Source: Lachnospiraceae bacterium (GTDB taxonomy: Bacteria > Bacillota > Clostridia > Lachnospirales > Lachnospiraceae). From it: a stretch of 64,000 nt of DNA. The notes under the pieces were generated by a model, which saw nothing but the letters and a program-made list of their open reading frames with translations, was not told the DNA's origin and made no database searches. A program made the position numbers and the translations under genes. Positions 1-64,000 of the stretch are shown here, piece after piece. Position 1 is the stretch's first letter. Each line of letters begins with the position of its first letter. Location of the stretch: assembly GCA_017935565.1 (NCBI GenBank), contig JAGBHK010000002.1, positions 1-64,000 on the forward strand. Direction: 5' to 3'.

Positions 1-1027
1 CAAACTTTTCAAACACTTCCTGCAATTTCTCGTTTAGTTTTTTTCTGCGACTTGGTTGATGTAAAACATAAGAACACTCTAACACCAATTCCTCATCCTG
101 TTTTAATAAATACGATATTTTGTGTGCTTTTGAATTTTTAATTTCCGCTCTGTGTGTAAAAATGCCCTTTTTACATTCTTCATACACAAAATCTGTTGCC
201 TTACCATAGTATTTTTCCCAAGAAGTTTTAACATTTTCTTCTTCGATATTGCAATCAATTTCAGACGCAATTCCTAAATAAATATCGCAAGAAGATTCAG
301 CATCTTCACTTGGAAGATATGAATATATTTGGTATATTTCAGCCACACCACCATCTTCAAAATCTACAAAGTGTTTGTCTCTAGGTTCTTCGTATGTCAG
401 TTTGCTTTCATCAAGCAAATCTATTTCCTTTCTAGCATAAAACTCACCCGAAGCTCTATCCGTTAACATTTGGCATCTTTCAAAAGCCTCAAACAACATT
501 GAACCTAAAACTTCCGGTTTTACATTGTCGTCAAACACAAGTGGTGTGTCGAATGTCATTACTTTTTTATCTCCTAGGGAATTGGAACTTTCGTGATAAT
601 ATTTATTGCCGTGTTTTTTTATCCAACCAAGACAGATTTCGTAATCATTTGTTTCCAATCTATAACTTATCCAACAATTTAAAAATTTCTTTTCTACATC
701 ATTATAATCTTTTTCATTCAAAAACTCCAAAATATATTTTTTAGCATATTCTTCGTAATCTTGCATTGTCATATTTGTCAGTTTGGTCACATCTTCAAGT
801 TGCATGTCGGCAATTTCATGATAATACTTCAATTTATCCAATATAATTTTACCAACATATTTTCTGTCTTGTTGCCCACTGATTTTATACATTTCAACAT
901 ACATTCCTGCATTTAATCCATCTTTATTTGCAACATTACACTGTAACTGAATATATATTTCATCGTTCTTTTTTCTTATGTTAATAGGAATTCTTTTCGT
1001 AAAATAATTCTGTAATCTATGTATCAT
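1..1027 (-). CDS. Hypothetical protein, C-terminus cut by window edge
   Basis: The minus strand is open from an ATG at 1027 to the window edge, giving about 342 residues that start MIHRLQNYFTKRIPIN. I do not recognise the family. The product is hydrophilic and rich in Glu, Lys, Asp and Tyr, with no signal peptide or membrane segment, so it is probably cytoplasmic. Its ATG overlaps the TGA of the upstream membrane protein gene (ATGA type), so the two are probably translationally coupled and share the promoter at 1687-1715. The stop codon lies outside the window. That it is a real gene is well supported by the long open frame and the coupling; its function is unknown. Confidence 0.7.
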   Translation of the reverse strand, partial: MIHRLQNYFTKRIPINIRKKNDEIYIQLQCNVANKDGLNAGMYVEMYKISGQQDRKYVGKIILDKLKYYHEIADMQLEDVTKLTNMTMQDYEEYAKKYILEFLNEKDYNDVEKKFLNCWISYRLETNDYEICLGWIKKHGNKYYHESSNSLGDKKVMTFDTPLVFDDNVKPEVLGSMLFEAFERCQMLTDRASGEFYARKEIDLLDESKLTYEEPRDKHFVDFEDGGVAEIYQIYSYLPSEDAESSCDIYLGIASEIDCNIEEENVKTSWEKYYGKATDFVYEECKKGIFTHRAEIKNSKAHKISYLLKQDEELVLECSYVLHQPSRRKKLNEKLQEVFEKF

Positions 1028-1632
1028 AATATCACACTCCTATCCTTTATCCTGTATAAAACCCACATAATCGCCGACCATATTGCTAATACAGATAATG
1101 TCGGAATCATAAACACCATAATTAATAATATATCCCTAGCTATATTCCCTCTTGCATAATTCAAAACATAAAATCCCCCCAATGTAATCACCGCTAAAAT
1201 TATTACGTTAATCCCCAAGAAGTACAAATATGTTTTTCTTTTATCATTTTCACGTTCTCTTTTTACCAAATATATTACTTTTACAAAACAGAACCCCAGA
1301 ACTATGCCAAACGACAACATTTCACATATCATTGCGGTATATTCAATTATGTCCTTCTCCAAATATATACTTGTTTCATAATACAAATAATTTACAATTC
1401 CAGCGCTTACTAGCGGTATAATCATATTTTTAACATAGGAGATACTATTTCCTTTACTTATCCCAACTATGATTCCAATTAACAATACGCATATTAATAC
1501 TACGCTTATACCATAGCATGATATATTAAATAAAAAACTCCTTTTATCCTGATAATCTACAACTTTTAACAATATCAAATGAAACATAACAAAAAATATA
1601 ATCATAATTATATTAGTTAGTTTTAATTTCAT
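1024..1632 (-). CDS. Hypothetical polytopic membrane protein
   Basis: This 202-residue protein has about six hydrophobic segments spread over its length, separated by short Lys/Arg-rich loops such as KVIYLVKRERENDKRK, so it is an integral membrane protein. I recognise no catalytic or transport motif. An AAGGAG ribosome binding site precedes the ATG, and a consensus promoter lies 55 bp upstream. It is the first gene of a two-gene unit with the partial hypothetical gene that overlaps its stop codon. A membrane protein paired with a soluble partner is all the context offers. Confidence 0.75.
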   Translation of the reverse strand: MKLKLTNIIMIIFFVMFHLILLKVVDYQDKRSFLFNISCYGISVVLICVLLIGIIVGISKGNSISYVKNMIIPLVSAGIVNYLYYETSIYLEKDIIEYTAMICEMLSFGIVLGFCFVKVIYLVKRERENDKRKTYLYFLGINVIILAVITLGGFYVLNYARGNIARDILLIMVFMIPTLSVLAIWSAIMWVLYRIKDRSVIL

Positions 1633-1686
1633 CGTATTTCTCCTTTGCTTTTAATAATTTATCCTACAACATTCTTTAATTTTTAA

Positions 1687-1715
1687 ATTATACAAATGCA
1701 TATAGGCTTTGTCAA
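1687..1715 (-). promoter_or_regulatory. Sigma-A-type promoter of the membrane protein unit
   Basis: Read on the minus strand, TTGACA (1710-1715) is followed after 17 bp by TATAAT (1687-1692). Both hexamers are perfect. It drives the 1024-1632 gene and its downstream partner. Confidence 0.85.
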
Positions 1716-1769
1716 GACAATCCATTCCTTAATTCTACATTAAATATTCACCTCCAATACATTTCCACC

Positions 1770-1798
1770 TTGACAATCCCAAAACATAATGTTACAAT
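1770..1798 (+). promoter_or_regulatory. Promoter of the metal efflux module
   Basis: TTGACA (1770-1775), a 17-bp spacer and TACAAT (1793-1798) form a near-consensus promoter. Transcription would start at about 1804-1806, inside the palindrome at 1801-1820. Confidence 0.85.
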
Positions 1799-1800
1799 AC

Positions 1801-1820
1801 AATTAAACAGTTGTTTAATT
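1801..1820 (+). promoter_or_regulatory. Palindromic operator, ArsR/SmtB-like
   Basis: AATTAAACA and TGTTTAATT form a perfect 9-bp inverted repeat around a 2-bp centre (GT), placed over the expected transcription start just after the -10 box. The size, A/T ends and position fit operators of ArsR/SmtB metal sensors such as CadC and CzrA. That assignment is an inference: no such regulator gene is in the window. Confidence 0.65.
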
Positions 1821-1865
1821 GTTTAATTTTAAGAATAGTGTTTATCGCTCGGAATGGAGGTTATT

Positions 1866-2084
1866 ATGAAGAAAACATACAAAATCGAGGTGGATTGTGC
1901 TAATTGCGCGAATAAAATGGAAGAAGTTACAAAAACTGTAACTGGTGTTAAAGATGCAACAGTTAATTTTATGACATTAAAAATGATTGTAGAATTTGAA
2001 GAAGGCTTTATTCCTTCGGGTGTTATGCCAGAAGTTTTGAAAAAATGCAGAAAAGTCGAAAGCGATTGTGAAATATATTTTTAA
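1866..2084 (+). CDS. Stand-alone HMA-domain metal-binding protein
   Basis: A 72-residue protein made of a single heavy-metal-associated (HMA) domain of the ferredoxin-like fold. The metal-binding loop DCANCANKME carries the CxxC cysteines at residues 11 and 14. I start at the ATG at 1866, because the in-frame ATG at 1854 is part of the ribosome binding site (GGAGG at 1856-1860). The next gene, 18 bp on, is a P1B ATPase that lacks an N-terminal HMA domain, so this protein probably supplies that domain in trans as a chaperone or regulatory domain. Both share the promoter at 1770. A role with Zn, Cd or Co is inferred from the ATPase; copper is less likely. Confidence 0.85.
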   Translation: MKKTYKIEVDCANCANKMEEVTKTVTGVKDATVNFMTLKMIVEFEEGFIPSGVMPEVLKKCRKVESDCEIYF

Positions 2085-2102
2085 TTATATATTGGAGGCT
2101 TT

Positions 2103-3986
2103 ATGAATAAAAAACAGAAAAAAATGTTATATAGAATCATTATTGCTGCGGTTCTAATGATACTTCTGCTATTCATGCCAGTTAACGGTATTATAAGATT
2201 CTTATTATATATGATTCCGTATTTTGTAATTGGATATGATGTTTTGAAGAAAGCCATTTTAGGAATATTTAATGGGCAAGTATTTGATGAAAATTTTCTT
2301 ATGGCTATCGCTACTGTTGGTGCCATAATTATTGCAGTTACAGGTAATGGCGATTACACCGAAGCCATTGCGGTTCTTCTCTTTTATCAGATTGGCGAAC
2401 TTTTCCAAAGTTATGCTGTAGGTAAAAGCAGAAAAAATATTAGTGAATTAATGGATATTCGCCCTGATTATGCCAATATTGAAGTTGACGGAAGTTTATC
2501 ACAGGTTGACCCAGATGAGATTTCTATTGGTACAATTATTACGGTTTTACCTGGCGAAAAAGTACCTATTGACGGTGTTATTGTTGAAGGTAAATCCACA
2601 TTAAATACTGCCGCTCTCACAGGCGAAAGTATGCCAAGAGACGTTTCAAAAGATGATGAAGTTATCAGTGGTTGCATTAATTTAAATGGTGTTTTAAAAA
2701 TTAAAACAACTAAAGAATTTGGCGAGTCAACTGTTTCAAAAATATTAGACCTTGTTGAAAATGCTAGTTCAAGAAAATCAAAATCCGAAGCATTTATTTC
2801 AAAGTTTGCAAAGGTTTACACTCCTTTTGTTTGTTATAGTGCACTCGTTTTGGCATTACTCCCACCTATTGTCAGAACACTTTTTCTCGACCTTTCGCCA
2901 AATTGGTCGGATTGGATATATAGAGCATTAACATTCCTTGTAATCAGCTGTCCATGTGCATTGGTTATAAGTATTCCTCTTAGTTTCTTTGCAGGAATCG
3001 GTGGCGCAGGAAAAGCCGGAATTTTGATAAAAGGCTCAAATTACTTAGAAACATTGTCAATGGTTGATTACGTTGTTATGGATAAGACTGGCACTTTAAC
3101 CGAAGGAGTTTTTAAGGTTGATTCCATTCATCACAACACAATCCCAGAAGATAAACTTTTAGAGTATGCCGCTCTAGCCGAAAGTTCTTCTTCACATCCT
3201 ATTAGCAAAAGCATTATCAATGCTTATAATAAGCCAATTGACCGAAATCGAATTACTAACATAGAAGAAATAAGTGGTCATGGCGTTATCGCTACTGTTG
3301 ATGGCGTTAACGTAACTATTGGAAATGATAAGTTAATGGATAAATACAATATTTCCTATGAGAAATGTCATAAATCAGGAACTTTAATTCACATTGCTTT
3401 AGATGGCAAATATGCTGGACATATTGTAATTTCAGATGCAATAAAGAGCAATTCTAAAAATGCAATGAATGAATTAAAACGCATTGGTATTAAGAAAACT
3501 ATTATGCTTACTGGCGATTGCGAGGATGTTGCTTGTGATGTTTCAAAAAAATTAGGCATTGATGAGTATCATAGCGAACTTCTTCCATCTGGCAAAGTAG
3601 ATATGGTTGAACAGATTATTGCTAAAAAGCCAAAGCAATCAAAACTTGCATTTGTCGGCGACGGTATAAATGACGCCCCAGTACTTTCTCGTTCAGACAT
3701 CGGCATTGCAATGGGCGCTATGGGTTCAGATGCTGCTATTGAAGCCGCCGACATTGTCCTTATGGATGATGACCCATTAAAGATTGCTAAAGCAATTAAG
3801 ATTTCAAAGAAATGTATTGGAATTGTTAGACAGAATATTGCTTTCGCCATAGGCGTAAAAGCCATTTGCCTTATTTTAGGCGCAATCGGTATAGCTAATA
3901 TGTGGCTTGCAATTTTTGCAGACGTTGGCGTTATGGTAATTGCCGTATTGAACGCCATTAGAGCGTTGTTTGTAGATAAGTTGTAA
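2103..3986 (+). CDS. Heavy-metal-exporting P1B-type ATPase (Cd/Zn/Co class)
   Basis: A 627-residue ATP-driven metal exporter of the ZntA/CadA class in the cytoplasmic membrane. Visible motifs in order: paired N-terminal hydrophobic hairpins; the actuator TGES (in LTGESMP); the membrane metal site CPC at about residues 283-285; DKTGTLTEG with the phosphorylated Asp near residue 326; the SSSHPIS nucleotide-binding motif; and the hinge GDGINDAP near residue 519. The CPC site plus the DVG-type last membrane segment (IFADVGVMVIAVLNAIRA) indicates Zn2+, Cd2+ or Co2+ rather than Cu+. It is shorter than usual because the HMA domain is a separate upstream protein. A strong hairpin terminator follows directly. 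Confidence 0.92.
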   Translation: MNKKQKKMLYRIIIAAVLMILLLFMPVNGIIRFLLYMIPYFVIGYDVLKKAILGIFNGQVFDENFLMAIATVGAIIIAVTGNGDYTEAIAVLLFYQIGELFQSYAVGKSRKNISELMDIRPDYANIEVDGSLSQVDPDEISIGTIITVLPGEKVPIDGVIVEGKSTLNTAALTGESMPRDVSKDDEVISGCINLNGVLKIKTTKEFGESTVSKILDLVENASSRKSKSEAFISKFAKVYTPFVCYSALVLALLPPIVRTLFLDLSPNWSDWIYRALTFLVISCPCALVISIPLSFFAGIGGAGKAGILIKGSNYLETLSMVDYVVMDKTGTLTEGVFKVDSIHHNTIPEDKLLEYAALAESSSSHPISKSIINAYNKPIDRNRITNIEEISGHGVIATVDGVNVTIGNDKLMDKYNISYEKCHKSGTLIHIALDGKYAGHIVISDAIKSNSKNAMNELKRIGIKKTIMLTGDCEDVACDVSKKLGIDEYHSELLPSGKVDMVEQIIAKKPKQSKLAFVGDGINDAPVLSRSDIGIAMGAMGSDAAIEAADIVLMDDDPLKIAKAIKISKKCIGIVRQNIAFAIGVKAICLILGAIGIANMWLAIFADVGVMVIAVLNAIRALFVDKL

Positions 3987-3995
3987 TTATAAATT

Positions 3996-4035
3996 AATGG
4001 TGCACTTTGAGACTTTTTATCTCTAGTGCACCATT
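3996..4035. terminator. Bidirectional terminator
   Basis: An 11-bp perfect stem (AATGGTGCACT with AGTGCACCATT) with an 18-nt loop lies between the convergent ends of the P-type ATPase and the 4044-5441 gene. T-rich sequence follows on the plus strand. Confidence 0.85.
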
Positions 4036-4043
4036 TTCATTTC

Positions 4044-5441
4044 CTAATACGCAAAATCATATTCTTTAATAGACTCAAACTTACCCTCTAGCTCTTTTCT
4101 ATCTTTTCCCTTAATCTCATACAAACTAGTTTTATCATATGCATATGTTTTTTGAGCCATATAATCAACAAAGAAGCCCTCTAATGAATCAGTATATTCT
4201 AATTCTTCAATTTCTCCATCTTCGATGCAATATATCTTATTCGCTTCCACATACGCATGATTATCAAACACAATTACATCAAAGAAATCATAAACAAGAG
4301 CAACTTCTTTTTCCTTAAGACCTTTTTCAACATGATACAAACCTGTTATTTCACTGTCAATTTGTCTCGTAAAATACACATCATTGCCGTCTGGTGAGAT
4401 ACGAACTAACTCAACATCATTTGCGAGCAAATCCGATGTCGCCCCTTTTTTTGTATTTAATCTAAATAAATCTTTATTGTCATCGACATAAAATACTTTA
4501 TCCATTTTCGAAGAAATACCTACAAACAAATAACAATTATCAACCAGTACTTCTTCCTTGTAGTCCTTAGAAATTAGACTTATATTTTTTACCGACTTCT
4601 TGCCTGAAATATCTCTTACATCGCACACGGCACCTGCAAAGGATTTAATTGCGAAAAAATCATTATTATCAAACTGTTTTTTATTATAATGATATATGGA
4701 ATTTACAATATTTTCCGAAACCTGCTTTATATCTTTACCATCAATACATACAAATGTTCCATCAATACCATAAAACATGATTTCTGTTCCATCTTCATTA
4801 AGTCCATTTATACCTGAGGCCTCTTCATAAATAAGCTTGGTGTCACCATTTAAATCAACAGTGTAAATATCAAACTTATTATCCTTATATTTCAGACCGT
4901 AAACAATATCAGCATCTTCAGAAATACATGGAATTACAATATCTTCGATTTTTACTTCATCGCCTATATCTTTTCCTAAATATGCAGCCTCATCATTGCT
5001 ATATGAATAATATTCGCCATTTCCTGAAATTGCAGCATATTCAACATTTTCATCTGTTATCACTTGTAATTCATCATCTCTATAAATGCACAATTCATCA
5101 TCTGCATTAATAAACAAAGCTTCAGAAGAATGATTTGAAATCATTACAAATTCCAAATCTTCCCCAACCTTTGTCATTTTTTTGTTTTCAATATAATAAC
5201 ATTCTTCATCGCTGATGGCGTAATATGAAGTATTGTCCATATTATTCTCAAGTAAGGCTTTTCCATTCATTTCACCTATTAGTTTTGAATTGAAATATAT
5301 TGATGATGTATCTGCGTCTTCATCGTATAAACTTATCACTGAAGGTGGCTTATACAACCAACCTTTAACAAAAAATCCAGCAATAATAAGTGCAATAGCC
5401 GACACTGCCGAAATTGCTATAATCTTTTTCTTCTTGCTCAT
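4044..5441 (-). CDS. Membrane-anchored propeller-like protein of unknown function
   Basis: A 465-residue protein with a basic N-terminus and one membrane segment (residues about 7-27), then a large extracellular part of repeated 40-50-residue units of the type ISxxGxxVYF and YxxDxxxDLFRLN, typical of TolB/DPP-IV-like beta propellers. No catalytic triad was seen. The part around ISGNGEYYSYS, GDEVKIEDI and EDGTEIMFYGIDGTF aligns by eye with the sigma-associated protein at 43508-45262 (ISGDGQTFAYY, GDEKVIEDV, EDGTYIVVNG), so the two are paralogues. Unlike that one, this copy has no sigma factor beside it. It ends toward the ATPase and sits downstream of the ABC exporter genes, 16 bp away, so it may be cotranscribed with them. 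Confidence 0.75.
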   Translation of the reverse strand: MSKKKKIIAISAVSAIALIIAGFFVKGWLYKPPSVISLYDEDADTSSIYFNSKLIGEMNGKALLENNMDNTSYYAISDEECYYIENKKMTKVGEDLEFVMISNHSSEALFINADDELCIYRDDELQVITDENVEYAAISGNGEYYSYSNDEAAYLGKDIGDEVKIEDIVIPCISEDADIVYGLKYKDNKFDIYTVDLNGDTKLIYEEASGINGLNEDGTEIMFYGIDGTFVCIDGKDIKQVSENIVNSIYHYNKKQFDNNDFFAIKSFAGAVCDVRDISGKKSVKNISLISKDYKEEVLVDNCYLFVGISSKMDKVFYVDDNKDLFRLNTKKGATSDLLANDVELVRISPDGNDVYFTRQIDSEITGLYHVEKGLKEKEVALVYDFFDVIVFDNHAYVEANKIYCIEDGEIEELEYTDSLEGFFVDYMAQKTYAYDKTSLYEIKGKDRKELEGKFESIKEYDFAY

Positions 5442-5457
5442 AAATTAGCAATCCCCT

Positions 5458-7230
5458 TTATATAGAATAATTCAACTTGTAGTATAAGCCTTTCAATTCC
5501 ATAAGTTCCTTATGATTTCCCTGTTCAGCTATACCTTTATTGGCAATGTACAAAATTCTGTCTGCGTTTCTGATTGTTGATAATCTATGAGCAACAATAA
5601 ATGCTGTTTTGCCTTTAAGTAGCACTTCTAACGCCTGCTGAATCAAATTTTCAGTTTCAGTGTCAATCGAACTTGTTGCTTCATCAAGAATAATTACAGA
5701 TGGATTTTTAAGCACAATTCTAGCAAAACTAATCATCTGCTTTTCACCTTCAGACAATCCATTACCTCTTTCGTCTAACTGATGATAATATCCATCTTTA
5801 AGTTTGTCAATACATTTATCTGCAAATATGTATTTTGCCGCAGCAATACACTCTTCATCAGTGGCATCAGGACGTCCATATCTAATATTATCCATAACTG
5901 TTCCCTTAAAAATAAATGGATCCTGCATCAATACGCCAACTTCTTTTCTTAACGAATCAAGCTTAGCTTCCTTAACATCAACACCATCAATCTTAACTTT
6001 TCCCTCCTGAACATCATAGAAACGGGTAAGCATACTAATAACAGTAGTTTTACCTGCACCCGTTGGACCAACAAGCGCCACCGTTTCACCAGACTTTACA
6101 TGCAAGTCAAAATGTTCTAAGATATTTACACCTTCCTCGTAAGCGAAAGTTACATCGTCAAAATCAACATCACCTTTTACATTCTTTAATTCAATTGCAG
6201 CTTCTTCACTTTTAATTTCTACAGGAGTATCAATTGTGTCAAACACCTGCTCTAAGTTTGCTGTTACACTTGATAACTGCTGAATAATTACCGCAATCTG
6301 TGTCAATGGACCGTTAAAATGTCCCATATATGTTGTAAATACAATAACAACACCTGCATCGATTGCTGAATTTCCTGCCAAAATAAGACCTAACGCCGCT
6401 CCGTATAACAATAATGTACCAAGATTCCAGAATATTTCAACGATAGGACCATTAAATTCATTTAACAATACTATCTTCCAGAATGTACCAATTGCATTAT
6501 CATTTACTTCCTTATGAATATCCTGATTCAACTGTACGCGATTATAATTCTTAACAATCTTTTCGCCCATGATTGATTCAACCAAAAATGCTGTTCTATT
6601 GGAATTCATTGCTCTATTTTTTGCATAACGCTTACGAATCTTATATCTCAAAAGACATACTGACGCCATAAGCGGTACTACAACCGCAAATACAATCCCT
6701 GTAAGCGGCACACTCATTCCAAGCATAAAGAATGTAACTACAACAATTCTTATAATATATATTAAAAATAATAATACATAGTTTGTAAAGAAATTGGCCA
6801 ATTCATCAATATAACTTGTCACTCTTACAGTAATCTTACCATTCGGTCTGCTATCAAAATAATCAAAAGGTAATTCCTGCAATTTATAGAAAATTTCTTT
6901 TCTAATATTTGCAATAATACTGTGTCCAGTCTGTCCCATCAATGTATGCTGAAAATATGTGATTGCAATTTCAATACCGGCTAAAACACCCATTCCTAAA
7001 ATAACAACTGCGAGCATCTTATAATCTTCATCTGGAACAACCACATTTACAATATGTTTAATAAGTAAAGGCGAAATAAGCGCAACCGCTGTTCCAATAA
7101 GCATCAAAAATCCAACAAGCATGAAAATATGTTTAAAAGGAAGGACATATTTTAAAGTTCTGCCAAGCTGTTTTATATCTATTTTCTTTTCAATTATTTC
7201 ATCTTGAAAATATGTATTTCTCTGTGCCAT
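5458..7230 (-). CDS. ABC exporter half-transporter (canonical Walker B subunit)
   Basis: A 590-residue fused membrane/ATPase half-transporter of the multidrug/lipid exporter family. Six membrane segments occupy roughly residues 35-310. The ATPase domain shows Walker A GPTGAGKT (about 386), the signature region LSEGEKQ (about 491), Walker B with catalytic Glu (VIILDEATSS) and the H-loop AHRLST. The signature is altered (LSEGE instead of LSGGQ). The next gene upstream encodes the partner, which has a defective Walker B, so the pair should form a heterodimer with one consensus and one degenerate ATP site, as in BmrCD, LmrCD and TM287/288. The genes are 13 bp apart. The substrate cannot be deduced. 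Confidence 0.9.
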   Translation of the reverse strand: MAQRNTYFQDEIIEKKIDIKQLGRTLKYVLPFKHIFMLVGFLMLIGTAVALISPLLIKHIVNVVVPDEDYKMLAVVILGMGVLAGIEIAITYFQHTLMGQTGHSIIANIRKEIFYKLQELPFDYFDSRPNGKITVRVTSYIDELANFFTNYVLLFLIYIIRIVVVTFFMLGMSVPLTGIVFAVVVPLMASVCLLRYKIRKRYAKNRAMNSNRTAFLVESIMGEKIVKNYNRVQLNQDIHKEVNDNAIGTFWKIVLLNEFNGPIVEIFWNLGTLLLYGAALGLILAGNSAIDAGVVIVFTTYMGHFNGPLTQIAVIIQQLSSVTANLEQVFDTIDTPVEIKSEEAAIELKNVKGDVDFDDVTFAYEEGVNILEHFDLHVKSGETVALVGPTGAGKTTVISMLTRFYDVQEGKVKIDGVDVKEAKLDSLRKEVGVLMQDPFIFKGTVMDNIRYGRPDATDEECIAAAKYIFADKCIDKLKDGYYHQLDERGNGLSEGEKQMISFARIVLKNPSVIILDEATSSIDTETENLIQQALEVLLKGKTAFIVAHRLSTIRNADRILYIANKGIAEQGNHKELMELKGLYYKLNYSI

Positions 7231-7243
7231 AACTTAATCCTCC

Positions 7244-9049
7244 TTAATCAATATTATCATAGTCAATTGCTGATTTTCTCTGGCTTTCCTGAATATTATA
7301 TACATTAGCAAAATGACCGTTTAATTTCATTAATTCTTCAAATGTTCCTCTTTCGATGATTTCACCTTCCTGAAGATAAATAATCTCATCACAGTCAACA
7401 ACTGAAGAAAATCTATGTGCTGATATTAAAACTGTTTTTTCAGGATAATCCTCTTTAATTGTCTTTAGCAATTTCTTCTCTGTGTTCATATCCAATGCAC
7501 TTGTTGAGTCATCAAATATAAGAACTGCCGCATCCTTAAGCAATGCTCTTGCAATTGAAATTCGCTGTTTTTGACCACCAGATAATCCCAATCCTCTTTC
7601 ACCAATTATTGTCTGATATCCGTCTGACAATTCCTTTATAAAATCATGCGCCTGAGCATTTTTCGCAGCTCTAAGCACCGCTTCATCAGGAGCATTTGGT
7701 CTTGAAAATGCAATATTTGACTCAACTGAATTTGAGAACAAAAATACTTCCTGAAAAACATAAGAAAATTGTTCTCTTAAAGATTCCAATGTATAATCTC
7801 TAATATCAGTTCCATCTATAGTAATTGCGCCCTTTGTAACATCATTAATTCTAACCAAACTCTTAAGTAAAACACTTTTACCACTTCCAGTACCACCTAC
7901 AATACCTACCTTTTTACCATAAGGTATATCAAGGGTTACATTCTTAAGAACCTGATTATCCTCAATTGTAAGAGAAACATTTTCAAATCTTACATGCGGA
8001 TTTGCTGGCGCCTCCAATGCATTTTCCTTTTCTTCAATATTTGAATCACATTCCATAAAGTTCTTAATTCTTTCACCAGCTACAAGTTGTCTTTGAGCCT
8101 GGAAAATGTGATTATTTATCTGTGTGATTCTATCCATAATTCTGAGTACATATCCAGAACAAGTTGCAAGGAAACCTAATAAAATCTTACCTTTAACAAC
8201 CAAATATGAACTTACTGCTATAGAACCAATATATGCAACCTGTCTAATACTACTAAATATTACATCAAACTTTGCAGAAAGTTTAATCTGTCTAATATGC
8301 GAATCCTTCAAATCTTCATTTGCTTTATCAAACTTGCGCTTTTCAAGTTCCTCATTTGTAAATGAACGAACAAGTCTTACTGCTTCAATATTTTCCTGAA
8401 CTGTAAGATTCATTGTACTATTACATTTTCTAATATTCTGATAATTTTGACGGGCAAGCTTCTTAAATTTATTTAATGCAATTAAGAAGAATGGCATCAA
8501 AACAACCGGAATAAACAACAATGTAAAATCAATAGTCGTGAGAATGTATGTAGTCATAATTAAAACAAATACACTGTCAAACATTCCTGGTATAATACCG
8601 CAGTAAAAATCCTTAAATGCAATAGTATCATTTGTAATCTGTAACAATTCACCAGTGTTATATTTTACAATCGTACCACTATCTAATTCCATTAACTTTC
8701 TATATGTAACCTCTCTTAAGTCTGTTTCCATATCAAGTCCACATCTGGTAAAAATTGTATTTCTAGCATAATTGAATATTATCTTTATAAGAATGAAGCC
8801 ACCAAACCATATTGCGATTGAAAAGAATAATTCAAAAGTTCTTGGCTCGCCATATTTTCCCGATAATAAAAATGCGAAAATACCTTCTGCTTCCTTTTTT
8901 TCATTCCTTATAATGTAGTCAATAAGCAATTGTGATAATAATGGTATCATCAAATCGCAAATAATCGCTAAGAAACTGCATAATTGTGCAATAATTGCCA
9001 ATGGTATGTACTTTTTCCAATAACCAAATCCATATTTTACAACTTCCAT
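7244..9049 (-). CDS. ABC exporter half-transporter (degenerate-site subunit)
   Basis: The 601-residue partner of the downstream half-transporter. It has six membrane segments in the first 310 residues, then Walker A GGTGSGKS (about 383), a canonical signature LSGGQKQ (about 487) and a Walker B that reads LIFDDSTSALD, in which Asp replaces the catalytic Glu near residue 509. The H-loop (SAHRFSS) is kept. Together with the altered LSEGE signature of its partner, this predicts one non-hydrolysing site, the established arrangement in heterodimeric exporters such as BmrC/BmrD. A GGAGAG ribosome binding site precedes the ATG. The structured GC-rich island at 9077-9281 lies directly upstream and may form its leader. 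Confidence 0.9.
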   Translation of the reverse strand: MEVVKYGFGYWKKYIPLAIIAQLCSFLAIICDLMIPLLSQLLIDYIIRNEKKEAEGIFAFLLSGKYGEPRTFELFFSIAIWFGGFILIKIIFNYARNTIFTRCGLDMETDLREVTYRKLMELDSGTIVKYNTGELLQITNDTIAFKDFYCGIIPGMFDSVFVLIMTTYILTTIDFTLLFIPVVLMPFFLIALNKFKKLARQNYQNIRKCNSTMNLTVQENIEAVRLVRSFTNEELEKRKFDKANEDLKDSHIRQIKLSAKFDVIFSSIRQVAYIGSIAVSSYLVVKGKILLGFLATCSGYVLRIMDRITQINNHIFQAQRQLVAGERIKNFMECDSNIEEKENALEAPANPHVRFENVSLTIEDNQVLKNVTLDIPYGKKVGIVGGTGSGKSVLLKSLVRINDVTKGAITIDGTDIRDYTLESLREQFSYVFQEVFLFSNSVESNIAFSRPNAPDEAVLRAAKNAQAHDFIKELSDGYQTIIGERGLGLSGGQKQRISIARALLKDAAVLIFDDSTSALDMNTEKKLLKTIKEDYPEKTVLISAHRFSSVVDCDEIIYLQEGEIIERGTFEELMKLNGHFANVYNIQESQRKSAIDYDNID

Positions 9050-9076
9050 AATTTACTCTCCATTCTAATATAAATT

Positions 9077-9281
9077 ACTTCCTATTATGTGAAAATAGAG
9101 TTTGCTCCGTAAACTCTTCGCGCCTGAGCGGAATTGCGAAGCAATTATTTCCTCGCCGCGAAGTGCGCATCCTGCGGAGCATCTTTTTTATATAATAGGA
9201 AGTTCCAACGGAATTTCCTATTATATAAAAAAGAAGTATATCGTACGCTAAAGTTTTCACTCTCACGCACAATATACTTCT
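9077..9281. repeat. GC-rich nested palindromic intergenic element
   Basis: This gap between the GH5 gene and the ABC genes holds nested inverted repeats: ACTTCCTATTAT (9077-9088) with ATAATAGGAAGT (9192-9203); TGCTCCG (9103-9109) with CGGAGCA (9175-9181); TTCGCG (9117-9122) with CGCGAA (9157-9162); and AATTGC-GAA-GCAATT (9132-9146). It continues into a 20-bp perfect hairpin (9182-9201 with 9215-9234) and a 10-bp one (9232-9241 with 9272-9281). Its core is much richer in G+C than the surroundings. It looks like a mobile palindromic repeat, perhaps recruited as a terminator or attenuator ahead of the ABC genes. The short minus-strand open frame across it is not convincing as a gene. Confidence 0.7.
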
Positions 9282-9334
9282 ATGCATAAATTATTTCAAT
9301 GAACTATTCTGTTTAAATTTTGATATTTTCTGCT

Positions 9335-11143
9335 TTATGGTGCAACATAATCAAATGTAATTTCAATACTCTTAATCTGTGTAAATGCAGTGTTATCAAT
9401 AATAATAGCAGACGAATCTTCTGGTGTTCCATCAATTGTTCTTGCTTCAGGTGGTACATTTGTTACCCATTGATTATATAAATTAACACGTGTACATATT
9501 TTATCATCAGCTGTAGTAAATGGCTCTGCAATTAATTCGTACACTTCACCATTAACTTTCACTTCCTTAATGTCAATAAAATATCCAGGATTGATGATTT
9601 CGCCATTTGACAAACCGATTGCTGAGAATGAGAAACCTGAATCAAATCCACCTTCTACACCTGAAAAATCAAGAGCAACTGTATATGTGCCAGCTCCATT
9701 TATCTTAGCATCAGTAGCTACAACACCACCTGTTGCTGATGTAGAATCATATTTATCACCAACACTATATGTAGCCTTAAACCCACTCCACATAATCCAC
9801 GCAGTAGAACCTTCTGCCATAATCGCGTCATTATCAATGATTAATTCTCTCTCAGATGGTGCTTTTGCAACCGCGTCAGTTACACGCTTATCTGCATTTG
9901 CGATTAAATCATCTCTTGAAGATTTTTCTTCAACAGAATACTTGTTATCTGCATATAATTTAGCAAGTTCATCATCTTTAATTTTGTATTCTGTCTTGCT
10001 ATAAAAATCTCCTCTATCCCACAATACAGGACAAAGATTGCACTTTGTACATAAATCAAGCATAGCTGATGTAAATTCAATTGTATTATTCTTTAATTCA
10101 CCAGTTTTTGTAGGTAAAGCGCCAAATTCACCAATTACAACACCATATCCGCTATCTGTAAACTGGGTAAGAGATGAAATTGATCTCATAAGTGTATTGT
10201 ATTCACTCTTAATACCCCAATCTGCCTGCTCTTCGCCGCCACAGTATCCCCATGGATCGTAATAATGAACTGAAACCATTAACTTATTTTCCACAGTATC
10301 TTTTGGCATAACAAATCTTTTATCTCTTGTTGCTGCAATATTTGTATCATAACCTGCAATAAGTAAGAATCTCTCAGCATTCACACCACCTGTTGCTCTA
10401 ACAGTATCAACAAATGCTTGATTAATCTTATTGGCAGTTTCATAACATTCATCTTCTGATAAAGAACCAGAATCAGGGCATTTGTCTCTGTCGTTTAATC
10501 TGCTACCAATTTCTTCATTGCCTGATTCGAAAATCAAATATCCATTGTAACCTTTAAATGTATTACTAATCTGTGTCCACATTGAAGTATACATTTCCAT
10601 CGCTTTTTCACGTGTGGCTTCAGTTTCAGAACCAAACATTCCCCACCAGCCACCATCCCAGTGGTCGTTAATAATTACAAACATTTCTTCGTCAATTGCC
10701 CATGTTACAACTTCTGCGACTCTCTCAAGATATGCTTGATTAATAGTATAATCGCCATTTTCATAATCCATCATATTTGTCCATGCAATTGGAATACGAA
10801 TAGTATCAAATCCTGACGCTTTCATACCAGCAATCATTTCTTTTGTTGTATATGGCTGTCCCCAAGATGTTTCATATGTAGCAACAGGTGCATCAATACC
10901 ATATGAATCATGACCATATGCTTCTAATGTATTTCCTAAATTAATACCATTTCCCATATGAACTGTTGCTTCAACAGCAGTCAAGTTCAAAGGATAATTT
11001 TCATCCTTTTCCTCTTTTGCATCCTCCACTACATTTTCAGTATCCTTAGCGTCATTTTCTTTACCACAAGCGGTAAACAAACTCATGGACATTGTTACCA
11101 TAAGAGCTACTGATACCAACTTTTTAAATAGCCTTTTCCTCAT
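9335..11143 (-). CDS. GH5 family glycoside hydrolase lipoprotein (endoglucanase-like)
   Basis: A 602-residue secreted lipoprotein. The signal peptide MRKRLFKKLVSVALMVTMS ends in the lipobox LFTAC, so it should be anchored to the membrane surface. The catalytic domain (about residues 60-400) has the GH5 landmarks GINLGNTLEA, DTIRIPIAW, FESGNEEIG (acid/base Glu near 206), VSVHYYDPWG and VVIGEFGAL (nucleophile Glu near 339). This predicts hydrolysis of beta-1,4-glucans such as cellulose, or of related xyloglucan or mannan. The last 170 residues look like a beta-sandwich, possibly a carbohydrate-binding module I cannot name. I chose the start at 11143: the ATG at 11161 contains the GGAGG ribosome binding site. 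Confidence 0.88.
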   Translation of the reverse strand: MRKRLFKKLVSVALMVTMSMSLFTACGKENDAKDTENVVEDAKEEKDENYPLNLTAVEATVHMGNGINLGNTLEAYGHDSYGIDAPVATYETSWGQPYTTKEMIAGMKASGFDTIRIPIAWTNMMDYENGDYTINQAYLERVAEVVTWAIDEEMFVIINDHWDGGWWGMFGSETEATREKAMEMYTSMWTQISNTFKGYNGYLIFESGNEEIGSRLNDRDKCPDSGSLSEDECYETANKINQAFVDTVRATGGVNAERFLLIAGYDTNIAATRDKRFVMPKDTVENKLMVSVHYYDPWGYCGGEEQADWGIKSEYNTLMRSISSLTQFTDSGYGVVIGEFGALPTKTGELKNNTIEFTSAMLDLCTKCNLCPVLWDRGDFYSKTEYKIKDDELAKLYADNKYSVEEKSSRDDLIANADKRVTDAVAKAPSERELIIDNDAIMAEGSTAWIMWSGFKATYSVGDKYDSTSATGGVVATDAKINGAGTYTVALDFSGVEGGFDSGFSFSAIGLSNGEIINPGYFIDIKEVKVNGEVYELIAEPFTTADDKICTRVNLYNQWVTNVPPEARTIDGTPEDSSAIIIDNTAFTQIKSIEITFDYVAP

Positions 11144-11246
11144 AAAAAAATAATCCTCCATACTTTATTTTTAACGATTATAACATCAAACTTAAAAATA
11201 AAATATGGGGATTATTCGTGATAAATACCTAAAAAATTCGTTACTA

Positions 11247-11789
11247 TTATACATTCTTGAAAAATTCGTTGATAGAATTTGACTTAATAGCAGTTTTAAT
11301 TAACTTAGAAATCAATTCTATATCTGCACCATCAAACTTCTCTGCAACAAAATCATCAATAGCATCTTCGCTCATAGGTGCCTCGTGGTCTATACTCATC
11401 GGAGCACTAGCCTTTGGTGGTTCTGCAATCTCATCCTCATCTTCAACTTCCATAATACCCTTAAGATTAATCTCACCTTTAGTATTAATTCCATAAAGAA
11501 ATTCATCCTTACCCTTAATAATAGAATACTGCTCAGGCTTCAAACCTTCATATGGGTAACACTTCAAAAATACCACCTGATTATCAACATCGTAAACCTT
11601 ATAATAACCATCTCTAAGCATTTTTATCTCAAGTGGATAATTAATATTCGAACATTTGCTAAAAATCACCATAAACTGTGGAATAACAATCTTATTCTTC
11701 TTTTTTAAAACATTCATCCAGTTCTGAAGTTGCTTACCAGTGTTTCCATCTCTGTAATTAATATTTTCAAAAAAATCTTTCTGTGCCAT
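11247..11789 (-). CDS. Hypothetical protein, paralogue of the 15.7-kb gene
   Basis: A 180-residue soluble protein of unknown family. The first 115 residues form one domain (KDFFENINY ... FLKCYPYEG ... GEINLKGIMEVE) followed by an acidic, Pro-containing linker and a short C-terminal helix pair ending NSINEFFKNV. The same architecture occurs in the frameshifted gene at 14515-15716, with identical landmarks (LKCYPYKD, GEIILKGIMEVE, and a C-terminus ending NIIDFRKRI). It has a GGAGATAG-type ribosome binding site. No secretion signal was seen. Function is unknown; two paralogues within 4 kb suggest a lineage-specific family. Confidence 0.7.
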   Translation of the reverse strand: MAQKDFFENINYRDGNTGKQLQNWMNVLKKKNKIVIPQFMVIFSKCSNINYPLEIKMLRDGYYKVYDVDNQVVFLKCYPYEGLKPEQYSIIKGKDEFLYGINTKGEINLKGIMEVEDEDEIAEPPKASAPMSIDHEAPMSEDAIDDFVAEKFDGADIELISKLIKTAIKSNSINEFFKNV

Positions 11790-11931
11790 AATACCTATCT
11801 CCTAACAGTGTACATAATCTACTACTTTTACTCTAACTGTCATAAGTATACTACACATTTTTTAAAAAATCTATAGTTTTTTTATATTTTTTTAATAATT
11901 TTAATTTTTTTCTAATAGATTTTAAGATTTT

Positions 11932-12240
11932 TTACATTAATGTTTTTTCCTCGACTTTCTCTTCCATCATTTCCTTGAGTTCTTCTTGAATATCATCATA
12001 CTTTTCTATAATTTTATTCCATTCTCTTTCTGTAAATGAACTTGCGCCTATCTGATACGAGATTTCCGTATCACCATTTCTTATTTTTTCAGCCAAAAAA
12101 TCCATTCTGTCATCAATTATTCCTCTCATTTGTGCTTTTGTTAATTCATCAGCAAAAACAGTTTTTTCTTTTGTATGAACCTGTTTTTTTGAATAATCAC
12201 ATTTATTGTTTACATTATTTGTAGTAATTGTATTCACCAT
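11932..12240 (-). CDS. Small hypothetical acidic protein
   Basis: A 102-residue protein with an unordered Asn/Thr-rich N-terminus and a helical C-terminal half containing SYQIGASSFTEREWNKII and a long charged helix ending in EEMMEEKVEEK. I recall the SxxIGASSFTExEWxKLI pattern from uncharacterised Lachnospiraceae proteins but know no function. It has a good GGAGG ribosome binding site. It lies between the GH5/paralogue genes and mntP and is probably its own unit; the 3' side is T-rich on the coding strand. A regulatory or structural role would be a guess. Confidence 0.65.
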   Translation of the reverse strand: MVNTITTNNVNNKCDYSKKQVHTKEKTVFADELTKAQMRGIIDDRMDFLAEKIRNGDTEISYQIGASSFTEREWNKIIEKYDDIQEELKEMMEEKVEEKTLM

Positions 12241-12285
12241 AAATATTCCTCCAATATATTTATATAAATATATATCGGCTTATTT

Positions 12286-12867
12286 TTAAAAAACTCCATC
12301 AACAAATATCTTCAATCCAATAATAATTAAAATTACGCCTCCAAGAATGGATGCTTTTCCTGCAAGTTTCGTACCAAACTTCTTACCTATAATCACCCCA
12401 CTGACACAAATAACAAATGTAACCAATGCGATGATGCATGAACAGACTAGTGCCATCACAAAACCATAATCAGATATTGTAAATCCAACTGACAATGCAT
12501 CTATAGAAGTTGCCACTCCTTGAATCATAAGTGTTGTAAATGTAAGTTTTATGCATTCGCCACATTCACATTCTTCTCCTGCCTCTCTAATCATATTAAT
12601 CCCAATAAAACCAAGCAACGCCAAAGCAATCCATGGAATAAATTTTTGAAAAACTTTAAAATACTCTGCGATTGTATGTACACATCCCCAGCCAATGAGT
12701 GGCATTAACATCTGAAATATAGCAAAAGTCCCAGCTATACCAAAAATCTTTTTGCGTTTCATACATGGCTCATTCAAACCATTAGCCAAAGACACCGAAA
12801 AAGCATCCATTGCAAGTCCCACTCCAAGCATTACACTTGTAATCACAAACTCTAAGCTTAAATTCAT
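12286..12867 (-). CDS. mntP: Manganese efflux pump MntP
   Basis: A 193-residue membrane protein with six hydrophobic segments and the MntP (DUF204) duplicated motif: GLAMDAFSVSLANG in the first half and GVATSIDALSVGFT in the second, each with the conserved membrane Asp. It exports Mn2+ and protects against manganese excess. The length is typical. The assignment is strongly supported by a yybP-ykoY Mn2+ riboswitch and terminator hairpin in its 5' leader (12891-13055). An AGGAGG ribosome binding site precedes the ATG. A conserved acidic/Cys stretch in the middle loop (EAGEECECGEC) is Cys-rich and might bind metal. Confidence 0.93.
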   Translation of the reverse strand: MNLSLEFVITSVMLGVGLAMDAFSVSLANGLNEPCMKRKKIFGIAGTFAIFQMLMPLIGWGCVHTIAEYFKVFQKFIPWIALALLGFIGINMIREAGEECECGECIKLTFTTLMIQGVATSIDALSVGFTISDYGFVMALVCSCIIALVTFVICVSGVIIGKKFGTKLAGKASILGGVILIIIGLKIFVDGVF

Positions 12868-12890
12868 TTATCTTTCCTCCTAAATGTATC

Positions 12891-12920
12891 AAAAATGTCC
12901 AAGCACAACTATGCTTGGAC
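12891..12920 (-). terminator. Riboswitch-controlled terminator hairpin before mntP
   Basis: On the minus strand, GTCCAAGCA and TGCTTGGAC form a perfect 9-bp stem with a 6-nt loop, followed directly by ATTTTT. It sits between the Mn aptamer and the mntP ribosome binding site, so it is the likely expression platform: transcription stops unless Mn2+ stabilises the aptamer. Confidence 0.85.
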
Positions 12921-12964
12921 TAAATAGTTAATTCCATATAAACAGACTCCATGCATAGTTACAC

Positions 12965-13055
12965 TAAACATGAGTCTCGCAATTTAAAACAAGCCAGGTC
13001 GAAAAACCAGTATGTTGACTTGTTACCTAAATAGGCTTGCTACTCCCTCATAGGA
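12965..13055 (-). ncRNA. yybP-ykoY manganese riboswitch aptamer
   Basis: The minus strand shows the conserved elements in order: GAGGGAGTAG (13040-13049), GTCAACA (13012-13019), CGACCTGGCTTG (12990-13001) and GCGAGACTCA (12971-12980). These match the yybP-ykoY class, which binds Mn2+ and commonly precedes mntP. It is followed by an intrinsic terminator and then mntP. The position and the downstream gene agree with the class. Confidence 0.9.
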
Positions 13056-13069
13056 TATATAGCTTGTAT

Positions 13070-13098
13070 ATAATATCAATTTTGTAGAAAAATGTCAA
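13070..13098 (-). promoter_or_regulatory. Promoter of the mntP riboswitch transcript
   Basis: TTGACA (13093-13098), 17 bp and TATTAT (13070-13075) on the minus strand. The -35 box overlaps the truA stop codon, so truA and mntP are packed end to promoter. Confidence 0.8.
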
Positions 13099-13832
13099 TA
13101 CTTTACCTCGCACAAAAACAATCCCTCAGGCGGTGCCATAAATCCAGCCGCATCCCTTGATTTTGCATTAATTATTTCTTTCATACTATCAACATTTCTC
13201 TTGCCCACTCCTACTTCTATGAGAGTGCCCGTCATAATGCGCACCATATTTTGCAAGAAACCATCACCCGTATACGCTATTATCACCTTACCATTATCTT
13301 CACTAATATCAATATCTGTTACTGTTCTAATTGAAGATTTCTTAAAATGTTTATTTCCACAAAAACTTATATAATCATTGGTTCCCAATAATAATCTTGC
13401 TGCCGTTCGCATCTTTTCGACATTTAACTTATCTGCAAATCTATAAGCATACTTTCTGGAAAATACATCTAAAATCTCACCATTATCAATCACATACTTA
13501 TATGTTTTTGATAATGCGCTTAACCTTGCGTGAAATCTCTCATCCACCTCTTTCATATCTAATACTCTTATATCAAGGGGTAAATAAGTATTTATTTCTT
13601 TCACAAACCTCTCTGTATCAATCTGTTTTTTCACCTTAAATGAAGCAACCTGACCTTTGGCATGAACCCCTCTGTCAGTTCTTCCAGAACCAGCAACGTC
13701 TACATCTTCGTCAAGATATTTGCTTACAATCTCATTCAATTTGCCTTGAATAGTGTTATCAGTGTTGCCTTGTCTTTGCCATCCATTGTATCTTGTACCA
13801 TCATATGAAATTGTCATTTTATAATTGTACAT
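13095..13832 (-). CDS. truA: tRNA pseudouridine(38-40) synthase TruA
   Basis: A 245-residue enzyme that converts U38, U39 and U40 of tRNA anticodon arms to pseudouridine. Family landmarks are YDGTRYNGWQRQ near the N-terminus, SGRTDRGVHAKGQV with the catalytic Asp, ARLSALSKTYKY, and FLQNMVRIMTGTLIEVG. The length is usual for the family. The gene starts inside the end of sfsA (19-bp overlap) with its own GGGAG ribosome binding site, so the two are translationally linked. Confidence 0.95.
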   Translation of the reverse strand: MYNYKMTISYDGTRYNGWQRQGNTDNTIQGKLNEIVSKYLDEDVDVAGSGRTDRGVHAKGQVASFKVKKQIDTERFVKEINTYLPLDIRVLDMKEVDERFHARLSALSKTYKYVIDNGEILDVFSRKYAYRFADKLNVEKMRTAARLLLGTNDYISFCGNKHFKKSSIRTVTDIDISEDNGKVIIAYTGDGFLQNMVRIMTGTLIEVGVGKRNVDSMKEIINAKSRDAAGFMAPPEGLFLCEVKY

Positions 13833-14506
13833 ACAAAATCTCCCGCAATCACTTCATTTTCTGTTACATAACAGTCTATAGCCATAATATTAACACCAGC
13901 ACGTTTAGCATTTTTCAACGCTTCCCCAAAAGCAGCATGTGTTTTATAATTTGGCTCAAAGTAATCTATGCCTTTCATTTGAATTACAAACAAAATATTT
14001 GCTTCATATCCTGCCTTTTTAGCTTCAATCAATTCATTAATATGCTTTATGCCTCGTTCTGTTGGAGCATCAGGAAATCTTGCGACATTTTCTTCCTCCA
14101 ATGTAACACCCTTAACTTCCATGAAACCCTTAATACCATCCCCACGCTCATAATATATATCAAATCTTGAGTTCCCATACTTTTGTTCGCGCTTAATACA
14201 GGTAATATCATTATATAATTTACCCAAACTCAACCATTCATAAGCAATTTGATTAGGCGCTTGAGAATCCATATTAATGAGTCGTCCATTCTTAATAACC
14301 TTAACTAAAGAATACCTTGTTTTTCTGGTCGCACTTTCTCCGTGATCTTCTAAAAACACTTCTGTAACATTAGGAATTAATAATTCCTTGCATCTTCCAG
14401 TATTTTTCACATGACATTTCACCACTTCGTCATTAAGTTTAGCATAAGCAATAAACCTATTGGGCCTTTCAATAAACAATGCTTTTTTAATATTTGCATA
14501 TCTCAT
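13814..14506 (-). CDS. sfsA: SfsA family DNA/RNA-binding nuclease-like protein
   Basis: A 230-residue SfsA protein: RFIAYAKLNDEVVKCHVKNTGRCKELL at the N-terminus (OB-fold part), RFDIYYERGDGIKGFMEVKGVTLEE with the PD-(D/E)xK-like active site (D, E, K), and the FPDAPTERGIKHINEL and AFGEAL motifs. Escherichia coli SfsA was described as a sugar-fermentation stimulation protein; the fold suggests a nuclease, and the physiological role is not settled. It overlaps truA and lies 9 bp from the end of the frameshifted gene upstream. Confidence 0.93.
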   Translation of the reverse strand: MRYANIKKALFIERPNRFIAYAKLNDEVVKCHVKNTGRCKELLIPNVTEVFLEDHGESATRKTRYSLVKVIKNGRLINMDSQAPNQIAYEWLSLGKLYNDITCIKREQKYGNSRFDIYYERGDGIKGFMEVKGVTLEEENVARFPDAPTERGIKHINELIEAKKAGYEANILFVIQMKGIDYFEPNYKTHAAFGEALKNAKRAGVNIMAIDCYVTENEVIAGDFVCTIIK

Positions 14507-14514
14507 ATCTAATA

Positions 14515-15716
14515 CTATATTCTCTTTCTAAAATCTATAATATTATCTGATAAAAGCGCTGCTTTAAGCCAAATACGGAAAGCTATCTTATCTTCATCTG
14601 ATTTAAGCAATGATCCAAATCTGGTATTTATTAATTCATCCAAAATTTCATCTTCACTTTGGTTTGAACCATCATATTCGCCACCATATCTTGTCCTACG
14701 TCTTAGAGGTTTAATCTCACTCTTAGGTTTTGGTTGAACCCAAACACCATCATCGTCATCATCCAACTCTATGTCCGCTACCTTTTTAGGTAACTTCTTA
14801 GCCTTAGCTGTCTTAGTTTTAGCTGCAGTCTTTGGTTTTGCAGGTGCCTTTGGTTTTTCAGGCGCCTTTGATTTTTCAACCGCCTTTGGTTTTTCAACCG
14901 CCCCCTCTTCTGCGATTGATTCTCCCACAACAGTTTCTACTACAACGGCCTCAACAATATTTTTAACAACCTCTTCTATAACTGGCTCTTCCTTAGTTTC
15001 AACAACTTCAGAAATTTCTGCCTTTACTTCTTTCTTTTCATCCTCTTGTTCTTCTATCTTAGCCTGTACAACCTTTTCCTCTTTTGGCTCTTCTACAGTT
15101 TTTTCGATAATCTTTTCTACAACAGGTTTCTCTACAACCTTCTTTTCTTCAACGGGGTTTTCTTCAACCAATTTTTAACAGGTATTTCTTTTGCAACTGT
15201 AGCCTTAACAACCGTTTCCTTAATAATCGGTTTTTCTTCAATAACTGGTTCTTCTTCGATAACTGGTTCTTCTTCTACAACTGGTTCTTCTTCTTCAACC
15301 GTTTCTTCTTCTACAACCGGTTCTTCTACAATCTCTTCTATTTCCTCTGGAATCTCTTCCTCTACTTCCATTATTCCTTTAAGAATAATCTCACCTTTTT
15401 GGTTAAATGCATAAACATATTCATCCATACCTCTGACAATAGAATATGATTCTATTTTAATATCCTTGTATGGATAACATTTAAGATACATAATATTATC
15501 ATTGCTCTCAACAATCTTGTATAATCCATCTTCTCTTTTTTTAATTTTCAACGGAAAGCTTATGCTACCACATTTTACTAGCAAATTAGTAAATGTCTCC
15601 ATAGATACTTTCTTTTTTCTTTTCAATGATCCAATCCATGACTGCAATGATTTTTTTGTAACCGCATCACTACATATTATGTTTTCGTAAAAATCCGCTT
15701 TAGCCTTTTTCTCCAT
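14515..15716 (-). pseudogene. Frameshifted hypothetical gene, paralogue of 11247-11789
   Basis: Two minus-strand open frames, 15132-15716 (194 residues from an ATG) and 14515 to about 15171 (218 residues, no ATG, only a TTG), read as one broken gene of about 400 residues. The first has the conserved N-terminal domain (LKCYPYKD, GEIILKGIMEVE) and begins a Glu/Val/Pro-rich repetitive linker. The second continues the same Glu/Val-rich linker, has an Ala/Lys/Pro-rich stretch, and ends in the C-terminal helices (KAALLSDNIIDFRKRI) that the intact paralogue also has. One extra A in the five-A run (15172-15176) would join them. This could be a true mutation, phase variation or a sequencing error. The function is unknown. 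Confidence 0.75.
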
Positions 15717-15779
15717 AGTAATCCTCCATTCCGAAACGTTACAATCCTCAATACTTAATTATTCTGATATATAACAAAA

Positions 15780-15815
15780 AACTTCATTTTAGACTATTTT
15801 ACCTAAAATGAAGTT
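15780..15815. terminator. Bidirectional-looking terminator
   Basis: AACTTCATTTTAG (15780-15792) pairs with CTAAAATGAAGTT (15803-15815), a 13-bp stem with T runs on both sides. It ends the thiamine transporter operon, whose last stop is at 15829. Confidence 0.88.
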
Positions 15816-15828
15816 TTTTTTCAATCCT

Positions 15829-16572
15829 TTATGCAAGGATTTCTTTTATTTGTTTTTTATACTCAATAAATTCATTAGTTAAAGTAAATTGTTCAGTTCT
15901 AGGTTTTTCCTTATCTATAACGATTTCTTTTATTATAGTTCCAGGATTTCCACCTAAAATATAAACTCGGTCCGATAAAAGAATTGCCTCGTCTATATCA
16001 TGTGTTATAAATATCGTAGACATTTCTATTTTACTCATTATATCAATGTACCATTTATGCATCTGCCCTTTCGTAATGGTATCCAACGCGCTAAATGGTT
16101 CATCTAAAAGAGCTACTCCATCTGCACAAAGATAAGTTCTTAGGAAGGCAACTCGCTGTCTCATACCACCAGATAATTGAGATGGATATTTCTCCTGCGT
16201 ACCATCCAAACCAAAATCCGTAAAATATTTACCAGCCTTAGCCCTTGCTTCCTTCTTACTCATTCCCTTTACAACCAATCCTAAAGACGCATTATCTATG
16301 ACTTTTTTATGAGGCAATAATAAATCCTTCTGCAGCATATAACTTACTTTTCCAGGATTTCCTGTAATATCATTACCATCAAGAAAAACTTGTCCAGCAT
16401 CTGGTTTAATAAGTCCTGACAAAATATTAAACAATGTCGTCTTTCCAGAACCACTAACGCCTACCAATGATACAATTTCACCTTTATTCAACTGTATATT
16501 GATGTCTTCGATAATAACTTTCCCATCAAAACTTTTTATTAAATTTTTAGTTTGAAGTTTTAATATACTCAT
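15829..16572 (-). CDS. thiZ: ABC transporter ATP-binding protein, thiamine-precursor uptake
   Basis: A 247-residue ATPase with Walker A GVSGSGKT (about residues 38-45), Q-loop (YMLQKD), signature LSGGMRQR, Walker B VALLDEPFSALD and H-loop THDIDEAI. It resembles the SsuB/TauB/ThiZ group that energises uptake of sulfonates, nitrate or pyrimidine precursors. The TPP riboswitch upstream and the thiamine-binding protein in the operon decide for a thiamine precursor, probably hydroxymethylpyrimidine. Its start overlaps the end of the binding-protein gene by 26 bp. Confidence 0.85.
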   Translation of the reverse strand: MSILKLQTKNLIKSFDGKVIIEDINIQLNKGEIVSLVGVSGSGKTTLFNILSGLIKPDAGQVFLDGNDITGNPGKVSYMLQKDLLLPHKKVIDNASLGLVVKGMSKKEARAKAGKYFTDFGLDGTQEKYPSQLSGGMRQRVAFLRTYLCADGVALLDEPFSALDTITKGQMHKWYIDIMSKIEMSTIFITHDIDEAILLSDRVYILGGNPGTIIKEIVIDKEKPRTEQFTLTNEFIEYKKQIKEILA

Positions 16573-17563
16573 TACTAAATCCTTTACCTGTTAAATCATT
16601 ACTTGTAAGTTTATTATCATACAACCACTTATAAAATGTGTTCCAACGCTTTTCATTGATAACGCCCCATTCTTTTTCATCAGCAATATACTGTTTGCTA
16701 ATCCATTCCTGAGACTTATAAACAAGTTCTTCACTTCCTCTAAGTGAGCCTGTTTCGTCACCTTTTATAAGGATATCTGCAGCTTCTTTTGGATTTTTTG
16801 CAGCATACTCATAACCTTTCTTAGTTGCTTCCAAAAACGCTTTAGCTTCATCTGCATTTTCTTTAAGATACTCATTATTTGCTATTATTATAGGTGTATA
16901 ATAATCTAATTCTTCTGTAATACTAGCAAAATCCCAGTAATCAAATTCAAGTCCATTAAGTTCTGCGTTTATTCCACTCCAACCATAATAAATCCAAACA
17001 GCATCTGTTTGCTTTGCTTCCAATGCAGCAGCCTCATTTGTAATTGCATTTGGAATAAGATTTACTTTATCGAAATCTCCGCCATCTACTTTCATTGCAT
17101 ATCTAATCATTTCCTTCTCAATTGGAGAATCCCATGTTGCATAAGTCTTACCTTCAAGACCTTTAGGTGTATCCATTCCTTCACCTGCTCTAGAAATGAT
17201 TCCCGAGGTATTATGCTGTAACACTCCTGCAACTGCAGTAACTTCTATAGGATTTTCCTTATCAAAAGATGCGGCAATTGTATCTTGAGCATCAATAGCA
17301 AACTGTGCTTGTCCACTGGCACACATAAGTGTAGAACCACCTTCTGGAGGCTGAACAATCTTTACGTTTAAACCAGCTTCTTCATAATAACCTTTTTCCA
17401 ATGCAACATACAAGCCCGTATGATTTGTGTTAGGTGTCCAATCAAGACAAAAAACTATTTCCTTAAGACCATCCTTGATTTCATCTTTTCCACAACTACA
17501 TCCAGTTACACAAAACATCATAACCATGCACATAATCAAAGCAATTATTCTTTTTATTTTCAT
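16547..17563 (-). CDS. thiY: NMT1/THI5-like substrate-binding lipoprotein
   Basis: A 338-residue periplasmic-type binding protein made as a lipoprotein (signal peptide with lipobox VTGC near residue 22). The mature start FCLDWTPNTNHTGLYVALEKGYYEEAGL is characteristic of the NMT1/THI5-like family, which binds pyrimidine moieties of thiamine in the ThiY branch. GGSTLMCASGQAQFAIDAQD forms part of the ligand cleft. It lies between its permease and ATPase genes and is controlled by a TPP riboswitch, so uptake of hydroxymethylpyrimidine or a related precursor (such as formylaminopyrimidine) is the best reading. Confidence 0.87.
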   Translation of the reverse strand: MKIKRIIALIMCMVMMFCVTGCSCGKDEIKDGLKEIVFCLDWTPNTNHTGLYVALEKGYYEEAGLNVKIVQPPEGGSTLMCASGQAQFAIDAQDTIAASFDKENPIEVTAVAGVLQHNTSGIISRAGEGMDTPKGLEGKTYATWDSPIEKEMIRYAMKVDGGDFDKVNLIPNAITNEAAALEAKQTDAVWIYYGWSGINAELNGLEFDYWDFASITEELDYYTPIIIANNEYLKENADEAKAFLEATKKGYEYAAKNPKEAADILIKGDETGSLRGSEELVYKSQEWISKQYIADEKEWGVINEKRWNTFYKWLYDNKLTSNDLTGKGFSNEYIKTSN

Positions 17564-17577
17564 ATTAATCCTCTTTT

Positions 17578-18354
17578 CTATTCATTATTCTTTGCGAATT
17601 TTTCCCAAGGCATCAATAATTTTCGAATTATATTAACAAGTCCCATAAGCAAAAGACTTATAACTACAATAACTATGATTACTGCAAACATTCTGTCATA
17701 TGCGTAAGCTTTTCTAACCCTTGTAAGATATACACCGAGTCCTTCAAAACCTCCTAACCATTCAGAAACAACAGCACCCACTACTGCGTATGAAACTGAA
17801 ATCTTGAGGCCTGCAAAAAAGTAAGGCAATGCAGATGGAAACTTTACATGGCAAAAAATCTTCCATCTATTTGCTCCCATTGAGCGCATTAAATTGATTT
17901 GGTCCTTATCAACACTTCTATATCCATCAAGCAACCCAACAGTGATTGGAAAAAATGTTGTAAGTGCAACCAACGCAATTTTAGGTTCCATTTCAAATCC
18001 CATCCATAAAACAAGTATTGGCGCAATAGCCACGGTTGGAATTGTCTGTGTAATAATCATTACAGGATAAATCGCTTTATACAAAACATTGCAACTATCC
18101 ATAAACAAAGCCATAATAAAACCAAGAGATATTCCTATTCCTAAGCCATAAAATGCCTCTTGCAATGTAATATTTAAATGTCTATATATTAAATCTATAT
18201 CCGCATACAATGCCTCTAAAACTGATTTTGGTGAAGGCAACATATACGAAGGGACCTTTTCTGTCACCGTAAGTAAATGCCAGGCTATTAATATAATCAA
18301 AAATGCGATAATAGTAGGCAGACTACTGATGATGCTTTGTAACTTTCTTTTCAA
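17578..18354 (-). CDS. thiX: ABC transporter permease, thiamine-precursor uptake
   Basis: A 258-residue membrane permease of the SsuC/ThiX type with six hydrophobic segments and the coupling helix EAA motif region (SMGANRWKIFCHVKFPSALPYFFAGLKIS). The only in-frame start before the conserved part is a TTG at 18354, preceded at some distance by GGAGAAG, within the end of the upstream gene (32-bp overlap). It completes the three-component importer with the lipoprotein and ATPase that follow. Confidence 0.87.
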   Translation of the reverse strand: MKRKLQSIISSLPTIIAFLIILIAWHLLTVTEKVPSYMLPSPKSVLEALYADIDLIYRHLNITLQEAFYGLGIGISLGFIMALFMDSCNVLYKAIYPVMIITQTIPTVAIAPILVLWMGFEMEPKIALVALTTFFPITVGLLDGYRSVDKDQINLMRSMGANRWKIFCHVKFPSALPYFFAGLKISVSYAVVGAVVSEWLGGFEGLGVYLTRVRKAYAYDRMFAVIIVIVVISLLLMGLVNIIRKLLMPWEKFAKNNE

Positions 18355-18619
18355 TGCTAAGCACTTCTCCTTCTGGTTTGTATGAAATCTTCACATAAGA
18401 ACTAACGCTCTTACATCCTGCTTTAATAGCAACCAACTGGCAGTTTTTTACGATTTCCATAAGAGTATCATAATCGCCCTCAATTGCAGTTTCACATGGT
18501 CCAACATAATAGTTTAAACCTGTTGATTTTATGTAATCAATAACCTCATCAACCACTCTTATTACTTCATCTTCTCCCGAAACTCCAGGTAATACCTGAA
18601 TTGCAACACTTGCTTCCAT
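18323..18619 (-). CDS. Thiamine-binding protein of the MTH1187/YkoF family
   Basis: A 98-residue protein of the DUF77 (MTH1187/YkoF-like) family: MEASVAIQVLPGVSGEDEVIRVVDEVIDYI, then GPCETAIEGDYDTLMEIV. Members form ferredoxin-like dimers or tetramers, and YkoF binds thiamine. It is the first gene after the TPP riboswitch and is translationally linked to the permease gene. It may act as an intracellular thiamine or pyrimidine sensor or carrier for the importer; that role is inferred. Confidence 0.85.
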   Translation of the reverse strand: MEASVAIQVLPGVSGEDEVIRVVDEVIDYIKSTGLNYYVGPCETAIEGDYDTLMEIVKNCQLVAIKAGCKSVSSYVKISYKPEGEVLSIEKKVTKHHQ

Positions 18620-18684
18620 TTAATTTAATCTCCTTTCATTTTTAACACTTATACTTTAGTGGAGATAACATTTTAATACAAAAA

Positions 18685-18720
18685 AACTCTTTTGTTATCC
18701 ACCTGAATATCAAAAGAGTT
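18685..18720 (-). terminator. Expression-platform terminator of the TPP riboswitch
   Basis: AACTCTTTTG (18685-18694) pairs with CAAAAGAGTT (18711-18720); on the minus strand the stem is followed by a T run. It lies between the TPP aptamer and the first gene of the operon, so it is the likely TPP-dependent stop. Confidence 0.85.
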
Positions 18721-18738
18721 CATATATCTTACTACATT

Positions 18739-18822
18739 TCCACTCCCTACGTCGGTATGAACCGAATCAGGTTAACGGGTCCAGCTCCTCGCTATCTCAG
18801 CCGCGTACGCGACACCCCGGGT
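18739..18822 (-). ncRNA. TPP (thiamine pyrophosphate) riboswitch
   Basis: On the minus strand the THI-box elements appear in order: CCCGGGGTGTCGCG, GCGGCTGAGATAG, GGACCCGTTAACCTGAT, GGTTCATACCGACGTAGGG. These match the TPP aptamer class, which senses thiamine pyrophosphate and turns off thiamine uptake and synthesis genes. A terminator hairpin and the thiamine-precursor transporter follow. Confidence 0.96.
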
Positions 18823-18882
18823 ATTTTGTGTTATTTACTTTTTAATATGTGTCGGCCAAAACACATTTGGAATTCCAAAGAC

Positions 18883-18911
18883 ATACTAACAAATGAATTA
18901 TATTTTGTCAA
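18883..18911 (-). promoter_or_regulatory. Promoter of the TPP-riboswitch operon
   Basis: TTGACA (18906-18911), 17 bp and TAGTAT (18883-18888) on the minus strand. A perfect 14-bp palindrome, TTTGGAATTCCAAA (18866-18879), lies at the expected transcription start and could be an extra operator. Confidence 0.7.
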
Positions 18912-18932
18912 CATTAATTTAATAAAATTATC

Positions 18933-18961
18933 TTGACTTTCAAACCATTTTACGATATAAC
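18933..18961 (+). promoter_or_regulatory. Promoter of the DegV gene
   Basis: TTGACT (18933-18938), 17 bp and TATAAC (18956-18961) on the plus strand, about 50 bp before the chosen start codon. Confidence 0.65.
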
Positions 18962-19012
18962 ATATTTAGTTTGAAAATCAAATATTTTTATTTACAAAGG
19001 AAAGGATTGATT

Positions 19013-19900
19013 ATGAGAGAATTTTGTATTACAACTGATTCTAATTCAGACATGCCAAAGGAGTATATTGAAAAGTACGGTACTGCTATTATTCCACAGT
19101 ACTATTCATTCGGGGATACAGTATATGGTGACGAGTTGCATATGCCACCAGCAGAGTTTTATGAACGCATGAAAAATGGAGAACTTCCACAGTCACAGGC
19201 TAACAATCCTGCTGTTATCGAAGATACTTTCCGTTCTATTTTAGACAAAGGTATGGATATTATCCATATTGCATTTTCTTCTGCTCTTAGCAGCAGTTAC
19301 AATAATGTTGTAATGGTTGCCAATGAATTATTAGAAGATTATCCTGATGCTAAGATTACAGTTATCGATACTCTTAGCGTTTCATTAGGCGAAACAATTA
19401 TGGTTATCAAGGCTAATGAAATGAAGGCTAATGGCGCTTCTTATGAAGAAATCATTACTGCTATTGAAGAAATGAAGAACCATATCAATGTTCAGCTTAC
19501 AGTTGATGACTTATTCCACTTACTTAGAGGTGGCCGTGTAAGTAAAACTACTGCTTTAGTTGGTAGTGCGCTTAACTTCAAGCCATTTCTTGTAATTCAT
19601 AACGAAGGTGGTTTATTGTCAGATGGTAAAACACGTGGCAGAAAGAAATCATTAAGCACACTTGTTGAAAGAATGGCTGCTACTTTAGATGATTCTGTTG
19701 ATTATAGTTTACCAGTTGGTATTATTCACGCCAATTGTTATGAAGATGCATTAAGCGTCGCAGAACAAATTAAAGCAAATACAAAATATACAAATATCAT
19801 AATCAATGATATCAGCCCAAGCATCGGTACACATGCAGGCCCTGGTGCTATTGGTATTACTTATTACGGAAAAGAAAAACCAGCAAAGACGGCTGACTAA
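19013..19900 (+). CDS. DegV family fatty-acid-binding protein
   Basis: A 295-residue DegV/FakB-type protein. Landmarks are ITTDSNSDMPKEY at the N-terminus, HIAFSSALSSSYNN (acyl carboxylate binding region), VIDTLSVSLGE, LFHLLRGGRVSKTTALVG, FKPFLVIHNEGGL and ISPSIGTHAGPGAIGI. FakB proteins bind fatty acids and present them to the FakA kinase for acyl-phosphate formation; whether this paralogue does so is not known. I start at 19013, which follows an AAAGGAAAGGA ribosome binding site; the in-frame ATG at 18971 has none. It is monocistronic with its own promoter and terminator. Confidence 0.92.
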   Translation: MREFCITTDSNSDMPKEYIEKYGTAIIPQYYSFGDTVYGDELHMPPAEFYERMKNGELPQSQANNPAVIEDTFRSILDKGMDIIHIAFSSALSSSYNNVVMVANELLEDYPDAKITVIDTLSVSLGETIMVIKANEMKANGASYEEIITAIEEMKNHINVQLTVDDLFHLLRGGRVSKTTALVGSALNFKPFLVIHNEGGLLSDGKTRGRKKSLSTLVERMAATLDDSVDYSLPVGIIHANCYEDALSVAEQIKANTKYTNIIINDISPSIGTHAGPGAIGITYYGKEKPAKTAD

Positions 19901-19907
19901 TAAGAAT

Positions 19908-19935
19908 AAAGGCGACTCCTTAAGAGCCGCCTTTT
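19908..19935. terminator. Bidirectional terminator
   Basis: AAAGGCGACTC and GAGCCGCCTTTT form a GC-rich hairpin followed by T residues, between the convergent DegV and CPBP genes. Confidence 0.87.
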
Positions 19936-19936
19936 C

Positions 19937-20752
19937 CTATTTTTCTTTTGACTTTTTATTTAAAATAATAAAACAAATAAGCATTATTATTACATACGGT
20001 ATATATGATACATAAGTTATTGTATTCTCATATTTTTCATACATTATAGGATTTATAATAATGAAACTATACATTACTCCAGGTAAACTATTGGTAAGTG
20101 CGTGAAAAACTGATGCCGGCACAACAGAACCACTCTTTTTTGTAAGTAATACCAATAAACATCCACCAAAAATGTTTGTTAAAATTAGCACAATGAAATC
20201 CTTTGCAAAATTTTCATTCTCAATAAGCATAACCATATGCCACAGGCCTCGAATAATTCCAGTAAATACTATTGCAAGATTCATTCCGCATATTTTTTCA
20301 AGTTTCGGAAATACAAATCCCATCCAGCCTATTTCTTCGCCCATGAGCACAAAAAACTGCACGCAGCCCATTGCAATAGTTATCATTATTTGAAACACCA
20401 TCATTGCTGCAGATATATCAGGATTAACCCACGCTACATCCTTAAAGAATATGCACATAATAAGCGGTGCATCTAAAATACTTATCAACAAAGCTACCAA
20501 TATTGTAGTCACATAAATCTTTACGTTACCTTTAAGTTTCGGTGTAATATTAAGACTTCCAATTCCTTCTTTTGAAATCACAGCACAAATAAATGCTATA
20601 ATTGCAGGCATCATACAATATATAAATGATAATGCATTTGCCTTTGGTGTTATTATTTCACCATCATTTAAATTGTTTGCAATATAACAAAGTAGCCAAG
20701 TTACCGGAAGACATATCAAAAGATATATTACTAATTGTTTTTTATTACTCAT
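19937..20752 (-). CDS. CPBP family intramembrane metalloprotease
   Basis: A 271-residue membrane protein with about seven hydrophobic segments and the CAAX-protease/Abi (CPBP) motifs: EEIGWMGFVFPKLE (motif 1 with paired Glu), RGLWHMV (motif 2 with His) and SVFHALTNS (motif 3). Members cleave peptides in the membrane, and some protect against self-made bacteriocins. Its ATG overlaps the stop of the ABC-2 permease gene upstream, so it belongs to the GntR-controlled exporter operon and may process or give immunity to what that system handles. Confidence 0.88.
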   Translation of the reverse strand: MSNKKQLVIYLLICLPVTWLLCYIANNLNDGEIITPKANALSFIYCMMPAIIAFICAVISKEGIGSLNITPKLKGNVKIYVTTILVALLISILDAPLIMCIFFKDVAWVNPDISAAMMVFQIMITIAMGCVQFFVLMGEEIGWMGFVFPKLEKICGMNLAIVFTGIIRGLWHMVMLIENENFAKDFIVLILTNIFGGCLLVLLTKKSGSVVPASVFHALTNSLPGVMYSFIIINPIMYEKYENTITYVSYIPYVIIMLICFIILNKKSKEK

Positions 20753-21470
20753 AACTTGCCACCCCCTTAAGATACATTTTCACAGACACCTTATATGATA
20801 TGTAAAATGCAATAACTGCAAGATAAGGGAACATAGCAACTACACCCATCATAACAACTGACATATCTTCCATTCCATATAGCCAATTTGCAACCGTTTC
20901 TATGATTGTCTGTATTCCACCCTTTGGTAATGGTCCAAACAAACCATATACAATAAACAAAAATGCAGCAGCTGAAATCATTATAAGTTTGACATTTTTA
21001 CCATATTTTTGACCATATCTTATAAGAAAAGGAGTGTCAATCGCTCTTAAAAAAATCTGAATAAAAAATAATGTTACATAAATGCTCATTCCTGAATGAT
21101 TTTCCCCTAACATAATAGATAATATTAAATCATTTAGCATTCCAAAGGCCAATCCAACAAAAGATATAATAAGTGTCAAATAGTATTTAGACAGTATCTG
21201 TCCTTCTTTCCCCAAAGGCGACGAAATTACAAACGAACTGTAATATTCATTTTCATCGCCTTCATATAAATTGTTTTGAAGGCCACCTAAATCAATAAAA
21301 ACAAATAAATAAGCTATAGCCTCAAGAAACATTGTCATCTGCTCACTGCCATCGGGCGCAAACAAGGCTATCATTGTATCCATTCCTGCAGCAAAAAGTA
21401 CCATTACAACAAGGTTGAGTAATATTTCTTTCTTCAATACTAATAAATCTTTATATATTAATCCTAACAT
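20745..21470 (-). CDS. ABC-2 type permease subunit
   Basis: A 241-residue membrane protein with six hydrophobic segments and the ABC-2 type start MLGLIYKDLLVLKKE, seen in bacitracin/lantibiotic-type and YtrC/D-like permeases. I chose the ATG at 21470, which has GGAGGG upstream and overlaps the preceding stop (TAATG). It is the second of two unlike permeases in the operon and probably pairs with the other. Confidence 0.83.
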   Translation of the reverse strand: MLGLIYKDLLVLKKEILLNLVVMVLFAAGMDTMIALFAPDGSEQMTMFLEAIAYLFVFIDLGGLQNNLYEGDENEYYSSFVISSPLGKEGQILSKYYLTLIISFVGLAFGMLNDLILSIMLGENHSGMSIYVTLFFIQIFLRAIDTPFLIRYGQKYGKNVKLIMISAAAFLFIVYGLFGPLPKGGIQTIIETVANWLYGMEDMSVVMMGVVAMFPYLAVIAFYISYKVSVKMYLKGVASYE

Positions 21471-22201
21471 TACTTCTCCCTCCTTTGATATAATTTGCAA
21501 GAAACAAATACACTTATCATAAGCAATACAACTATGATAGGTATAGACAACATTCCAATTATGTCCATTGCCTTATCAAAAATGTTCTTAATTATTTCTG
21601 TCGCGGTTTCAGGATATTTCTCATCAAGTTTAACCATTATATATCCAGAAAGTATGTATACACCCATTACAAAAACTGCACCTACAGTCGATAAAGTACG
21701 TCCGCTTTTAAACTTAATAGCTAATGGCGTAACTACCGCCAATTCGCAAATTGCAGCAACCAAAATGACAATTAGATTTCTAACTAAATCTAAAGTAAAT
21801 TTTTCGCCTGACATAAGACAAATAAAGCCTGCATTTATCAATCCAAAAATAAAACTGCATGCAAATACGATTAAACCGTACAAATACTTTGTTCCCACTA
21901 TAACTATTGGTTTTTGTGGCAATGTGTAACTATACTTCATCCAACCTGATTCACAATCCATAAATATCCCCTGATTAACTGAAGTTGCTACAAAAAGTAT
22001 CAATATATATGGAACATAAGAAAACATAGTTGCGAATACCTTTATGCTTCCTGGTTCGGTTTCAGGCCAAGTTTTCAAATTACCATACATTGTACTTAAA
22101 AACACTAATATTCCAAGGACTGTAAACACCATCGAAAGTGTTAAAAACAAAGCAAATGTCTTCTTTCCAAGACACCATTCTTTATACAAAAGACCTTTCA
22201 T
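21470..22201 (-). CDS. ABC-2 type permease subunit
   Basis: A 243-residue membrane protein with six hydrophobic segments, beginning MKGLLYKEWCLGKKTF, the typical ABC-2 permease N-terminus. The ATG at 22201 overlaps the ATPase stop (TAATG) and has GGAG eight bases upstream; the in-frame GTG at 22210 lies within that site. With the ATPase and the second permease it forms a complete exporter of the YtrBCD/bacitracin-resistance style. Confidence 0.83.
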   Translation of the reverse strand: MKGLLYKEWCLGKKTFALFLTLSMVFTVLGILVFLSTMYGNLKTWPETEPGSIKVFATMFSYVPYILILFVATSVNQGIFMDCESGWMKYSYTLPQKPIVIVGTKYLYGLIVFACSFIFGLINAGFICLMSGEKFTLDLVRNLIVILVAAICELAVVTPLAIKFKSGRTLSTVGAVFVMGVYILSGYIMVKLDEKYPETATEIIKNIFDKAMDIIGMLSIPIIVVLLMISVFVSCKLYQRREK

Positions 22202-23079
22202 TAACACCACTCCTTCTTATCTGCATTTACATAATAAAGCATAATTTCTTCCAATGTAGTGTTATCCAATGTAAGTCCTGAATATTTCTTCTTGCACATA
22301 GCTTTATCAGAAACCATAACCTCTGCACCAAAGTCGTTTATTCTTGCACTTATTATATCTTCAGGTGAAATCTCCTTGTAATCACTCTTCTTACATTTTA
22401 TTACACCATGCTTTTCCAAAATATCATCCTTGTATCCTGTAAGCAAAAGCTTACCCTTGTTGATAAAAGTTACACTGTCAGCCACTTTTTCGAGGTCTGT
22501 TGTAATATGTGAAGACATAAGTATCGAATGATTCTCATCTTGTAAATACTCTAAAAACATATCAAGACATTCATTTCTGACAACCGGATCAAGTCCTGTT
22601 GTTGCCTCATCCATAATAAGTAGCTTTGCATTATGAGACAAAGCCACCGCTATCTGAAGTTTCATCTTCATACCTTTTGAAAATGTACTGATTTTCTTTC
22701 TGCTTGGAAGCGCAAGACGGTCAAGATACGCCTTAAATGTATCACTGCTCCACTCCTTATATACATCCCGCAAAATTCTATCTAAATTACCAGCAGTTAG
22801 TTGCTCTTGAAATGGAATAGCATCAAAAACTGCTGATATCTGCTCTTTTATTTCTAATTCATCCTTAATATTATCAAGACCAAACATCTTAATAGAGCCA
22901 CTATCTCTTTTAATAATATTCAATAACGCCTTGATAGTCGTAGTCTTTCCGGCACCATTTTGGCCAATAAATCCCATTATACTTCCCTTTGCAACATCAA
23001 AACTTACCTTATCCAAGGTAAAACCATCATATTTAACTGTAAGATCACGTATTTCTATAGCGTTTTCATATTCCATCAT
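22201..23079 (-). CDS. ABC transporter ATP-binding protein
   Basis: A 292-residue ATPase: Walker A GQNGAGKT (about residues 39-46), a signature in the degenerate form FSKGMKMKL, Walker B LLIMDEATTGLD and H-loop MSSHITTD. It belongs to the ABC-2 exporter ATPases similar to YtrB/EcsA. The C-terminal 80 residues are a small accessory domain common in this group. It directly follows the GntR regulator gene, 8 bp away. The substrate is unknown; regulators of this kind often respond to cell-envelope antibiotics. Confidence 0.88.
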   Translation of the reverse strand: MMEYENAIEIRDLTVKYDGFTLDKVSFDVAKGSIMGFIGQNGAGKTTTIKALLNIIKRDSGSIKMFGLDNIKDELEIKEQISAVFDAIPFQEQLTAGNLDRILRDVYKEWSSDTFKAYLDRLALPSRKKISTFSKGMKMKLQIAVALSHNAKLLIMDEATTGLDPVVRNECLDMFLEYLQDENHSILMSSHITTDLEKVADSVTFINKGKLLLTGYKDDILEKHGVIKCKKSDYKEISPEDIISARINDFGAEVMVSDKAMCKKKYSGLTLDNTTLEEIMLYYVNADKKEWC

Positions 23080-23087
23080 AATACTCT

Positions 23088-23459
23088 TTACTCCTCACAT
23101 ATAATCTCTAGCATTTCCTTTAATTCCTTATCTGAAATGCCCGCTAACCTTGCTTTTTCTTTTGCTTCCATAAACAAGCTTTCTATTTGTCGCAGATTTT
23201 CTTCCTTTAGAAATTCCTTATTCTGTGCCTTTACAAAGCTTCCTTTTCCTGTGTAGGATTCAATAAATCCATCCCTCTCCAAGTCTTCATAAGCTCTTTT
23301 GGTTGTAATGACACTTATCCTAAGAGCAGCTGCTAGATTTCTCATAGACGGAAGAGCGTCCCCTTCCTTTAATTCCCCTGACATAATCATTGCCTTAATC
23401 TGGGATGTAATCTGCTCATAAATAGGTTCGCCTGTGGAATTTGAAATAATAATGTCCAT
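23088..23459 (-). CDS. GntR family regulator, YtrA type
   Basis: A 123-residue repressor. The winged-helix domain PIYEQITSQIKAMIMSGELKEGDALPSMRNLAAALRIS and TKRAYEDLERDGFIES is classic GntR; the tail after it is only about 50 residues, which puts it in the YtrA subfamily that controls ABC transporters. I start at 23459 with AGGTGG just upstream; the longer open frame upstream crosses promoter sequence and is not coding. It should bind the palindromes around its own promoter and control the whole downstream exporter operon. Confidence 0.9.
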   Translation of the reverse strand: MDIIISNSTGEPIYEQITSQIKAMIMSGELKEGDALPSMRNLAAALRISVITTKRAYEDLERDGFIESYTGKGSFVKAQNKEFLKEENLRQIESLFMEAKEKARLAGISDKELKEMLEIICEE

Positions 23460-23479
23460 TTGCCACCTCTTTTTATAAT

Positions 23480-23516
23480 TGTATATATACGATATATACA
23501 TTATACATATTGTATA
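23480..23516. promoter_or_regulatory. GntR/YtrA-type operator pair
   Basis: A perfect inverted repeat, TGTATATAT-ACG-ATATATACA (23480-23500), and a second one, TATACA-TAT-TGTATA (23502-23516), sit on and just downstream of the -10 box of the regulator promoter. Binding there would block transcription. The A/T-rich TGTATA...TATACA form suits YtrA-type regulators. Confidence 0.75.
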
Positions 23517-23528
23517 TATACATGTCAA
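23500..23528 (-). promoter_or_regulatory. Promoter of the GntR-ABC exporter operon
   Basis: Perfect TTGACA (23523-23528), a 17-bp spacer and perfect TATAAT (23500-23505) on the minus strand, overlapped by the operators. A strong promoter that would need repression. Confidence 0.88.
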
Positions 23529-23536
23529 GAGAAAAA

Positions 23537-23565
23537 TGGTCTGGTAAGATATTCTTACCAGACCA
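23537..23565 (-). terminator. Terminator upstream of the GntR promoter
   Basis: TGGTCTGGTAAGA and TCTTACCAGACCA form a perfect 13-bp stem with a 3-nt loop, followed by TTTTTCTC on the minus strand. It insulates the exporter promoter from minus-strand transcription coming from the HTH fusion gene. Confidence 0.88.
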
Positions 23566-23610
23566 CAAACATTTTGTTTTAATATGAAAATGAATCCCTT
23601 ACATCTATTC

Positions 23611-23639
23611 TTGACAAAATAATATATATATGATAAATT
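23611..23639 (+). promoter_or_regulatory. Putative promoter of small RNA unit 1
   Basis: TTGACA (23611-23616) on the plus strand, then 17 bp and a weak TAAATT (23634-23639). The expected start falls at about 23646, just where the unit 1 stem begins (23647). Confidence 0.55.
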
Positions 23640-23646
23640 CCTTTCG

Positions 23647-23712
23647 AAAGAAGGAACGATGTTTTTCACCGTACAGTTTTTACTCAAGCGGGTTGCACGT
23701 TCCTTCTTTTTT
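23647..23712 (+). ncRNA. Candidate small RNA, tandem unit 1
   Basis: A 12-bp perfect stem (23647-23658 with 23698-23709) closes a 39-nt loop and runs into six T residues (23707-23712), like a terminator that is the whole transcript. Loop positions 10-34 (23668-23692, beginning ACCGTACAG and ending CAAGCGGG) are identical to those of unit 2, 102 bp away. The stem sequence differs from that of unit 2 while keeping its pairing, with both arms gaining matched bases. A TTGACA box lies 36 bp before the stem. The family is not recognised. It could also be a relic of a duplicated 3' end of the neighbouring gene. Confidence 0.55.
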
Positions 23713-23716
23713 AGAC

Positions 23717-23743
23717 TTGACAATTTATCTTTTCTATTATAAT
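23717..23743 (+). promoter_or_regulatory. Putative promoter of small RNA unit 2
   Basis: TTGACA (23717-23722) and TATAAT (23738-23743) on the plus strand. Both boxes are perfect, but the 15-bp spacer is short; TAATAT at 23740 would give 17 bp. The expected start is at about 23750, next to the unit 2 stem (23752). Confidence 0.6.
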
Positions 23744-23751
23744 ATTTCTAT

Positions 23752-23812
23752 AAAGAAGCGGGTTTTACGACCGTACAGTTTTTACTCAAGCGGGCTACTC
23801 GTTTCTTTTTTT
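23752..23812 (+). ncRNA. Candidate small RNA, tandem unit 2, antisense to the HTH fusion gene 3' end
   Basis: AAAGAAGCG (23752-23760) pairs with CGTTTCTTT (23800-23808; one G-U pair) around a 39-nt loop, the same loop length as unit 1, and runs into seven T residues (23806-23812). The 25-nt core at 23770-23794 is identical to unit 1. From 23782 on, the unit is antisense to the last codons and stop of the HTH fusion gene, and the conserved core itself covers the codons for its final SPLE and the TAA. Both RNAs could therefore pair with that mRNA. Confidence 0.55.
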
Positions 23813-24531
23813 GTTCTCAAAAAATCATATAGATACATTTTTCCATCACTATCACATCTTACCAACATCCTTAACTTAAAAATGTTATAACTAATTAAGT
23901 TGCCTACATCATCATATACTGGCAAAGCCAACCTTGTATCATAACGATACCAGCCAAATCTAGCTTTATTTTTATGTTTTGAATTATGATCAGGTGCGCT
24001 TGTCTTGTTAGTTGCAATTTGAATCAATTCTCCAACTGCTTGCGATGCATTTGCTTTAGCCTTAGCATTAGGTCCCCTAAGTATTAATCTATCTTTTGCA
24101 TGAACAAATTCATCAGGAAAATCTGTTCCTATATAAATCTTCTCCGCCGTTTCTGCTATTTCATAACATTTTCCCACATATTCCTTCAAATACTCTTCAA
24201 TTTCTTCCCATTCTTCTCTCCTCTTACCTTTAAACCTTATATCATTAATCAACACAATTTTCTTTCCATCAACATCCGTAATAATATTTACATTGCCATT
24301 CTCTATTTTTTCACTTTTCTTTTCCTTGTTTATTTTTTCATACTCAGCCTTATATAACATAAGCCTCAATAAATATGTAGGCATCTTTCTCTTCTTTGCT
24401 TCCCAATCCTCAACTGTACGAAGAGGAATACCATAATATTCGGCAAACTCTTTACGGCTCAGCCCCATATCCTCTCTAAGCTTTTTCAATTCTTTTTCTT
24501 GTATAACCAATTCTTCCACCCTATTTTCCAT
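23782..24531 (-). CDS. HTH protein fused to a phage-type toxin-like C-terminal domain
   Basis: A 249-residue fusion. Residues about 14-70 are a helix-turn-helix of the Lachnospiraceae regulator type (KKLREDMGLSRKEFAEYYGIPLRTVEDWEAKKRKMPTY split over the motif). A Lys/Glu-rich linker follows, then a domain with YIGTDFPDEFVHAKDRL, RGPNAKAKANASQAVGELI, HKNKARFGWYRYDTRLALPV and MYLYDFLRTKKETSSPLE. I associate this C-terminal pattern with the phage barnase/EndoU/colicin-E5/RelE-like (PBECR) domains of large phage proteins; confidence in that is moderate. An antitoxin-like DNA binder joined to a toxin-like domain would be autoregulated, and the promoter carries matching palindromes. The tandem RNA units lie antisense to its 3' end. 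Confidence 0.7.
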   Translation of the reverse strand: MENRVEELVIQEKELKKLREDMGLSRKEFAEYYGIPLRTVEDWEAKKRKMPTYLLRLMLYKAEYEKINKEKKSEKIENGNVNIITDVDGKKIVLINDIRFKGKRREEWEEIEEYLKEYVGKCYEIAETAEKIYIGTDFPDEFVHAKDRLILRGPNAKAKANASQAVGELIQIATNKTSAPDHNSKHKNKARFGWYRYDTRLALPVYDDVGNLISYNIFKLRMLVRCDSDGKMYLYDFLRTKKETSSPLE

Positions 24532-24574
24532 TTAAATTTATCCTCCTTTTTTAATATGTTACGCATTGCGTGGT

Positions 24575-24591
24575 TTGATATATTTTATCAA
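24575..24591. promoter_or_regulatory. Palindromic operator of the HTH fusion gene
   Basis: TTGATA-TATTT-TATCAA is a perfect inverted repeat covering the -10 box. A second palindrome, ACGCA-T-TGCGT (24561-24571), follows at the expected transcription start. Both are good autoregulatory sites for the HTH domain of the product; this is inferred from position. Confidence 0.6.
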
Positions 24592-24610
24592 TCTACTATT
24601 TATATGTCAA
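24582..24610 (-). promoter_or_regulatory. Promoter of the HTH fusion gene
   Basis: TTGACA (24605-24610), 17 bp and TAAAAT (24582-24587) on the minus strand, about 50 bp before the start codon. Confidence 0.8.
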
Positions 24611-24656
24611 CAAAAAAATTGCCACATCAGTCAATAGCCAACGCAGCAACTTTATA

Positions 24657-26174
24657 TTAATCCTCAATCTTATCCATTATCATCTTTTTCGCCCTATATC
24701 TAGAAACATTAAACTCTCTGATACCCATATCCTCTGTGTCAACTAACGCATTTTTCATATGTATATATCCGCACTGGTCTGAATTAGTCCGTACATATCC
24801 AATATTCTTAAGGTAATAACCCTTTATAACACTACCTTTATCTTCCATCCACTCTATGATAACTGGTGTCGCATCCGCAGACAATTCTTCAAACAAATAA
24901 AAATCATTATAAACCGCACCCTTAAAAAATACGCTTCTCGTCTCCTTACTACCTTCTACATTTACCTTCGCAATCCAGTAATCAGGCTTGGCAAATGCAA
25001 GAACAATGTAAAGGCAAGTCACAACCACCATACTATAGCGAAAAAGAGGAAATGTATCTGTAAATATGTATATCATAACTCCTATAAACACAAGAGCAAG
25101 CACTACCAGACTCCACAACACAAGTATTCTTAAAAATGTAAGATAATAATACTGAATATAAATTATCATTCTAAGAGCACTTGAAGCAATCATTATAAAT
25201 GTGCAAATAGACATTACTGCAAGTATCCCCTTAAATAGTTTGTTTGGCTTGAAGTAACACAAGCAAACCAGAACAATAATCAAATTCAATATACTTACCG
25301 CAAGAAGTTGAAAAAATCCCTCTCTTGCATATTCAGCATATGTGTAACCATCAGGCAGTTCCATATTTCCCATAAACAAATAAACTATCTGAATCACACT
25401 AAAGACAAGATATAGCACTGTCATAATTAATGCCATCGGAATAGCTATAAGAGGTTCCATATTTTTCTTATCAGAAACTTCTTCTATCAATTCTTTCTTC
25501 GCAGTGTAACACATAATACTGTATGTCACAACAAACATAAGACCAATCCTAAATCCAATAGAAATCATTGCAGATAAACTAAATCCTTCAAATATACCAT
25601 CGGCAAAATTTCTAAATACCACATCGGCACTTGAAAGCATTGCAAACACTACTACAAATAAAGGAATTGTAATCACTATGCCAACAACCACATAGAAAAC
25701 ATTACTATTTTTACTGCTCATTTTATTTTTACAATACCACAAAAAGTCACCAAATGGATTAAATATTTCACCAATAGACATTAAAAATACATTCAGTATT
25801 GAATTAAAATATTTCCCCAAGGTCCACTTTTTGGTATCATATATAATATCTAACACAAAACAGATGGTTAACAATAGCACTCCACATTTGTTAAAAAATA
25901 TAATTTTATCATCATCCGTACAAAATGTTGCAATAGATAATAACATTATACTTGTTATATAAAAAATACTCACCCTCTTTAGCTTAAACTCAAGCTTTTT
26001 AGCAAAAAACATTATCAATGCAATAGTCCCCACACTATATAATGCATATGTAATACCAGCATCATTGTCATACATACAAAATGCAAACAAGCACGCATAT
26101 AAAAATACTGCAACTCCGTATATATGAAAATTTTCCTTTATCTTTCCTATATATAAATTTCTCTCCTCGTTCAT
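24657..26174 (-). CDS. DUF4173-type polytopic membrane protein
   Basis: A 505-residue membrane protein with about 12 hydrophobic segments and a C-terminal soluble tail of about 95 residues. The segment VVFAMLSSADVVFRNF and the segment order match what I remember of DUF4173 proteins, whose function is unknown. It follows an HTH regulator gene (16-bp gap) and a DUF2975 membrane protein, suggesting a three-gene unit in which a small Xre regulator controls two membrane proteins. A weak hairpin and T-run follow the stop codon. Confidence 0.78.
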   Translation of the reverse strand: MNEERNLYIGKIKENFHIYGVAVFLYACLFAFCMYDNDAGITYALYSVGTIALIMFFAKKLEFKLKRVSIFYITSIMLLSIATFCTDDDKIIFFNKCGVLLLTICFVLDIIYDTKKWTLGKYFNSILNVFLMSIGEIFNPFGDFLWYCKNKMSSKNSNVFYVVVGIVITIPLFVVVFAMLSSADVVFRNFADGIFEGFSLSAMISIGFRIGLMFVVTYSIMCYTAKKELIEEVSDKKNMEPLIAIPMALIMTVLYLVFSVIQIVYLFMGNMELPDGYTYAEYAREGFFQLLAVSILNLIIVLVCLCYFKPNKLFKGILAVMSICTFIMIASSALRMIIYIQYYYLTFLRILVLWSLVVLALVFIGVMIYIFTDTFPLFRYSMVVVTCLYIVLAFAKPDYWIAKVNVEGSKETRSVFFKGAVYNDFYLFEELSADATPVIIEWMEDKGSVIKGYYLKNIGYVRTNSDQCGYIHMKNALVDTEDMGIREFNVSRYRAKKMIMDKIED

Positions 26175-26190
26175 CCCGATTTCCTCCTAA

Positions 26191-26406
26191 TTAATCTTCT
26201 GTATCCTCTACATACTCCAATATGTCACCCGGCTGACAATTAAGTGCCTTACATATAGCATCCAATGTTTCAAGTCTGACTGCCTTCGCCTTGTTATTCT
26301 TAAGTATTGAAAGATTAGCAAGTGTAATGTCAACCTCACCGGCAAGCTCTGTAAGACTCTTCTTTCGCTTCGCCATCATTACATCAAGATTTATAATAAT
26401 CGCCAT
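26191..26406 (-). CDS. Xre-type HTH regulator, YozG-like
   Basis: A 71-residue Cro/C1-type regulator: MAIIINLDVMMAKRKKSLTELAGEVDITLANLSILKNNKAKAVRL split over helices, then ALNCQPGDILEYVEDTED. This minimal form (YozG type) is regularly found next to DUF2975 membrane proteins, as here (8 bp). I prefer the ATG at 26406, which has AGAGGT at proper distance, over the GTG at 26412, which overlaps that site. Its ligand or signal is unknown. Confidence 0.87.
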   Translation of the reverse strand: MAIIINLDVMMAKRKKSLTELAGEVDITLANLSILKNNKAKAVRLETLDAICKALNCQPGDILEYVEDTED

Positions 26407-26420
26407 ACTCACACCTCTTC

Positions 26421-26870
26421 CTATATTGTAAAGTCGTTCTCTTCCTTATATTCAATTGCCTGTTCAAATACAAAAGATAATACCTTGCTAAATAAACCTG
26501 CTATAACAAAAACAAGTATAACAACCAGCATAGCAGCAGTCATAAATACTATTGTTCTAACAATTGACATTAACACAATAAAGAAGCTCCACTTACACAT
26601 CTTATCAAGACTTGTTACATTTTCTCGCACAAAGCAGTTATTGTCTATGACAGTTTTAAATATTTTGCGCAGTTCTCTAATAATAACAATCGCTGCAATT
26701 CCAAGAACAAAATATATCAATACAAGTTCACCATAGTGTTCTTTGAAATGTTCAATATATCTTCCAATCCACTTTATAGACCATGGTAATGTAGCTATCA
26801 CTAGCATTCCACCATAAAACATAAAATCCAATATGTATTTAGTAAATTTAATTAATTTGTCCTTATTCAT
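26421..26870 (-). CDS. DUF2975 membrane protein
   Basis: A 149-residue membrane protein with four hydrophobic segments. The central VIDNNCFVRENVTSLDKMCKW region (FxxENVxxLxxIG-type pattern) is the DUF2975 hallmark. Its partner HTH regulator follows directly. Function is unknown; such pairs are common in Firmicutes and probably sense a membrane signal. Confidence 0.83.
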   Translation of the reverse strand: MNKDKLIKFTKYILDFMFYGGMLVIATLPWSIKWIGRYIEHFKEHYGELVLIYFVLGIAAIVIIRELRKIFKTVIDNNCFVRENVTSLDKMCKWSFFIVLMSIVRTIVFMTAAMLVVILVFVIAGLFSKVLSFVFEQAIEYKEENDFTI

Positions 26871-27009
26871 AAATATCCTCCATTCTGAGCAAATTTTCTT
26901 CTCCCCTTATGTAATGGATAATACTACCATTTTTATTGTTTGTCAACTTATTTTTATCGTTTTGCAATAAATTTGTTTTGTTTTTCGATAATTTTCATCA
27001 AACGCCAAA

Positions 27010-27037
27010 ATGGCGAGTAGTCGAAGCTACTCGCCAT
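27010..27037 (-). terminator. Terminator after the HTH/DUF6773 unit
   Basis: ATGGCGAGTAG and CTACTCGCCAT form a perfect 11-bp stem with a 6-nt loop, followed by TTTT on the minus strand. The stem core GCGAGTAG recurs in the terminator at 27871-27894. Confidence 0.82.
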
Positions 27038-27093
27038 ATCTTATAATACACTCCCTGCCATATAACATTCTCGCCACTATACCAATCTGAAGT

Positions 27094-27561
27094 TTACTCT
27101 GTCTCTACTTCTTCCTCTAACTCATCTAAACGCTTCCTGTATATAGATGCACTGATAGTAAAAATAATTAGGCAAATAGCAAAAACTATTCCGCCTGTAA
27201 TAATCCCTGCACAAATAGAACCTACAGGCATACCACTTCTCCTATAAAACATAATAAACATTATTACAGCCATAATTAAACCAGCCACAATACTAGCTAT
27301 TAAATTTGTCTTAGGGTCTGCCTTTAACCGTCTGTCCCAGATACCATTTCTAATACATGCTACGCAAAAATAAACACAAAGTCCCAAAAATACAATCAAC
27401 TCACCGATTACATACTGCAACGCATTATCAGATATGATCATCTGTACAACCAAACTTATAAATAGTGCCCAATATGAAAACCAACAACAATTATGCTCAA
27501 TCTGAAGTAACTTCTGCTCCTGCATTTCATCTAAATTATTCTTCACTTTATTCTTCTTCAT
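27094..27561 (-). CDS. DUF6773-like membrane protein
   Basis: A 155-residue membrane protein with four hydrophobic segments, starting with a charged NLDEMQEQKLLQIEHNCCWFSYW amphipathic region. I associate this LDEMQEQKLLxIEHNxCWxxFW pattern with DUF6773, with fair confidence. The start at 27561 fits the GGGAGG site eight bases upstream and overlaps the end of the HTH gene by 14 bp, so the two are coupled. Function is unknown. Confidence 0.75.
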   Translation of the reverse strand: MKKNKVKNNLDEMQEQKLLQIEHNCCWFSYWALFISLVVQMIISDNALQYVIGELIVFLGLCVYFCVACIRNGIWDRRLKADPKTNLIASIVAGLIMAVIMFIMFYRRSGMPVGSICAGIITGGIVFAICLIIFTISASIYRKRLDELEEEVETE

Positions 27562-27760
27562 TCTCATCATCCTCCCAAAATAAATCATCTAATGTTTTAC
27601 CCAAAGCCTTACAAATCGCCAAGCATAGTTTTAGTGAGGGGTTATAATCCCCGGATTCAATCATTCCAATTGTCTGTCTGGTCACACCAATCATCTTGGC
27701 TAGTTCAATTTGCGAGATATCTTTTTCTATTCTTGCAAATTTTAATTTTAAATTCTTCAT
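27548..27760 (-). CDS. Xre-type HTH regulator
   Basis: A 70-residue Cro/C1-type regulator with a textbook helix-turn-helix: FARIEKDISQIELAKMIGVTRQTIGMIESGDYNPSL, then CKALGKTLDDLFW. An AAGGAGGAG ribosome binding site precedes the ATG. It is coupled to the DUF6773-like membrane protein gene and very probably represses its own promoter through the inverted repeat around the -35 box. Confidence 0.9.
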   Translation of the reverse strand: MKNLKLKFARIEKDISQIELAKMIGVTRQTIGMIESGDYNPSLKLCLAICKALGKTLDDLFWEDDENEEE

Positions 27761-27781
27761 ATTGACTCCTCCTTTACATTT

Positions 27782-27809
27782 ATAATATCATATATTTTGC
27801 AAATGTCAA
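27782..27809 (-). promoter_or_regulatory. Promoter with inverted repeat for the HTH/DUF6773 unit
   Basis: TTGACA (27804-27809), 16 bp and TATTAT (27782-27787) on the minus strand. An inverted repeat flanks it: TTTGCAAATGT (27796-27806), overlapping the -35 box, and ACATTTGCAAA (27839-27849), 32 bp upstream. This is a likely autoregulatory operator pair. Confidence 0.72.
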
Positions 27810-27870
27810 TTATATTTTACACTAAATATTTATATTTAACATTTGCAAATAAAATCTTACCATATAAAAA

Positions 27871-27894
27871 AGCGAGTAGCACAAGCTACTCGCT
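27871..27894 (-). terminator. Terminator after the 80-residue membrane protein gene
   Basis: AGCGAGTAGC and GCTACTCGCT form a perfect 10-bp stem with a 4-nt loop, followed by a run of T on the minus strand. Confidence 0.87.
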
Positions 27895-27900
27895 ATATTC

Positions 27901-28143
27901 CTACATAATTTTAAAAAGAATCAACACTATTATAAATGCAATAATTATAAGTCCTGTCGCAAACATTGTTGGTACTAACATCATTTTAGTCGCCATCCAA
28001 TATGTTCTCCAAATATCTCTAAGCGAAGAACTTGTACCGCTTTTGCTAAATTTACTACCGCCTGATACACTTGACATATCAGCAATAGTTCTGCCGTCAT
28101 CTATATATGTTATCTTTTCTTTTTTCTTTTTTTCTTTTCCCAT
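27901..28143 (-). CDS. Small membrane protein next to oppF
   Basis: An 80-residue protein: Lys-rich start MGKEKKKKEKITYIDDGRTIADMSSVSGG, a Ser-rich linker, then SLRDIWRTYWMATKMM and one long C-terminal membrane segment. I recall similar small proteins with ITYIDDGRTIADMS from Lachnospiraceae, but no function. It starts 9 bp after the oppF fragment, so it was probably the last gene of an oligopeptide transporter operon. It appears intact. Confidence 0.75.
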   Translation of the reverse strand: MGKEKKKKEKITYIDDGRTIADMSSVSGGSKFSKSGTSSSLRDIWRTYWMATKMMLVPTMFATGLIIIAFIIVLILFKIM

Positions 28144-28152
28144 ATTTGCTCC

Positions 28153-28947
28153 CTATTTATCCAATAAATGACAAGCTGCAAAATGACCATTACCGTATTC
28201 CTTATACTCTGGAGTAACATGCTTACATATTTCCTTTGCATGAGGACAACGTGTATGGAAACGACAGCCCTTTGGTGGGTTGGCTGGAGATGGGATATCT
28301 CCATTTAATATAATTCTGTTCATCTTAACATCAGGGTCTGGATATGGAATCGCTGAAAACAACGCCTGTGTATACGGATGCAATGGATTATCAAAAATAT
28401 CCTTCTTGCTACCAAACTCCATCATTGCACCTAAGTACATAACACCAATCTTATCCGAAATAAACTTAACAACAGATAAGTCATGGGAAATGAATACATA
28501 TGTAAGATTCATTTCTTCCTGAAGTTTTTTAAGCAAGTTGATAATCTGCGCCTGAATAGACACGTCAAGGGCCGATACAGGCTCATCACAAACAACTAAG
28601 CTTGGATTAACTGATAAAGCTCTTGCAATACAAATTCTCTGACGCTGACCACCTGAGAATTCATGAGGATATCTCTCATAGTAATAATCTCTAAGACCAC
28701 ATTTATCCATTAAATCAAGAACATAGTCCTTAATCTCTGCCTTTGGCACAATGTTGTGCACCTGAACAGGCTCTGAAAGGATACCACCAACTGTACTTCT
28801 AGGTGGTAATGATGAATATGGGTCCTGGAAAATAATCTGCATTTTCTTTCTAATTTCTCTCATCTGTGCTGATTTGAAATTAGTTATATCCTGACCTTCA
28901 AATATAATCTGTCCGGCTGTTGGCTGGTGAAGTTTTAATACCGCTCT
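28153..28947 (-). pseudogene. oppF: 5'-truncated oligopeptide ABC transporter ATPase (oppF)
   Basis: In-frame OppF sequence begins abruptly at RAVLKLHQPTAGQIIFEGQD (28947) and runs through IFQDPYSSLPPRS, signature FSGGQRQRICIARAL, Walker B LVVCDEPVSALD, H-loop FISHDLSVV and the C-terminal oligopeptide domain with Cys-rich RFHTRCPHAKEICKH. The first 50 or so residues, including the whole Walker A motif (GESGCGK), are missing, and sequence upstream of the join is unrelated. An ATG at 28863 could start a 236-residue product, but it could not bind ATP normally. The other opp genes are absent. I read it as a deletion remnant. Confidence 0.85.
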
Positions 28948-28997
28948 ATCGCAATAATCCCGTAGCGTGACTTAAGTTTACTTAATACTTTTTTCAT
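28935..28997 (-). CDS. 20-codon ORF, possible remnant of a deleted gene
   Basis: MKKVLSKLKSRYGIIAIERY starts at an ATG with GGAG eight bases upstream and follows a good promoter (29063-29091), so transcription and translation signals are intact. The sequence then runs into the oppF fragment in another frame and stops. The first 16 residues look like the amphipathic N-terminus of AgrD-type cyclic peptide precursors (MKKxLSKLxSKYGxIA), of which the rest would be lost. That match is from memory and is uncertain. Confidence 0.35.
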   Translation of the reverse strand: MKKVLSKLKSRYGIIAIERY

Positions 28998-29062
28998 GAC
29001 GTCTCCTAATGAATCCTTTACGTAATATTTTGTCAGGGCATACTTAAGCCCATTATGAATTT

Positions 29063-29091
29063 ATAATACCACAAACGTCATCTCACGTCAA
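29063..29091 (-). promoter_or_regulatory. Promoter upstream of the oppF fragment
   Basis: TTGACG (29086-29091), 17 bp and TATTAT (29063-29068) on the minus strand. It drives a leader of about 60 nt ending in the 20-codon ORF and then the truncated oppF. Confidence 0.72.
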
Positions 29092-29164
29092 CTTTTAAAA
29101 GCCCCAAAAAGCCCTATTTTACGCGCTTTTTTGCATTTTTAAGTTAGTGTTTTTGCAATGCGTT

Positions 29165-30247
29165 TCAATGAAGTTCTAGCATGGATTCTATAAATATTCC
29201 ATAACCTTTTGTTGGATCATTTACAAGCACATGCGTAACCGCACCTATTATTTTTCCATTCTGTATAATTGGACTACCTGACATACCTTGAACAATACCA
29301 TTAGTTATAGATAATAAACGCTCATCCGTAACCTCAATTGTTAGGTGCCTATTAGTATTTTCTTTCGACTTATCAATATTTGTAATTTTAATTTCGTAAT
29401 CTTCTATTTTTCCAGACACCATACTCATAATATATGCCGTTCCCTTTTTTACTTCACTTGCTTTTGCAACTTCCATATACTCAAGGTCATATTTTTCCAT
29501 AATATACTTGTCATCAACATTTCCAAATATACCAATTTCTGAATTTTTAGTTATCTCACCAATTATGTTGTCGTCATCATAATTAATAGTACCGCTCAAA
29601 CCTCCAGGAACACCATCTATTCCCTTCTTTATCCCCCAAATTCTTGCATTATATAACAGTCCAGTATTGGTCGCTAATAATTCGCCCGTATCAATATCGC
29701 TAATTCCATGCCCCAAGGCACCAAAACTTCCATCATTAGAAACATATGTCATCGTTCCAATACCTTGTGTATCATCGCGAACCCATATTCCCATTTTATA
29801 TTCATTTAATGTAGTTTTAACCGGAACTATCGTGACATTTAGCATTTCTTCGTTGCGTCTGATTTTTAGTTCAATTTCATCATCTCCATATTTATTAACC
29901 AAAAAAAGTAATTGAGATTTCGAACTAACATCAATACCATTTACTGCAACAATATAATCCCCAGCTTGAACCATATCCAAAGCGGGCTCATAAGTTATAC
30001 CGTCTTCGCCTTCTACTTTCCCACAAGAAATAACCATAACTCCATTGGTTTCAAGATATATTCCCACTGGAAATCCACAAGGCATCACCTTAAATTCTTC
30101 ACTAACATCTGAACTGACAACATTTTCATCGACATTCCACATATTTTCAGTAGAAATATTATTTATATAAATAAAAGAAAACGCAATCGTCAGCATTATT
30201 ATTGCTATCAGACTGCGTCTATAATATTTAACTCGCACTTCGTCCAT
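29165..30247 (-). CDS. spoIVB: SpoIVB peptidase
   Basis: A 360-residue S55 serine peptidase that, during sporulation, cleaves SpoIVFA and so activates SpoIVFB and sigma-K in the mother cell. One N-terminal membrane segment is followed by a PDZ domain (about residues 60-135) and the peptidase domain with GALGHGISDIDTGEL (catalytic His near 177) and VQGMSGSPIIQNGKIIGAVTHV (catalytic Ser near 321). All key residues are present. It follows recN (54-bp gap), the normal clostridial order, but spo0A, usually next, is missing here. Confidence 0.95.
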   Translation of the reverse strand: MDEVRVKYYRRSLIAIIMLTIAFSFIYINNISTENMWNVDENVVSSDVSEEFKVMPCGFPVGIYLETNGVMVISCGKVEGEDGITYEPALDMVQAGDYIVAVNGIDVSSKSQLLFLVNKYGDDEIELKIRRNEEMLNVTIVPVKTTLNEYKMGIWVRDDTQGIGTMTYVSNDGSFGALGHGISDIDTGELLATNTGLLYNARIWGIKKGIDGVPGGLSGTINYDDDNIIGEITKNSEIGIFGNVDDKYIMEKYDLEYMEVAKASEVKKGTAYIMSMVSGKIEDYEIKITNIDKSKENTNRHLTIEVTDERLLSITNGIVQGMSGSPIIQNGKIIGAVTHVLVNDPTKGYGIFIESMLELH

Positions 30248-30301
30248 AATAACACTCCTTAAAAATTAACTTTAATGTTATTATGATTTGTTTAAGTCAT
30301 A

Positions 30302-31996
30302 TCAATTCTGTATATTTTTGTTTGCCTTGGCAAATTCTTTCATTTCTTTGGCATTTTCTCTTACAGCATCAGAAATATTCATTCCACCAAGCATTCTTGA
30401 AAGTTCTTCAATTTCGCCTTTCTCTGACAATCTAGTAATACTTGTTTTTGTATAATCATCCACCACATTTTTTTCAATTACGAAATGAGCATCAGCCATA
30501 GCTGCAATTTGAGGCAAATGTGTAATACAAATAACTTGATGATTTCTACTAATAATACCAAGTTTATCAGCAACAAGTCCTGCTGTTTTTCCGCTAATAC
30601 CAGTGTCAATCTCATCAAAAATCAATGTATCAATCTCGTCTTTATTAGCAAGAATTGTCTTTAAACCAAGCATAATTCTTGACAATTCACCACCAGATGC
30701 AACATTTTTAAGAGGACGTAATTCTTCACCTGGATTAGTAGATATCATAAATTCCACATCATCCATGCCTTTTGGTGTAAACTCATCGCATGAAACAAAT
30801 TTAACATCGAATGATACTTCAAGGAAATTCAAGTCCATAAGCGTTGAAATTATGTCTTTTGAAAGCTTCTTTGCTGCATCCTTTCTGATTTTCGTCATTT
30901 TATTTGATAAATCAAGTAAAGTCTTTGTTTTTTCACTAATTTGCTTTTCTACAGCATTTTTAGCATTTTCATAATCCTTAAGTTCATTTAATTTATCATT
31001 TAATTCTTCGTATTTATTCAATACATCCTCAATCGTCTTACCGTGCTTCATCTTAAGCTTGTTAATTAAATCAAGGCGTTTCATAACAGAATTTGCCTTT
31101 TCTTCATTATATGAAATATCATCTACATAATCAGACATAGCATGACTTACATCCATACAAATAGAATCTAAATCCATCAATGAATTATAAATATTACCTA
31201 GTCTATCATCTAAATTTGCAACCGAATTCATTGCAGAAATCGCAGCAGAAATCTTATCTGATACACCATTTCCAGAAGAAAACTCGTTGATTGCCACAGC
31301 TAACGACTCATATATTTTTTCTTGATTAGAAAAAATCTTATAATCATTCTCTAAGGCTTCATCTTCCCCTACTTTAAGTTCTGCTTCTTCTATTTCATTA
31401 ACCTCATATTCAATAAAAGATAATTCCCTAATACGCTGGTCTTCATCCATTGTAAATGAGGCCTGTTTCTTAAGCAATTCCTTATACTCTTTATAATTTT
31501 TGTTATATTCTTCTGAAATATCCTTTAAATCCTCATAAGCAAATTCATCCAATATTTCTAGATGTTTACTTTTATGCAACAACGACTCGTGCTCATGTTG
31601 ACCGTGCATATCAATAAGCAATGTAGTAAGTTCTCTCAACTTAACTGCTGTCTGAGTTTCTCCATTTACTTTAATTATGCTTTTACCATTAATGATTTTT
31701 CTTGAAATAATAATCTGCCCATCAGATGCCTCAATACCCATATCGTCAATAACAGTTTTAATTTTTTCGTTATTCACATAATCATCAATAGAAAAAATCA
31801 ATTCCACCAAACCATGGTCTGCAAACTTACCAACAACATCCTTTGGCATTTTCCCACCCAATGCAAGTTCAATTGATCCAATTATAATCGATTTTCCGGC
31901 ACCTGTTTCACCTGACAAAATATTTAAACCATCTTGAAAAGAAACTTCAATTTCATCAATAAGCGCCATATTTTTCACATGTAAATTTAATAACAT
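30302..31996 (-). CDS. recN: DNA repair protein RecN
   Basis: A 564-residue SMC-like ATPase in double-strand break repair. The N-terminus shows Walker A GETGAGKS (about residues 32-39), the middle is a long coiled coil (about residues 150-380), and the C-terminus shows the signature VASGGELSRIMLGLK and Walker B DTLIFDEIDTGISGKTA, followed by ICITHLPQIAAMA. The length is normal. It lies downstream of argR, the standard order argR-recN-spoIVB. Confidence 0.96.
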   Translation of the reverse strand: MLLNLHVKNMALIDEIEVSFQDGLNILSGETGAGKSIIIGSIELALGGKMPKDVVGKFADHGLVELIFSIDDYVNNEKIKTVIDDMGIEASDGQIIISRKIINGKSIIKVNGETQTAVKLRELTTLLIDMHGQHEHESLLHKSKHLEILDEFAYEDLKDISEEYNKNYKEYKELLKKQASFTMDEDQRIRELSFIEYEVNEIEEAELKVGEDEALENDYKIFSNQEKIYESLAVAINEFSSGNGVSDKISAAISAMNSVANLDDRLGNIYNSLMDLDSICMDVSHAMSDYVDDISYNEEKANSVMKRLDLINKLKMKHGKTIEDVLNKYEELNDKLNELKDYENAKNAVEKQISEKTKTLLDLSNKMTKIRKDAAKKLSKDIISTLMDLNFLEVSFDVKFVSCDEFTPKGMDDVEFMISTNPGEELRPLKNVASGGELSRIMLGLKTILANKDEIDTLIFDEIDTGISGKTAGLVADKLGIISRNHQVICITHLPQIAAMADAHFVIEKNVVDDYTKTSITRLSEKGEIEELSRMLGGMNISDAVRENAKEMKEFAKANKNIQN

Positions 31997-32023
31997 ATTT
32001 AACCTCTTTCCAGGTCGTTCCCA

Positions 32024-32476
32024 CTATCCATTAAGTATTTTTTTAAGTCTCTCCATCACTTCAAATACTTTTTCCTTATGTCTAATAACACATAATATTG
32101 TGTCATCACCAGCAACTACACCTACAATTTCATTTAATCCAAGAGCATCTACAGACGCTGCAACAGCCATTGCCATTCCTGAAGATGTTTTTATAACAAC
32201 TATATTTTCCGCATAATCCATAGATATGTATCCAGCTTTTAAAACTTTCAATAAAGTTTCGTTAAATTCTGTTTTATTGTTGTTTGATACTGCATATTTT
32301 TGTTGTCCACCCTTTGCAGGCGCCTTTGTAACACCTAGTTCTCTTAAATCTCTTGAAATCGTCGCTTGTGTCACATTAAACCCACTGTTAATTAGTCTTT
32401 CGGCTAAGTCTTCCTGTGTAAAAATATCATTATTTTCAATTAATTCCAATAATTTATTTTGTCTCGCAGTTTTCAT
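32024..32476 (-). CDS. argR: Arginine repressor ArgR
   Basis: A 150-residue hexameric regulator of arginine metabolism. The N-terminal winged helix (TQEDLAERLINSGFNVTQATISRDLRELGVTK) carries the SR in the recognition helix, and the C-terminal arginine-binding domain contains the conserved GVVAGDDTILCVI. The gene starts within the end of the NAD kinase gene (23-bp overlap). Confidence 0.96.
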   Translation of the reverse strand: MKTARQNKLLELIENNDIFTQEDLAERLINSGFNVTQATISRDLRELGVTKAPAKGGQQKYAVSNNNKTEFNETLLKVLKAGYISMDYAENIVVIKTSSGMAMAVAASVDALGLNEIVGVVAGDDTILCVIRHKEKVFEVMERLKKILNG

Positions 32477-33305
32477 TACTACTCATCTTCCTTCTTAGTA
32501 TTTCCAAAAATCCAACACTACTTAATTTAATCATCTTTGTGCTAACTTGTGCTCTTCTAACAACAAGCTTATCTCCGGTTTCTAAGCCACACATTTTTTC
32601 ACCGTCAAAATAAGCGTTGCACAATTCATTTTCGTATTTTCTATTAGCAACAACAATAACCTCTACCTCATCTGTTGAATCCAACACAATACTTCGCGTA
32701 TTGAGCGTATGCGGACAAACCGGTGTCACAACAATGAGATTTGCGCTAGGTTTAACAATCGGCCCCCCCGCTGACATACTATAAGCCGTTGAACCTGTAG
32801 GCGTTGAAACAATTAAACCATCAGCTTTATATGAATTCAGATGCAATCCATTAACATGCATATCAAATTCAAGAATACTAAGTCCGCCACCACGATTAAT
32901 TACCATATCATTCAGAGCCACACCTTCTGCAATGATATCGTTTCCTCTTACAACTTGTCCCTGCAACATCATGCGTGGTTCAATGACATAATCATCCACA
33001 ATAAGCTTATCCATAGCTTCGTACACATCATCTTTTTCAGTTGCTGCCAAGAAGCCCAAGCGTCCAACATTTATTCCCAAAAACGGAATATCCGCTTGTT
33101 GCAATTCTCTAGCAGCGTTAAGCAATGTACCATCCCCACCGAACACTATTATGCATTCAGTTTCTTCTTCTATCATTTCTTTTTTCACATATCCGGTTAC
33201 TGCTTTTACATGACATCCTTTGCTTTCCAAATACGTTTTTACTTTGGAGCATAATTCAATGCCTTCTATTTTTTCTTCATTTGCAATTAAAAAAAACTTT
33301 TTCAA
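32454..33305 (-). CDS. nadK: NAD kinase
   Basis: A 283-residue NAD(+) kinase (PpnK) that makes NADP. Motifs are VFGGDGTLLNAAR (GGDG), NVGRLGFLA, LNDMVINRGG and DGLIVSTPTGSTAYSMSAGGPIV. Translation probably starts at a TTG (33305) after a GGGGTG site; no better ATG exists near the conserved start MKKFFLIAN. It begins 3 bp after dxs, leaving no room for tlyA, which many Clostridia carry between these two genes. Confidence 0.95.
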   Translation of the reverse strand: MKKFFLIANEEKIEGIELCSKVKTYLESKGCHVKAVTGYVKKEMIEEETECIIVFGGDGTLLNAARELQQADIPFLGINVGRLGFLAATEKDDVYEAMDKLIVDDYVIEPRMMLQGQVVRGNDIIAEGVALNDMVINRGGGLSILEFDMHVNGLHLNSYKADGLIVSTPTGSTAYSMSAGGPIVKPSANLIVVTPVCPHTLNTRSIVLDSTDEVEVIVVANRKYENELCNAYFDGEKMCGLETGDKLVVRRAQVSTKMIKLSSVGFLEILRRKMSSNENCETK

Positions 33306-33308
33306 TAA

Positions 33309-35171
33309 TTACACCCCGTACCTTTCCAAAATTCTTTTTACAATTGAATCTTCATCAATACCTGCTTCTTTTCTTAACATGTCAACACTTCCATGTTCAA
33401 GATATAAATTAGGAACCGCTATATTAATAACATCTAAATCAATATTATTAGAATTAACATATCTTAATACATTTTCGCCAAAACTACCGTTTAATACATT
33501 TTCTTCCATTGTTACTAACAATTTATGACTTTTAGCTAAATCCATTATGCACTCTTCATCAAATGGTTTTACAAACCTAGCATTTATCAAAGAACATCTA
33601 TATCCTTTTTCTTTAAGAATATCTCTTACCTTTACTGCTCTTTCAACCATATTTCCAACTGCAAAAAGTGCTATGTCTTTCTCTTTATAAATTATTTCAC
33701 TCTTACCATATTTTATCGGTTCTTTAAATTCAGTTAAACCATCATAAGCCGTTCCTCTAGGGTATCTAATAGCCATAGGTCCATTATAATACGTCGAATA
33801 TTTCAACATATCTCCAAGCTCATATTTGTTCTTTGGCGCTAATATGCTCATATTTGGAATCGAACCTAAATACGACAAATCAAATATACCTTGATGAGTC
33901 TCACCATCACCACCTACAAGTCCTGCTCTATCAATCATAAATGTAACCGGCAAATCTTGTATACATACATCATGTAAAATTTGATCATATGCTCGTTGTA
34001 AAAATGAAGAATATATTGCTACATAAGGTTTTAATCCTGCCGCAGCTAAGCCTGCCGCAAATGTTACCGCATGTTCTTCAGCTATTCCAACATCAAAAAA
34101 TCTATTTGGATACTCTTCCTTAAATTTCTTTAATCCAGTACCTTCTGGCATAGCCGCAGTAATTGCTACAATCTTCTCATTATTTTCAGCATATTTTGTT
34201 ATATAATGTGAAAATGTATCCGTATAAGTCGGCTTAGTCTTTTTCACCAATGGCTTTCCAGTTTCTACATCAAATGGATCAATTCCATGGTATCTCGACG
34301 GATACTTTTCAGCTTTTTCATAACCCTTACCTTTTTGGGTAATAACATGCACTAATACTGCATGATCAAGTTTCTTAGCCTCATTAAAAACCTTAACCAT
34401 CTGAGAAATATTATGTCCATCAACAGGTCCTAAATATGTGATTCCCATATTTTCAAACAACATTCCAGGAATTACCAACTGTTTAATACTACTCTTTGTC
34501 TTTTTAATTTGATTTACAAGTTTTTCACCTACGATAGGAATACTATTAAGTGTCTTTGCAACTCCATCTTTCAAATCATTGTATATATTTCCAGTTCTAA
34601 TACTTGTCAAATATGTTGACATACCACCAACATTTTCCGAAATAGACATCTCATTATCATTTAATACAATAATAAAATTTCTTTTAACGTTTGCAGCATT
34701 ATTCAATGCCTCAAAAGCCATTCCTCCAGTCAAAGCACCATCACCAATAACAGATACAACAAAGCCATCTTCTTTGTTTATTGTCTTTCCAGTAACCAAA
34801 CCTAAACCTGCAGAAATAGATGTAGAACTGTGTCCAGTATCAAAACTATCGCATTTACTTTCTCTTCTCTTTGGAAAACCACTCATTCCACCATAAGTTC
34901 TAAGTTTATCAAAACCATCTTTTCTGCCTGTAAGTATCTTATGAGTGTATGCCTGATGACCAACGTCCCATACAATTTTATCCTTTGGTAAATCCATAAC
35001 CAAATGCAATGCCATTGTAAGTTCTACAACACCAAGATTCGAAGCCAAATGGCCACCACAAGAAGAGATTTTTTCAAGCAAAAAATCTCTAATCTCATCA
35101 GCTAATAATTCATATTCAGTTTTATCCAGTTTCTTAATATCATTTTCAGAAACAATCTTATCTAAAACCAT
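33309..35171 (-). CDS. dxs: 1-deoxy-D-xylulose-5-phosphate synthase
   Basis: A 620-residue thiamine-diphosphate enzyme that condenses pyruvate and glyceraldehyde 3-phosphate, the first step of the MEP isoprenoid pathway. Motifs are HLASNLGVVELT, KIVWDVGHQAYTHKILTGR, the ThDP-binding VIGDGALTGGMAFEALNNA, VDGHN, FFDVGIAEEHAVTFAAGLA and MIDRAGLVGGDGETHQG. It sits next to ispA, as in most Clostridia. Its cofactor depends on thiamine, whose uptake system is 15 kb away in this window. Confidence 0.97.
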   Translation of the reverse strand: MVLDKIVSENDIKKLDKTEYELLADEIRDFLLEKISSCGGHLASNLGVVELTMALHLVMDLPKDKIVWDVGHQAYTHKILTGRKDGFDKLRTYGGMSGFPKRRESKCDSFDTGHSSTSISAGLGLVTGKTINKEDGFVVSVIGDGALTGGMAFEALNNAANVKRNFIIVLNDNEMSISENVGGMSTYLTSIRTGNIYNDLKDGVAKTLNSIPIVGEKLVNQIKKTKSSIKQLVIPGMLFENMGITYLGPVDGHNISQMVKVFNEAKKLDHAVLVHVITQKGKGYEKAEKYPSRYHGIDPFDVETGKPLVKKTKPTYTDTFSHYITKYAENNEKIVAITAAMPEGTGLKKFKEEYPNRFFDVGIAEEHAVTFAAGLAAAGLKPYVAIYSSFLQRAYDQILHDVCIQDLPVTFMIDRAGLVGGDGETHQGIFDLSYLGSIPNMSILAPKNKYELGDMLKYSTYYNGPMAIRYPRGTAYDGLTEFKEPIKYGKSEIIYKEKDIALFAVGNMVERAVKVRDILKEKGYRCSLINARFVKPFDEECIMDLAKSHKLLVTMEENVLNGSFGENVLRYVNSNNIDLDVINIAVPNLYLEHGSVDMLRKEAGIDEDSIVKRILERYGV

Positions 35172-35187
35172 TTATCTATCTCCTAGA

Positions 35188-36072
35188 TTATTTTTCCCTA
35201 TCAATCAAACTAATGAATAATTGTTTTAAAAATTCATTTTCTCCAAGGAAATCCAATATTCCTATAGCTTCTTCCATAAGTGCTTTTGATATTTCTTTGG
35301 ACTTTTCAACACCATATAATGATACATATGTTGTTTTCTTGTTCTTTTCATCACTTAACACAGGTTTTCCAATAACTTCGCTATTTCCAATTACATCCAA
35401 AATATCATCCTGTATCTGGAAGGCAAGTCCAACTTTATTTCCCATCTTTTCAACAAGAACCAACTGTTCCTCATTTGCACCGGCTAAAACCGCACCAATG
35501 CTCATCGCTGCCTCTAATAATGCAGATGTTTTCTTTTTGTATATAAAATCCAACGTATCCCTGTCTAATTCATTGTCACAAGAAAGAACATCCACCGTCT
35601 GGCCACCAACCATTCCATAAGCACCGGCTCGTTTTGCTAGTATTTCAAATGCTCTAGCAGCTGCATGCATATCCTGAGAGTAAATAATAGCCTCCGCACA
35701 TATCTCATACGCATAATTAAGCAATGCATCTCCAGCCAAAACTCCCATAGCATGGCCAAATTTCTTATGTGTAGTTAATCTTCCTCTTCTGTAATCATCG
35801 TCATCCATCTCTGGCAAATCATCGTGTACGAGAGAATAAGTGTGTATCATCTCTAACGCAACCATAAAAGGCTTAACTTCCTGACCAAAATTATTAAAAA
35901 GTTTAGCAACTTCCATCATAATCATCGGTCTAAGTCTTTTCCCGCCAGCTAATACACTATAATTCATAGCTTCAAAAATAAGTTTCTGTTTACCTTCTTC
36001 AATCGGCAAAAACTCCGATATAATTTTTTCGATATAATCTACACGATTATTCAGTTCTGCTTTAAATTCCAT
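35188..36072 (-). CDS. ispA: Polyprenyl (farnesyl/geranylgeranyl) diphosphate synthase
   Basis: A 294-residue short-chain prenyltransferase. The two Asp-rich motifs are intact: first DDLPEMDDDDYRRG (FARM, about residues 84-97) and second QIQDDILDVIG (SARM). GGKRLRP at the N-terminus binds the diphosphate. It chains isopentenyl diphosphate onto allylic primers for quinone- and undecaprenyl-type lipids. It lies between xseB and dxs, the conserved order. Confidence 0.95.
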   Translation of the reverse strand: MEFKAELNNRVDYIEKIISEFLPIEEGKQKLIFEAMNYSVLAGGKRLRPMIMMEVAKLFNNFGQEVKPFMVALEMIHTYSLVHDDLPEMDDDDYRRGRLTTHKKFGHAMGVLAGDALLNYAYEICAEAIIYSQDMHAAARAFEILAKRAGAYGMVGGQTVDVLSCDNELDRDTLDFIYKKKTSALLEAAMSIGAVLAGANEEQLVLVEKMGNKVGLAFQIQDDILDVIGNSEVIGKPVLSDEKNKKTTYVSLYGVEKSKEISKALMEEAIGILDFLGENEFLKQLFISLIDREK

Positions 36073-36099
36073 ATCTTTACTCCATTCAAAAGCTAATCA

Positions 36100-36291
36100 T
36101 TACTCATTGACAATCTCAATTTTCTGCTCGATTTCATCTAACTGTTCATTTAAGTCTTTTACCATCAAAAGCCCCTTATTGTACAATTCAAATGACTCCA
36201 TAAGACCAACATCCTGTGAATCCATAGCTTTCAATACTTCTTCAAGCTCATTAAATTTTTCTTCGATAGATTTATTTTCTTTTTCAGCCAT
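36100..36291 (-). CDS. xseB: Exodeoxyribonuclease VII small subunit
   Basis: A 63-residue helical protein with the family signature SIEEKFNELEEVLKAMDSQDVGLMESFELYNKGLLM, which binds XseA in exonuclease VII. Its ATG overlaps the xseA stop codon (TAATG), so the two are translated together. Confidence 0.93.
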   Translation of the reverse strand: MAEKENKSIEEKFNELEEVLKAMDSQDVGLMESFELYNKGLLMVKDLNEQLDEIEQKIEIVNE

Positions 36292-37502
36292 TATTCAAAC
36301 CTCTCTTTTCGAACAGCATTATTTACTGTAACTTCCATTTTACCATCAGAAACATAAACCTGAAGTCTGTCGCCTTCTTTTACGTTTTCCACAGAATTCA
36401 CCTGTTTTCCTGTTTCATCACTTATATAACCGAAACCTTTAGACAACTTATTAAGTGGCGATAAACCATTGAGTTTTTCTGCATCCACAGACAATCTCAT
36501 TCTACTATTCTTCACCTTAATGACTAATTTTTGATATATTTTATCAAATATTTTGTCCGCATCTTGACGTTTCTTTTGAATTCTATCTTTAGGCGAACGA
36601 TAATGTAATCGTTCTGTTAATGTATTCAAATACATTCTCTTCTTTTCGTATTTATCTACGAGTAATCTTTTGAAACTCTGCTCATAACTTGCAATTCTTT
36701 CAAGAAAAGCATCATATTCAAAAACTGCCAATTCCGCTGCAGCTGAAGGTGTCGGAGCACGCATATCTGAAACAAAGTCAGCAATTGTAAAATCAACTTC
36801 ATGTCCCACAGCACTAATAATAGGCGTATTACAATTAAATATTGCCCTTGCGACTATTTCTTCATTAAAGCCCCACAAATCCTCAATGGAGCCACCACCT
36901 CTGCCTACAATAATGACATCTAATCCCATATCATCCAAGCAATTAATACCACTTACAATACTCTGGGCCGCTTCACTACCTTGTACAATAGCCGAATATA
37001 AATACAATTTAACATAAGGATTTCTTCTCCTTGTTATGTTAATAATATCTTGAATCGCAGCACCCGTACTTGCTGTGACAACTCCTATTTTAGTTGCATA
37101 TTTAGGGATAGGTTTTTTGTAAATTTTATCAAACATACCCATCTCTTCTAAATCTTTTTTCAATTGTTCAAACTTTTTATGCAAATCTCCCTGACCTTCT
37201 AGGGCAACATCTTCAACATATATCTGATATCTTCCGTCACGCTCATATACATTTATTTTACCTTTAAGAATGACTTTCATACCTTCTTCAAGACGAAATT
37301 TTAATTTTCTTGCATTTCCAGCAAACATAACCGCCAAAAGAACTGATTCTTCGTCTTTTAAGGTAAAATAAATATGTCCAGATGAGTGATATTTGCAATT
37401 TGAAATCTCGCCACTAACCGAGATATTATTAAGCACAAAGTCTTCATTAAACATACGCTTAATGTATGCATTGACCTGCGCTACACTATATACACCTGCC
37501 AT
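36291..37502 (-). CDS. xseA: Exodeoxyribonuclease VII large subunit
   Basis: A 403-residue catalytic subunit that degrades single-stranded DNA. It has an N-terminal OB fold (about residues 1-100: NISVSGEISNCKYHSSGHIYFTLKDE), the catalytic core with GVVTASTGAAIQDI, VIIVGRGGGSIEDLWGFNEE and AVGHEVDFTIADFVSDMRAPTPSAAAE, then a long coiled coil. The length is normal. Confidence 0.96.
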   Translation of the reverse strand: MAGVYSVAQVNAYIKRMFNEDFVLNNISVSGEISNCKYHSSGHIYFTLKDEESVLLAVMFAGNARKLKFRLEEGMKVILKGKINVYERDGRYQIYVEDVALEGQGDLHKKFEQLKKDLEEMGMFDKIYKKPIPKYATKIGVVTASTGAAIQDIINITRRRNPYVKLYLYSAIVQGSEAAQSIVSGINCLDDMGLDVIIVGRGGGSIEDLWGFNEEIVARAIFNCNTPIISAVGHEVDFTIADFVSDMRAPTPSAAAELAVFEYDAFLERIASYEQSFKRLLVDKYEKKRMYLNTLTERLHYRSPKDRIQKKRQDADKIFDKIYQKLVIKVKNSRMRLSVDAEKLNGLSPLNKLSKGFGYISDETGKQVNSVENVKEGDRLQVYVSDGKMEVTVNNAVRKERFE

Positions 37503-37524
37503 ACCTTCTACAACTTTCTTTTCA

Positions 37525-37923
37525 TTATGACACTAATTTTCCTAAAATACCATTAATAAATGCAGGAGAATCTTCGCCGCCATACTTTTTAGCAATCTCT
37601 ACCGCTTCATTAATAGCCACGCTAACTGGAATATCTTCATCAAACTTTGCTTCATATGTTGCTAATCTCAATATAGCAAGTTCAACCTTACCAATTCTTC
37701 CAATATCCCAACCTTCAGAAGCTGATGCAATAAGTTCATCTATATCTTCTTTTTTAGCACACAAATCAAAGAGTCGAGTCTTAATATAACTCTTGTCATC
37801 ATCGTTAATATCTGTTTTTTCATTCATATACAAATCAAACTGTTCTTCGTATTCATCAGGCGTGCGAAATTCCATATTGAACACAAGTTTGAATGTATTT
37901 TCTCTAATTTCTCTTCTCGTCAT
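37525..37923 (-). CDS. nusB: Transcription antitermination factor NusB
   Basis: A 132-residue all-helical protein that binds boxA of rRNA leaders with NusE. Landmarks are RREIRENTFKLVFNMEF at the start and VAINEAVEIAKKYGGEDSPAFINGILGKL at the end. It is followed 22 bp later by xseA. Confidence 0.95.
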   Translation of the reverse strand: MTRREIRENTFKLVFNMEFRTPDEYEEQFDLYMNEKTDINDDDKSYIKTRLFDLCAKKEDIDELIASASEGWDIGRIGKVELAILRLATYEAKFDEDIPVSVAINEAVEIAKKYGGEDSPAFINGILGKLVS

Positions 37924-37964
37924 GATAATCCTCCGTTTTGAAGCACTTTACCCTATTAATCGAA

Positions 37965-37991
37965 AATCGAGTAGGGTTTTCCTACTCGATT
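37965..37991. terminator. Hairpin between asp23 and nusB
   Basis: AATCGAGTAGG and CCTACTCGATT form a perfect 11-bp stem with a 5-nt loop; outer CACTTT/AAAGTG sequences extend it. Only a short T-run follows on the minus strand, so it may be a partial terminator or processing site. Confidence 0.55.
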
Positions 37992-38025
37992 AAACAATCG
38001 AATTACAAAGTGTCTACTTATCGTA

Positions 38026-38373
38026 CTATTTTTCGACAGCAACACCTGCTATTGTAACATTTACACTGCTAACAGTAAGACCTGTCATATTCTCAATAGC
38101 ATTCTTAACTTTATCCTGTACAGCCTCGCAAACAGTTGGAATATTATATCCATACTCAATATTAACAGCTACATCAACTATAGCTACACCATCTTCCATC
38201 TGAACTTTTACGCCCTTTGAAAGATTCTTCATACCAAGTTTTGAAATAAGTTCCTTTGAAATATTACCAGCCATAGAAGCTACGCCATCAACTTCTGTTG
38301 TTGCAATTCCAGCGATTACAGCTACTACATCATCTGCAATCTGTACAAATCCTATATTTTCACTATTATTCAT
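38026..38373 (-). CDS. Asp23/Gls24 family envelope stress protein
   Basis: A 115-residue Asp23/Gls24 (DUF322, YqhY-like) protein: IADDVVAVIAGIATTEVDGVASMAG and GVKVQMEDGVAIVDVAVNIEYGYNIPTVCEAVQDKVKNAIENMTGLTVSSVNVTIAGV read along the family pattern. YqhY-type members sit next to nusB and the acc/spoIIIA region and are linked to lipid or envelope homeostasis. It lies between the palindromic element and nusB. Confidence 0.92.
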   Translation of the reverse strand: MNNSENIGFVQIADDVVAVIAGIATTEVDGVASMAGNISKELISKLGMKNLSKGVKVQMEDGVAIVDVAVNIEYGYNIPTVCEAVQDKVKNAIENMTGLTVSSVNVTIAGVAVEK

Positions 38374-38454
38374 CTCGTAATTTCCTCCTCACAAGCATTT
38401 TTCCATAATTATGTTTGTATTATACCAAATTTCTCAATAAATGCCAATAGTTTA

Positions 38455-38650
38455 TTTCGTAAAGTATGCTTTTTTTATATAGTGACAGATTTTTATTTAT
38501 TTTAATAACTCTCCCGTATTACTAGAAGATTATTATTTTCCTAATCACAGAAAGATGATAATGATTGGAAAATTAAATAATCTTCCAGATATACGTACGA
38601 GTTATTAAAATAAATAAAAATCTGTCATTAAATAAAACATACTTCACGAA
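38455..38650. repeat. MITE-like long palindromic element
   Basis: The gap between spoIIIAH and asp23 is almost wholly one imperfect palindrome. The arms 38483-38511 and 38599-38627 are a perfect 29-bp inverted repeat. Inner arms follow: CGTAT/ATACG, then 38525-38547 with 38562-38585 with small bulges, leaving a 14-nt loop (38548-38561). Outward, TTTCGTAAAGTATG (38455) matches the complement of CATACTTCACGAA (38650) with few changes. No coding capacity. The size of about 196 bp with long terminal inverted repeats suggests a miniature inverted-repeat element, or a long structured RNA. Confidence 0.78.
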
Positions 38651-38663
38651 TTGAATTACTAAA

Positions 38664-39206
38664 TTATTTATTGCCCACCAAACTTATAGTGATATTTGAT
38701 ATTTCTACATCAAATTTTCGCTTCACAATATCTTCCACCTGTACTCTTGTGCCGTCATCCAATGATTTTTCGCCAATTATAACTTCTACATTTCCATCAA
38801 CCATATTAACCACAACATCATCAATTCCTTTGGACATAATAAGTGTCTCTGCTGACAATTCTTTCTCAGATATATCAGAAATTTCCGCAATCTTATCAAC
38901 AGCGCTCTTTTTTTCCGCCTCTGACAAATCGACATTGTTTACAATTTTCATTAACTCTTCCTTGTTCTGTGCGCGCATTTGTTCTCTTTGTAATTTTGCA
39001 TTTATCATAACATCCGAATTTGTCTTGCTACTAACCATAATAGCATCTCCAGGTTCAGTACCATCATTTTTATTGCTTGCAGTTTCCGTACCATTTACAT
39101 TTTCACCTTTAATACCCTCATCAGAATATTTAAGATAGCCGGCAACCGCTATCAATACCGCCAACGCTGTAATAATAATTTGATTTTTTCTAAACATCTT
39201 ATTCAC
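38664..39206 (-). CDS. spoIIIAH: Stage III sporulation protein AH
   Basis: A 180-residue single-span membrane protein whose extracellular part includes a helical region and a YscJ-like ring-forming domain (VNMVDGNVEVIIGEKSLDD ... VEDIVKRKFDVEISNITIS). In sporulating cells it forms the mother-cell ring of the feeding tube with SpoIIQ. It probably starts at a GTG (39206) with GGAGG upstream. It is the last gene of the spoIIIA operon. Confidence 0.92.
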   Translation of the reverse strand: MNKMFRKNQIIITALAVLIAVAGYLKYSDEGIKGENVNGTETASNKNDGTEPGDAIMVSSKTNSDVMINAKLQREQMRAQNKEELMKIVNNVDLSEAEKKSAVDKIAEISDISEKELSAETLIMSKGIDDVVVNMVDGNVEVIIGEKSLDDGTRVQVEDIVKRKFDVEISNITISLVGNK

Positions 39207-39228
39207 AATTTACCTCCAAAATATATAT

Positions 39229-39780
39229 CTATTCCATCTTGCTTACTGATATTTTATTAGCTTCTATATCAAATAATGACTTAACAACCGAAATTATTTT
39301 TTCTTTCACAAGTGCCGAATCACCACCTTGCGCAACCACTGCCACGCCTTCAACTTTAGGCATGTATTCATTGATTACGTAAGGAACATTTTCTCCATCA
39401 TCACTTGTTATGTACACAGTTTTACTATCAACAGATTTCTCTTTACTTTCCCTGCTCCCTCCCTCTGAATCAGATTCTTTCAACTCATTTTCGCTATAAG
39501 GCTCCTCCATTAACACAACCTTTTCCTTGGTATTTTTCAGCGTAACCATCACCTCTACATCCCCAACGCCTTCCATTTTTTCCAATATATCGTTAAGTTT
39601 ATTTTCTAATCTTTTCTCATATTCATCTGTAGTATACTCATTTGAAACTATGCTTGTTTCTGTATTTTTATTCTTACTATTACCTTTTTCATTAAATGTA
39701 CATATAACAATTATCAATCCGCAAGCAACCATAATTGCCAATTTATCCATACCAATGGAACGCAAATTAATATTTTTCAT
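39229..39780 (-). CDS. spoIIIAG: Stage III sporulation protein AG
   Basis: A 183-residue membrane protein: one N-terminal membrane segment, then YEKRLENKLNDILEKMEGVGDVEVMVTLKNTKEKVVL, the family motif, and VEGVAVVAQGGDSALVKEKIISVVKSLFDIEANKISVSKM. SpoIIIAG forms large oligomeric rings in the mother-forespore channel. It is followed closely by spoIIIAH. Confidence 0.94.
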   Translation of the reverse strand: MKNINLRSIGMDKLAIMVACGLIIVICTFNEKGNSKNKNTETSIVSNEYTTDEYEKRLENKLNDILEKMEGVGDVEVMVTLKNTKEKVVLMEEPYSENELKESDSEGGSRESKEKSVDSKTVYITSDDGENVPYVINEYMPKVEGVAVVAQGGDSALVKEKIISVVKSLFDIEANKISVSKME

Positions 39781-39798
39781 GCCAATCCTCCATCCAAA

Positions 39799-40311
39799 TC
39801 AATTCACAATCACCTCTATATCACTTTTATCGATATCGAATTTTTCAGCGATTTTATCACATATTTTCAATGCACCAACGCTTTTTTCATCTGTCTTTCT
39901 GCTATCTAAACTTATTTTATCAATGTATATATTTTCGTTATTTTTTGTCACATAAATATATAACAATTCCAATTTGCCATTTTCATCAGTTTGAACCTGT
40001 ATATTGTCTAATTCATAACCTTCCAATGCCACAATATTGCTTATATCTTCTTCAATCATATCCCCCTCCTCATTATCTAATACTGAATTAATCTTATTTA
40101 AATCAATATTTCTATCAACAAGCCCTACCAGTTCATCAACATTTAATTCTTTTCCCAAGAAACTCCCCACCCACTGAAGCGTTAAAAAAATCATTACAAT
40201 TCCACAAAACAATTTAAGATATTTCTTTGCCTGGTCAGATATCAAAACATTTTCAACAAATGCCACAAACACCAAAAATAGTACTATGCTTTTTATATAC
40301 TCCATACTCAC
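39799..40311 (-). CDS. spoIIIAF: Stage III sporulation protein AF
   Basis: A 170-residue protein with two N-terminal membrane segments (YIKSIVLFLVFVAFVENVLI and KLFCGIVMIFLTLQW) and a soluble C-terminal ring-building domain ending DKIAEKFDIDKSDIEVIVN. It is recognised mainly by its place and form; sequence conservation in this family is low. It overlaps the spoIIIAE stop by 4 bp. Confidence 0.9.
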   Translation of the reverse strand: MSMEYIKSIVLFLVFVAFVENVLISDQAKKYLKLFCGIVMIFLTLQWVGSFLGKELNVDELVGLVDRNIDLNKINSVLDNEEGDMIEEDISNIVALEGYELDNIQVQTDENGKLELLYIYVTKNNENIYIDKISLDSRKTDEKSVGALKICDKIAEKFDIDKSDIEVIVN

Positions 40312-41330
40312 CTCATATTATTCGTAACAATGCACATAATTGCGATGGTTAATGCAAATAAGACGCCACAAAATATAAGTATCCTATATAGCATAGACGC
40401 ACCTTTGGCTACACTATCGACAGCAGTAATAAGTCTTTTGTCGGATACAGGTTGAATTATTGCCGCTGTAAATTTATACATTGCAATATACGCTAAAACC
40501 TTCACAAGTGGAACCAATATAATAACAGCAAGTATCACCACCGCCGCTGTTCCAATTGCGTTTTTTATCACATTTCCTGTACCATAAATTACATCATTAA
40601 CTATTTCCCCAGTTTTTAACAGTCCCGCAAGTTTCTGAAACCCTTTTGTTTTCGTAGCATCAATAGATGGTGATAGCATCCCTTGAACAATATTTAATCC
40701 TGTAAAAACGGCTAACATTGTCTTAGTAAACCATTTTACAAAACTTTCAATGAGCCCCGCAAATTTAGACACATAATCTTCGTTAACAAGCGAATTTACT
40801 AGCATTAACACAACATAAATATTTATCACAGGCAAGATAAATTTAATGATGATATTTTCAACAACAGCCATCATTATCAAAAGCAATTGACAATACCCCG
40901 CCTGACTGGTGTAAGCCCCTATAAAGCCAAAAGCCAGCATAAGCGACGGGATAAGTGCAATCATAAAATTTATAAGCATTTTAATTGTCTCTGCCACAAC
41001 ATCACTTATAACTAAAAATCCAGATACAACTAATATAATAACCATACAATATATTGCAAAAAAGCCTGTCTGCGCTATTTGCCCATTCTTAAACACCATT
41101 GAAAGATTATTTATCAATGCCAAACTAATAGCCATCAAAATTATTCGTATAACCACCTCTTTGTTGAATATTAATTCCCCCATAAGTTCATTAATAAAAC
41201 TATTAAATAGTTGTCCAAAAAAACCTTGCGAATCACCACTTGCCAACCTATTTACCGTATCTGTAAAGTTAACTGTATAACCGCTAGAATCAATAACCTT
41301 TTCTATGTCAGAAAAATCAAAAATATCCAT
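40308..41330 (-). CDS. spoIIIAE: Stage III sporulation protein AE
   Basis: A 340-residue polytopic membrane protein (about eight spans) with SpoIIIAE features: INFMIALIPSLMLAFGFIGAYTSQAGY, FVKWFTKTMLAVFTGLNIVQGMLSPSIDATKTKGFQKL and NVIKNAIGTAAVVILAVIILVPLVKVL. It is the channel-like component of the SpoIIIA complex. Confidence 0.95.
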   Translation of the reverse strand: MDIFDFSDIEKVIDSSGYTVNFTDTVNRLASGDSQGFFGQLFNSFINELMGELIFNKEVVIRIILMAISLALINNLSMVFKNGQIAQTGFFAIYCMVIILVVSGFLVISDVVAETIKMLINFMIALIPSLMLAFGFIGAYTSQAGYCQLLLIMMAVVENIIIKFILPVINIYVVLMLVNSLVNEDYVSKFAGLIESFVKWFTKTMLAVFTGLNIVQGMLSPSIDATKTKGFQKLAGLLKTGEIVNDVIYGTGNVIKNAIGTAAVVILAVIILVPLVKVLAYIAMYKFTAAIIQPVSDKRLITAVDSVAKGASMLYRILIFCGVLFALTIAIMCIVTNNMR

Positions 41331-41340
41331 ACCAAAGCCT

Positions 41341-41736
41341 CTAACTTATGATTTTATTAATAGTTTCAAACAATGTAACAACCACAGGCAATGATATGGT
41401 TATCACCGTTAATTTTCCAAAAATTTGTACTTGATTTGCCACTGCCGAATAATTACAATCCTTGCAAACATCAGATGCAAACTCTGTAATATACGAAATT
41501 CCAATAATTTTAACTATTATCTCAATGTAAACACTGTCAATTCCTATGTAGTTCTTTATAGTTTCTATTGCAATAAGTATTTCAGACAATTTGCCTACCC
41601 CATATACAAATAGCAAAATACAAACTGCTACACATAACAAAATACCGTATTCACTTTTGATATTTTTAAATGAAACCGAAAAAATAGCCACAATTACTGC
41701 AAGTACAACAAGTCCAATAAAACTCATATTTTTCAC
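41341..41736 (-). CDS. spoIIIAD: Stage III sporulation protein AD
   Basis: A 131-residue protein with four membrane segments and the family region YIEIIVKIIGISYITEFASDVCKDCNYSAVANQVQIFGKLTVITISLPVV. It lies between spoIIIAC and spoIIIAE with very short gaps. Confidence 0.94.
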   Translation of the reverse strand: MKNMSFIGLVVLAVIVAIFSVSFKNIKSEYGILLCVAVCILLFVYGVGKLSEILIAIETIKNYIGIDSVYIEIIVKIIGISYITEFASDVCKDCNYSAVANQVQIFGKLTVITISLPVVVTLFETINKIIS

Positions 41737-41742
41737 CCTTAT

Positions 41743-41949
41743 TTATAACAAAAACAACTCTTTTATCGTTTCAAATAATTCATATATGTATGGTACAATC
41801 CAAAACAAAACAAGAATCAGTCCTGCAAGACTAACTAAAAAGGAGTGTTCCTCCCTACCACTTTGCTTTAATATTTGGCTTATAACCGAAACCAATATAC
41901 CAACAGCTGCAATCTTAAAGATTATATTTACATCCATACAAATCTCCAT
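41743..41949 (-). CDS. spoIIIAC: Stage III sporulation protein AC
   Basis: A 68-residue protein with two membrane segments: MDVNIIFKIAAVGILVSVISQILKQSGREEHSFLVSLAGLILVLFWIVPYI read along the family pattern. The frame opens with MEICMDV; the internal Met (residue 5) is an alternative start that would leave the usual family length. Confidence 0.93.
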   Translation of the reverse strand: MEICMDVNIIFKIAAVGILVSVISQILKQSGREEHSFLVSLAGLILVLFWIVPYIYELFETIKELFLL

Positions 41950-41966
41950 TCTAGAAACTTAAATTT

Positions 41967-42485
41967 CTAACAAAATATAATGACAATGAATATTCCAGCC
42001 AATGCACCAAGCATTCGCCACATTTTCATATTTTTATCCATATCTGCACATAAATCATTCGATTCAATATCTATATAATCCAAAGTATAATCAATATTTT
42101 TCATTTGCATTTCCTTATCTAAATATCCAAGATTTTCTCCCAATTCCTTAATCTTGTCCAAATCACATTTACTATAACCACATGCAATAAGACATTTATC
42201 AACCGCCTCATTCCAATATACACTTATTGAATTTTCATAACTTTCCACTGTTTTATCGTATAACTCGTGAAAAAAATTCTCCCATTTACCTTTTGTCTTT
42301 TGACTCAATTCCTTGAATATCTCATTAATCGCTGATTCATTATAATCAATCTCTGCTCTTAACATTATCAATATCTTTTTTAAATATAAAAGCGAATCAT
42401 ATCTTTGCTTTATTCCATCTGCATACTTAAAACCCATCAGTGTTGTGCCTGCAATTATCACCGCAAAGCCTATAAATTTTACCAT
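41967..42485 (-). CDS. spoIIIAB: Stage III sporulation protein AB
   Basis: A 172-residue protein with a membrane segment at each end (MVKFIGFAVIIAGTTLMGF and MLGALAGIFIVIIFC) and a helical middle (KKILIMLRAEIDYNESAINEIFKELSQKTKGKWENFF), which matches SpoIIIAB, a GspF-like protein. I start at 42485 after GGGG; the longer frame to 42530 lacks a site. The start lies 59 bp inside spoIIIAA, a large overlap. Confidence 0.92.
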   Translation of the reverse strand: MVKFIGFAVIIAGTTLMGFKYADGIKQRYDSLLYLKKILIMLRAEIDYNESAINEIFKELSQKTKGKWENFFHELYDKTVESYENSISVYWNEAVDKCLIACGYSKCDLDKIKELGENLGYLDKEMQMKNIDYTLDYIDIESNDLCADMDKNMKMWRMLGALAGIFIVIIFC

Positions 42486-43368
42486 CACAGTTCCCCTTTT
42501 CATCAAAAATCCTAGCCATTCTATTATCACCTATAACAATAAATTTCTTAAAAAAACTCTCTTTATCAAGTTCCTTCATAAAGCCTTTATTTAAGACAGA
42601 TTTAACACTATTTCCATGTATCGTTGCAAGAATACCACGACCATAACTTCCAGCCATAAATATAGCTTTCACATCACTTTCATTTCCCAGTTCATCAACC
42701 GCAACTATTTCCGGTGACATACTTCTTACAAGCATCGTTATACCTTTGTCCTTTTTGCAACCATCCATTACATCCGTTCTAATCCCTACATCATTTTGTG
42801 GAATACCCATATGACAAGCTGCTATTTCACCTCTTTCATCCACCAAACCTAATTTATAATTATACCTGTCCGACAAAAGCCTTACCATTTCCCTAAGCAA
42901 TGTGGTTTTACCTTTACATGGCGGCGAAATAATCAATGTATTCTCAAATCCATTAATCATAAGATTATTAATAATCTCGTCAGCACATCCTTTTATCTGT
43001 CTTGCAACTCTTATGTTGATAGATGATATATTTTTAATGGTTTTTACCTTTTCATCATCCATTACTATTTTCCCGGAAATTCCAACTCGATGACCGCCTT
43101 TTATAGTAATATATCCTTCTCTGACTTCTTCTTCATAGGCATACATTGAAAAATTGCTGATAAACCCAAGCATTTCCTTTATATTTCCTTGACCCACAAC
43201 ATAGTCTGTCACAATTTCAGAAGGTCCATTTTCTCCGCCAACTCTTAATATTACAGGCTTGTTTACTCTTACATTAATTTCCTCTAATGTATCTTCGAAA
43301 CCTTTGCTAATTTCACTTAATACACCCCTTAAATCAACAGGCAAAATCCTTAATATATCTATACTCAT
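42427..43368 (-). CDS. spoIIIAA: Stage III sporulation protein AA (ATPase)
   Basis: A 313-residue ATPase related to secretion ATPases. Motifs are GYITIKGGHRVGISGKIV, NTLIISPPCKGKTTLLREMVRLLS (Walker A with SPPCKGKT), VDERGEIAAC, VRSMSPEIVAVDELG (Walker B) and GRGILATIHGNSV. I start at 43368 with AGGTGG upstream; the frame extends further but across a promoter-like region. It is first of the eight-gene spoIIIA operon. Confidence 0.94.
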   Translation of the reverse strand: MSIDILRILPVDLRGVLSEISKGFEDTLEEINVRVNKPVILRVGGENGPSEIVTDYVVGQGNIKEMLGFISNFSMYAYEEEVREGYITIKGGHRVGISGKIVMDDEKVKTIKNISSINIRVARQIKGCADEIINNLMINGFENTLIISPPCKGKTTLLREMVRLLSDRYNYKLGLVDERGEIAACHMGIPQNDVGIRTDVMDGCKKDKGITMLVRSMSPEIVAVDELGNESDVKAIFMAGSYGRGILATIHGNSVKSVLNKGFMKELDKESFFKKFIVIGDNRMARIFDEKGNCDGKIYRLCGDNCRHNTDGF

Positions 43369-43447
43369 CACCACCTTGTCCTCATTTTGTATATGACAAT
43401 ATATGAAGGCCTGTACATATTTATTACAAAATATTTTACAAACAAAA

Positions 43448-43491
43448 AACACACCCAAAACTGTAGTTTTTCTTACACTTTTGGATGTGTT
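43448..43491 (-). terminator. Terminator of the sigma/propeller unit
   Basis: AACACACCCAAAA (43448-43460) pairs with TTTTGGATGTGTT (43479-43491), one G-U pair. On the minus strand the stem is followed by a T-rich run. It separates the sigma factor operon from spoIIIAA. Confidence 0.82.
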
Positions 43492-43507
43492 TTACAATAA
43501 TCATCAA

Positions 43508-45262
43508 TTAACCTTGCGAATGTCCGATAAAAATATTATACCAATAATGTGTAAATTCGTCGATTAAAAATATCTTTTCGCAATACTTTAAATACAATTT
43601 GTTATTATCAACAAAGAAACCTTTATCGCAATATTTATAATATTTATCATCAGCAAACCCTACATTTTCAGGTAACTTTGTTACATTTGTTTTTTCTAAT
43701 CTTAACAATGTATAGTCCTTATTTTCATAAAAACAACAATCATTTCGCACGAAAAATTGATTCCATATTTCTTCATTATATTCACATTGGATCAATAATG
43801 TATCTATAAATTCATTATCTACATAATGAATCTCATTTATCTTCTCCCCTTCACTATTATTTTTCTCATAGTAGATGCTTCCATCCGATGTCATACACCA
43901 ATCAAGCACATCATCAGAAATCTTCTTTAAATCAATAGTTTCACCAATAACTGCAACCCACAATTCTCCATCAGGCGTCCAAATTGAAACTTTTGATTCA
44001 TCTTCACTTATTATAAAATAATCCCCTTCAAACTCTACATCAATTTCCTGAATTACATAATCATCAGATATAACTCCACATTTATTATACTGACCATCGC
44101 CTACCACCGCCCATACGGTGCCCACAAATGAATCAAATAGATAATAATATCCTGTCGGTGTGCCTGCTACATATTTATAAATACAAGTATTGTCTGTCAT
44201 TTTTATAGGTATACCACCATTAACCACTATATATGTACCATCTTCTGTGAAATAAACCATTTCAGAAGCAGACTTATTAAGCATAATATTCATCCCATAT
44301 TCATCGTGATACTCAGTTAAAAATCTCTTTTCTCCATTATTGCTTACAATATATAAACCAACATTATCTTCCCCTATATGTACTCCATACATATATTTTC
44401 CATCTTCGGAAATATATTTAATTTTAACATCTTCTATCACTTTCTCATCGCCAGGCTTGGTTCCATAATAAGAATTGCCATCATAATAATACGCAAAGGT
44501 TTGTCCATCACCAGAAATAGAAGCACCATCTACCTTTTTATCAGTAATCAGTTCTAACTCTTCCCCATCAAAACGCCACAACTTCCCTTTTTCATCGCAA
44601 ACTAGCCCATACTGAGAATTTTGTGCCGTTGCGTAAACTCGCACCATTCCATCTAGTTCTTTAATTTCTTCATTTATAAGAACATATACTTTTCCCCTTA
44701 CCTCAAAGTAGCATACATCTCCATTTAAATTCCTGTTATATAAGAACTCTTCCGAAAACTCTGTTATATATTTGCCATTAACATATATCTTGTAAACATC
44801 ATTCTTATTATCATAAGCTCGAATAATAGACAAATCATCAGCAAAAATCTCTTTAGCAAGTTCATCAGTTAGTACTGCATTTTCTTTAATCTCTACGTCT
44901 TCTATTTTTTCGTCTGAAATTGTTTCATTTTCGCTTACTGTTTCACTTTCGCTTACTGTTTCATTTTCGCTTACTGTTTCGCTTTCACTTTCTGTTTCGC
45001 TTTCACTTTCACTTTCGCTTTCTGAATTTGTATTATTTGCAAATTTTTGATTATCATGCACATTATTATTTATCAATACTGCCACAGTAGCGATTGTACC
45101 TAATAAAGCAACACACAAAATTGCAACAAAAACCATTTTTCTAACCAATAGCGTTCCAACATTGTTAGAATTACTATATAAAGTTCTGCTTAAAATCTTA
45201 TCTTTAGAGGCTTTACTCATTTTGACATTTTTCATCATATCATCTATTTTATTTGCTCCCAT
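43508..45262 (-). CDS. Membrane propeller protein, putative anti-sigma partner
   Basis: A 584-residue protein. Residues 1-40 are cytoplasmic and Lys/Ser-rich (MGANKIDDMMKNVKMSKASKDKILSRTL), followed by one membrane segment (about 44-66), a Ser/Glu repeat linker (about 78-115) and a large extracellular part with propeller-type repeats (VYFEVRGKVYVLINEE, YMYGVHIGEDNVGLYIV). It starts 7 bp after an ECF sigma factor gene, the usual place for a cognate anti-sigma factor, though I see no standard zinc-binding anti-sigma motif. The extracellular part is related to the protein at 4044-5441. A sensor of an external ligand or of the wall is a reasonable inference. Confidence 0.75.
   Translation of the reverse strand: MGANKIDDMMKNVKMSKASKDKILSRTLYSNSNNVGTLLVRKMVFVAILCVALLGTIATVAVLINNNVHDNQKFANNTNSESESESESETESESETVSENETVSESETVSENETISDEKIEDVEIKENAVLTDELAKEIFADDLSIIRAYDNKNDVYKIYVNGKYITEFSEEFLYNRNLNGDVCYFEVRGKVYVLINEEIKELDGMVRVYATAQNSQYGLVCDEKGKLWRFDGEELELITDKKVDGASISGDGQTFAYYYDGNSYYGTKPGDEKVIEDVKIKYISEDGKYMYGVHIGEDNVGLYIVSNNGEKRFLTEYHDEYGMNIMLNKSASEMVYFTEDGTYIVVNGGIPIKMTDNTCIYKYVAGTPTGYYYLFDSFVGTVWAVVGDGQYNKCGVISDDYVIQEIDVEFEGDYFIISEDESKVSIWTPDGELWVAVIGETIDLKKISDDVLDWCMTSDGSIYYEKNNSEGEKINEIHYVDNEFIDTLLIQCEYNEEIWNQFFVRNDCCFYENKDYTLLRLEKTNVTKLPENVGFADDKYYKYCDKGFFVDNNKLYLKYCEKIFLIDEFTHYWYNIFIGHSQG
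44920..45022 (-). repeat. Ser-Glu repeat-coding tract
   Basis: Tandem near-identical units coding SESESETVSENET-like repeats form the linker of the propeller protein, with period 18 (ETVSEN/S) or 6 (SE). Such runs can change length by slippage, which would alter the distance of the sensor domain from the membrane. Confidence 0.8.
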
Positions 45263-45269
45263 TCCCTAC

Positions 45270-45764
45270 TCACTCCTTTTCTATCTTATCAAAGAACTGT
45301 CCCAGTTGTTCCTTTGCACGATTCAACCTTGTAAAAATAGTTGATTCTTTTTCTGAAAGAACTTCAGCAATTTCTTTTACCGACAATTCTTCATAGTAAT
45401 ATAAAATTACAACCACTCGATATTTACCCTTTAATTTCAATACCGCGTTTATAACATCTACTTTGTCATTTATTTGCTCATATTCATTCTTTGAAAGATT
45501 AGCTAATTGTTCAAAATCTTCCACTTTAACTCGCATATGCCACGGACTTTTAAGCATATTTTTGCAGACATTCATAGCTATTTTAGTAATCCATGTCTTT
45601 TCGCTTGATCTATTTTCAAATGAATCATATTTTTGCCAAGCACGAATGAAAGTATCTTGCACCGCATCTTCAGCCAATGCCATATCTCTCAAATATAATC
45701 TACATATTCTCAATAAATGATCACCGTAATCATTTATCCAGCGTTCCATATCCATTTTAGTCAT
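45270..45764 (-). CDS. ECF-type RNA polymerase sigma factor
   Basis: A 164-residue sigma-70 family factor of the extracytoplasmic function type. Region 2 is DHLLRICRLYLRDMALAEDAVQDTFIRAWQKYDSFENRSSEKTWITKIAMNVCKN read along the pattern, and region 4 is YRVVVILYYYEELSVKEIAEVLSEKESTIFTRLNRAKEQL. Its AAAGGAG site is good. It is followed by the membrane propeller protein, its likely inhibitor, and the pair should be autoregulated. Confidence 0.93.
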   Translation of the reverse strand: MTKMDMERWINDYGDHLLRICRLYLRDMALAEDAVQDTFIRAWQKYDSFENRSSEKTWITKIAMNVCKNMLKSPWHMRVKVEDFEQLANLSKNEYEQINDKVDVINAVLKLKGKYRVVVILYYYEELSVKEIAEVLSEKESTIFTRLNRAKEQLGQFFDKIEKE

Positions 45765-45886
45765 TTACTCCTTTCGCTTTTGTTTAACAGTTATGTAATT
45801 CAATGGTACCATTTTATCGTTTACATCTATATAGACAACTCAAATTACAAAAATTCTTCAAAATTTTTAAAAAAATTTTCAAAAAA

Positions 45887-45908
45887 AGAGTCTTTTTATT
45901 AAGACTCT
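45887..45908 (-). terminator. Terminator after the hisA unit
   Basis: AGAGTCTT (45887-45894) pairs with AAGACTCT (45901-45908) and is followed on the minus strand by seven T residues. The stop codon of the preceding gene lies inside the stem. Confidence 0.82.
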
Positions 45909-46287
45909 AACTTTTCAACAAATCTTCAATTGTGTATTCAAATTCAAAGCCCATATCTTCAAACTGAATATAGTTATCAACAATTATAGCATACGAGCCA
46001 TCAAAAAAATTAACCTGCATGTATGCCGCAGGCATCTCTTTATCTCTTTTGCGGTCAATTTTTTTAATATTTTTAGCAGTATTGTACTTTGAAGTAATAT
46101 TATCCAATATTTCAGAATAAACTATTTCTTCACTTTCCGAATAATAAACTATGCTTTCAACATCATTCATATCAATAAAAAATGCTTTACGAGTCAAGTA
46201 TTTATATAAATATATTGAACCAACTATCACTATACATATAATCAATACAAGAACAATTGCTATAATAATTTTTGTTTTATCACTCAT
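45907..46287 (-). CDS. Hypothetical single-span membrane protein
   Basis: A 126-residue protein: MSDKTKIIIAIVLVLIICIVIVGSIYLY is an N-terminal membrane anchor, and the rest is a soluble domain with acidic and aromatic residues (YYSESEEIVYSEIL, QVNFFDGSYAIIVDNYIQFEDMGFEFEY). I do not recognise the domain. The start at 46287 overlaps the end of hisA (ATGAGTGA), so the two are co-translated, although nothing suggests a role in histidine synthesis. Confidence 0.7.
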   Translation of the reverse strand: MSDKTKIIIAIVLVLIICIVIVGSIYLYKYLTRKAFFIDMNDVESIVYYSESEEIVYSEILDNITSKYNTAKNIKKIDRKRDKEMPAAYMQVNFFDGSYAIIVDNYIQFEDMGFEFEYTIEDLLKS

Positions 46288-47050
46288 AACTTGCAATCCT
46301 TTCAAAATCCAAAACTCCACCGAATATATCAAGAGCACTTCCTACAGTAAAATCAACCTTACCATTTGCCATATTCTTCAAATCTTCAAGGTCTTCTAAA
46401 CTACCTATTCCTCCTGCATATGTAACGGTTATATTATCAAGTTCTCCAAGAATTTTAGCAACATCTACTTCTATTCCCTTGGCTTTTCCCTCTACATCAA
46501 CTGCATGTATCAAAAATTCGTCGCAAAATTCAGCCAATTTATAGAATAATTCTGCATTAACTTCAACATCTGTAAAATTCTGCCATCTATCAGTAACAAC
46601 ATAATATTTTCCATCTTTTTTTCTGCAACTGATGTCTAAAACCAAATGGTCTTTTCCAACTAATTTACTGATTTTTTCAAGTTTATCATATGCAATGGCT
46701 CCGTCCTTAAACACGTATGATGTAACTATAACATGTGACGCGCCTGCCTTTATGTACTCCATCGCATTTTCATCAGTTATTCCGCCACCAATTTGAAGTC
46801 CACCAGGATATTCAGACAACGCAAGCATCGCCTGCTTCTTTGTTGCTTCATAATACTCTGAATCCACTGCATTTAGAAGTATTATATGTCCACCTTTTAA
46901 GCCTCTTTTTTTATAAAGATTAGCATAAAAGTCCGCATTTTGCTCTGATACAAAGTTTTCATCTGCTTGATTTCCTGTATCTTTTAGACTTCCACCAACT
47001 ATCTGTTTAACTTTTCCATTGTGTATATCAATACAAGGTCTGAATTTCAT
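46280..47050 (-). CDS. hisA: Eukaryotic-type HisA (ProFAR isomerase)
   Basis: A 256-residue TIM-barrel isomerase that opens the ribose of ProFAR in histidine synthesis. The sequence follows the eukaryotic HIS6 branch rather than ordinary bacterial HisA: CIDIHNGKVKQIVGGSL, GLQIGGGI, SHVIVTSYVFKDG, LVLDISCRKKDGKYYVVTDRWQNFTD, EFLIHAVDVEGKAKGI, VTYAGGIGSLEDL and GKVDFTVGSALDIFGG all match what I know of yeast His6. The catalytic Asp pair (CID and HAVDVEG) is present. No other his gene is nearby. A GGAG site precedes the ATG. Confidence 0.92.
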   Translation of the reverse strand: MKFRPCIDIHNGKVKQIVGGSLKDTGNQADENFVSEQNADFYANLYKKRGLKGGHIILLNAVDSEYYEATKKQAMLALSEYPGGLQIGGGITDENAMEYIKAGASHVIVTSYVFKDGAIAYDKLEKISKLVGKDHLVLDISCRKKDGKYYVVTDRWQNFTDVEVNAELFYKLAEFCDEFLIHAVDVEGKAKGIEVDVAKILGELDNITVTYAGGIGSLEDLEDLKNMANGKVDFTVGSALDIFGGVLDFERIASYE

Positions 47051-47069
47051 TTTATCTCCAACTTTCTCA

Positions 47070-47103
47070 AATAGGGGCCAACGCTTGCGCGAAGCCCCCT
47101 ATT
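47070..47103 (-). terminator. Hairpin between metY and hisA
   Basis: AATAGGGG (47070-47077) pairs with CCCCTATT (47096-47103) around a GC-containing loop (with GGCC/GGC extensions). Only a short T-run follows on the minus strand. It ends the metY transcript. Confidence 0.65.
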
Positions 47104-47110
47104 AGAATTC

Positions 47111-48388
47111 TTATACATTCATTGCCTGCTCTAAATCTGCAATGATATCTTCTACATCTTCAATACCTACAGATAATCTAATTAAGTCTGGCTGTACGCC
47201 TGCTTCAATAAGCTGTTCTTCTGTAAGCTGTCTATGTGTATGACTTGCTGGATGAAGTACGCAAGTACGTGCATCAGCAACATGTGTAACGATAGCAACA
47301 AATTTAAGACTATCCATAAATTTGATAGACTCTTCTCTACCGCCCTTTAATCCAAACGAAATTACGCCACAGCTACCATTTGGTAAATACTTCTGGCCAA
47401 GTTCATAATATTTACTGCTCTTTAATCCGCAGTAATTTACCCAAGCTACCTTATCATTATTTTCAAGGTATTCAGCTACTTTCTGTGCGTTTTCGCAATG
47501 TCTCTTAACTCTCAAATGAAGTGTTTCAAGACCAATATTTGTAAGGAATGCATTCTGTGGAGACTGGATTGAACCTAAATCTCTCATAAGCTGTACTGTA
47601 GCCTTTGTAATATATGCTGCCTTTCCAAATTTTTCTGTATAAATAATTCCGTGATATGAATCATCTGGAGTTGTAAGTCCAGGGAATTTTTCTGCGTGTG
47701 CATTCCAATCGAAATTACCACTATCTACAACACAACCACCTACACTAGTAGCATGACCATCCATATACTTTGTTGTTGAATGTGTAACAATATCAGCACC
47801 AAATTCAAATGGTCTACAATTGATTGGTGTTGGGAATGTATTATCAAGGATAAGTGGTACACCATGTGAATGAGCAAGGTTTGCAAATTTTTCAATATCA
47901 AGTACTACAAGTGATGGATTTGATACTGTTTCAGCAAATACAGCCTTTGTATTTTCCTGGAAAGCTTTTTCTAATTCTTCTACTGGAGCATCAGGATCAA
48001 CGAATGTAAAGTCGATTCCAAGTTTCTTCATTGTTACGCTAAACAAGTTAAATGTTCCGCCATAGATTGGTGCTGAACAAACTACATGTCCGCCCTTTTC
48101 ACAAATATTGAAGATTGCATAGAAGTTTGCTGCCTGTCCTGAAGATGTAAGCATAGCTGCCACACCACCTTCTAATTCAGCAATTTTAGCTGCAACTGCA
48201 TCATTTGTTGGGTTTTGAAGTCTTGTATAAAAATATCCTGAATCTTCAAGGTCAAATAATTTACCCATCTGTTCACTTGTATCATATTTAAATGTTGTAC
48301 TCTGGTATATTGGAAGAACTCTTGGTTCACCCTTCTTTGGTGTATAACCACCCTGTACACAAATTGTTCCTAAATTTCTCTTACTCAT
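47111..48388 (-). CDS. metY: O-acetylhomoserine (thiol)-lyase
   Basis: A 425-residue PLP enzyme of the Cys/Met metabolism family that makes homocysteine (or methionine precursors) from O-acetylhomoserine and sulfide. Motifs are CVQGGYTPKKGEPRVLPIYQSTTF, the YTRLQNPTND substrate loop, LTSSGQAANFYAI, ETVSNPSLVVLDIE, DNTFPTP and the Schiff-base lysine in VTHSTTKYMDGHATSVGG. The length and the long insertion after the lysine fit MetY rather than cystathionine gamma-synthase. It stands alone; no S-box or T-box was seen upstream. Confidence 0.93.
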   Translation of the reverse strand: MSKRNLGTICVQGGYTPKKGEPRVLPIYQSTTFKYDTSEQMGKLFDLEDSGYFYTRLQNPTNDAVAAKIAELEGGVAAMLTSSGQAANFYAIFNICEKGGHVVCSAPIYGGTFNLFSVTMKKLGIDFTFVDPDAPVEELEKAFQENTKAVFAETVSNPSLVVLDIEKFANLAHSHGVPLILDNTFPTPINCRPFEFGADIVTHSTTKYMDGHATSVGGCVVDSGNFDWNAHAEKFPGLTTPDDSYHGIIYTEKFGKAAYITKATVQLMRDLGSIQSPQNAFLTNIGLETLHLRVKRHCENAQKVAEYLENNDKVAWVNYCGLKSSKYYELGQKYLPNGSCGVISFGLKGGREESIKFMDSLKFVAIVTHVADARTCVLHPASHTHRQLTEEQLIEAGVQPDLIRLSVGIEDVEDIIADLEQAMNV

Positions 48389-48494
48389 ATCCTTAATTCC
48401 TTTCTTTTAATTATGATTTTCATATAGTATATCATATTATTTTTGCATTAAATAATATATATAAACGATAGTTCGTTATAGTTTTTGCCTAACA

Positions 48495-48998
48495 TCAAAA
48501 ACTCTTTATTGTATCGTTTTCATCACCTATATCTTCTGATATTTCCTTTATTATAACATAATAACTGACATTATCATTTACTTTAACTAACACTCTATCG
48601 CCACATTTTTTTCCAATTAAAGCCTTACCAATAGGAGATTCAATGCTAAGTAATCCCTCTAAAGAATTACCTCTTATCGAAGTAACAATTTTGTATTTCT
48701 CACACATATCATCTTCTTCAAAATAAACCTTTACTTTTTTATTTAAGCCAACCTCGTCATCAGCAGAAGAATCATCGACTATTGTAGCAGTTTTTATCAT
48801 TCTCTCCAAATATCTGATTCGACTCTCATTTTTATTTTTATCTCTCTTCGCCGCATGATATTCGAAGTTTTCACTTAAATCGCCATGGGCTCTAGCCTCT
48901 TGAACAGCCTTGATTGCTTCTTTTCTTACAACTAATTTTCTATGTTCAATCTCTTTTTCAATTTTTTCAATATCGCTTTTAGTTAACTTCTCACCCAA
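48495..48998 (-). CDS. GreA/GreB-family transcription elongation factor
   Basis: A 167-residue Gre factor that rescues stalled RNA polymerase by stimulating transcript cleavage. The N-terminal coiled coil is KLTKSDIEKIEKEIEHRKLVVRKEAIKAVQEARAHGDLSENFEYHAAKRDKNKNESRIRYLE along the family pattern, with the acidic tip DLSEN. The C-terminal domain (VLVKVNDNVSYYVII after SIESPIGKALIGKK) is present. I prefer the TTG at 48998, eight bases after AAGGAG; the GTG at 49007 overlaps that site. It is coupled to the end of the GGDEF gene. Confidence 0.9.
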   Translation of the reverse strand: MGEKLTKSDIEKIEKEIEHRKLVVRKEAIKAVQEARAHGDLSENFEYHAAKRDKNKNESRIRYLERMIKTATIVDDSSADDEVGLNKKVKVYFEEDDMCEKYKIVTSIRGNSLEGLLSIESPIGKALIGKKCGDRVLVKVNDNVSYYVIIKEISEDIGDENDTIKSF

Positions 48999-50292
48999 TG
49001 TCTTCACTCCTTACAATTTGATTTCTGCCATGAGACTTACCATAATATAGCAATTCATCAGCTTTATTAATAATTTCCTCCGCAGGAATATCATCAGTTT
49101 TTTCAACCAAACCAAATGTCATAGTTACTTTAATAATATTATCTCCATCAACTACTTCCATTTCACGTATTTCTTCAATCATACCTTCCAAAATATACTT
49201 GGCTGTATCTTCACTAATTCCCTTAAATACAAGTAAGAACTCTTCTCCACCCCATCTAACAGAATATCCTTTGCCAACCATATGATTGCTAATCACATTA
49301 GCAACTGCTTTTAAAACCAAATCTCCTGCATCATGTCCATATGTATCATTAACTTTCTTAAAAAAGTCAATATCACACAAACAAACACTATAAGTTTCTC
49401 CAGTGTTTTCTGCATTTTTAGAAACATCAACAAAAGCCATGTTTCCATATCTTCTGTTCAACAATCCCGTCAATGCATCTCTCTCAACAAAACTCTTCAA
49501 AGATTTCTGCATATCTACAGCCGACCTGCCAATATCTCCTATTTCATCATTTCTTTTCAATACATCACTAGAAATTGTACAAGATAGGTTTCCAACCGCA
49601 ACTTTACTCAAGAAATTTTTAGTCTTATCAATAACTTTTATTAAGTTTTCAGAGTATACAGCCGTAATTGCCCCTGCAATAATCATCAAAATAATTGTAA
49701 CTGTAAGCATCGGTGCAACTACCTTAAATATATCCTTGTTAACTGTATCAGCAGGTTTAGAAATACCAACCATACCAACTATTGTGTCGTCAGGATTATA
49801 TAAAGGTGCATAATATGAAAAACTCTTAACATCATCGATATAAACATTGTCAAAGAAAACCTCTTCGCCATTGTCTATAACCTGCGTTTTTACATAGTTT
49901 TTCACAGTGGTACCTGTAAGATACTCTCCGTCCGAATCTGTAAGAGTTGTCATCACTCTTATATTTTCATTAAAGAAGGAAATGTCCATACCTGTAGCTT
50001 CTTTTAACTCCAAAATATAGTCCATTTCATAATTAAGGCATAATTCACCCTTCATAATGTAATATTCACCATCTTCTTCAAGAAAATAGAAAACATCATC
50101 ATTACTCATTTCATAGTATGCACTAGTAACAGAATGTAAAACTGTATGCAAATTGCTCTTTGCCTGTTCTGTTATTACTTCTTTTACTTTATTGATACTT
50201 ACTACTGAAATCACAAACCATAGGCAAAACATTGGAATCAATGTAATTGCCCATAGTGTAAAATGCAATTTACTGCCTTTCTTCTTTTTCAT
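48991..50292 (-). CDS. Membrane diguanylate cyclase with Cache-like sensor
   Basis: A 433-residue c-di-GMP synthase. Two membrane segments (about residues 10-32 and 195-215) flank an extracellular sensor with features of single Cache domains (NVYIDDVKSFSYYAPLYNPDDTIVGMVGISKP). A HAMP linker (ENLIKVIDKTKNFLSKVAVGNL) leads to the GGDEF domain: RDALTGLLNRRYGNMAF and RWGGEEFLLVF (active loop GGEEF near residue 345). The RxxD inhibitory site before the GGEEF loop is not conserved (VGKG instead), so product inhibition at that site is unlikely. The gene follows the surface acylation operon. Confidence 0.9.
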   Translation of the reverse strand: MKKKKGSKLHFTLWAITLIPMFCLWFVISVVSINKVKEVITEQAKSNLHTVLHSVTSAYYEMSNDDVFYFLEEDGEYYIMKGELCLNYEMDYILELKEATGMDISFFNENIRVMTTLTDSDGEYLTGTTVKNYVKTQVIDNGEEVFFDNVYIDDVKSFSYYAPLYNPDDTIVGMVGISKPADTVNKDIFKVVAPMLTVTIILMIIAGAITAVYSENLIKVIDKTKNFLSKVAVGNLSCTISSDVLKRNDEIGDIGRSAVDMQKSLKSFVERDALTGLLNRRYGNMAFVDVSKNAENTGETYSVCLCDIDFFKKVNDTYGHDAGDLVLKAVANVISNHMVGKGYSVRWGGEEFLLVFKGISEDTAKYILEGMIEEIREMEVVDGDNIIKVTMTFGLVEKTDDIPAEEIINKADELLYYGKSHGRNQIVRSEDIG

Positions 50293-50304
50293 CTGCACAC
50301 TCCA

Positions 50305-51423
50305 TTAAAAACTCATCAACTTAACAAAACTATTATCTGTATTTATAAAATCTGTATTATAAATAAACATTACATCATAATCTGTCTTATCAGAATAAAA
50401 TCCCGGAATCATTACTACATATCTTAAATCAATAACTTCAATAACGCTATAATTTGAAATCAAATATGGGATAATGCTATTAGCATATGAGTCCTTAAAA
50501 ATAATCAATTTATCACCATCAGGATTGTCATGATTTATAATAGTCATTCTTCCAAAATTTCCGCCAAACAATGCTGTGTACTTATCTTTTACATCAAACT
50601 TATCTTCAACCAAAAATGTTTTTGTTTCCTCATCTTCAGCCACATAAGTTATAGTATAATCCAAATCCTTATAATCATAATACACAACTTCTTCACCTTC
50701 TACGAAGAGTAATGGCGCCTGCGAATGAAGTGAACCATAAAACAATTCATCAAGTTTAACTTCCTTCATATCTTCTAAAGATATAGGTTCCTTATCTAAT
50801 TGCTTCATAACTTCTTCATATCCAAGGTATGCACCCATCATAGTCCAGTGATGGTCTGTTTTATAATAAATATCAGCGTCCACGTCAGCATCTGCCATAA
50901 CATCTTTAAGGGAAATGAATTTACCTAAAAATGCATCTTCAATTAAATCAAATGTATTACTTTCGTCATCACAGCTATTAATGCTTGGAAGTTGCTCATT
51001 ATACACATATGATGCAGTTGGTGCTAAAACAAATGATGCCTTATCTTTAGGTATGTTATTCTTTTTTAACCATTCATTAATAAGTAATATATTCCTGCTA
51101 GATTGCTTTTCATTTTCTTCAAAATTTCTAATGTATCTGTCATCGCAATAATATACTTCGCCAAGCATATCCTTTCCACATAACAGGTCGTAACTATTTT
51201 TTAACATAACAAAATTATCTTTTAAAAACATCTGGTCAGCCAAATATGTTTCAAGATTTGAGGCAAATTCACCTGATAACAATTTTTCCGCTGAAAATTC
51301 AGGCTTGCCGCTTAAAACTCTATTTTCCATTTCGGAAAATTCTCTGTCCTTCGCCACAAATGTTACAATAGATAATGTGAAAATAGTCGCAATAAAAAGG
51401 AAAATCGTTATTTTCTTACCCAT
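50305..51423 (-). CDS. DHHW-type (AlgJ/AlgX-like) surface glycan acetylation protein
   Basis: A 372-residue protein with one N-terminal membrane anchor (ITIFLFIATIFTLSIVTFVA) and an extracellular SGNH-like domain with the DHHWT motif (YKTDHHWTMMGAYLGYEE) and the later DSYANSIIPYL. DHHW proteins accompany MBOAT acyltransferases and complete O-acetylation of surface glycans, as AlgJ/AlgX do for alginate. The start at 51423 has AGGAG seven bases upstream; the GTG at 51438 is part of that region. The gene directly follows the MBOAT gene. Confidence 0.87.
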   Translation of the reverse strand: MGKKITIFLFIATIFTLSIVTFVAKDREFSEMENRVLSGKPEFSAEKLLSGEFASNLETYLADQMFLKDNFVMLKNSYDLLCGKDMLGEVYYCDDRYIRNFEENEKQSSRNILLINEWLKKNNIPKDKASFVLAPTASYVYNEQLPSINSCDDESNTFDLIEDAFLGKFISLKDVMADADVDADIYYKTDHHWTMMGAYLGYEEVMKQLDKEPISLEDMKEVKLDELFYGSLHSQAPLLFVEGEEVVYYDYKDLDYTITYVAEDEETKTFLVEDKFDVKDKYTALFGGNFGRMTIINHDNPDGDKLIIFKDSYANSIIPYLISNYSVIEVIDLRYVVMIPGFYSDKTDYDVMFIYNTDFINTDNSFVKLMSF

Positions 51424-51437
51424 TACATTTCTCCTCA

Positions 51438-52826
51438 CTAAAATCTAAAATATAAAAATGGATTGAAACTTTCGCCTGCAAGATACGCAATTGATATAAT
51501 CAACACAACCCATACCGATACAGGAACAATAATCTCATTAACAACAAACTTAAGTTTACTATTATATTCTTTGTTTACCAATAACTCTTTTACCTTTTTC
51601 ATTATTGGAGTTGATGCTATTGCACCAATCACAAACAACAAACCATATCCAGCCAAATAATACATTGCAGTATCATCCACAATCTTTGCACCACCAAAAC
51701 CAAACATAATCTTGATGTAGTCGATTAATTTTCCTGCGTCTTCTATTGAGAATAAAACCCATCCAAAATTAATCAAAAACAATGCATATATATGTTGGAA
51801 AACTTTTGGTATCTTTTCTAACCATTTAAGCAAGAATGACTTTTCAATAACAAGGAGCACAAAATAATATAAGCCCCAAGCTATAAAGTTCCATCCAAAT
51901 CCATGCCAAAGTCCAGTTAAAGCCCAAACCACAAACATATTAAAGAAATGTCTGCCCTTTGAACATCTATTTCCTCCGAGAGGAATATATACATAATCTC
52001 TGAACCATGTACTAAGAGAAATATGCCATCTTCTCCAAAATTCCGTTATACTCTTTGAAATATATGGATAATTGAAATTTTCCAAGAAAGTAAATCCAAA
52101 CATTTTTCCAAGACCTATAGCCATGTCAGAGTATCCTGAAAAATCAAAGTAAATCTGAAATCCATAAGCCAACGCACTTATCCAAGCTGTTGCTACGGAA
52201 ATATCCGCATAATCCATAGCCTGAACCTGATTAAACACAAAACCAATATTATTTGCAAGAAGTACTTTCTTACCAAGACCAACTATAAATCTGTTAATAC
52301 CTTCTGCAAATTTATCAGAAGTTTCTACTCTTCCTTCCATATCTTCAGCAACTGTCTGATATCTAACAATCGGACCTGCAATAAGTTGTGGGAATAATGA
52401 TACATAAGCTCCTAAATAAAAAGGATTTTTTTGAACTGTTGTATCCTTTCTATACACATCAATTACATATGACATAATCTGGAATGTAAAGAATGATACA
52501 CCTATAGGAAGTGGTAACCACTCAAATCTATATGCTACTTTAAAGAACAACAACATTCCCACATAGAATGCTGTTGAAATCAATGTAATTACCTTTGCTT
52601 TTTTTACTTCATTGGTAACCATATATTTATGAACAAACAATCCAGCAAAATAAGCAATCAGTATAGACGCAATCATGAGGAAAACATATAAATGTTCTCC
52701 CCATGCATAAAATACAAGACTAAATACTAATAGCACATAGTTTTTTGCTTTTCTTGGAACCGCATAATATACCAATAATACTAACGGTAAAAATATCAGT
52801 AAAAACACAAAACTACTAAATACCAT
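51438..52826 (-). CDS. MBOAT family O-acyltransferase (AlgI/DltB-like)
   Basis: A 462-residue polytopic membrane acyltransferase with about 11 spans. Motifs are PLPIGVSFFTFQIMSYVIDVYR, FFPQ-like SLFPQLIAGPIVRY, FDFSGYSDMAIGLGKMFGF, SITEFWRRWHISLSTWFRDYVYIPLGGNR and the catalytic His in WALTGLWHGFGWNF. It carries acyl groups from inside the cell to outer acceptors. Its ATG overlaps the stop of the preceding gene. The target polymer cannot be told; an exopolysaccharide is most likely. Confidence 0.94.
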   Translation of the reverse strand: MVFSSFVFLLIFLPLVLLVYYAVPRKAKNYVLLVFSLVFYAWGEHLYVFLMIASILIAYFAGLFVHKYMVTNEVKKAKVITLISTAFYVGMLLFFKVAYRFEWLPLPIGVSFFTFQIMSYVIDVYRKDTTVQKNPFYLGAYVSLFPQLIAGPIVRYQTVAEDMEGRVETSDKFAEGINRFIVGLGKKVLLANNIGFVFNQVQAMDYADISVATAWISALAYGFQIYFDFSGYSDMAIGLGKMFGFTFLENFNYPYISKSITEFWRRWHISLSTWFRDYVYIPLGGNRCSKGRHFFNMFVVWALTGLWHGFGWNFIAWGLYYFVLLVIEKSFLLKWLEKIPKVFQHIYALFLINFGWVLFSIEDAGKLIDYIKIMFGFGGAKIVDDTAMYYLAGYGLLFVIGAIASTPIMKKVKELLVNKEYNSKLKFVVNEIIVPVSVWVVLIISIAYLAGESFNPFLYFRF

Positions 52827-53320
52827 TATTCCACCTGTCCTTCAATTGTCTTCTTAGCAGTATCGTTATCATCTGAAATACAAACAACAACATACTGACC
52901 ATATACCTTTATAACCGGATTATCTAATTTAACACATTCTTCTGGTGCATAATCAGCATACATTTTACTACGTTCAGCAGCATAATCCTTAAATACCTTT
53001 TCAACTTCCTTTGCTGCATCTTCATCCTTACACTTAACAACTGAAATCAACTCTGCTGTCGAACCAGAACCCATATATGTTTTCTGTTCTTCAATATCAT
53101 CAGCATTTAAGAAAAACCATTGAACAACAAAGTCTGTTTCCTTAGTTGTAAGTTCATCCACAAACTTTACATCTTCTAAAAGCTTATCTGCAAGTTTTTC
53201 AACATTGATATCATAACTTTTATCTTTACTTTCTTTATCTTCAGTTTCATCTTTCTTACATGCTGTAAATAAAGTTAACACTGAAATCATACATAATAAT
53301 AAAACAATAATCTTTTTCAT
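52826..53320 (-). CDS. DUF4358-type lipoprotein
   Basis: A 164-residue lipoprotein: MKKIIVLLLCMISVLTLFTAC gives the signal and lipobox, followed by an acidic Lys-rich linker and one domain with VVQWFFLNADDIEEQKTYMGSGSTAELISVVK and YAPEECVKLDNPVIKVYGQYVVVCIS, the DUF4358 pattern as I remember it. Such proteins are regularly found in MBOAT/DHHW operons of Clostridia. The start at 53320 follows GGAGGA; the upstream GTG at 53332 is part of the site. Confidence 0.82.
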   Translation of the reverse strand: MKKIIVLLLCMISVLTLFTACKKDETEDKESKDKSYDINVEKLADKLLEDVKFVDELTTKETDFVVQWFFLNADDIEEQKTYMGSGSTAELISVVKCKDEDAAKEVEKVFKDYAAERSKMYADYAPEECVKLDNPVIKVYGQYVVVCISDDNDTAKKTIEGQVE

Positions 53321-53332
53321 TTCTTCCTCCAC

Positions 53333-54379
53333 CTACTTAAGATAATTACAAATATAATCTAATAACTTCATATTTTCTGTTCTATTCAAGTGATATCCAT
53401 CACTACTCATACCAGGTGCTAAAACTCTTTCTCCACCTGTTATACCTTCAACGATATTAATATAGCCTATGCCTTTTTCTGCCGCTAAAGTTTGAAGTAA
53501 TGCATCCATCTGGTCAAGTTTAGTATTAACATTCATACCACCTGGATTTCTTTCCGCAGCATACTTGGCTGTAACAGGAATAATAGCTAACGCATATATC
53601 TTAGCATTTGGTTGTACTGCCTTAATTTCATCAATCAATGCTTTATATCCTTCAACATACCAATTATTAGAATATCCAAATTCATTGACACCATACTGAA
53701 TAAATACATATTCAAACTCTTTCTGTTTCAATGCATCTATCATAGTTCCGTATTTGCCATTATCAAGTCTAACTGTCTTTTGCGATACCGCACTCTTAAC
53801 ATTACCACCTACATCATAGAAAAATCTAGGTTTAAGTAACTGCGAACTTAAATACAATCCTCCAACTCTAGAATCTCCAATAAACGCAGAATTATCCAAA
53901 ACGCTGTATTCACCACTAGGCACATATGGCTCTGTTGGTGGTTCTGTTGTTGGTGGTTCTGTTGTTGGTGGTTCCGTCGTAGTCGGTGGTTCCGTCGTAG
54001 TTGGCGGTTCCGTCGTAGTTGGCGGCTGTGTTGTAGTTGGCGGCTGCGTTGTTGTCGGTTCTGTTGTCTGATTATCTGTTGATGTTTCAGACGATGAATT
54101 CGACTCAACTAAATCCGACGAATCTAAAGTATTCTCACCAGAAGCTTCATCATCACCATAATTTTTATCTGACGAACTAACTTTGTTAGATGAATTACTA
54201 TTTGTACTGCTTCCCTCATCTTCCTTAAAGAAGATAACTTTTATTAAAATTATTATAATTAGTGCAATTAATATAAAAAAGAAAATTTTCAATAACTTGT
54301 CCAACATCTGTTCTTTCCTATTTCGTGAACGACGTCTTCTATGTCTATGATCTCTTCTCGTGTATCCTCGACTATCCAT
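53333..54379 (-). CDS. Membrane-anchored SGNH/GDSL hydrolase with Thr/Pro linker
   Basis: A 348-residue protein. An Arg/His-rich cytoplasmic head (RRDHRHRRRRSRNRK) and one membrane span lead to a long Ser/Asn/Thr/Pro linker with TTEPPTT repeats and an SGNH hydrolase domain with AFIGDSRVGGL (catalytic Ser), VFIQYGVNEFGY (block with Asn) and SSDGYHLN (Asp-His). It is the first gene of the acyl-transfer operon and probably adds or removes acyl groups on a surface glycan. I favour the ATG at 54379, preceded by GGAG; 54391 is also possible. Confidence 0.88.
   Translation of the reverse strand: MDSRGYTRRDHRHRRRRSRNRKEQMLDKLLKIFFFILIALIIIILIKVIFFKEDEGSSTNSNSSNKVSSSDKNYGDDEASGENTLDSSDLVESNSSSETSTDNQTTEPTTTQPPTTTQPPTTTEPPTTTEPPTTTEPPTTEPPTTEPPTEPYVPSGEYSVLDNSAFIGDSRVGGLYLSSQLLKPRFFYDVGGNVKSAVSQKTVRLDNGKYGTMIDALKQKEFEYVFIQYGVNEFGYSNNWYVEGYKALIDEIKAVQPNAKIYALAIIPVTAKYAAERNPGGMNVNTKLDQMDALLQTLAAEKGIGYINIVEGITGGERVLAPGMSSDGYHLNRTENMKLLDYICNYLK
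53930..54064 (-). repeat. Thr-Pro repeat-coding tract
   Basis: Tandem 15-18-bp units coding PPTTTE and PPTTTQ form the extended linker of the SGNH protein. The direct DNA repeats suggest length variation between strains. It is a cell-wall-spanning linker, not a CRISPR array. Confidence 0.85.
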
Positions 54380-54452
54380 ATTTTTCTCCATTTCGACTTT
54401 GTCACTAATACATTATAATAACTTTTTAGTGATTTGTAAACCATAGATTTAA

Positions 54453-54490
54453 AAATTCGCATAGTGAAAATCTATTCACTATGCGAATTT
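54453..54490 (-). terminator. Terminator after the GH43 gene
   Basis: AAATTCGCATAGTGAA (54453-54468) pairs perfectly with TTCACTATGCGAATTT (54475-54490), and T residues follow on the minus strand. Confidence 0.9.
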
Positions 54491-54498
54491 TAAGCAAC

Positions 54499-55821
54499 TT
54501 ATACTTTTTTACCAAATACACAAATATTCTTTTCATCTTTACCTGTGAAAATCAATGTAGGTTCATTACGTTCCCAATCCCACGCTGGTGCTACTTTTAC
54601 AGTTTCCACAGTCTTTCCATATGTAATCTTCATAGTAGTATCATCAATCATTTCCCAATTACCATGAGTTAAACTCATAATCAAACTACCATCTTCATTT
54701 AATATCATAGGGAATGAATTTAAAACGCCCTGAGGAGTCGTCTTAATCATCTTAATTCTATCATATCTTCCAGGAATCAGTTTAACATCAACCTTCTGAA
54801 TAGACTCACCTGCATATACCTCTGGCGAAATAACTGGCCATCCATCAGGTGTCCAATACATCTGATAAATATGCATCTTAGAAACTTGACCATGTACAAA
54901 ATCATGTTCTCTAATATGACATACCATATACCATTTACCATCTTCATCGTGTAATACTGAATTATGACCTGGTCCCATATAACCTTGGCAACCTTCAAAA
55001 TGATAACCGCATACAATCATATGTCCAACTTCATTATCATAATCTTCCAAATCTGTCATACTTCTTCCGTTAGCATCAACATATGGTCCCAAAACATCTT
55101 TGCTTCTACCTACTCTAATATTGTAATCAGAACTTAAAGAACCGTATGAAACAAACAAATAATAATAATCAGTTTCTGGGTTATAAATAATATAAGGACC
55201 TTCAATAGCACCGCTTACATATCCTGGTCGTGTAGCAATGTTCTTTCCCCATCCTTCTTCTTTAGCAAAACCAGTTTCTTTATCAAGTTCAATAATGTTT
55301 ACGCCCTTCCAAAATGAGCCATAAACCATATACTGTTTGCCACTTCTAACATCTTCTATAATATTCGCATCAATGGCGTTCACATGTGCATCATCTTCTT
55401 CAGAGGTTTTAACAACGCATCCTTTAGCCTCAAATGGACCTTCAGGCTTGTCTGAAACAGCAAGATAAATAGCTGATTTTCTAACACCAAAACTAGAATT
55501 AGAACAGTACAATCTATACTCATCTCCAACCTTTACGATATCTGGTGCCCAAATCTGGTCAGTTCCAACATGAGCCTTCGCATCTTCCGGAATACTCTCA
55601 ATAAAACCCTTTACAGGTTCCCAAGTGATAAGGTCCTTAGACTTCTTACCAACTCTATGTGTACAATACACATAATAATCTTTAGATACTGGATCTCTGA
55701 AAATAGCTGGGTCATGCAAAAACCATAAACTATTTGGATGCACTTCTTCCCCATGTTTAGGTTTAGCAATAGGTTTAGGTGGCTCCTTAGGGAATACCAT
55801 ACTAGTGTTCTCAAATTTCAT
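54499..55821 (-). CDS. GH43 glycosidase, endo-arabinanase-like
   Basis: A 440-residue five-bladed propeller hydrolase. Key positions are LHDPAIFRDP (base Asp), NAIDANIIED (pKa-tuning Asp) and GAIEGPYIIYN (acid Glu). Phrases such as DQIWAPDIVKVGDEYRLYCSNSSFG, MVYGSFWKGVNIIEL and GPGHNSVLHDEDGKWYMVCHIRE resemble endo-1,5-alpha-L-arabinanases; beta-xylosidase activity is the alternative. There is no signal peptide, so it probably acts in the cytoplasm on imported oligosaccharides. I start at 55821 with GGAGG upstream. A GH51 arabinofuranosidase and an AraM-like enzyme lie 5-7 kb away, and a LysR regulator is divergent. Confidence 0.88.
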   Translation of the reverse strand: MKFENTSMVFPKEPPKPIAKPKHGEEVHPNSLWFLHDPAIFRDPVSKDYYVYCTHRVGKKSKDLITWEPVKGFIESIPEDAKAHVGTDQIWAPDIVKVGDEYRLYCSNSSFGVRKSAIYLAVSDKPEGPFEAKGCVVKTSEEDDAHVNAIDANIIEDVRSGKQYMVYGSFWKGVNIIELDKETGFAKEEGWGKNIATRPGYVSGAIEGPYIIYNPETDYYYLFVSYGSLSSDYNIRVGRSKDVLGPYVDANGRSMTDLEDYDNEVGHMIVCGYHFEGCQGYMGPGHNSVLHDEDGKWYMVCHIREHDFVHGQVSKMHIYQMYWTPDGWPVISPEVYAGESIQKVDVKLIPGRYDRIKMIKTTPQGVLNSFPMILNEDGSLIMSLTHGNWEMIDDTTMKITYGKTVETVKVAPAWDWERNEPTLIFTGKDEKNICVFGKKV

Positions 55822-55946
55822 ATACACGTCCTCCGTTTTAATCACAAAATCGATACATCCATTATACAACAAAATTCAAAAAAATTCCACTAAAAACTGT
55901 AAATTTATCTTTACAATTTATATATCAATGTTTTATTATGATTATA

Positions 55947-55960
55947 TGTTATTAATAACA
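55947..55960. promoter_or_regulatory. Palindrome in the GH43-lysR divergent region
   Basis: TGTTATTAATAACA is a perfect 14-bp palindrome between the divergent GH43 and lysR genes, 36 bp before the lysR start. It has the A/T-rich dyad expected of LysR operators. The assignment is by position only. Confidence 0.5.
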
Positions 55961-55995
55961 CTTGCATTATCATTTTAAATACAAAGGAGTTAATC

Positions 55996-56874
55996 ATGGA
56001 ACTTACTCAATTATTATATTTTTGTGCTGTTGCTAAAAATTTACATATAACAAACACAGCCAAAGAATTGCACATTGCCCAACCGGCACTTACACAATCA
56101 ATCAAGCGCCTTGAAAAAGAACTTGGAGTTCCTCTCCTTGCTTCTAACGGTCGAAATATCAAATTAACTGAATATGGTAAATTTGTATATAAAAAAATTA
56201 ATCCTTTCATCGAAACGATTAATAATATAAACGATGAAATTAGCGAACTCTCTAAAACAGAAAATAACACAATTAGAATTAATTTATCTGCTGCTTCATA
56301 TTTGATAACACAAGCAATTATAGATTACAAAAAACAAAACGAGCATATTCATTTTAGAATATATCAGGATGATGATTTAATAGATTACGACGTAATTATT
56401 TCCACAAAACCATATTATCATAATGCTCCTAACGAATTAAACAATACATATGTATGTACTGAAAAATTGTATTTAGCTGTACCTGGTTCTTCAAAATATT
56501 CAAACAAAAACAGTATCAATCTTGTTGATGTTAAAGATGAAAATTTCATCACTCTTGGCACAGCTACTAGCTTAGGTTTAATTTGTGATAATTATTGTGG
56601 GCTGGCAGGTTTTAAACCAAATATAATATTTCAAAGTGACAATCCAACTTCAGTTAAAAATTGTATTGCAGCAAATATGGGCATAGGATTTTGGCCACAA
56701 TTTACTTGGGGCCCATTAAATTCCCCAGATGTAACTTTATTGCCAATAAAAACTCCAGTATGCCAGAGAGATATAATTATTACTTACAATTCAAACAAAA
56801 CAGACAATTCACACGTTTTAGATTTTTATAATTTTTTAATTGAATACTTTGAAAACAAAAGGTTTGAACAGTAA
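55996..56874 (+). CDS. LysR family transcriptional regulator
   Basis: A 292-residue LysR regulator. The N-terminal winged helix is ELTQLLYFCAVAKNLHITNTAKELHIAQPALTQSIKRLEKELGVPLL along the pattern; the rest is a two-lobed effector domain ending YFENKRFEQ. It is divergent from the GH43 gene with a palindrome between, so it may control arabinan use, although no effector can be named. AAGGAG precedes the ATG. Confidence 0.92.
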   Translation: MELTQLLYFCAVAKNLHITNTAKELHIAQPALTQSIKRLEKELGVPLLASNGRNIKLTEYGKFVYKKINPFIETINNINDEISELSKTENNTIRINLSAASYLITQAIIDYKKQNEHIHFRIYQDDDLIDYDVIISTKPYYHNAPNELNNTYVCTEKLYLAVPGSSKYSNKNSINLVDVKDENFITLGTATSLGLICDNYCGLAGFKPNIIFQSDNPTSVKNCIAANMGIGFWPQFTWGPLNSPDVTLLPIKTPVCQRDIIITYNSNKTDNSHVLDFYNFLIEYFENKRFEQ

Positions 56875-56888
56875 TACCGTTCAAACCT
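56860..56888. terminator. Terminator between lysR and the SemiSWEET-like gene
   Basis: AGGTTTGAAC (56860-56869) pairs with GTTCAAACCT (56879-56888) in a perfect 10-bp stem. T residues follow on the minus strand; the lysR stop codon lies in the loop. Confidence 0.82.
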
Positions 56889-56895
56889 ATACACA

Positions 56896-57177
56896 TTATG
56901 CAATAGCATTTCTCTTTGCATCAAGATTTTTGTTATAAAAATAAATCACAACGTTTGCACTCACCATCATAAGATTTATAATATATGCCACCAAAACAAA
57001 CGAATAATTACCATCGAGCACTTTGGCTGTTATCCCCGCGATATATCCAGTGATTATCATTAGTGTAAACGAAAGACTCATCCCTTTACATGATTTCGAC
57101 TTTATGTTTTTCATAAGCGACAACGGCCATGAACACCCAAAGCATATTAACATTATTGTTTCCATTAATTCTGACAT
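56896..57177 (-). CDS. SemiSWEET/PQ-loop-like small transporter
   Basis: A 93-residue protein with three membrane segments: GCSWPLSLMKNIKSKSCKGMSLSFTLMIITGYIAGI carries the PQ-loop-like WPxSLxK motif (here PL rather than PQ), followed by two more segments. SemiSWEETs form dimers that move sugars; members with a changed motif are uncharacterised. The ATG at 57177, eight bases after AAGGTGG, is better than the GTG at 57189. Confidence 0.78.
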   Translation of the reverse strand: MSELMETIMLICFGCSWPLSLMKNIKSKSCKGMSLSFTLMIITGYIAGITAKVLDGNYSFVLVAYIINLMMVSANVVIYFYNKNLDAKRNAIA

Positions 57178-57334
57178 ATTACATACCACCTTTATATTTT
57201 TTCTTTCGTGGTATATTATATTTCACGTTTTTCATAATGTCTAATATATTAAAATCGCACGAATAATAACTCCAAAATTATCAATAGTTCTATTTACAAT
57301 TAATTCTATATTATTAAATTTTATTTTACATAAC

Positions 57335-58468
57335 TTATACATTATCATTATTTTCTCTATCGCTTAACACTTCATCAGCTAAATTCATTAATTCAAGCTC
57401 ATCCTCCACATCAACCATGTACGGATAATTCTTTTTAACAAATTCCATATGTTTTCTATATTCAGCAGCCTTTTTAGTATCTTTATCTATAAGCAATGCA
57501 TATGTGTACTGATATCTTATTACTGATGGAAAATTCTTCATAGCCATAATAATATTCTTATCCTGTTTTTCTATAAGCGCATCTACAAGCACCTTGTTAT
57601 TATTGCTTATCATTTCAATGTATGCCTTATCGAGTTTAAGGAGAGTTTGGTAAATTCCTACTATAACAGCATTACTGTTAAGCAACGCATCTATCGCCTT
57701 CTTCGTTTCCTCAAATTTTCTTTCAGCCATAAGTTTATTACACTTAAATGCTGCTATCGAAGATATCAAAACATTCTTCATATCTGCATTTTCAGGCAAT
57801 TCAAACCACTCATCATCCATATCTCTCAAGCTGATATTTTTTGAAGTACATTCATTTATCTTTAACTGTACCCATAAAGCCTTCATCGCCAACGGATCCT
57901 TAGACAAAGAAATAATATTCATTCCATCGTTATCTACTTCGCCACTTCTCATTGGCACACCATTGGATAACGCAAGCATTAATCCAATAAGAGCTGTTAT
58001 AAAAAACAATAATGACAACAATTTTACATCTTTAGTTACAAACATTAATATTATAGATACAACAAATGTAATTAAATTAGCCAATGCTCCGCCAATGTTA
58101 TAAAATACAAATGGTATTTTTCCGTCAACTAAATCTGGTGGGGCCATAAGACATTGCCCACCAGTTCCTGCCAAAGTAAATCTCTTTAAAACAAGCTTTT
58201 CTTCCTCTTTTTTCAGCATAAAACTTCCAACTCTAAAAGACGCAAACTTATACCCTGACATCAAACCTGCAACTAAATGTCCCGCTTCATGAACGATAAT
58301 ATTAAACATTAATGCAATGTACAAATATACAAGTGATATACAAATAAATAGTACCTTATCTGACATATTAAGTTCATGAAACCCAAAAAATTCAATCAAT
58401 GCAACACCAAATATGCCGCCCGCCAACATAAATATCACATACGAAAAAACAATACTAAACTTCTTCAT
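57335..58468 (-). CDS. M50 family membrane metalloprotease
   Basis: A 377-residue site-2-protease-like protein. NIIVHEAGHLVAGLMSGYKFASFRVGSF carries the HExxH zinc site (HEAGH, about residues 60-64) in a membrane helix, and the membrane part ends near residue 190. The C-terminal 190 residues are a helical soluble domain (repeated KKAIDALLNSNAVIVGIYQTLLKLDKAYIEM type), perhaps TPR-like. It lies after the sigma factor with the long extension, separated by a terminator, which hints at regulated proteolysis but does not show it. Confidence 0.85.
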   Translation of the reverse strand: MKKFSIVFSYVIFMLAGGIFGVALIEFFGFHELNMSDKVLFICISLVYLYIALMFNIIVHEAGHLVAGLMSGYKFASFRVGSFMLKKEEEKLVLKRFTLAGTGGQCLMAPPDLVDGKIPFVFYNIGGALANLITFVVSIILMFVTKDVKLLSLLFFITALIGLMLALSNGVPMRSGEVDNDGMNIISLSKDPLAMKALWVQLKINECTSKNISLRDMDDEWFELPENADMKNVLISSIAAFKCNKLMAERKFEETKKAIDALLNSNAVIVGIYQTLLKLDKAYIEMISNNNKVLVDALIEKQDKNIIMAMKNFPSVIRYQYTYALLIDKDTKKAAEYRKHMEFVKKNYPYMVDVEDELELMNLADEVLSDRENNDNV

Positions 58469-58572
58469 CACTTATTTTCTCCCATTCATCTTTCTTATCA
58501 TATTTTACCACATCCATCTTATTATAACATATTTTTTCTATTTTTTCATGTATTATATTTATAAATGAAAAA

Positions 58573-58607
58573 AGTAGAAAAGTAATTTTTCACGTTACTT
58601 TTCTACT
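58573..58607 (-). terminator. Terminator of the sigma-fusion gene
   Basis: AGTAGAAAAGTAA (58573-58585) pairs with TTACTTTTCTACT (58595-58607) in a perfect 13-bp stem, followed by TTTTTTC on the minus strand. Confidence 0.9.
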
Positions 58608-58616
58608 CATAAATTA

Positions 58617-60242
58617 TTATATGCAAGTATATACGCCTATCATATCAGATAACTCATCTTCTGGCTTTAAGAATCCATTTTTCAACATTCCATCCACTAC
58701 CATCCCTCTCAAAAATGGTATAGAATGCATACAAAAATTAAATTGTGCCATAAGTCTATTAGGAATTTCTCCTCTCATAACATTTTCACAATATTCCATA
58801 TATTCTTCGCCTATACTCATAAGTTCATTCCATATATGAAGTAGTTCCTTGTTATAGGTTTCAATCGGAATTGCATATCGCAATGTTTCACTATTATGCT
58901 CAGCTGTATACACACCAAATGTCACCTCATAACCCTCATCACACTTTCTAATCATATTTAGTTCAAGTAGTTCTTCGATTTCTCTTTCGGATAGGTTGTT
59001 TATTTCACCCTTTAACACAAGATTAATTAGTTTTGCATTATCATTAAAGGTGATTTTTTCTTTGTCGTATTCTGACTGTTTTTCTGTGACAAATGCATTA
59101 ATGATATTTCCATATTCTGCATTGCTTGCAGAATGACCAACCCACATAAATCGAGGACCATCATATTTTTGCATTCCCATAATATCCCAATTTCCCTTGT
59201 TAGGTCGAACTGTATCATAGTTAAATTGTAGATTTCTTTTATCATACAATGCCCATTGAATATCATCTGCAAGTCTTAACGTAAGTGTCCACTTCTGTTC
59301 CTCATAATCCTGATACTTTCCTAAAATGTAATTACCAGCCTCTAATTGTAATTCTCTTGACTTTTCAAGATATTCGTAAGCCGCCTTTACAAACCTATCC
59401 TGAATAGATGCAAGCTTATCCTGCATTTTTCTCCAGCTTTCAGCACTCACTATAACAAAATTCGTCTCATAAGTAGCCGTCTCCGCCTTATTTCCGTCCT
59501 TTATAAGCAATGTACTTTCAGTCATCCCCTCTACAAAAGGTTCAATATATGGCATCGCAATACCCAACTCTATAGATAATTCCTGCATAGTCACAGGGTT
59601 TCTATAAGCTTCAATCAATATGTTTTTACATATTTTTTCGTGCAACTTATCATAAATATAGATGTTTGGCTCCCATTTTGTACTTACACCACCGCTTTGA
59701 CCAAACTCTATTTCCTCTGGTGCATAACTTAATTTTCCAAATGTCCTCGCCATTTGCATTCCCTCCTTCAATCTCTGTCTTCCATTAAATAATTTTGTTT
59801 TAACAGTTCCTTCAGGAATGGAAAGTTTTTTTGATATATCCGAAATACTATTATTTTCAACATAATACGCTACTATTATCTCTCTATAATCCTTATTAAT
59901 AAGAGCCAACTCTCGCCTAAGCTCGTTTATTTGTTCATCATATAATATCTTTTCTTCAACCAGCTCATCAGCTACAATATTTAGCTCATCAATTTCTGAC
60001 TGTTCCTCATTTTGAAGTCTTATATGCTTCTTATTAGCCCATCTGGCATAGCGATTTTTGACTATTGCCCATACCCATCCATTAAAACTTTCAGGGTTAG
60101 TTCCATTTGATAACGACTTCAATACCTCTAGTGCAGCCTCTGAGGTCAAATCATTGGCTTCATCAGCATTTCCAGTCTTTTTTAGATAATAATAGTACAT
60201 CTTATCTAAATAGTTTTCGCAAAAATAATTTTCTCTTGTCAT
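58617..60242 (-). CDS. Sigma-70 family factor with a 370-residue C-terminal extension
   Basis: A 541-residue protein. Residues 1-165 form an ECF-type sigma factor: region 2 (YYYYLKKTGNADEANDLTSEAALEVLKSL and SFNGWVWAIVKNRYARWANKK) and region 4 (LINKDYREIIVAYYVENNSISDISKKLSIPEGTVKTKLFNGRQRLKEGM). From about 170 on there is a soluble extension. Its first part (YDKLHEKICKNILIEAYRNPVTMQELSIELGIAMPYIEPFVEGM) looks like a second winged helix, and the rest is unrecognised, rich in Trp, Tyr and Glu, with no membrane segment. ECF factors with C-terminal sensor domains often do without an anti-sigma factor. Confidence 0.85.
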   Translation of the reverse strand: MTRENYFCENYLDKMYYYYLKKTGNADEANDLTSEAALEVLKSLSNGTNPESFNGWVWAIVKNRYARWANKKHIRLQNEEQSEIDELNIVADELVEEKILYDEQINELRRELALINKDYREIIVAYYVENNSISDISKKLSIPEGTVKTKLFNGRQRLKEGMQMARTFGKLSYAPEEIEFGQSGGVSTKWEPNIYIYDKLHEKICKNILIEAYRNPVTMQELSIELGIAMPYIEPFVEGMTESTLLIKDGNKAETATYETNFVIVSAESWRKMQDKLASIQDRFVKAAYEYLEKSRELQLEAGNYILGKYQDYEEQKWTLTLRLADDIQWALYDKRNLQFNYDTVRPNKGNWDIMGMQKYDGPRFMWVGHSASNAEYGNIINAFVTEKQSEYDKEKITFNDNAKLINLVLKGEINNLSEREIEELLELNMIRKCDEGYEVTFGVYTAEHNSETLRYAIPIETYNKELLHIWNELMSIGEEYMEYCENVMRGEIPNRLMAQFNFCMHSIPFLRGMVVDGMLKNGFLKPEDELSDMIGVYTCI

Positions 60243-60315
60243 GACAATTCCTTTCCGTCCCTCATTAATATAGTGTCGGAAATTTCAAATTGGTTTTAAA
60301 AATTTTCAAATTAAT

Positions 60316-61554
60316 TTAAATGCACTTTCTTAGCCTCATCAATGTAACCCTATTTCGCACGCAAGGAGAATATTCAATCAATTCTTGTTCCTTTTCATCA
60401 GCTACATTTATATCAGCAAGTTTCATCTTCACTCCAAGTTTTTCATAGATATCACATAAATTTTCTGCTGTTGGAATCTTTTTTATTTCTTCACGTATTT
60501 TGCTCCAACATTCAGCTAATCTTTCACCTTTTATACCGCTGGCACAATCCTTCTCATTTTCTGCCAATATCTCATCATATAACTCATCTGTAAATATCTT
60601 ACCGATATATTCCTTGGAATATTCTTCATAATTCTTAAAACTTATATCTTGAAGACCCGCTATCCTATGATACTCTCTTGCTGCAATTATAGTACCTACT
60701 CCAACTTTTTCTCCATGAAGAGCATCAGAACTAACACTTAATCCCTTTGGACTCATTTCGATTATATGCGAAATATGATGCTCTGCACCTGATGCAGGAC
60801 GAGAATTTCCAAACATCTGCATTGCAAGACCAGACATTAACAACCCATATGTAAGTTTTTCAAAAGTCTTTTCGTTGCCACTTTCAATACCAGCCGCCGA
60901 CTCCATCACTTCCTTTGTAGCATTCATAGTAATTTCAGCTATACTGTCACAATATATTTCACCTGTCAATATATTCGAAATCTTCCAATCTGTAAGGGCA
61001 ATGTACTTGCCAATCATATCACCAAATCCCGACTTTGCCAGATACTTTGGCGCATTTTTTATAATATCAATATCCGCCACCACAATTTTAGGAGCAACAG
61101 CAGTAAGTGTTTTCTTGCATCCATGCCATGTCATCGCAGCCACAGACGAACAAAATCCATCTACACTTGCAGCCGTTGGGCACGATACAAACTCAGCACC
61201 AATCTTCCACGCACAATATCTTGTTATATCATGAATTGTACCAGAACCTACCGCTATCAACACTTCTACATTGTCAGGAAGTTTTTCTAACAACAAATCC
61301 ACACCATGCTCATTTGCGTGAAGATTATCAGGACTTAATACAACCTCATAGTCAGCACTCGGATGTCTGTCAGCAGTTGCCTTGTATGTATTTTCATCAT
61401 ATACTGTAACGGTAAAACCTTTTATATCGTACTCATTCAAATACTTGTCAATATTTTTCAATGCTCCGCTTTCTACCACCGAAAACTTTGTGACCATACT
61501 ATGTTCTCTGCCACATGAACATTTTCCACTATACTTTGTGCTGTCAATAATCAT
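60316..61554 (-). CDS. araM: AraM-type sn-glycerol-1-phosphate dehydrogenase
   Basis: A 412-residue iron-containing-alcohol-dehydrogenase-like enzyme that reduces dihydroxyacetone phosphate to sn-glycerol 1-phosphate, as AraM does in Bacillus. Motifs are VEVLIAVGSGTIHDITRYCAWKIGAEFVSCPTAASVDGFCSSVAAM and the metal-binding His residues in GAEHHISHIIEM and DALHGEKVGVGTI. The start at 61554 follows GGAGAGG. It lies next to the GH51 gene, the same association as araM with arabinose genes in Bacillus subtilis. Confidence 0.9.
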   Translation of the reverse strand: MIIDSTKYSGKCSCGREHSMVTKFSVVESGALKNIDKYLNEYDIKGFTVTVYDENTYKATADRHPSADYEVVLSPDNLHANEHGVDLLLEKLPDNVEVLIAVGSGTIHDITRYCAWKIGAEFVSCPTAASVDGFCSSVAAMTWHGCKKTLTAVAPKIVVADIDIIKNAPKYLAKSGFGDMIGKYIALTDWKISNILTGEIYCDSIAEITMNATKEVMESAAGIESGNEKTFEKLTYGLLMSGLAMQMFGNSRPASGAEHHISHIIEMSPKGLSVSSDALHGEKVGVGTIIAAREYHRIAGLQDISFKNYEEYSKEYIGKIFTDELYDEILAENEKDCASGIKGERLAECWSKIREEIKKIPTAENLCDIYEKLGVKMKLADINVADEKEQELIEYSPCVRNRVTLMRLRKCI

Positions 61555-61623
61555 ATTCCTCTCCATTCTGAAGCGTAAACGCGATGCTAAAACATCTTTA
61601 ACACCGCGTTTAATTACTTCACA

Positions 61624-63129
61624 TTATATTGGCAGGATTTGAATTACATTTACTGAATGTGGTTTAAGAGTAATCTTCATTCCACTTTCAAATCTACCAA
61701 TAATTTCTTCATTTATTGTAACTTCATTTCTATCAATGTCGTTATAAGAATCCTTGTCATTACCACTAATACTGTACATTACAACCTTTGCATTTTCAAA
61801 GTCACCATCAATCGCAATCTCCTGTGACTCATCCATATGCTTATTTACTGCTGCCACTGCAATGCCTTCCTTGTCCGACCATTTTGTAGCAATCAAATCC
61901 AGAGTATCAACTGTTTCAGGTGCACCCCACTTGTAATTTACATTCAACGTAGGCATCTCATCCTCTGACCACATATCAATTACAGTATCACCCAAGTAAT
62001 TTACATACAAATCAAATACGTGATATGTACTTCTAAGAACAATTCCCTTGTCGTAGCTGTAAATACAGCCTCTGGTATTAAGAATAGGTGCAAAATTTGC
62101 CATACCAACAATGTCACAATTTCTGTTCATTGCATTTAAAAAGCACGCTGTAAATACCGCATCCGCCATTGTATATGTACTGTTATCATCATTCTTATCA
62201 CGAGGCGTTACGTAAGTATCCTTACCCACACCCTGCTTAATGCTATGAACATTTGGATGATGCCAGCTTCTTAAATTCCATTCATCAAACGCAATCTTAA
62301 TTTTATCTTCTAAATGCAATGCTGTCAAGATACCACGGACATCATCAACTGCTCGAGACACATTTTTAGTCCAAGCCATACACTGCTCATATGTGGCAGG
62401 ATTGTTAACCTCCGGCATCATATCCCAATACTGATGAATTGAAATCCAGTCAAGATAAGGACCGCAATTCTTAAGAAGATTCATATTCCAGTCAACATCA
62501 GGAATGGCTGCTGCCGAAAGCTCTGTCTCAGGATCAACATGCTTCATCATCTTAGCCGCCTCTCGTACAAGTCTGCCCCATTCATCAGCACATTTAGCAC
62601 CAATCTCCCAACCACCATAGTTTTCATTACCAATGCTCCAATATTTTACCTTATGTGGCTTCTCATAGCCATTAGCAATGCGCCACTTAGCGAATTGCCC
62701 TTCATCCTCAAGATTGCAATACTCAACCCAATCACTCATTTCTTCTGGTGTGCCTGTTCCGGCATTTGTACAAATGTATGGCTCACATCCAAGCTTATTA
62801 CAAAGCTTTACATATTCATCTGTACCAAATGTATTTGGATCCTCTACTCTCCATGCCTTATCAAACAATGGCTTTCTTTCAGGACCTACCGCATCCTTCC
62901 AATGATATGAAGACACAAAGCATCCGCCTGGCCATCTAAGAATTGGAACCTTAATTTTTCGCATTGCCTCCATAATGTCTGTACGGAAACCCTCCTCATC
63001 TGATAAAGGATTGCCTGGGTCATAGATTCCATCATAAATCTGTCTATGAAAATGTTCAATAAAATGACCATAAATCATAGGGTTACGTTTACCGGTTACA
63101 CGTTTTTCGTTAATTTTGATACTGTACAT
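61624..63129 (-). CDS. GH51 alpha-L-arabinofuranosidase
   Basis: A 501-residue intracellular glycosidase removing terminal arabinofuranose from arabinan or arabinoxylan oligosaccharides. It shows GHFIEHFHRQIYDGIYDPGNPLSDEEGFR, ILRWPGGCFVSSYHWKDAVGPE, the acid/base Glu in KYWSIGNENYGGWEIG (about residue 174) and the nucleophile Glu in KIAFDEWNLRSWHHPN. The C-terminal beta domain ends GMKITLKPHSVNVIQILPI. No signal peptide. GGAGG precedes the ATG. Confidence 0.95.
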   Translation of the reverse strand: MYSIKINEKRVTGKRNPMIYGHFIEHFHRQIYDGIYDPGNPLSDEEGFRTDIMEAMRKIKVPILRWPGGCFVSSYHWKDAVGPERKPLFDKAWRVEDPNTFGTDEYVKLCNKLGCEPYICTNAGTGTPEEMSDWVEYCNLEDEGQFAKWRIANGYEKPHKVKYWSIGNENYGGWEIGAKCADEWGRLVREAAKMMKHVDPETELSAAAIPDVDWNMNLLKNCGPYLDWISIHQYWDMMPEVNNPATYEQCMAWTKNVSRAVDDVRGILTALHLEDKIKIAFDEWNLRSWHHPNVHSIKQGVGKDTYVTPRDKNDDNSTYTMADAVFTACFLNAMNRNCDIVGMANFAPILNTRGCIYSYDKGIVLRSTYHVFDLYVNYLGDTVIDMWSEDEMPTLNVNYKWGAPETVDTLDLIATKWSDKEGIAVAAVNKHMDESQEIAIDGDFENAKVVMYSISGNDKDSYNDIDRNEVTINEEIIGRFESGMKITLKPHSVNVIQILPI

Positions 63130-63192
63130 AAAATACCTCCGTTTTATATCTTATACTGTCCAACATATACATATTTAAAATATTACGTTGAC

Positions 63193-63639
63193 TCATTCTC
63201 TACTTATCTCCAACTTCATCTCAAACTGAACTTTATCCTTTTCACCAGTCTCACGAAACCCCATGGAATAATATAAATCCCTAGCTATATCATTTCCAAA
63301 TGCAACACCTACATAAACTTCTCTAGCATTAAACCTATCAACCAAATAGTTTATCGCACTCTTTAATGTACATCTACCATAGCCTTTGTTCTGATATCTC
63401 TCATCTATCAGAAGTTTCCACAAGGTATATTGATTCTTGACTTCATAATATCCAAGCATAATAAAACCTACCAATATCTCACCTGCATATATAGCAAACG
63501 GAAATGCTGTTTTCTTGTAAACATATGCCTGTGCCAGCGATTCTGCTGTTGTAGACACAAAAGTCTCTTGATGTTTTGCAACACGTAGCTTTAATACTTC
63601 ATCTATATTTTCTTTCGTTATTGTTCTAAGTTCTACCAT
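63193..63639 (-). CDS. GNAT family N-acetyltransferase
   Basis: A 148-residue acetyltransferase with the acetyl-CoA loop in LWKLLIDERYQNKGYGRCTLKSAINYLV (QNKGYG) and LYYSMGFRETGEKDKVQFEMKLE at the end, resembling spermidine acetyltransferases (SpeG/PaiA-like, FAIYAGEILVGFIML). The substrate is not determined. It follows the HAD gene with an 11-bp gap. Confidence 0.88.
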   Translation of the reverse strand: MVELRTITKENIDEVLKLRVAKHQETFVSTTAESLAQAYVYKKTAFPFAIYAGEILVGFIMLGYYEVKNQYTLWKLLIDERYQNKGYGRCTLKSAINYLVDRFNAREVYVGVAFGNDIARDLYYSMGFRETGEKDKVQFEMKLEISRE

Positions 63640-63650
63640 TATTTTTCCTT

Positions 63651-64000
63651 CTATTCAATATTATCCTTACCTAAAATCCCATACAACAACCTTAAATCAT
63701 TAATCGTATAATCTTGTCCAAAATCGCCAGTTTTCTCGCTTCTATTAACAAGCACAGTTTTTATCCCTAACGCCTTAGGACCTAATATATCATCACTAAC
63801 AGAATCTCCGACAAACAAAACCTCTTTAGGTTCCAATCCATTGTCCTCTAATATTTTCTTAAAAAATAACATATTAGGTTTATAGCATTTCAAATTCTCT
63901 GAAGTATAAATCTTATCAGCCGAAATTCCATTTCCGCTCATTACTGCCTCCAACACATCATTATCAGTATTCGAACCTATAAATACATTATACTTTTCAC
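63651..64000 (-). CDS. HAD family phosphatase, N-terminus outside the window
   Basis: The frame is open from the window edge to the stop at 63651 and gives the C-terminal 116 residues: EKYNVFIGSNTDNDVLEAVM, ENLKCYKPNMLFFKKILEDNGLEPKEVLFVGDSVSDDILGPKALGIKTVLVNRS. The Lys of KPN (motif III) and GDSVSDD (motif IV) are those of HAD-IA hydrolases such as phosphoglycolate-phosphatase-like enzymes. Motif I lies beyond the window. It is probably in an operon with the GNAT gene. Confidence 0.85.
   Translation of the reverse strand, partial: EKYNVFIGSNTDNDVLEAVMSGNGISADKIYTSENLKCYKPNMLFFKKILEDNGLEPKEVLFVGDSVSDDILGPKALGIKTVLVNRSEKTGDFGQDYTINDLRLLYGILGKDNIE

What the first reader, a model, noticed from the sequence alone, without database searches (positions are those of the whole stretch)
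23605..23815. Tandem promoter-hairpin-terminator RNA units antisense to an HTH/toxin-like gene
Two units 102 bp apart each have a TTGACA box, a start expected at the stem base, a stem, a 39-nt loop and a T-run. Loop positions 10-34 are identical, while the stems differ yet keep pairing (perfect 12 bp in one, 9 bp with one G-U in the other). The conserved core is complementary to the last codons and stop of the adjacent HTH fusion gene, so both RNAs could pair with its mRNA, unit 2 in cis and unit 1 in trans. This recalls 3'-overlapping RNA antitoxins such as RatA/TxpA, but here the partner is a DNA-binding protein with a phage toxin-like domain. Caveat: read on the minus strand, unit 1 also encodes KKEGTCNPLE-stop, much like the gene's own KKETSSPLE-stop, so it may be a relic of a duplicated gene end.
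Basis: partly seen in the sequence, partly recalled or inferred. Interest (0 to 1): 0.78.

Follow-up and report, generated by a model that had tools for sequence, protein, structure and literature searches.

The report
Hairpin RNA antitoxin facing its toxin
Many bacteria of a common gut family appear to carry a short folded RNA, with its own promoter, that faces and overlaps the end of a toxin-like gene and probably keeps that toxin harmless; it matches nothing in the standard RNA catalogue and may be a new kind of RNA antitoxin.

Summary
In detail: two promoter-hairpin-terminator units lie at 23611-23712 and 23717-23812 (+), sharing an identical 25-nt core. They belong to a structured RNA family spread through the window's bacterial family (Lachnospiraceae, inferred from named relatives); the stretch matches no Rfam family. 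Fifty-nine aligned RNAs share an outer stem, a middle helix and an inner hairpin with compensatory changes (0 of 500 shuffles reach the covariation). 118 of 528 outer-stem cells are G-U, so the plus strand is the selected RNA. The partner is a domain of about 170 residues, related to a domain of phage polyvalent proteins (LPD3-like, below threshold); the HTH is an optional fusion. Of 88 distinct full-length, non-polyvalent domain genes, 86 have the RNA at the 3' end; the two exceptions lost conserved parts. Conversely the RNA often survives where the gene is a stub or gone. That asymmetry marks a toxin and an antitoxin. Because unpaired bases outside the coding overlap are conserved and orphan RNAs keep their fold, I favour an RNA that binds the toxin protein (type III-like) over plain antisense (type I-like). 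Toxicity, transcription and binding are untested.

The parts
23611..23639 (+). promoter of RNA unit 1 (TTGACA-17-TAAATT)
23647..23712 (+). RNA unit 1 (solo extra copy): 12-bp outer stem, middle helix, inner hairpin, T-run
   Evidence: model R1 61.3 bits; its sequence is one of the 59 used to build R1
23668..23692 (+). 25-nt core of unit 1, identical to unit 2
23717..23745 (+). promoter of RNA unit 2 (TTGACA-17-TAATAT)
   Evidence: a promoter at this place recurs in relatives
23751..23812 (+). RNA unit 2 (cognate copy): outer stem with G-U pairs, inner hairpin, T-run; overlaps the last codons and stop of the toxin-like gene
   Evidence: model R1 69.2 bits; also among the 59 of R1
23770..23794 (+). 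25-nt core of unit 2; complementary to the last codons, stop and 3' UTR of the gene
23782..24531 (-). toxin-like gene, 249 aa: N-terminal HTH_3 (residues 15-50) plus C-terminal LPD3-like domain (about residues 76-249), tail KKETSSPLE-stop antisense to unit 2
24561..24571 (.). palindrome ACGCATTGCGT near the expected start of the gene's transcript, possible operator for the gene's own HTH
   Evidence: same motif, or part of it, at other HTH-fused homologues
24582..24610 (-). probable promoter of the toxin-like gene (TTGACA-17-TAAAAT, 11 of 12)
23536..23566 (-). 14-bp terminator-like hairpin, a possible end of the gene's transcript; if so both units lie opposite its 3' UTR
   Evidence: termination there is inferred

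Best explanation
A toxin-antitoxin locus. The minus-strand gene makes an RNase-like toxin domain (here fused to an HTH that may repress its own promoter). A strong, facing promoter makes a roughly 60-nt hairpin RNA, the antitoxin, ended by its own terminator; its 3' half is antisense to the toxin's last codons. I think the folded RNA acts mainly by binding and blocking the toxin protein, as ToxI does to ToxN, with base pairing to the toxin mRNA and transcription collision as secondary effects. The window carries a second, solo RNA copy that keeps the core and has drifted in its stem. Shown by sequence: RNA family, fold, promoter-like boxes, near-obligate link, survival without the gene. Inferred: transcription, toxicity, RNase activity, protein binding.
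For: Structure: RNAalifold on 59 RNAs found 14 pairs, 9 with changes on both sides; covariation 0.318 against 0.212 +/- 0.008 shuffled, 0 of 500; slid versions at most 0.118; 4 of 4 inner-hairpin pairs have a both-sided change. Strand: 118 of 528 outer-stem cells are G-U (summed), A-C on the other strand. Link: of 88 distinct full-length, open, non-polyvalent domain genes, model R1 finds the RNA at 86 (many of these RNAs helped to build R1), an independent hairpin descriptor at 84; exceptions L188 (C-terminus lost) and L203 (deletion of the KAKAN...H block). Promoter: boxes matching at least 9 of 12 in 80 of those 84 hairpins against 1 of 31 hairpins among 173 other ORF ends. RNA without toxin: of 64 RNA hits examined, 20 have no toxin codons outside the RNA and 30 only a stub of up to 60 codons; 33 of 111 RNA-bearing genomes have no listed domain match (upper bound), 13 no protein match at all. 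Tandem RNA copies recur (L161, L176, L177). Protein-binding reading: unpaired, non-coding positions are conserved (two U of the 5' internal loop and GUA, 59 of 59 in A2), although a cis-antisense RNA stays complementary to its target whatever its sequence.
Against: No expression or toxicity data. No toxin family reaches threshold: LPD3 touches 10 of 44 members, best E 0.0026, and L184 with 22.4 bits against a cutoff of 27. Solved structures: best hits are ribosomal protein eL39 (E 0.0019), which I take for chance composition; structure prediction was off. GUA is not universal: absent in L062, L068, L070 (left out of A2), L140, L185, L186, L187, L207 and L216. Orphans were found with a model that rewards pairing, so their intact stems are partly ascertained. 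Orphan pair L169/L170 is too similar to show purifying selection. Cores within one genome are no more different than random pairs (588 of 2000 draws as low), so cognate insulation is not shown. L022 keeps the hairpin but has no good -35. Cis complementarity to the mRNA is complete for unit 2, so antisense action cannot be excluded.
Confidence: 0.55

Rival explanations
1. Type I-like antisense antitoxin: the RNA pairs with the 3' end of the toxin mRNA and sends it to RNase III, as RatA does to txpA; unit 1 helps in trans through the shared 25 nt.
For: Unit 2 is fully complementary to the last codons, stop and 3' UTR; the 25-nt core is identical in both units. RatA and txpA overlap at their 3' ends by about 120 nt (PMC3531473, passages seen). 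[quoted passage not shown]
Against: Pairing needs no conserved sequence or inner hairpin; yet helices covary and unpaired non-coding bases are conserved. The RNA is present in 13 genomes with no protein match at all, several of them incomplete. TxpA and YonT are hydrophobic peptides of 59 and 58 aa (passages); this domain has about 170 residues with conserved polar positions.
Confidence: 0.25
2. The hairpin is only a two-way terminator between convergent genes, with a fortuitous promoter.
For: Ends in a T-run; sits at a gene end.
Against: Promoter boxes at a fixed distance in 80 of 84 against 1 of 31 control hairpins; G-U asymmetry favours the plus strand and the inner hairpin covaries; persistence without the gene.
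Confidence: 0.07
3. Unit 1, and the orphan copies, are decaying relics of duplicated or deleted gene ends without function.
For: 30 of 64 RNA hits sit beside a gene stub; unit 1 on the minus strand still reads like the gene's tail (ORF 23088-23723); no orthologue comparison shows purifying selection.
Against: Orphan stems are intact (275 of 282 cells paired, shuffled mean 261.9, 0 of 1000, with the ascertainment noted); unit 1 has a perfect 12-bp stem different from unit 2 and its differences avoid the core. Among the listed domain fragments that I checked, those without RNA and not at a contig end are three: L188, L203, L227; weaker fragments were cut from the list and not checked.
Confidence: 0.12
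4. The RNA has its own cellular role (for example a regulator of other genes) and the overlapping protein is secondary.
For: RNA occurs without a listed domain match in up to 33 of 111 RNA-bearing genomes.
Against: Full-length protein genes were found without it only in 2 of 88, both damaged, and gene stubs show that the pair came first.
Confidence: 0.08

Closest known systems
Type III toxin-antitoxin systems (ToxIN, CptIN, TenpIN)
   Same: Small structured RNA as antitoxin; RNA repeated in tandem; toxins are endoribonucleases (PMC5086642, passages). CptIN was described from Eubacterium rectale (PMC4627078, abstract start in a listing), a Lachnospiraceae member by recall.
   Different: In type III the RNA repeats and toxin share one promoter, RNA upstream, terminator between (PMC5086642, passages). 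Here the RNA is downstream on the opposite strand, has its own promoter and terminator, and overlaps the toxin's codons; no ToxN homology was found.
txpA/RatA and yonT/SR6 type I systems
   Same: Antisense RNA from its own promoter, overlapping the toxin's 3' end (PMC3531473, passages).
   Different: Those toxins are 58-59-aa hydrophobic peptides and txpA mRNA is degraded through RatA and RNase III; here a larger domain and a compact covarying hairpin that outlives the gene.
LPD3 / PBECR domains of phage polyvalent proteins (PMC5512222, passages)
   Same: The domain occurs inside ORFs of 1192-2745 aa on six viral contigs, L210-L215.
   Different: Model R1 finds no RNA beside those six; the forms with RNA are solo or HTH-fused; the domain does not reach the LPD3 cutoff.

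Membership tests
Type III toxin-antitoxin | RNA antitoxin binds the toxin protein | not testable with these tools
   conservation of unpaired non-coding bases is only indirect
Type III toxin-antitoxin | bicistronic operon, RNA repeats upstream of toxin on the same strand, terminator between | tested here: not met
   RNA is downstream, opposite strand, own promoter-like boxes
Type III toxin-antitoxin | toxin homologous to ToxN/CptN/TenpN | tested here: not met
   no such family among hits: window protein in Pfam, NCBIfam, PADLOC, 44 members in Pfam, profile against PDB sequences; by sequence only
Type I toxin-antitoxin (txpA/RatA-like) | antisense RNA gene with own promoter overlapping the toxin gene | tested here: met
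   by layout only; transcription not tested
Type I toxin-antitoxin (txpA/RatA-like) | toxin is a short hydrophobic peptide | tested here: not met
   domain of about 170 residues with conserved polar residues
Type I toxin-antitoxin (txpA/RatA-like) | inhibition through pairing with the mRNA | not testable with these tools
   complementarity is automatic in cis
LPD3 (PF18798) | Pfam gathering score | tested here: not met
   best 22.4 bits against 27; 10 of 44 members with E <= 0.1
[quoted passage not shown]
   His111 invariant in the 44 of A1, but Thr169 is Ala or Asn in divergent members; fold not predicted
Known Rfam RNA | match at gathering score | tested here: not met
   window 23400-24700 against 4227 families: on the units best 18.2 bits against a gathering score of 55.8; relatives were not scanned

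The most novel reading that the evidence does not exclude
A new class of RNA-antitoxin system: a facing, self-promoted hairpin RNA, perhaps a mimic of the RNA that the toxin cuts, woven into the last codons of an RNase toxin and neutralising the protein; genomes keep the RNA after losing the toxin, as immunity against incoming or phage-borne (polyvalent-protein) versions of the domain.
Probability: 0.3. Interest if true: 0.92.

Novelty: new variant of a known kind. Interest (0 to 1): 0.8.

Why it matters
A conserved RNA element is present in 111 of 397 sampled genomes of one bacterial family, and the window's copies match no Rfam family. If it is an antitoxin, it combines the layout of type I systems with the probable action of type III, shows how an RNA gene can dictate the tail of a protein, and gives a direct test of whether orphan antitoxin RNAs protect against phage-borne toxins.

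Tried and rejected
Viral contigs with the single window protein: none; plasmids: none; phages: six unannotated records, one of them with the C-terminal domain. First 3'-end control gave hairpins at 41 of 150 ORF ends, 16 with promoter >=9; it drew ORFs from loci centred on RNA units and did not mask orphan RNAs, so I replaced it (173 ORF ends, 31 hairpins, 7 with promoter >=8, 1 with >=9). The first census held one duplicate (L205) and counted polyvalent ORFs; recounted. The descriptor is not perfect: it also fired on 3 of the 6 polyvalent ORFs (L212 with 9 of 12 in the boxes, L214, L215) and on L188, none of which has a model hit. The 100 promoters were pre-selected (at least 9 of 12, spacer 17; the spurious L212 among them), so their box conservation (TTGAC 0.97-1.00; spacer 0.44) is partly built in; I rest on 80 of 84 against 1 of 31 instead. 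Cores within genomes: no signal. Orphan orthologues L169/L170: uninformative. In one search a reverse-strand cross-hit of L135 was counted as an orphan; recounted. One search's hand-made list of genomes with a domain match left out G121 (checked as L203). In one search the added pair 24-58 forms in none of the 59 rows. Considered and dropped: RNA as the toxin (orphan RNAs would then be lethal); GUA as a tRNA-Tyr anticodon mimic (not universal, untested). Left out of A2: 9 of 67 distinct units (L006, near-duplicate; L051, L053, L059, L060, L062, L068, L070, L071, short cores); L062, L068 and L070 lack GUA.

Full report
What is there. The window holds two plus-strand units, each with TTGACA-17-box, a hairpin beginning about seven bases after the -10, and a T-run. 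They share 25 identical bases and differ at 13 of 60 positions, none inside those 25. Unit 2 overlaps the last codons and stop of a 249-aa minus-strand gene; unit 1 lies beyond it. The loop folds further into a middle helix and an inner hairpin.

It is a family. The 24-base core occurs exactly in 21 stretches of other genomes; 12 of the 21 titles say Lachnospiraceae, one says Muribaculaceae, the rest name other or wider groups. Searching with the gene found matches in 200 of 397 genomes of the same family, HTH-only matches included. In 90 rows with the C-terminal part (some the same locus in two collections) the RNA hairpin can be read at the 3' end of the gene; my automatic trimming failed for 2 of the 90 (L022, which lacks a good -35, and one copy in L066). 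I aligned 58 of 67 distinct units plus window unit 1 (A2).

The RNA is selected as RNA. RNAalifold, given no structure, returned outer stem, middle helix and inner hairpin, with both-sided changes at 9 of 14 pairs. With the named structure, covariation is 0.318 against 0.212 in shuffles (0 of 500) and at most 0.118 in slid versions. G-U pairs make up 118 of 528 outer-stem cells, so the minus strand could not fold equally well. Unpaired columns of the non-coding 5' half are conserved, GUA in 59 of 59 of A2; but GUA is missing in L062, L068 and L070, which I had left out of A2, and in L140, L185, L186, L187, L207 and L216. Promoter boxes: at least 9 of 12 in 80 of 84 toxin-linked hairpins against 1 of 31 control hairpins; one search shows nearly invariant boxes beside a spacer at 0.44, on a set pre-selected for good boxes.

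The partner. The C-terminal domain (about 170 residues, 20 invariant columns in 44 sequences) stands alone or follows different HTH-like N-termini (read by eye apart from the window's own). It touches LPD3 of Pfam below threshold. The same domain sits within very long ORFs on six viral contigs, L210-L215, with no model hit for the RNA; six other viral contigs, L204-L209, carry the short gene with the RNA (L205 repeats L013). In 391 genomes of the class, 10 matched: 7 in the window's family, the window's own among them, and 3 elsewhere, the latter within ORFs over 1000 aa. Many HTH-fused genes carry ACGCA(A/T)TGCG or part of it at the promoter, which suggests autorepression.

Full-length gene hardly ever without RNA, RNA often without gene. 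Of 144 unique domain matches, 95 were full-length, open and not at a contig end; one was a duplicate and six are the polyvalent ORFs L210-L215, leaving 88 genes in 86 loci. Model R1 finds the RNA in 84 of the 86 loci, at 86 of the 88 genes (many of those RNAs helped to build R1, but divergent ones such as L184-L187 and L216 did not). The hairpin descriptor agrees at 84 and misses L207 and one copy in L066. The exceptions are L188, which has lost its C-terminus, and L203, which lacks the KAKAN...H block. R1 hits none of the six polyvalent ORFs. In the other direction, R1 hits 111 of 397 genomes. I fetched 60 stretches, chosen mainly because no domain match lay beside the RNA; of 64 RNA hits there, 20 have no toxin codons outside the RNA (1 at a contig end), 30 a stub of at most 60 codons (4 at a contig end), 14 more. 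At genome level 33 of 111 have no listed domain match and 13 no protein match at all; the match list was truncated, so 33 is an upper bound. Eleven genomes with a listed domain match had no model hit and all were looked at: G037, G270, G335 and G349 have a divergent RNA, G273 and G343 have one, G184 and G372 end at the contig edge, G286 (L188), G171 (L227) and G121 (L203) hold damaged or partial genes.

Reading. This asymmetry is the signature of a toxin and its antitoxin: the toxin is kept only with the RNA, the RNA is kept alone. Gene stubs show that many orphans come from loss of the toxin. Why protein binding rather than antisense: an RNA transcribed opposite its target stays complementary whatever its sequence, so antisense action alone does not require a covarying inner hairpin or conserved unpaired bases in the 3' UTR. 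The tail of the protein changes with the RNA type (SSPLE, TGKSCQT, SNSLGE), as if the RNA dictated it. This is inference; the decisive test is rescue of a recoded toxin. Tandem copies (window; L161, L176, L177) recall the repeats of type III RNAs.

Novelty. No Rfam family matched the window stretch near its gathering score and PADLOC gave only weak hits to the HTH part. Paper searches that turned up no description of such a system: (listings with titles and abstract starts only, apart from passages of PMC5512222, PMC5086642 and PMC3531473); subscription papers and preprints were not searched.

Noticed in passing
window 24561-24571; upstream of L025-L030, L032, L054-L056, L066, L203, L207: Palindrome (C)ACGCA(A/T)TGCG(TG), or part of it, at the promoters or first codons of HTH-fused genes, sometimes twice: possible operator of the fused HTH.
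   Followed up: partly
window 23088-23459 (-) and 23480-23522: GntR-family regulator before ABC transporter genes; its promoter (12 of 12 consensus) lies in an inverted repeat of TGTATATATAC type, a possible operator.
   Followed up: no
L210-L215: The same domain sits within ORFs of 1192-2745 aa on viral contigs, without a model hit for the RNA; orphan RNAs might act against such proteins.
   Followed up: partly
L161:1626-1813; L176:2211-2583; L177:2016-2207: Other tandem RNA copies; L161 apparently has three units with a 62-nt period, the middle one read by eye.
   Followed up: partly
L185-L187, L216: Divergent domain (KKEAS tail) with a divergent RNA core (CCA...UGG) lacking GUA: perhaps a second subfamily.
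   Followed up: no
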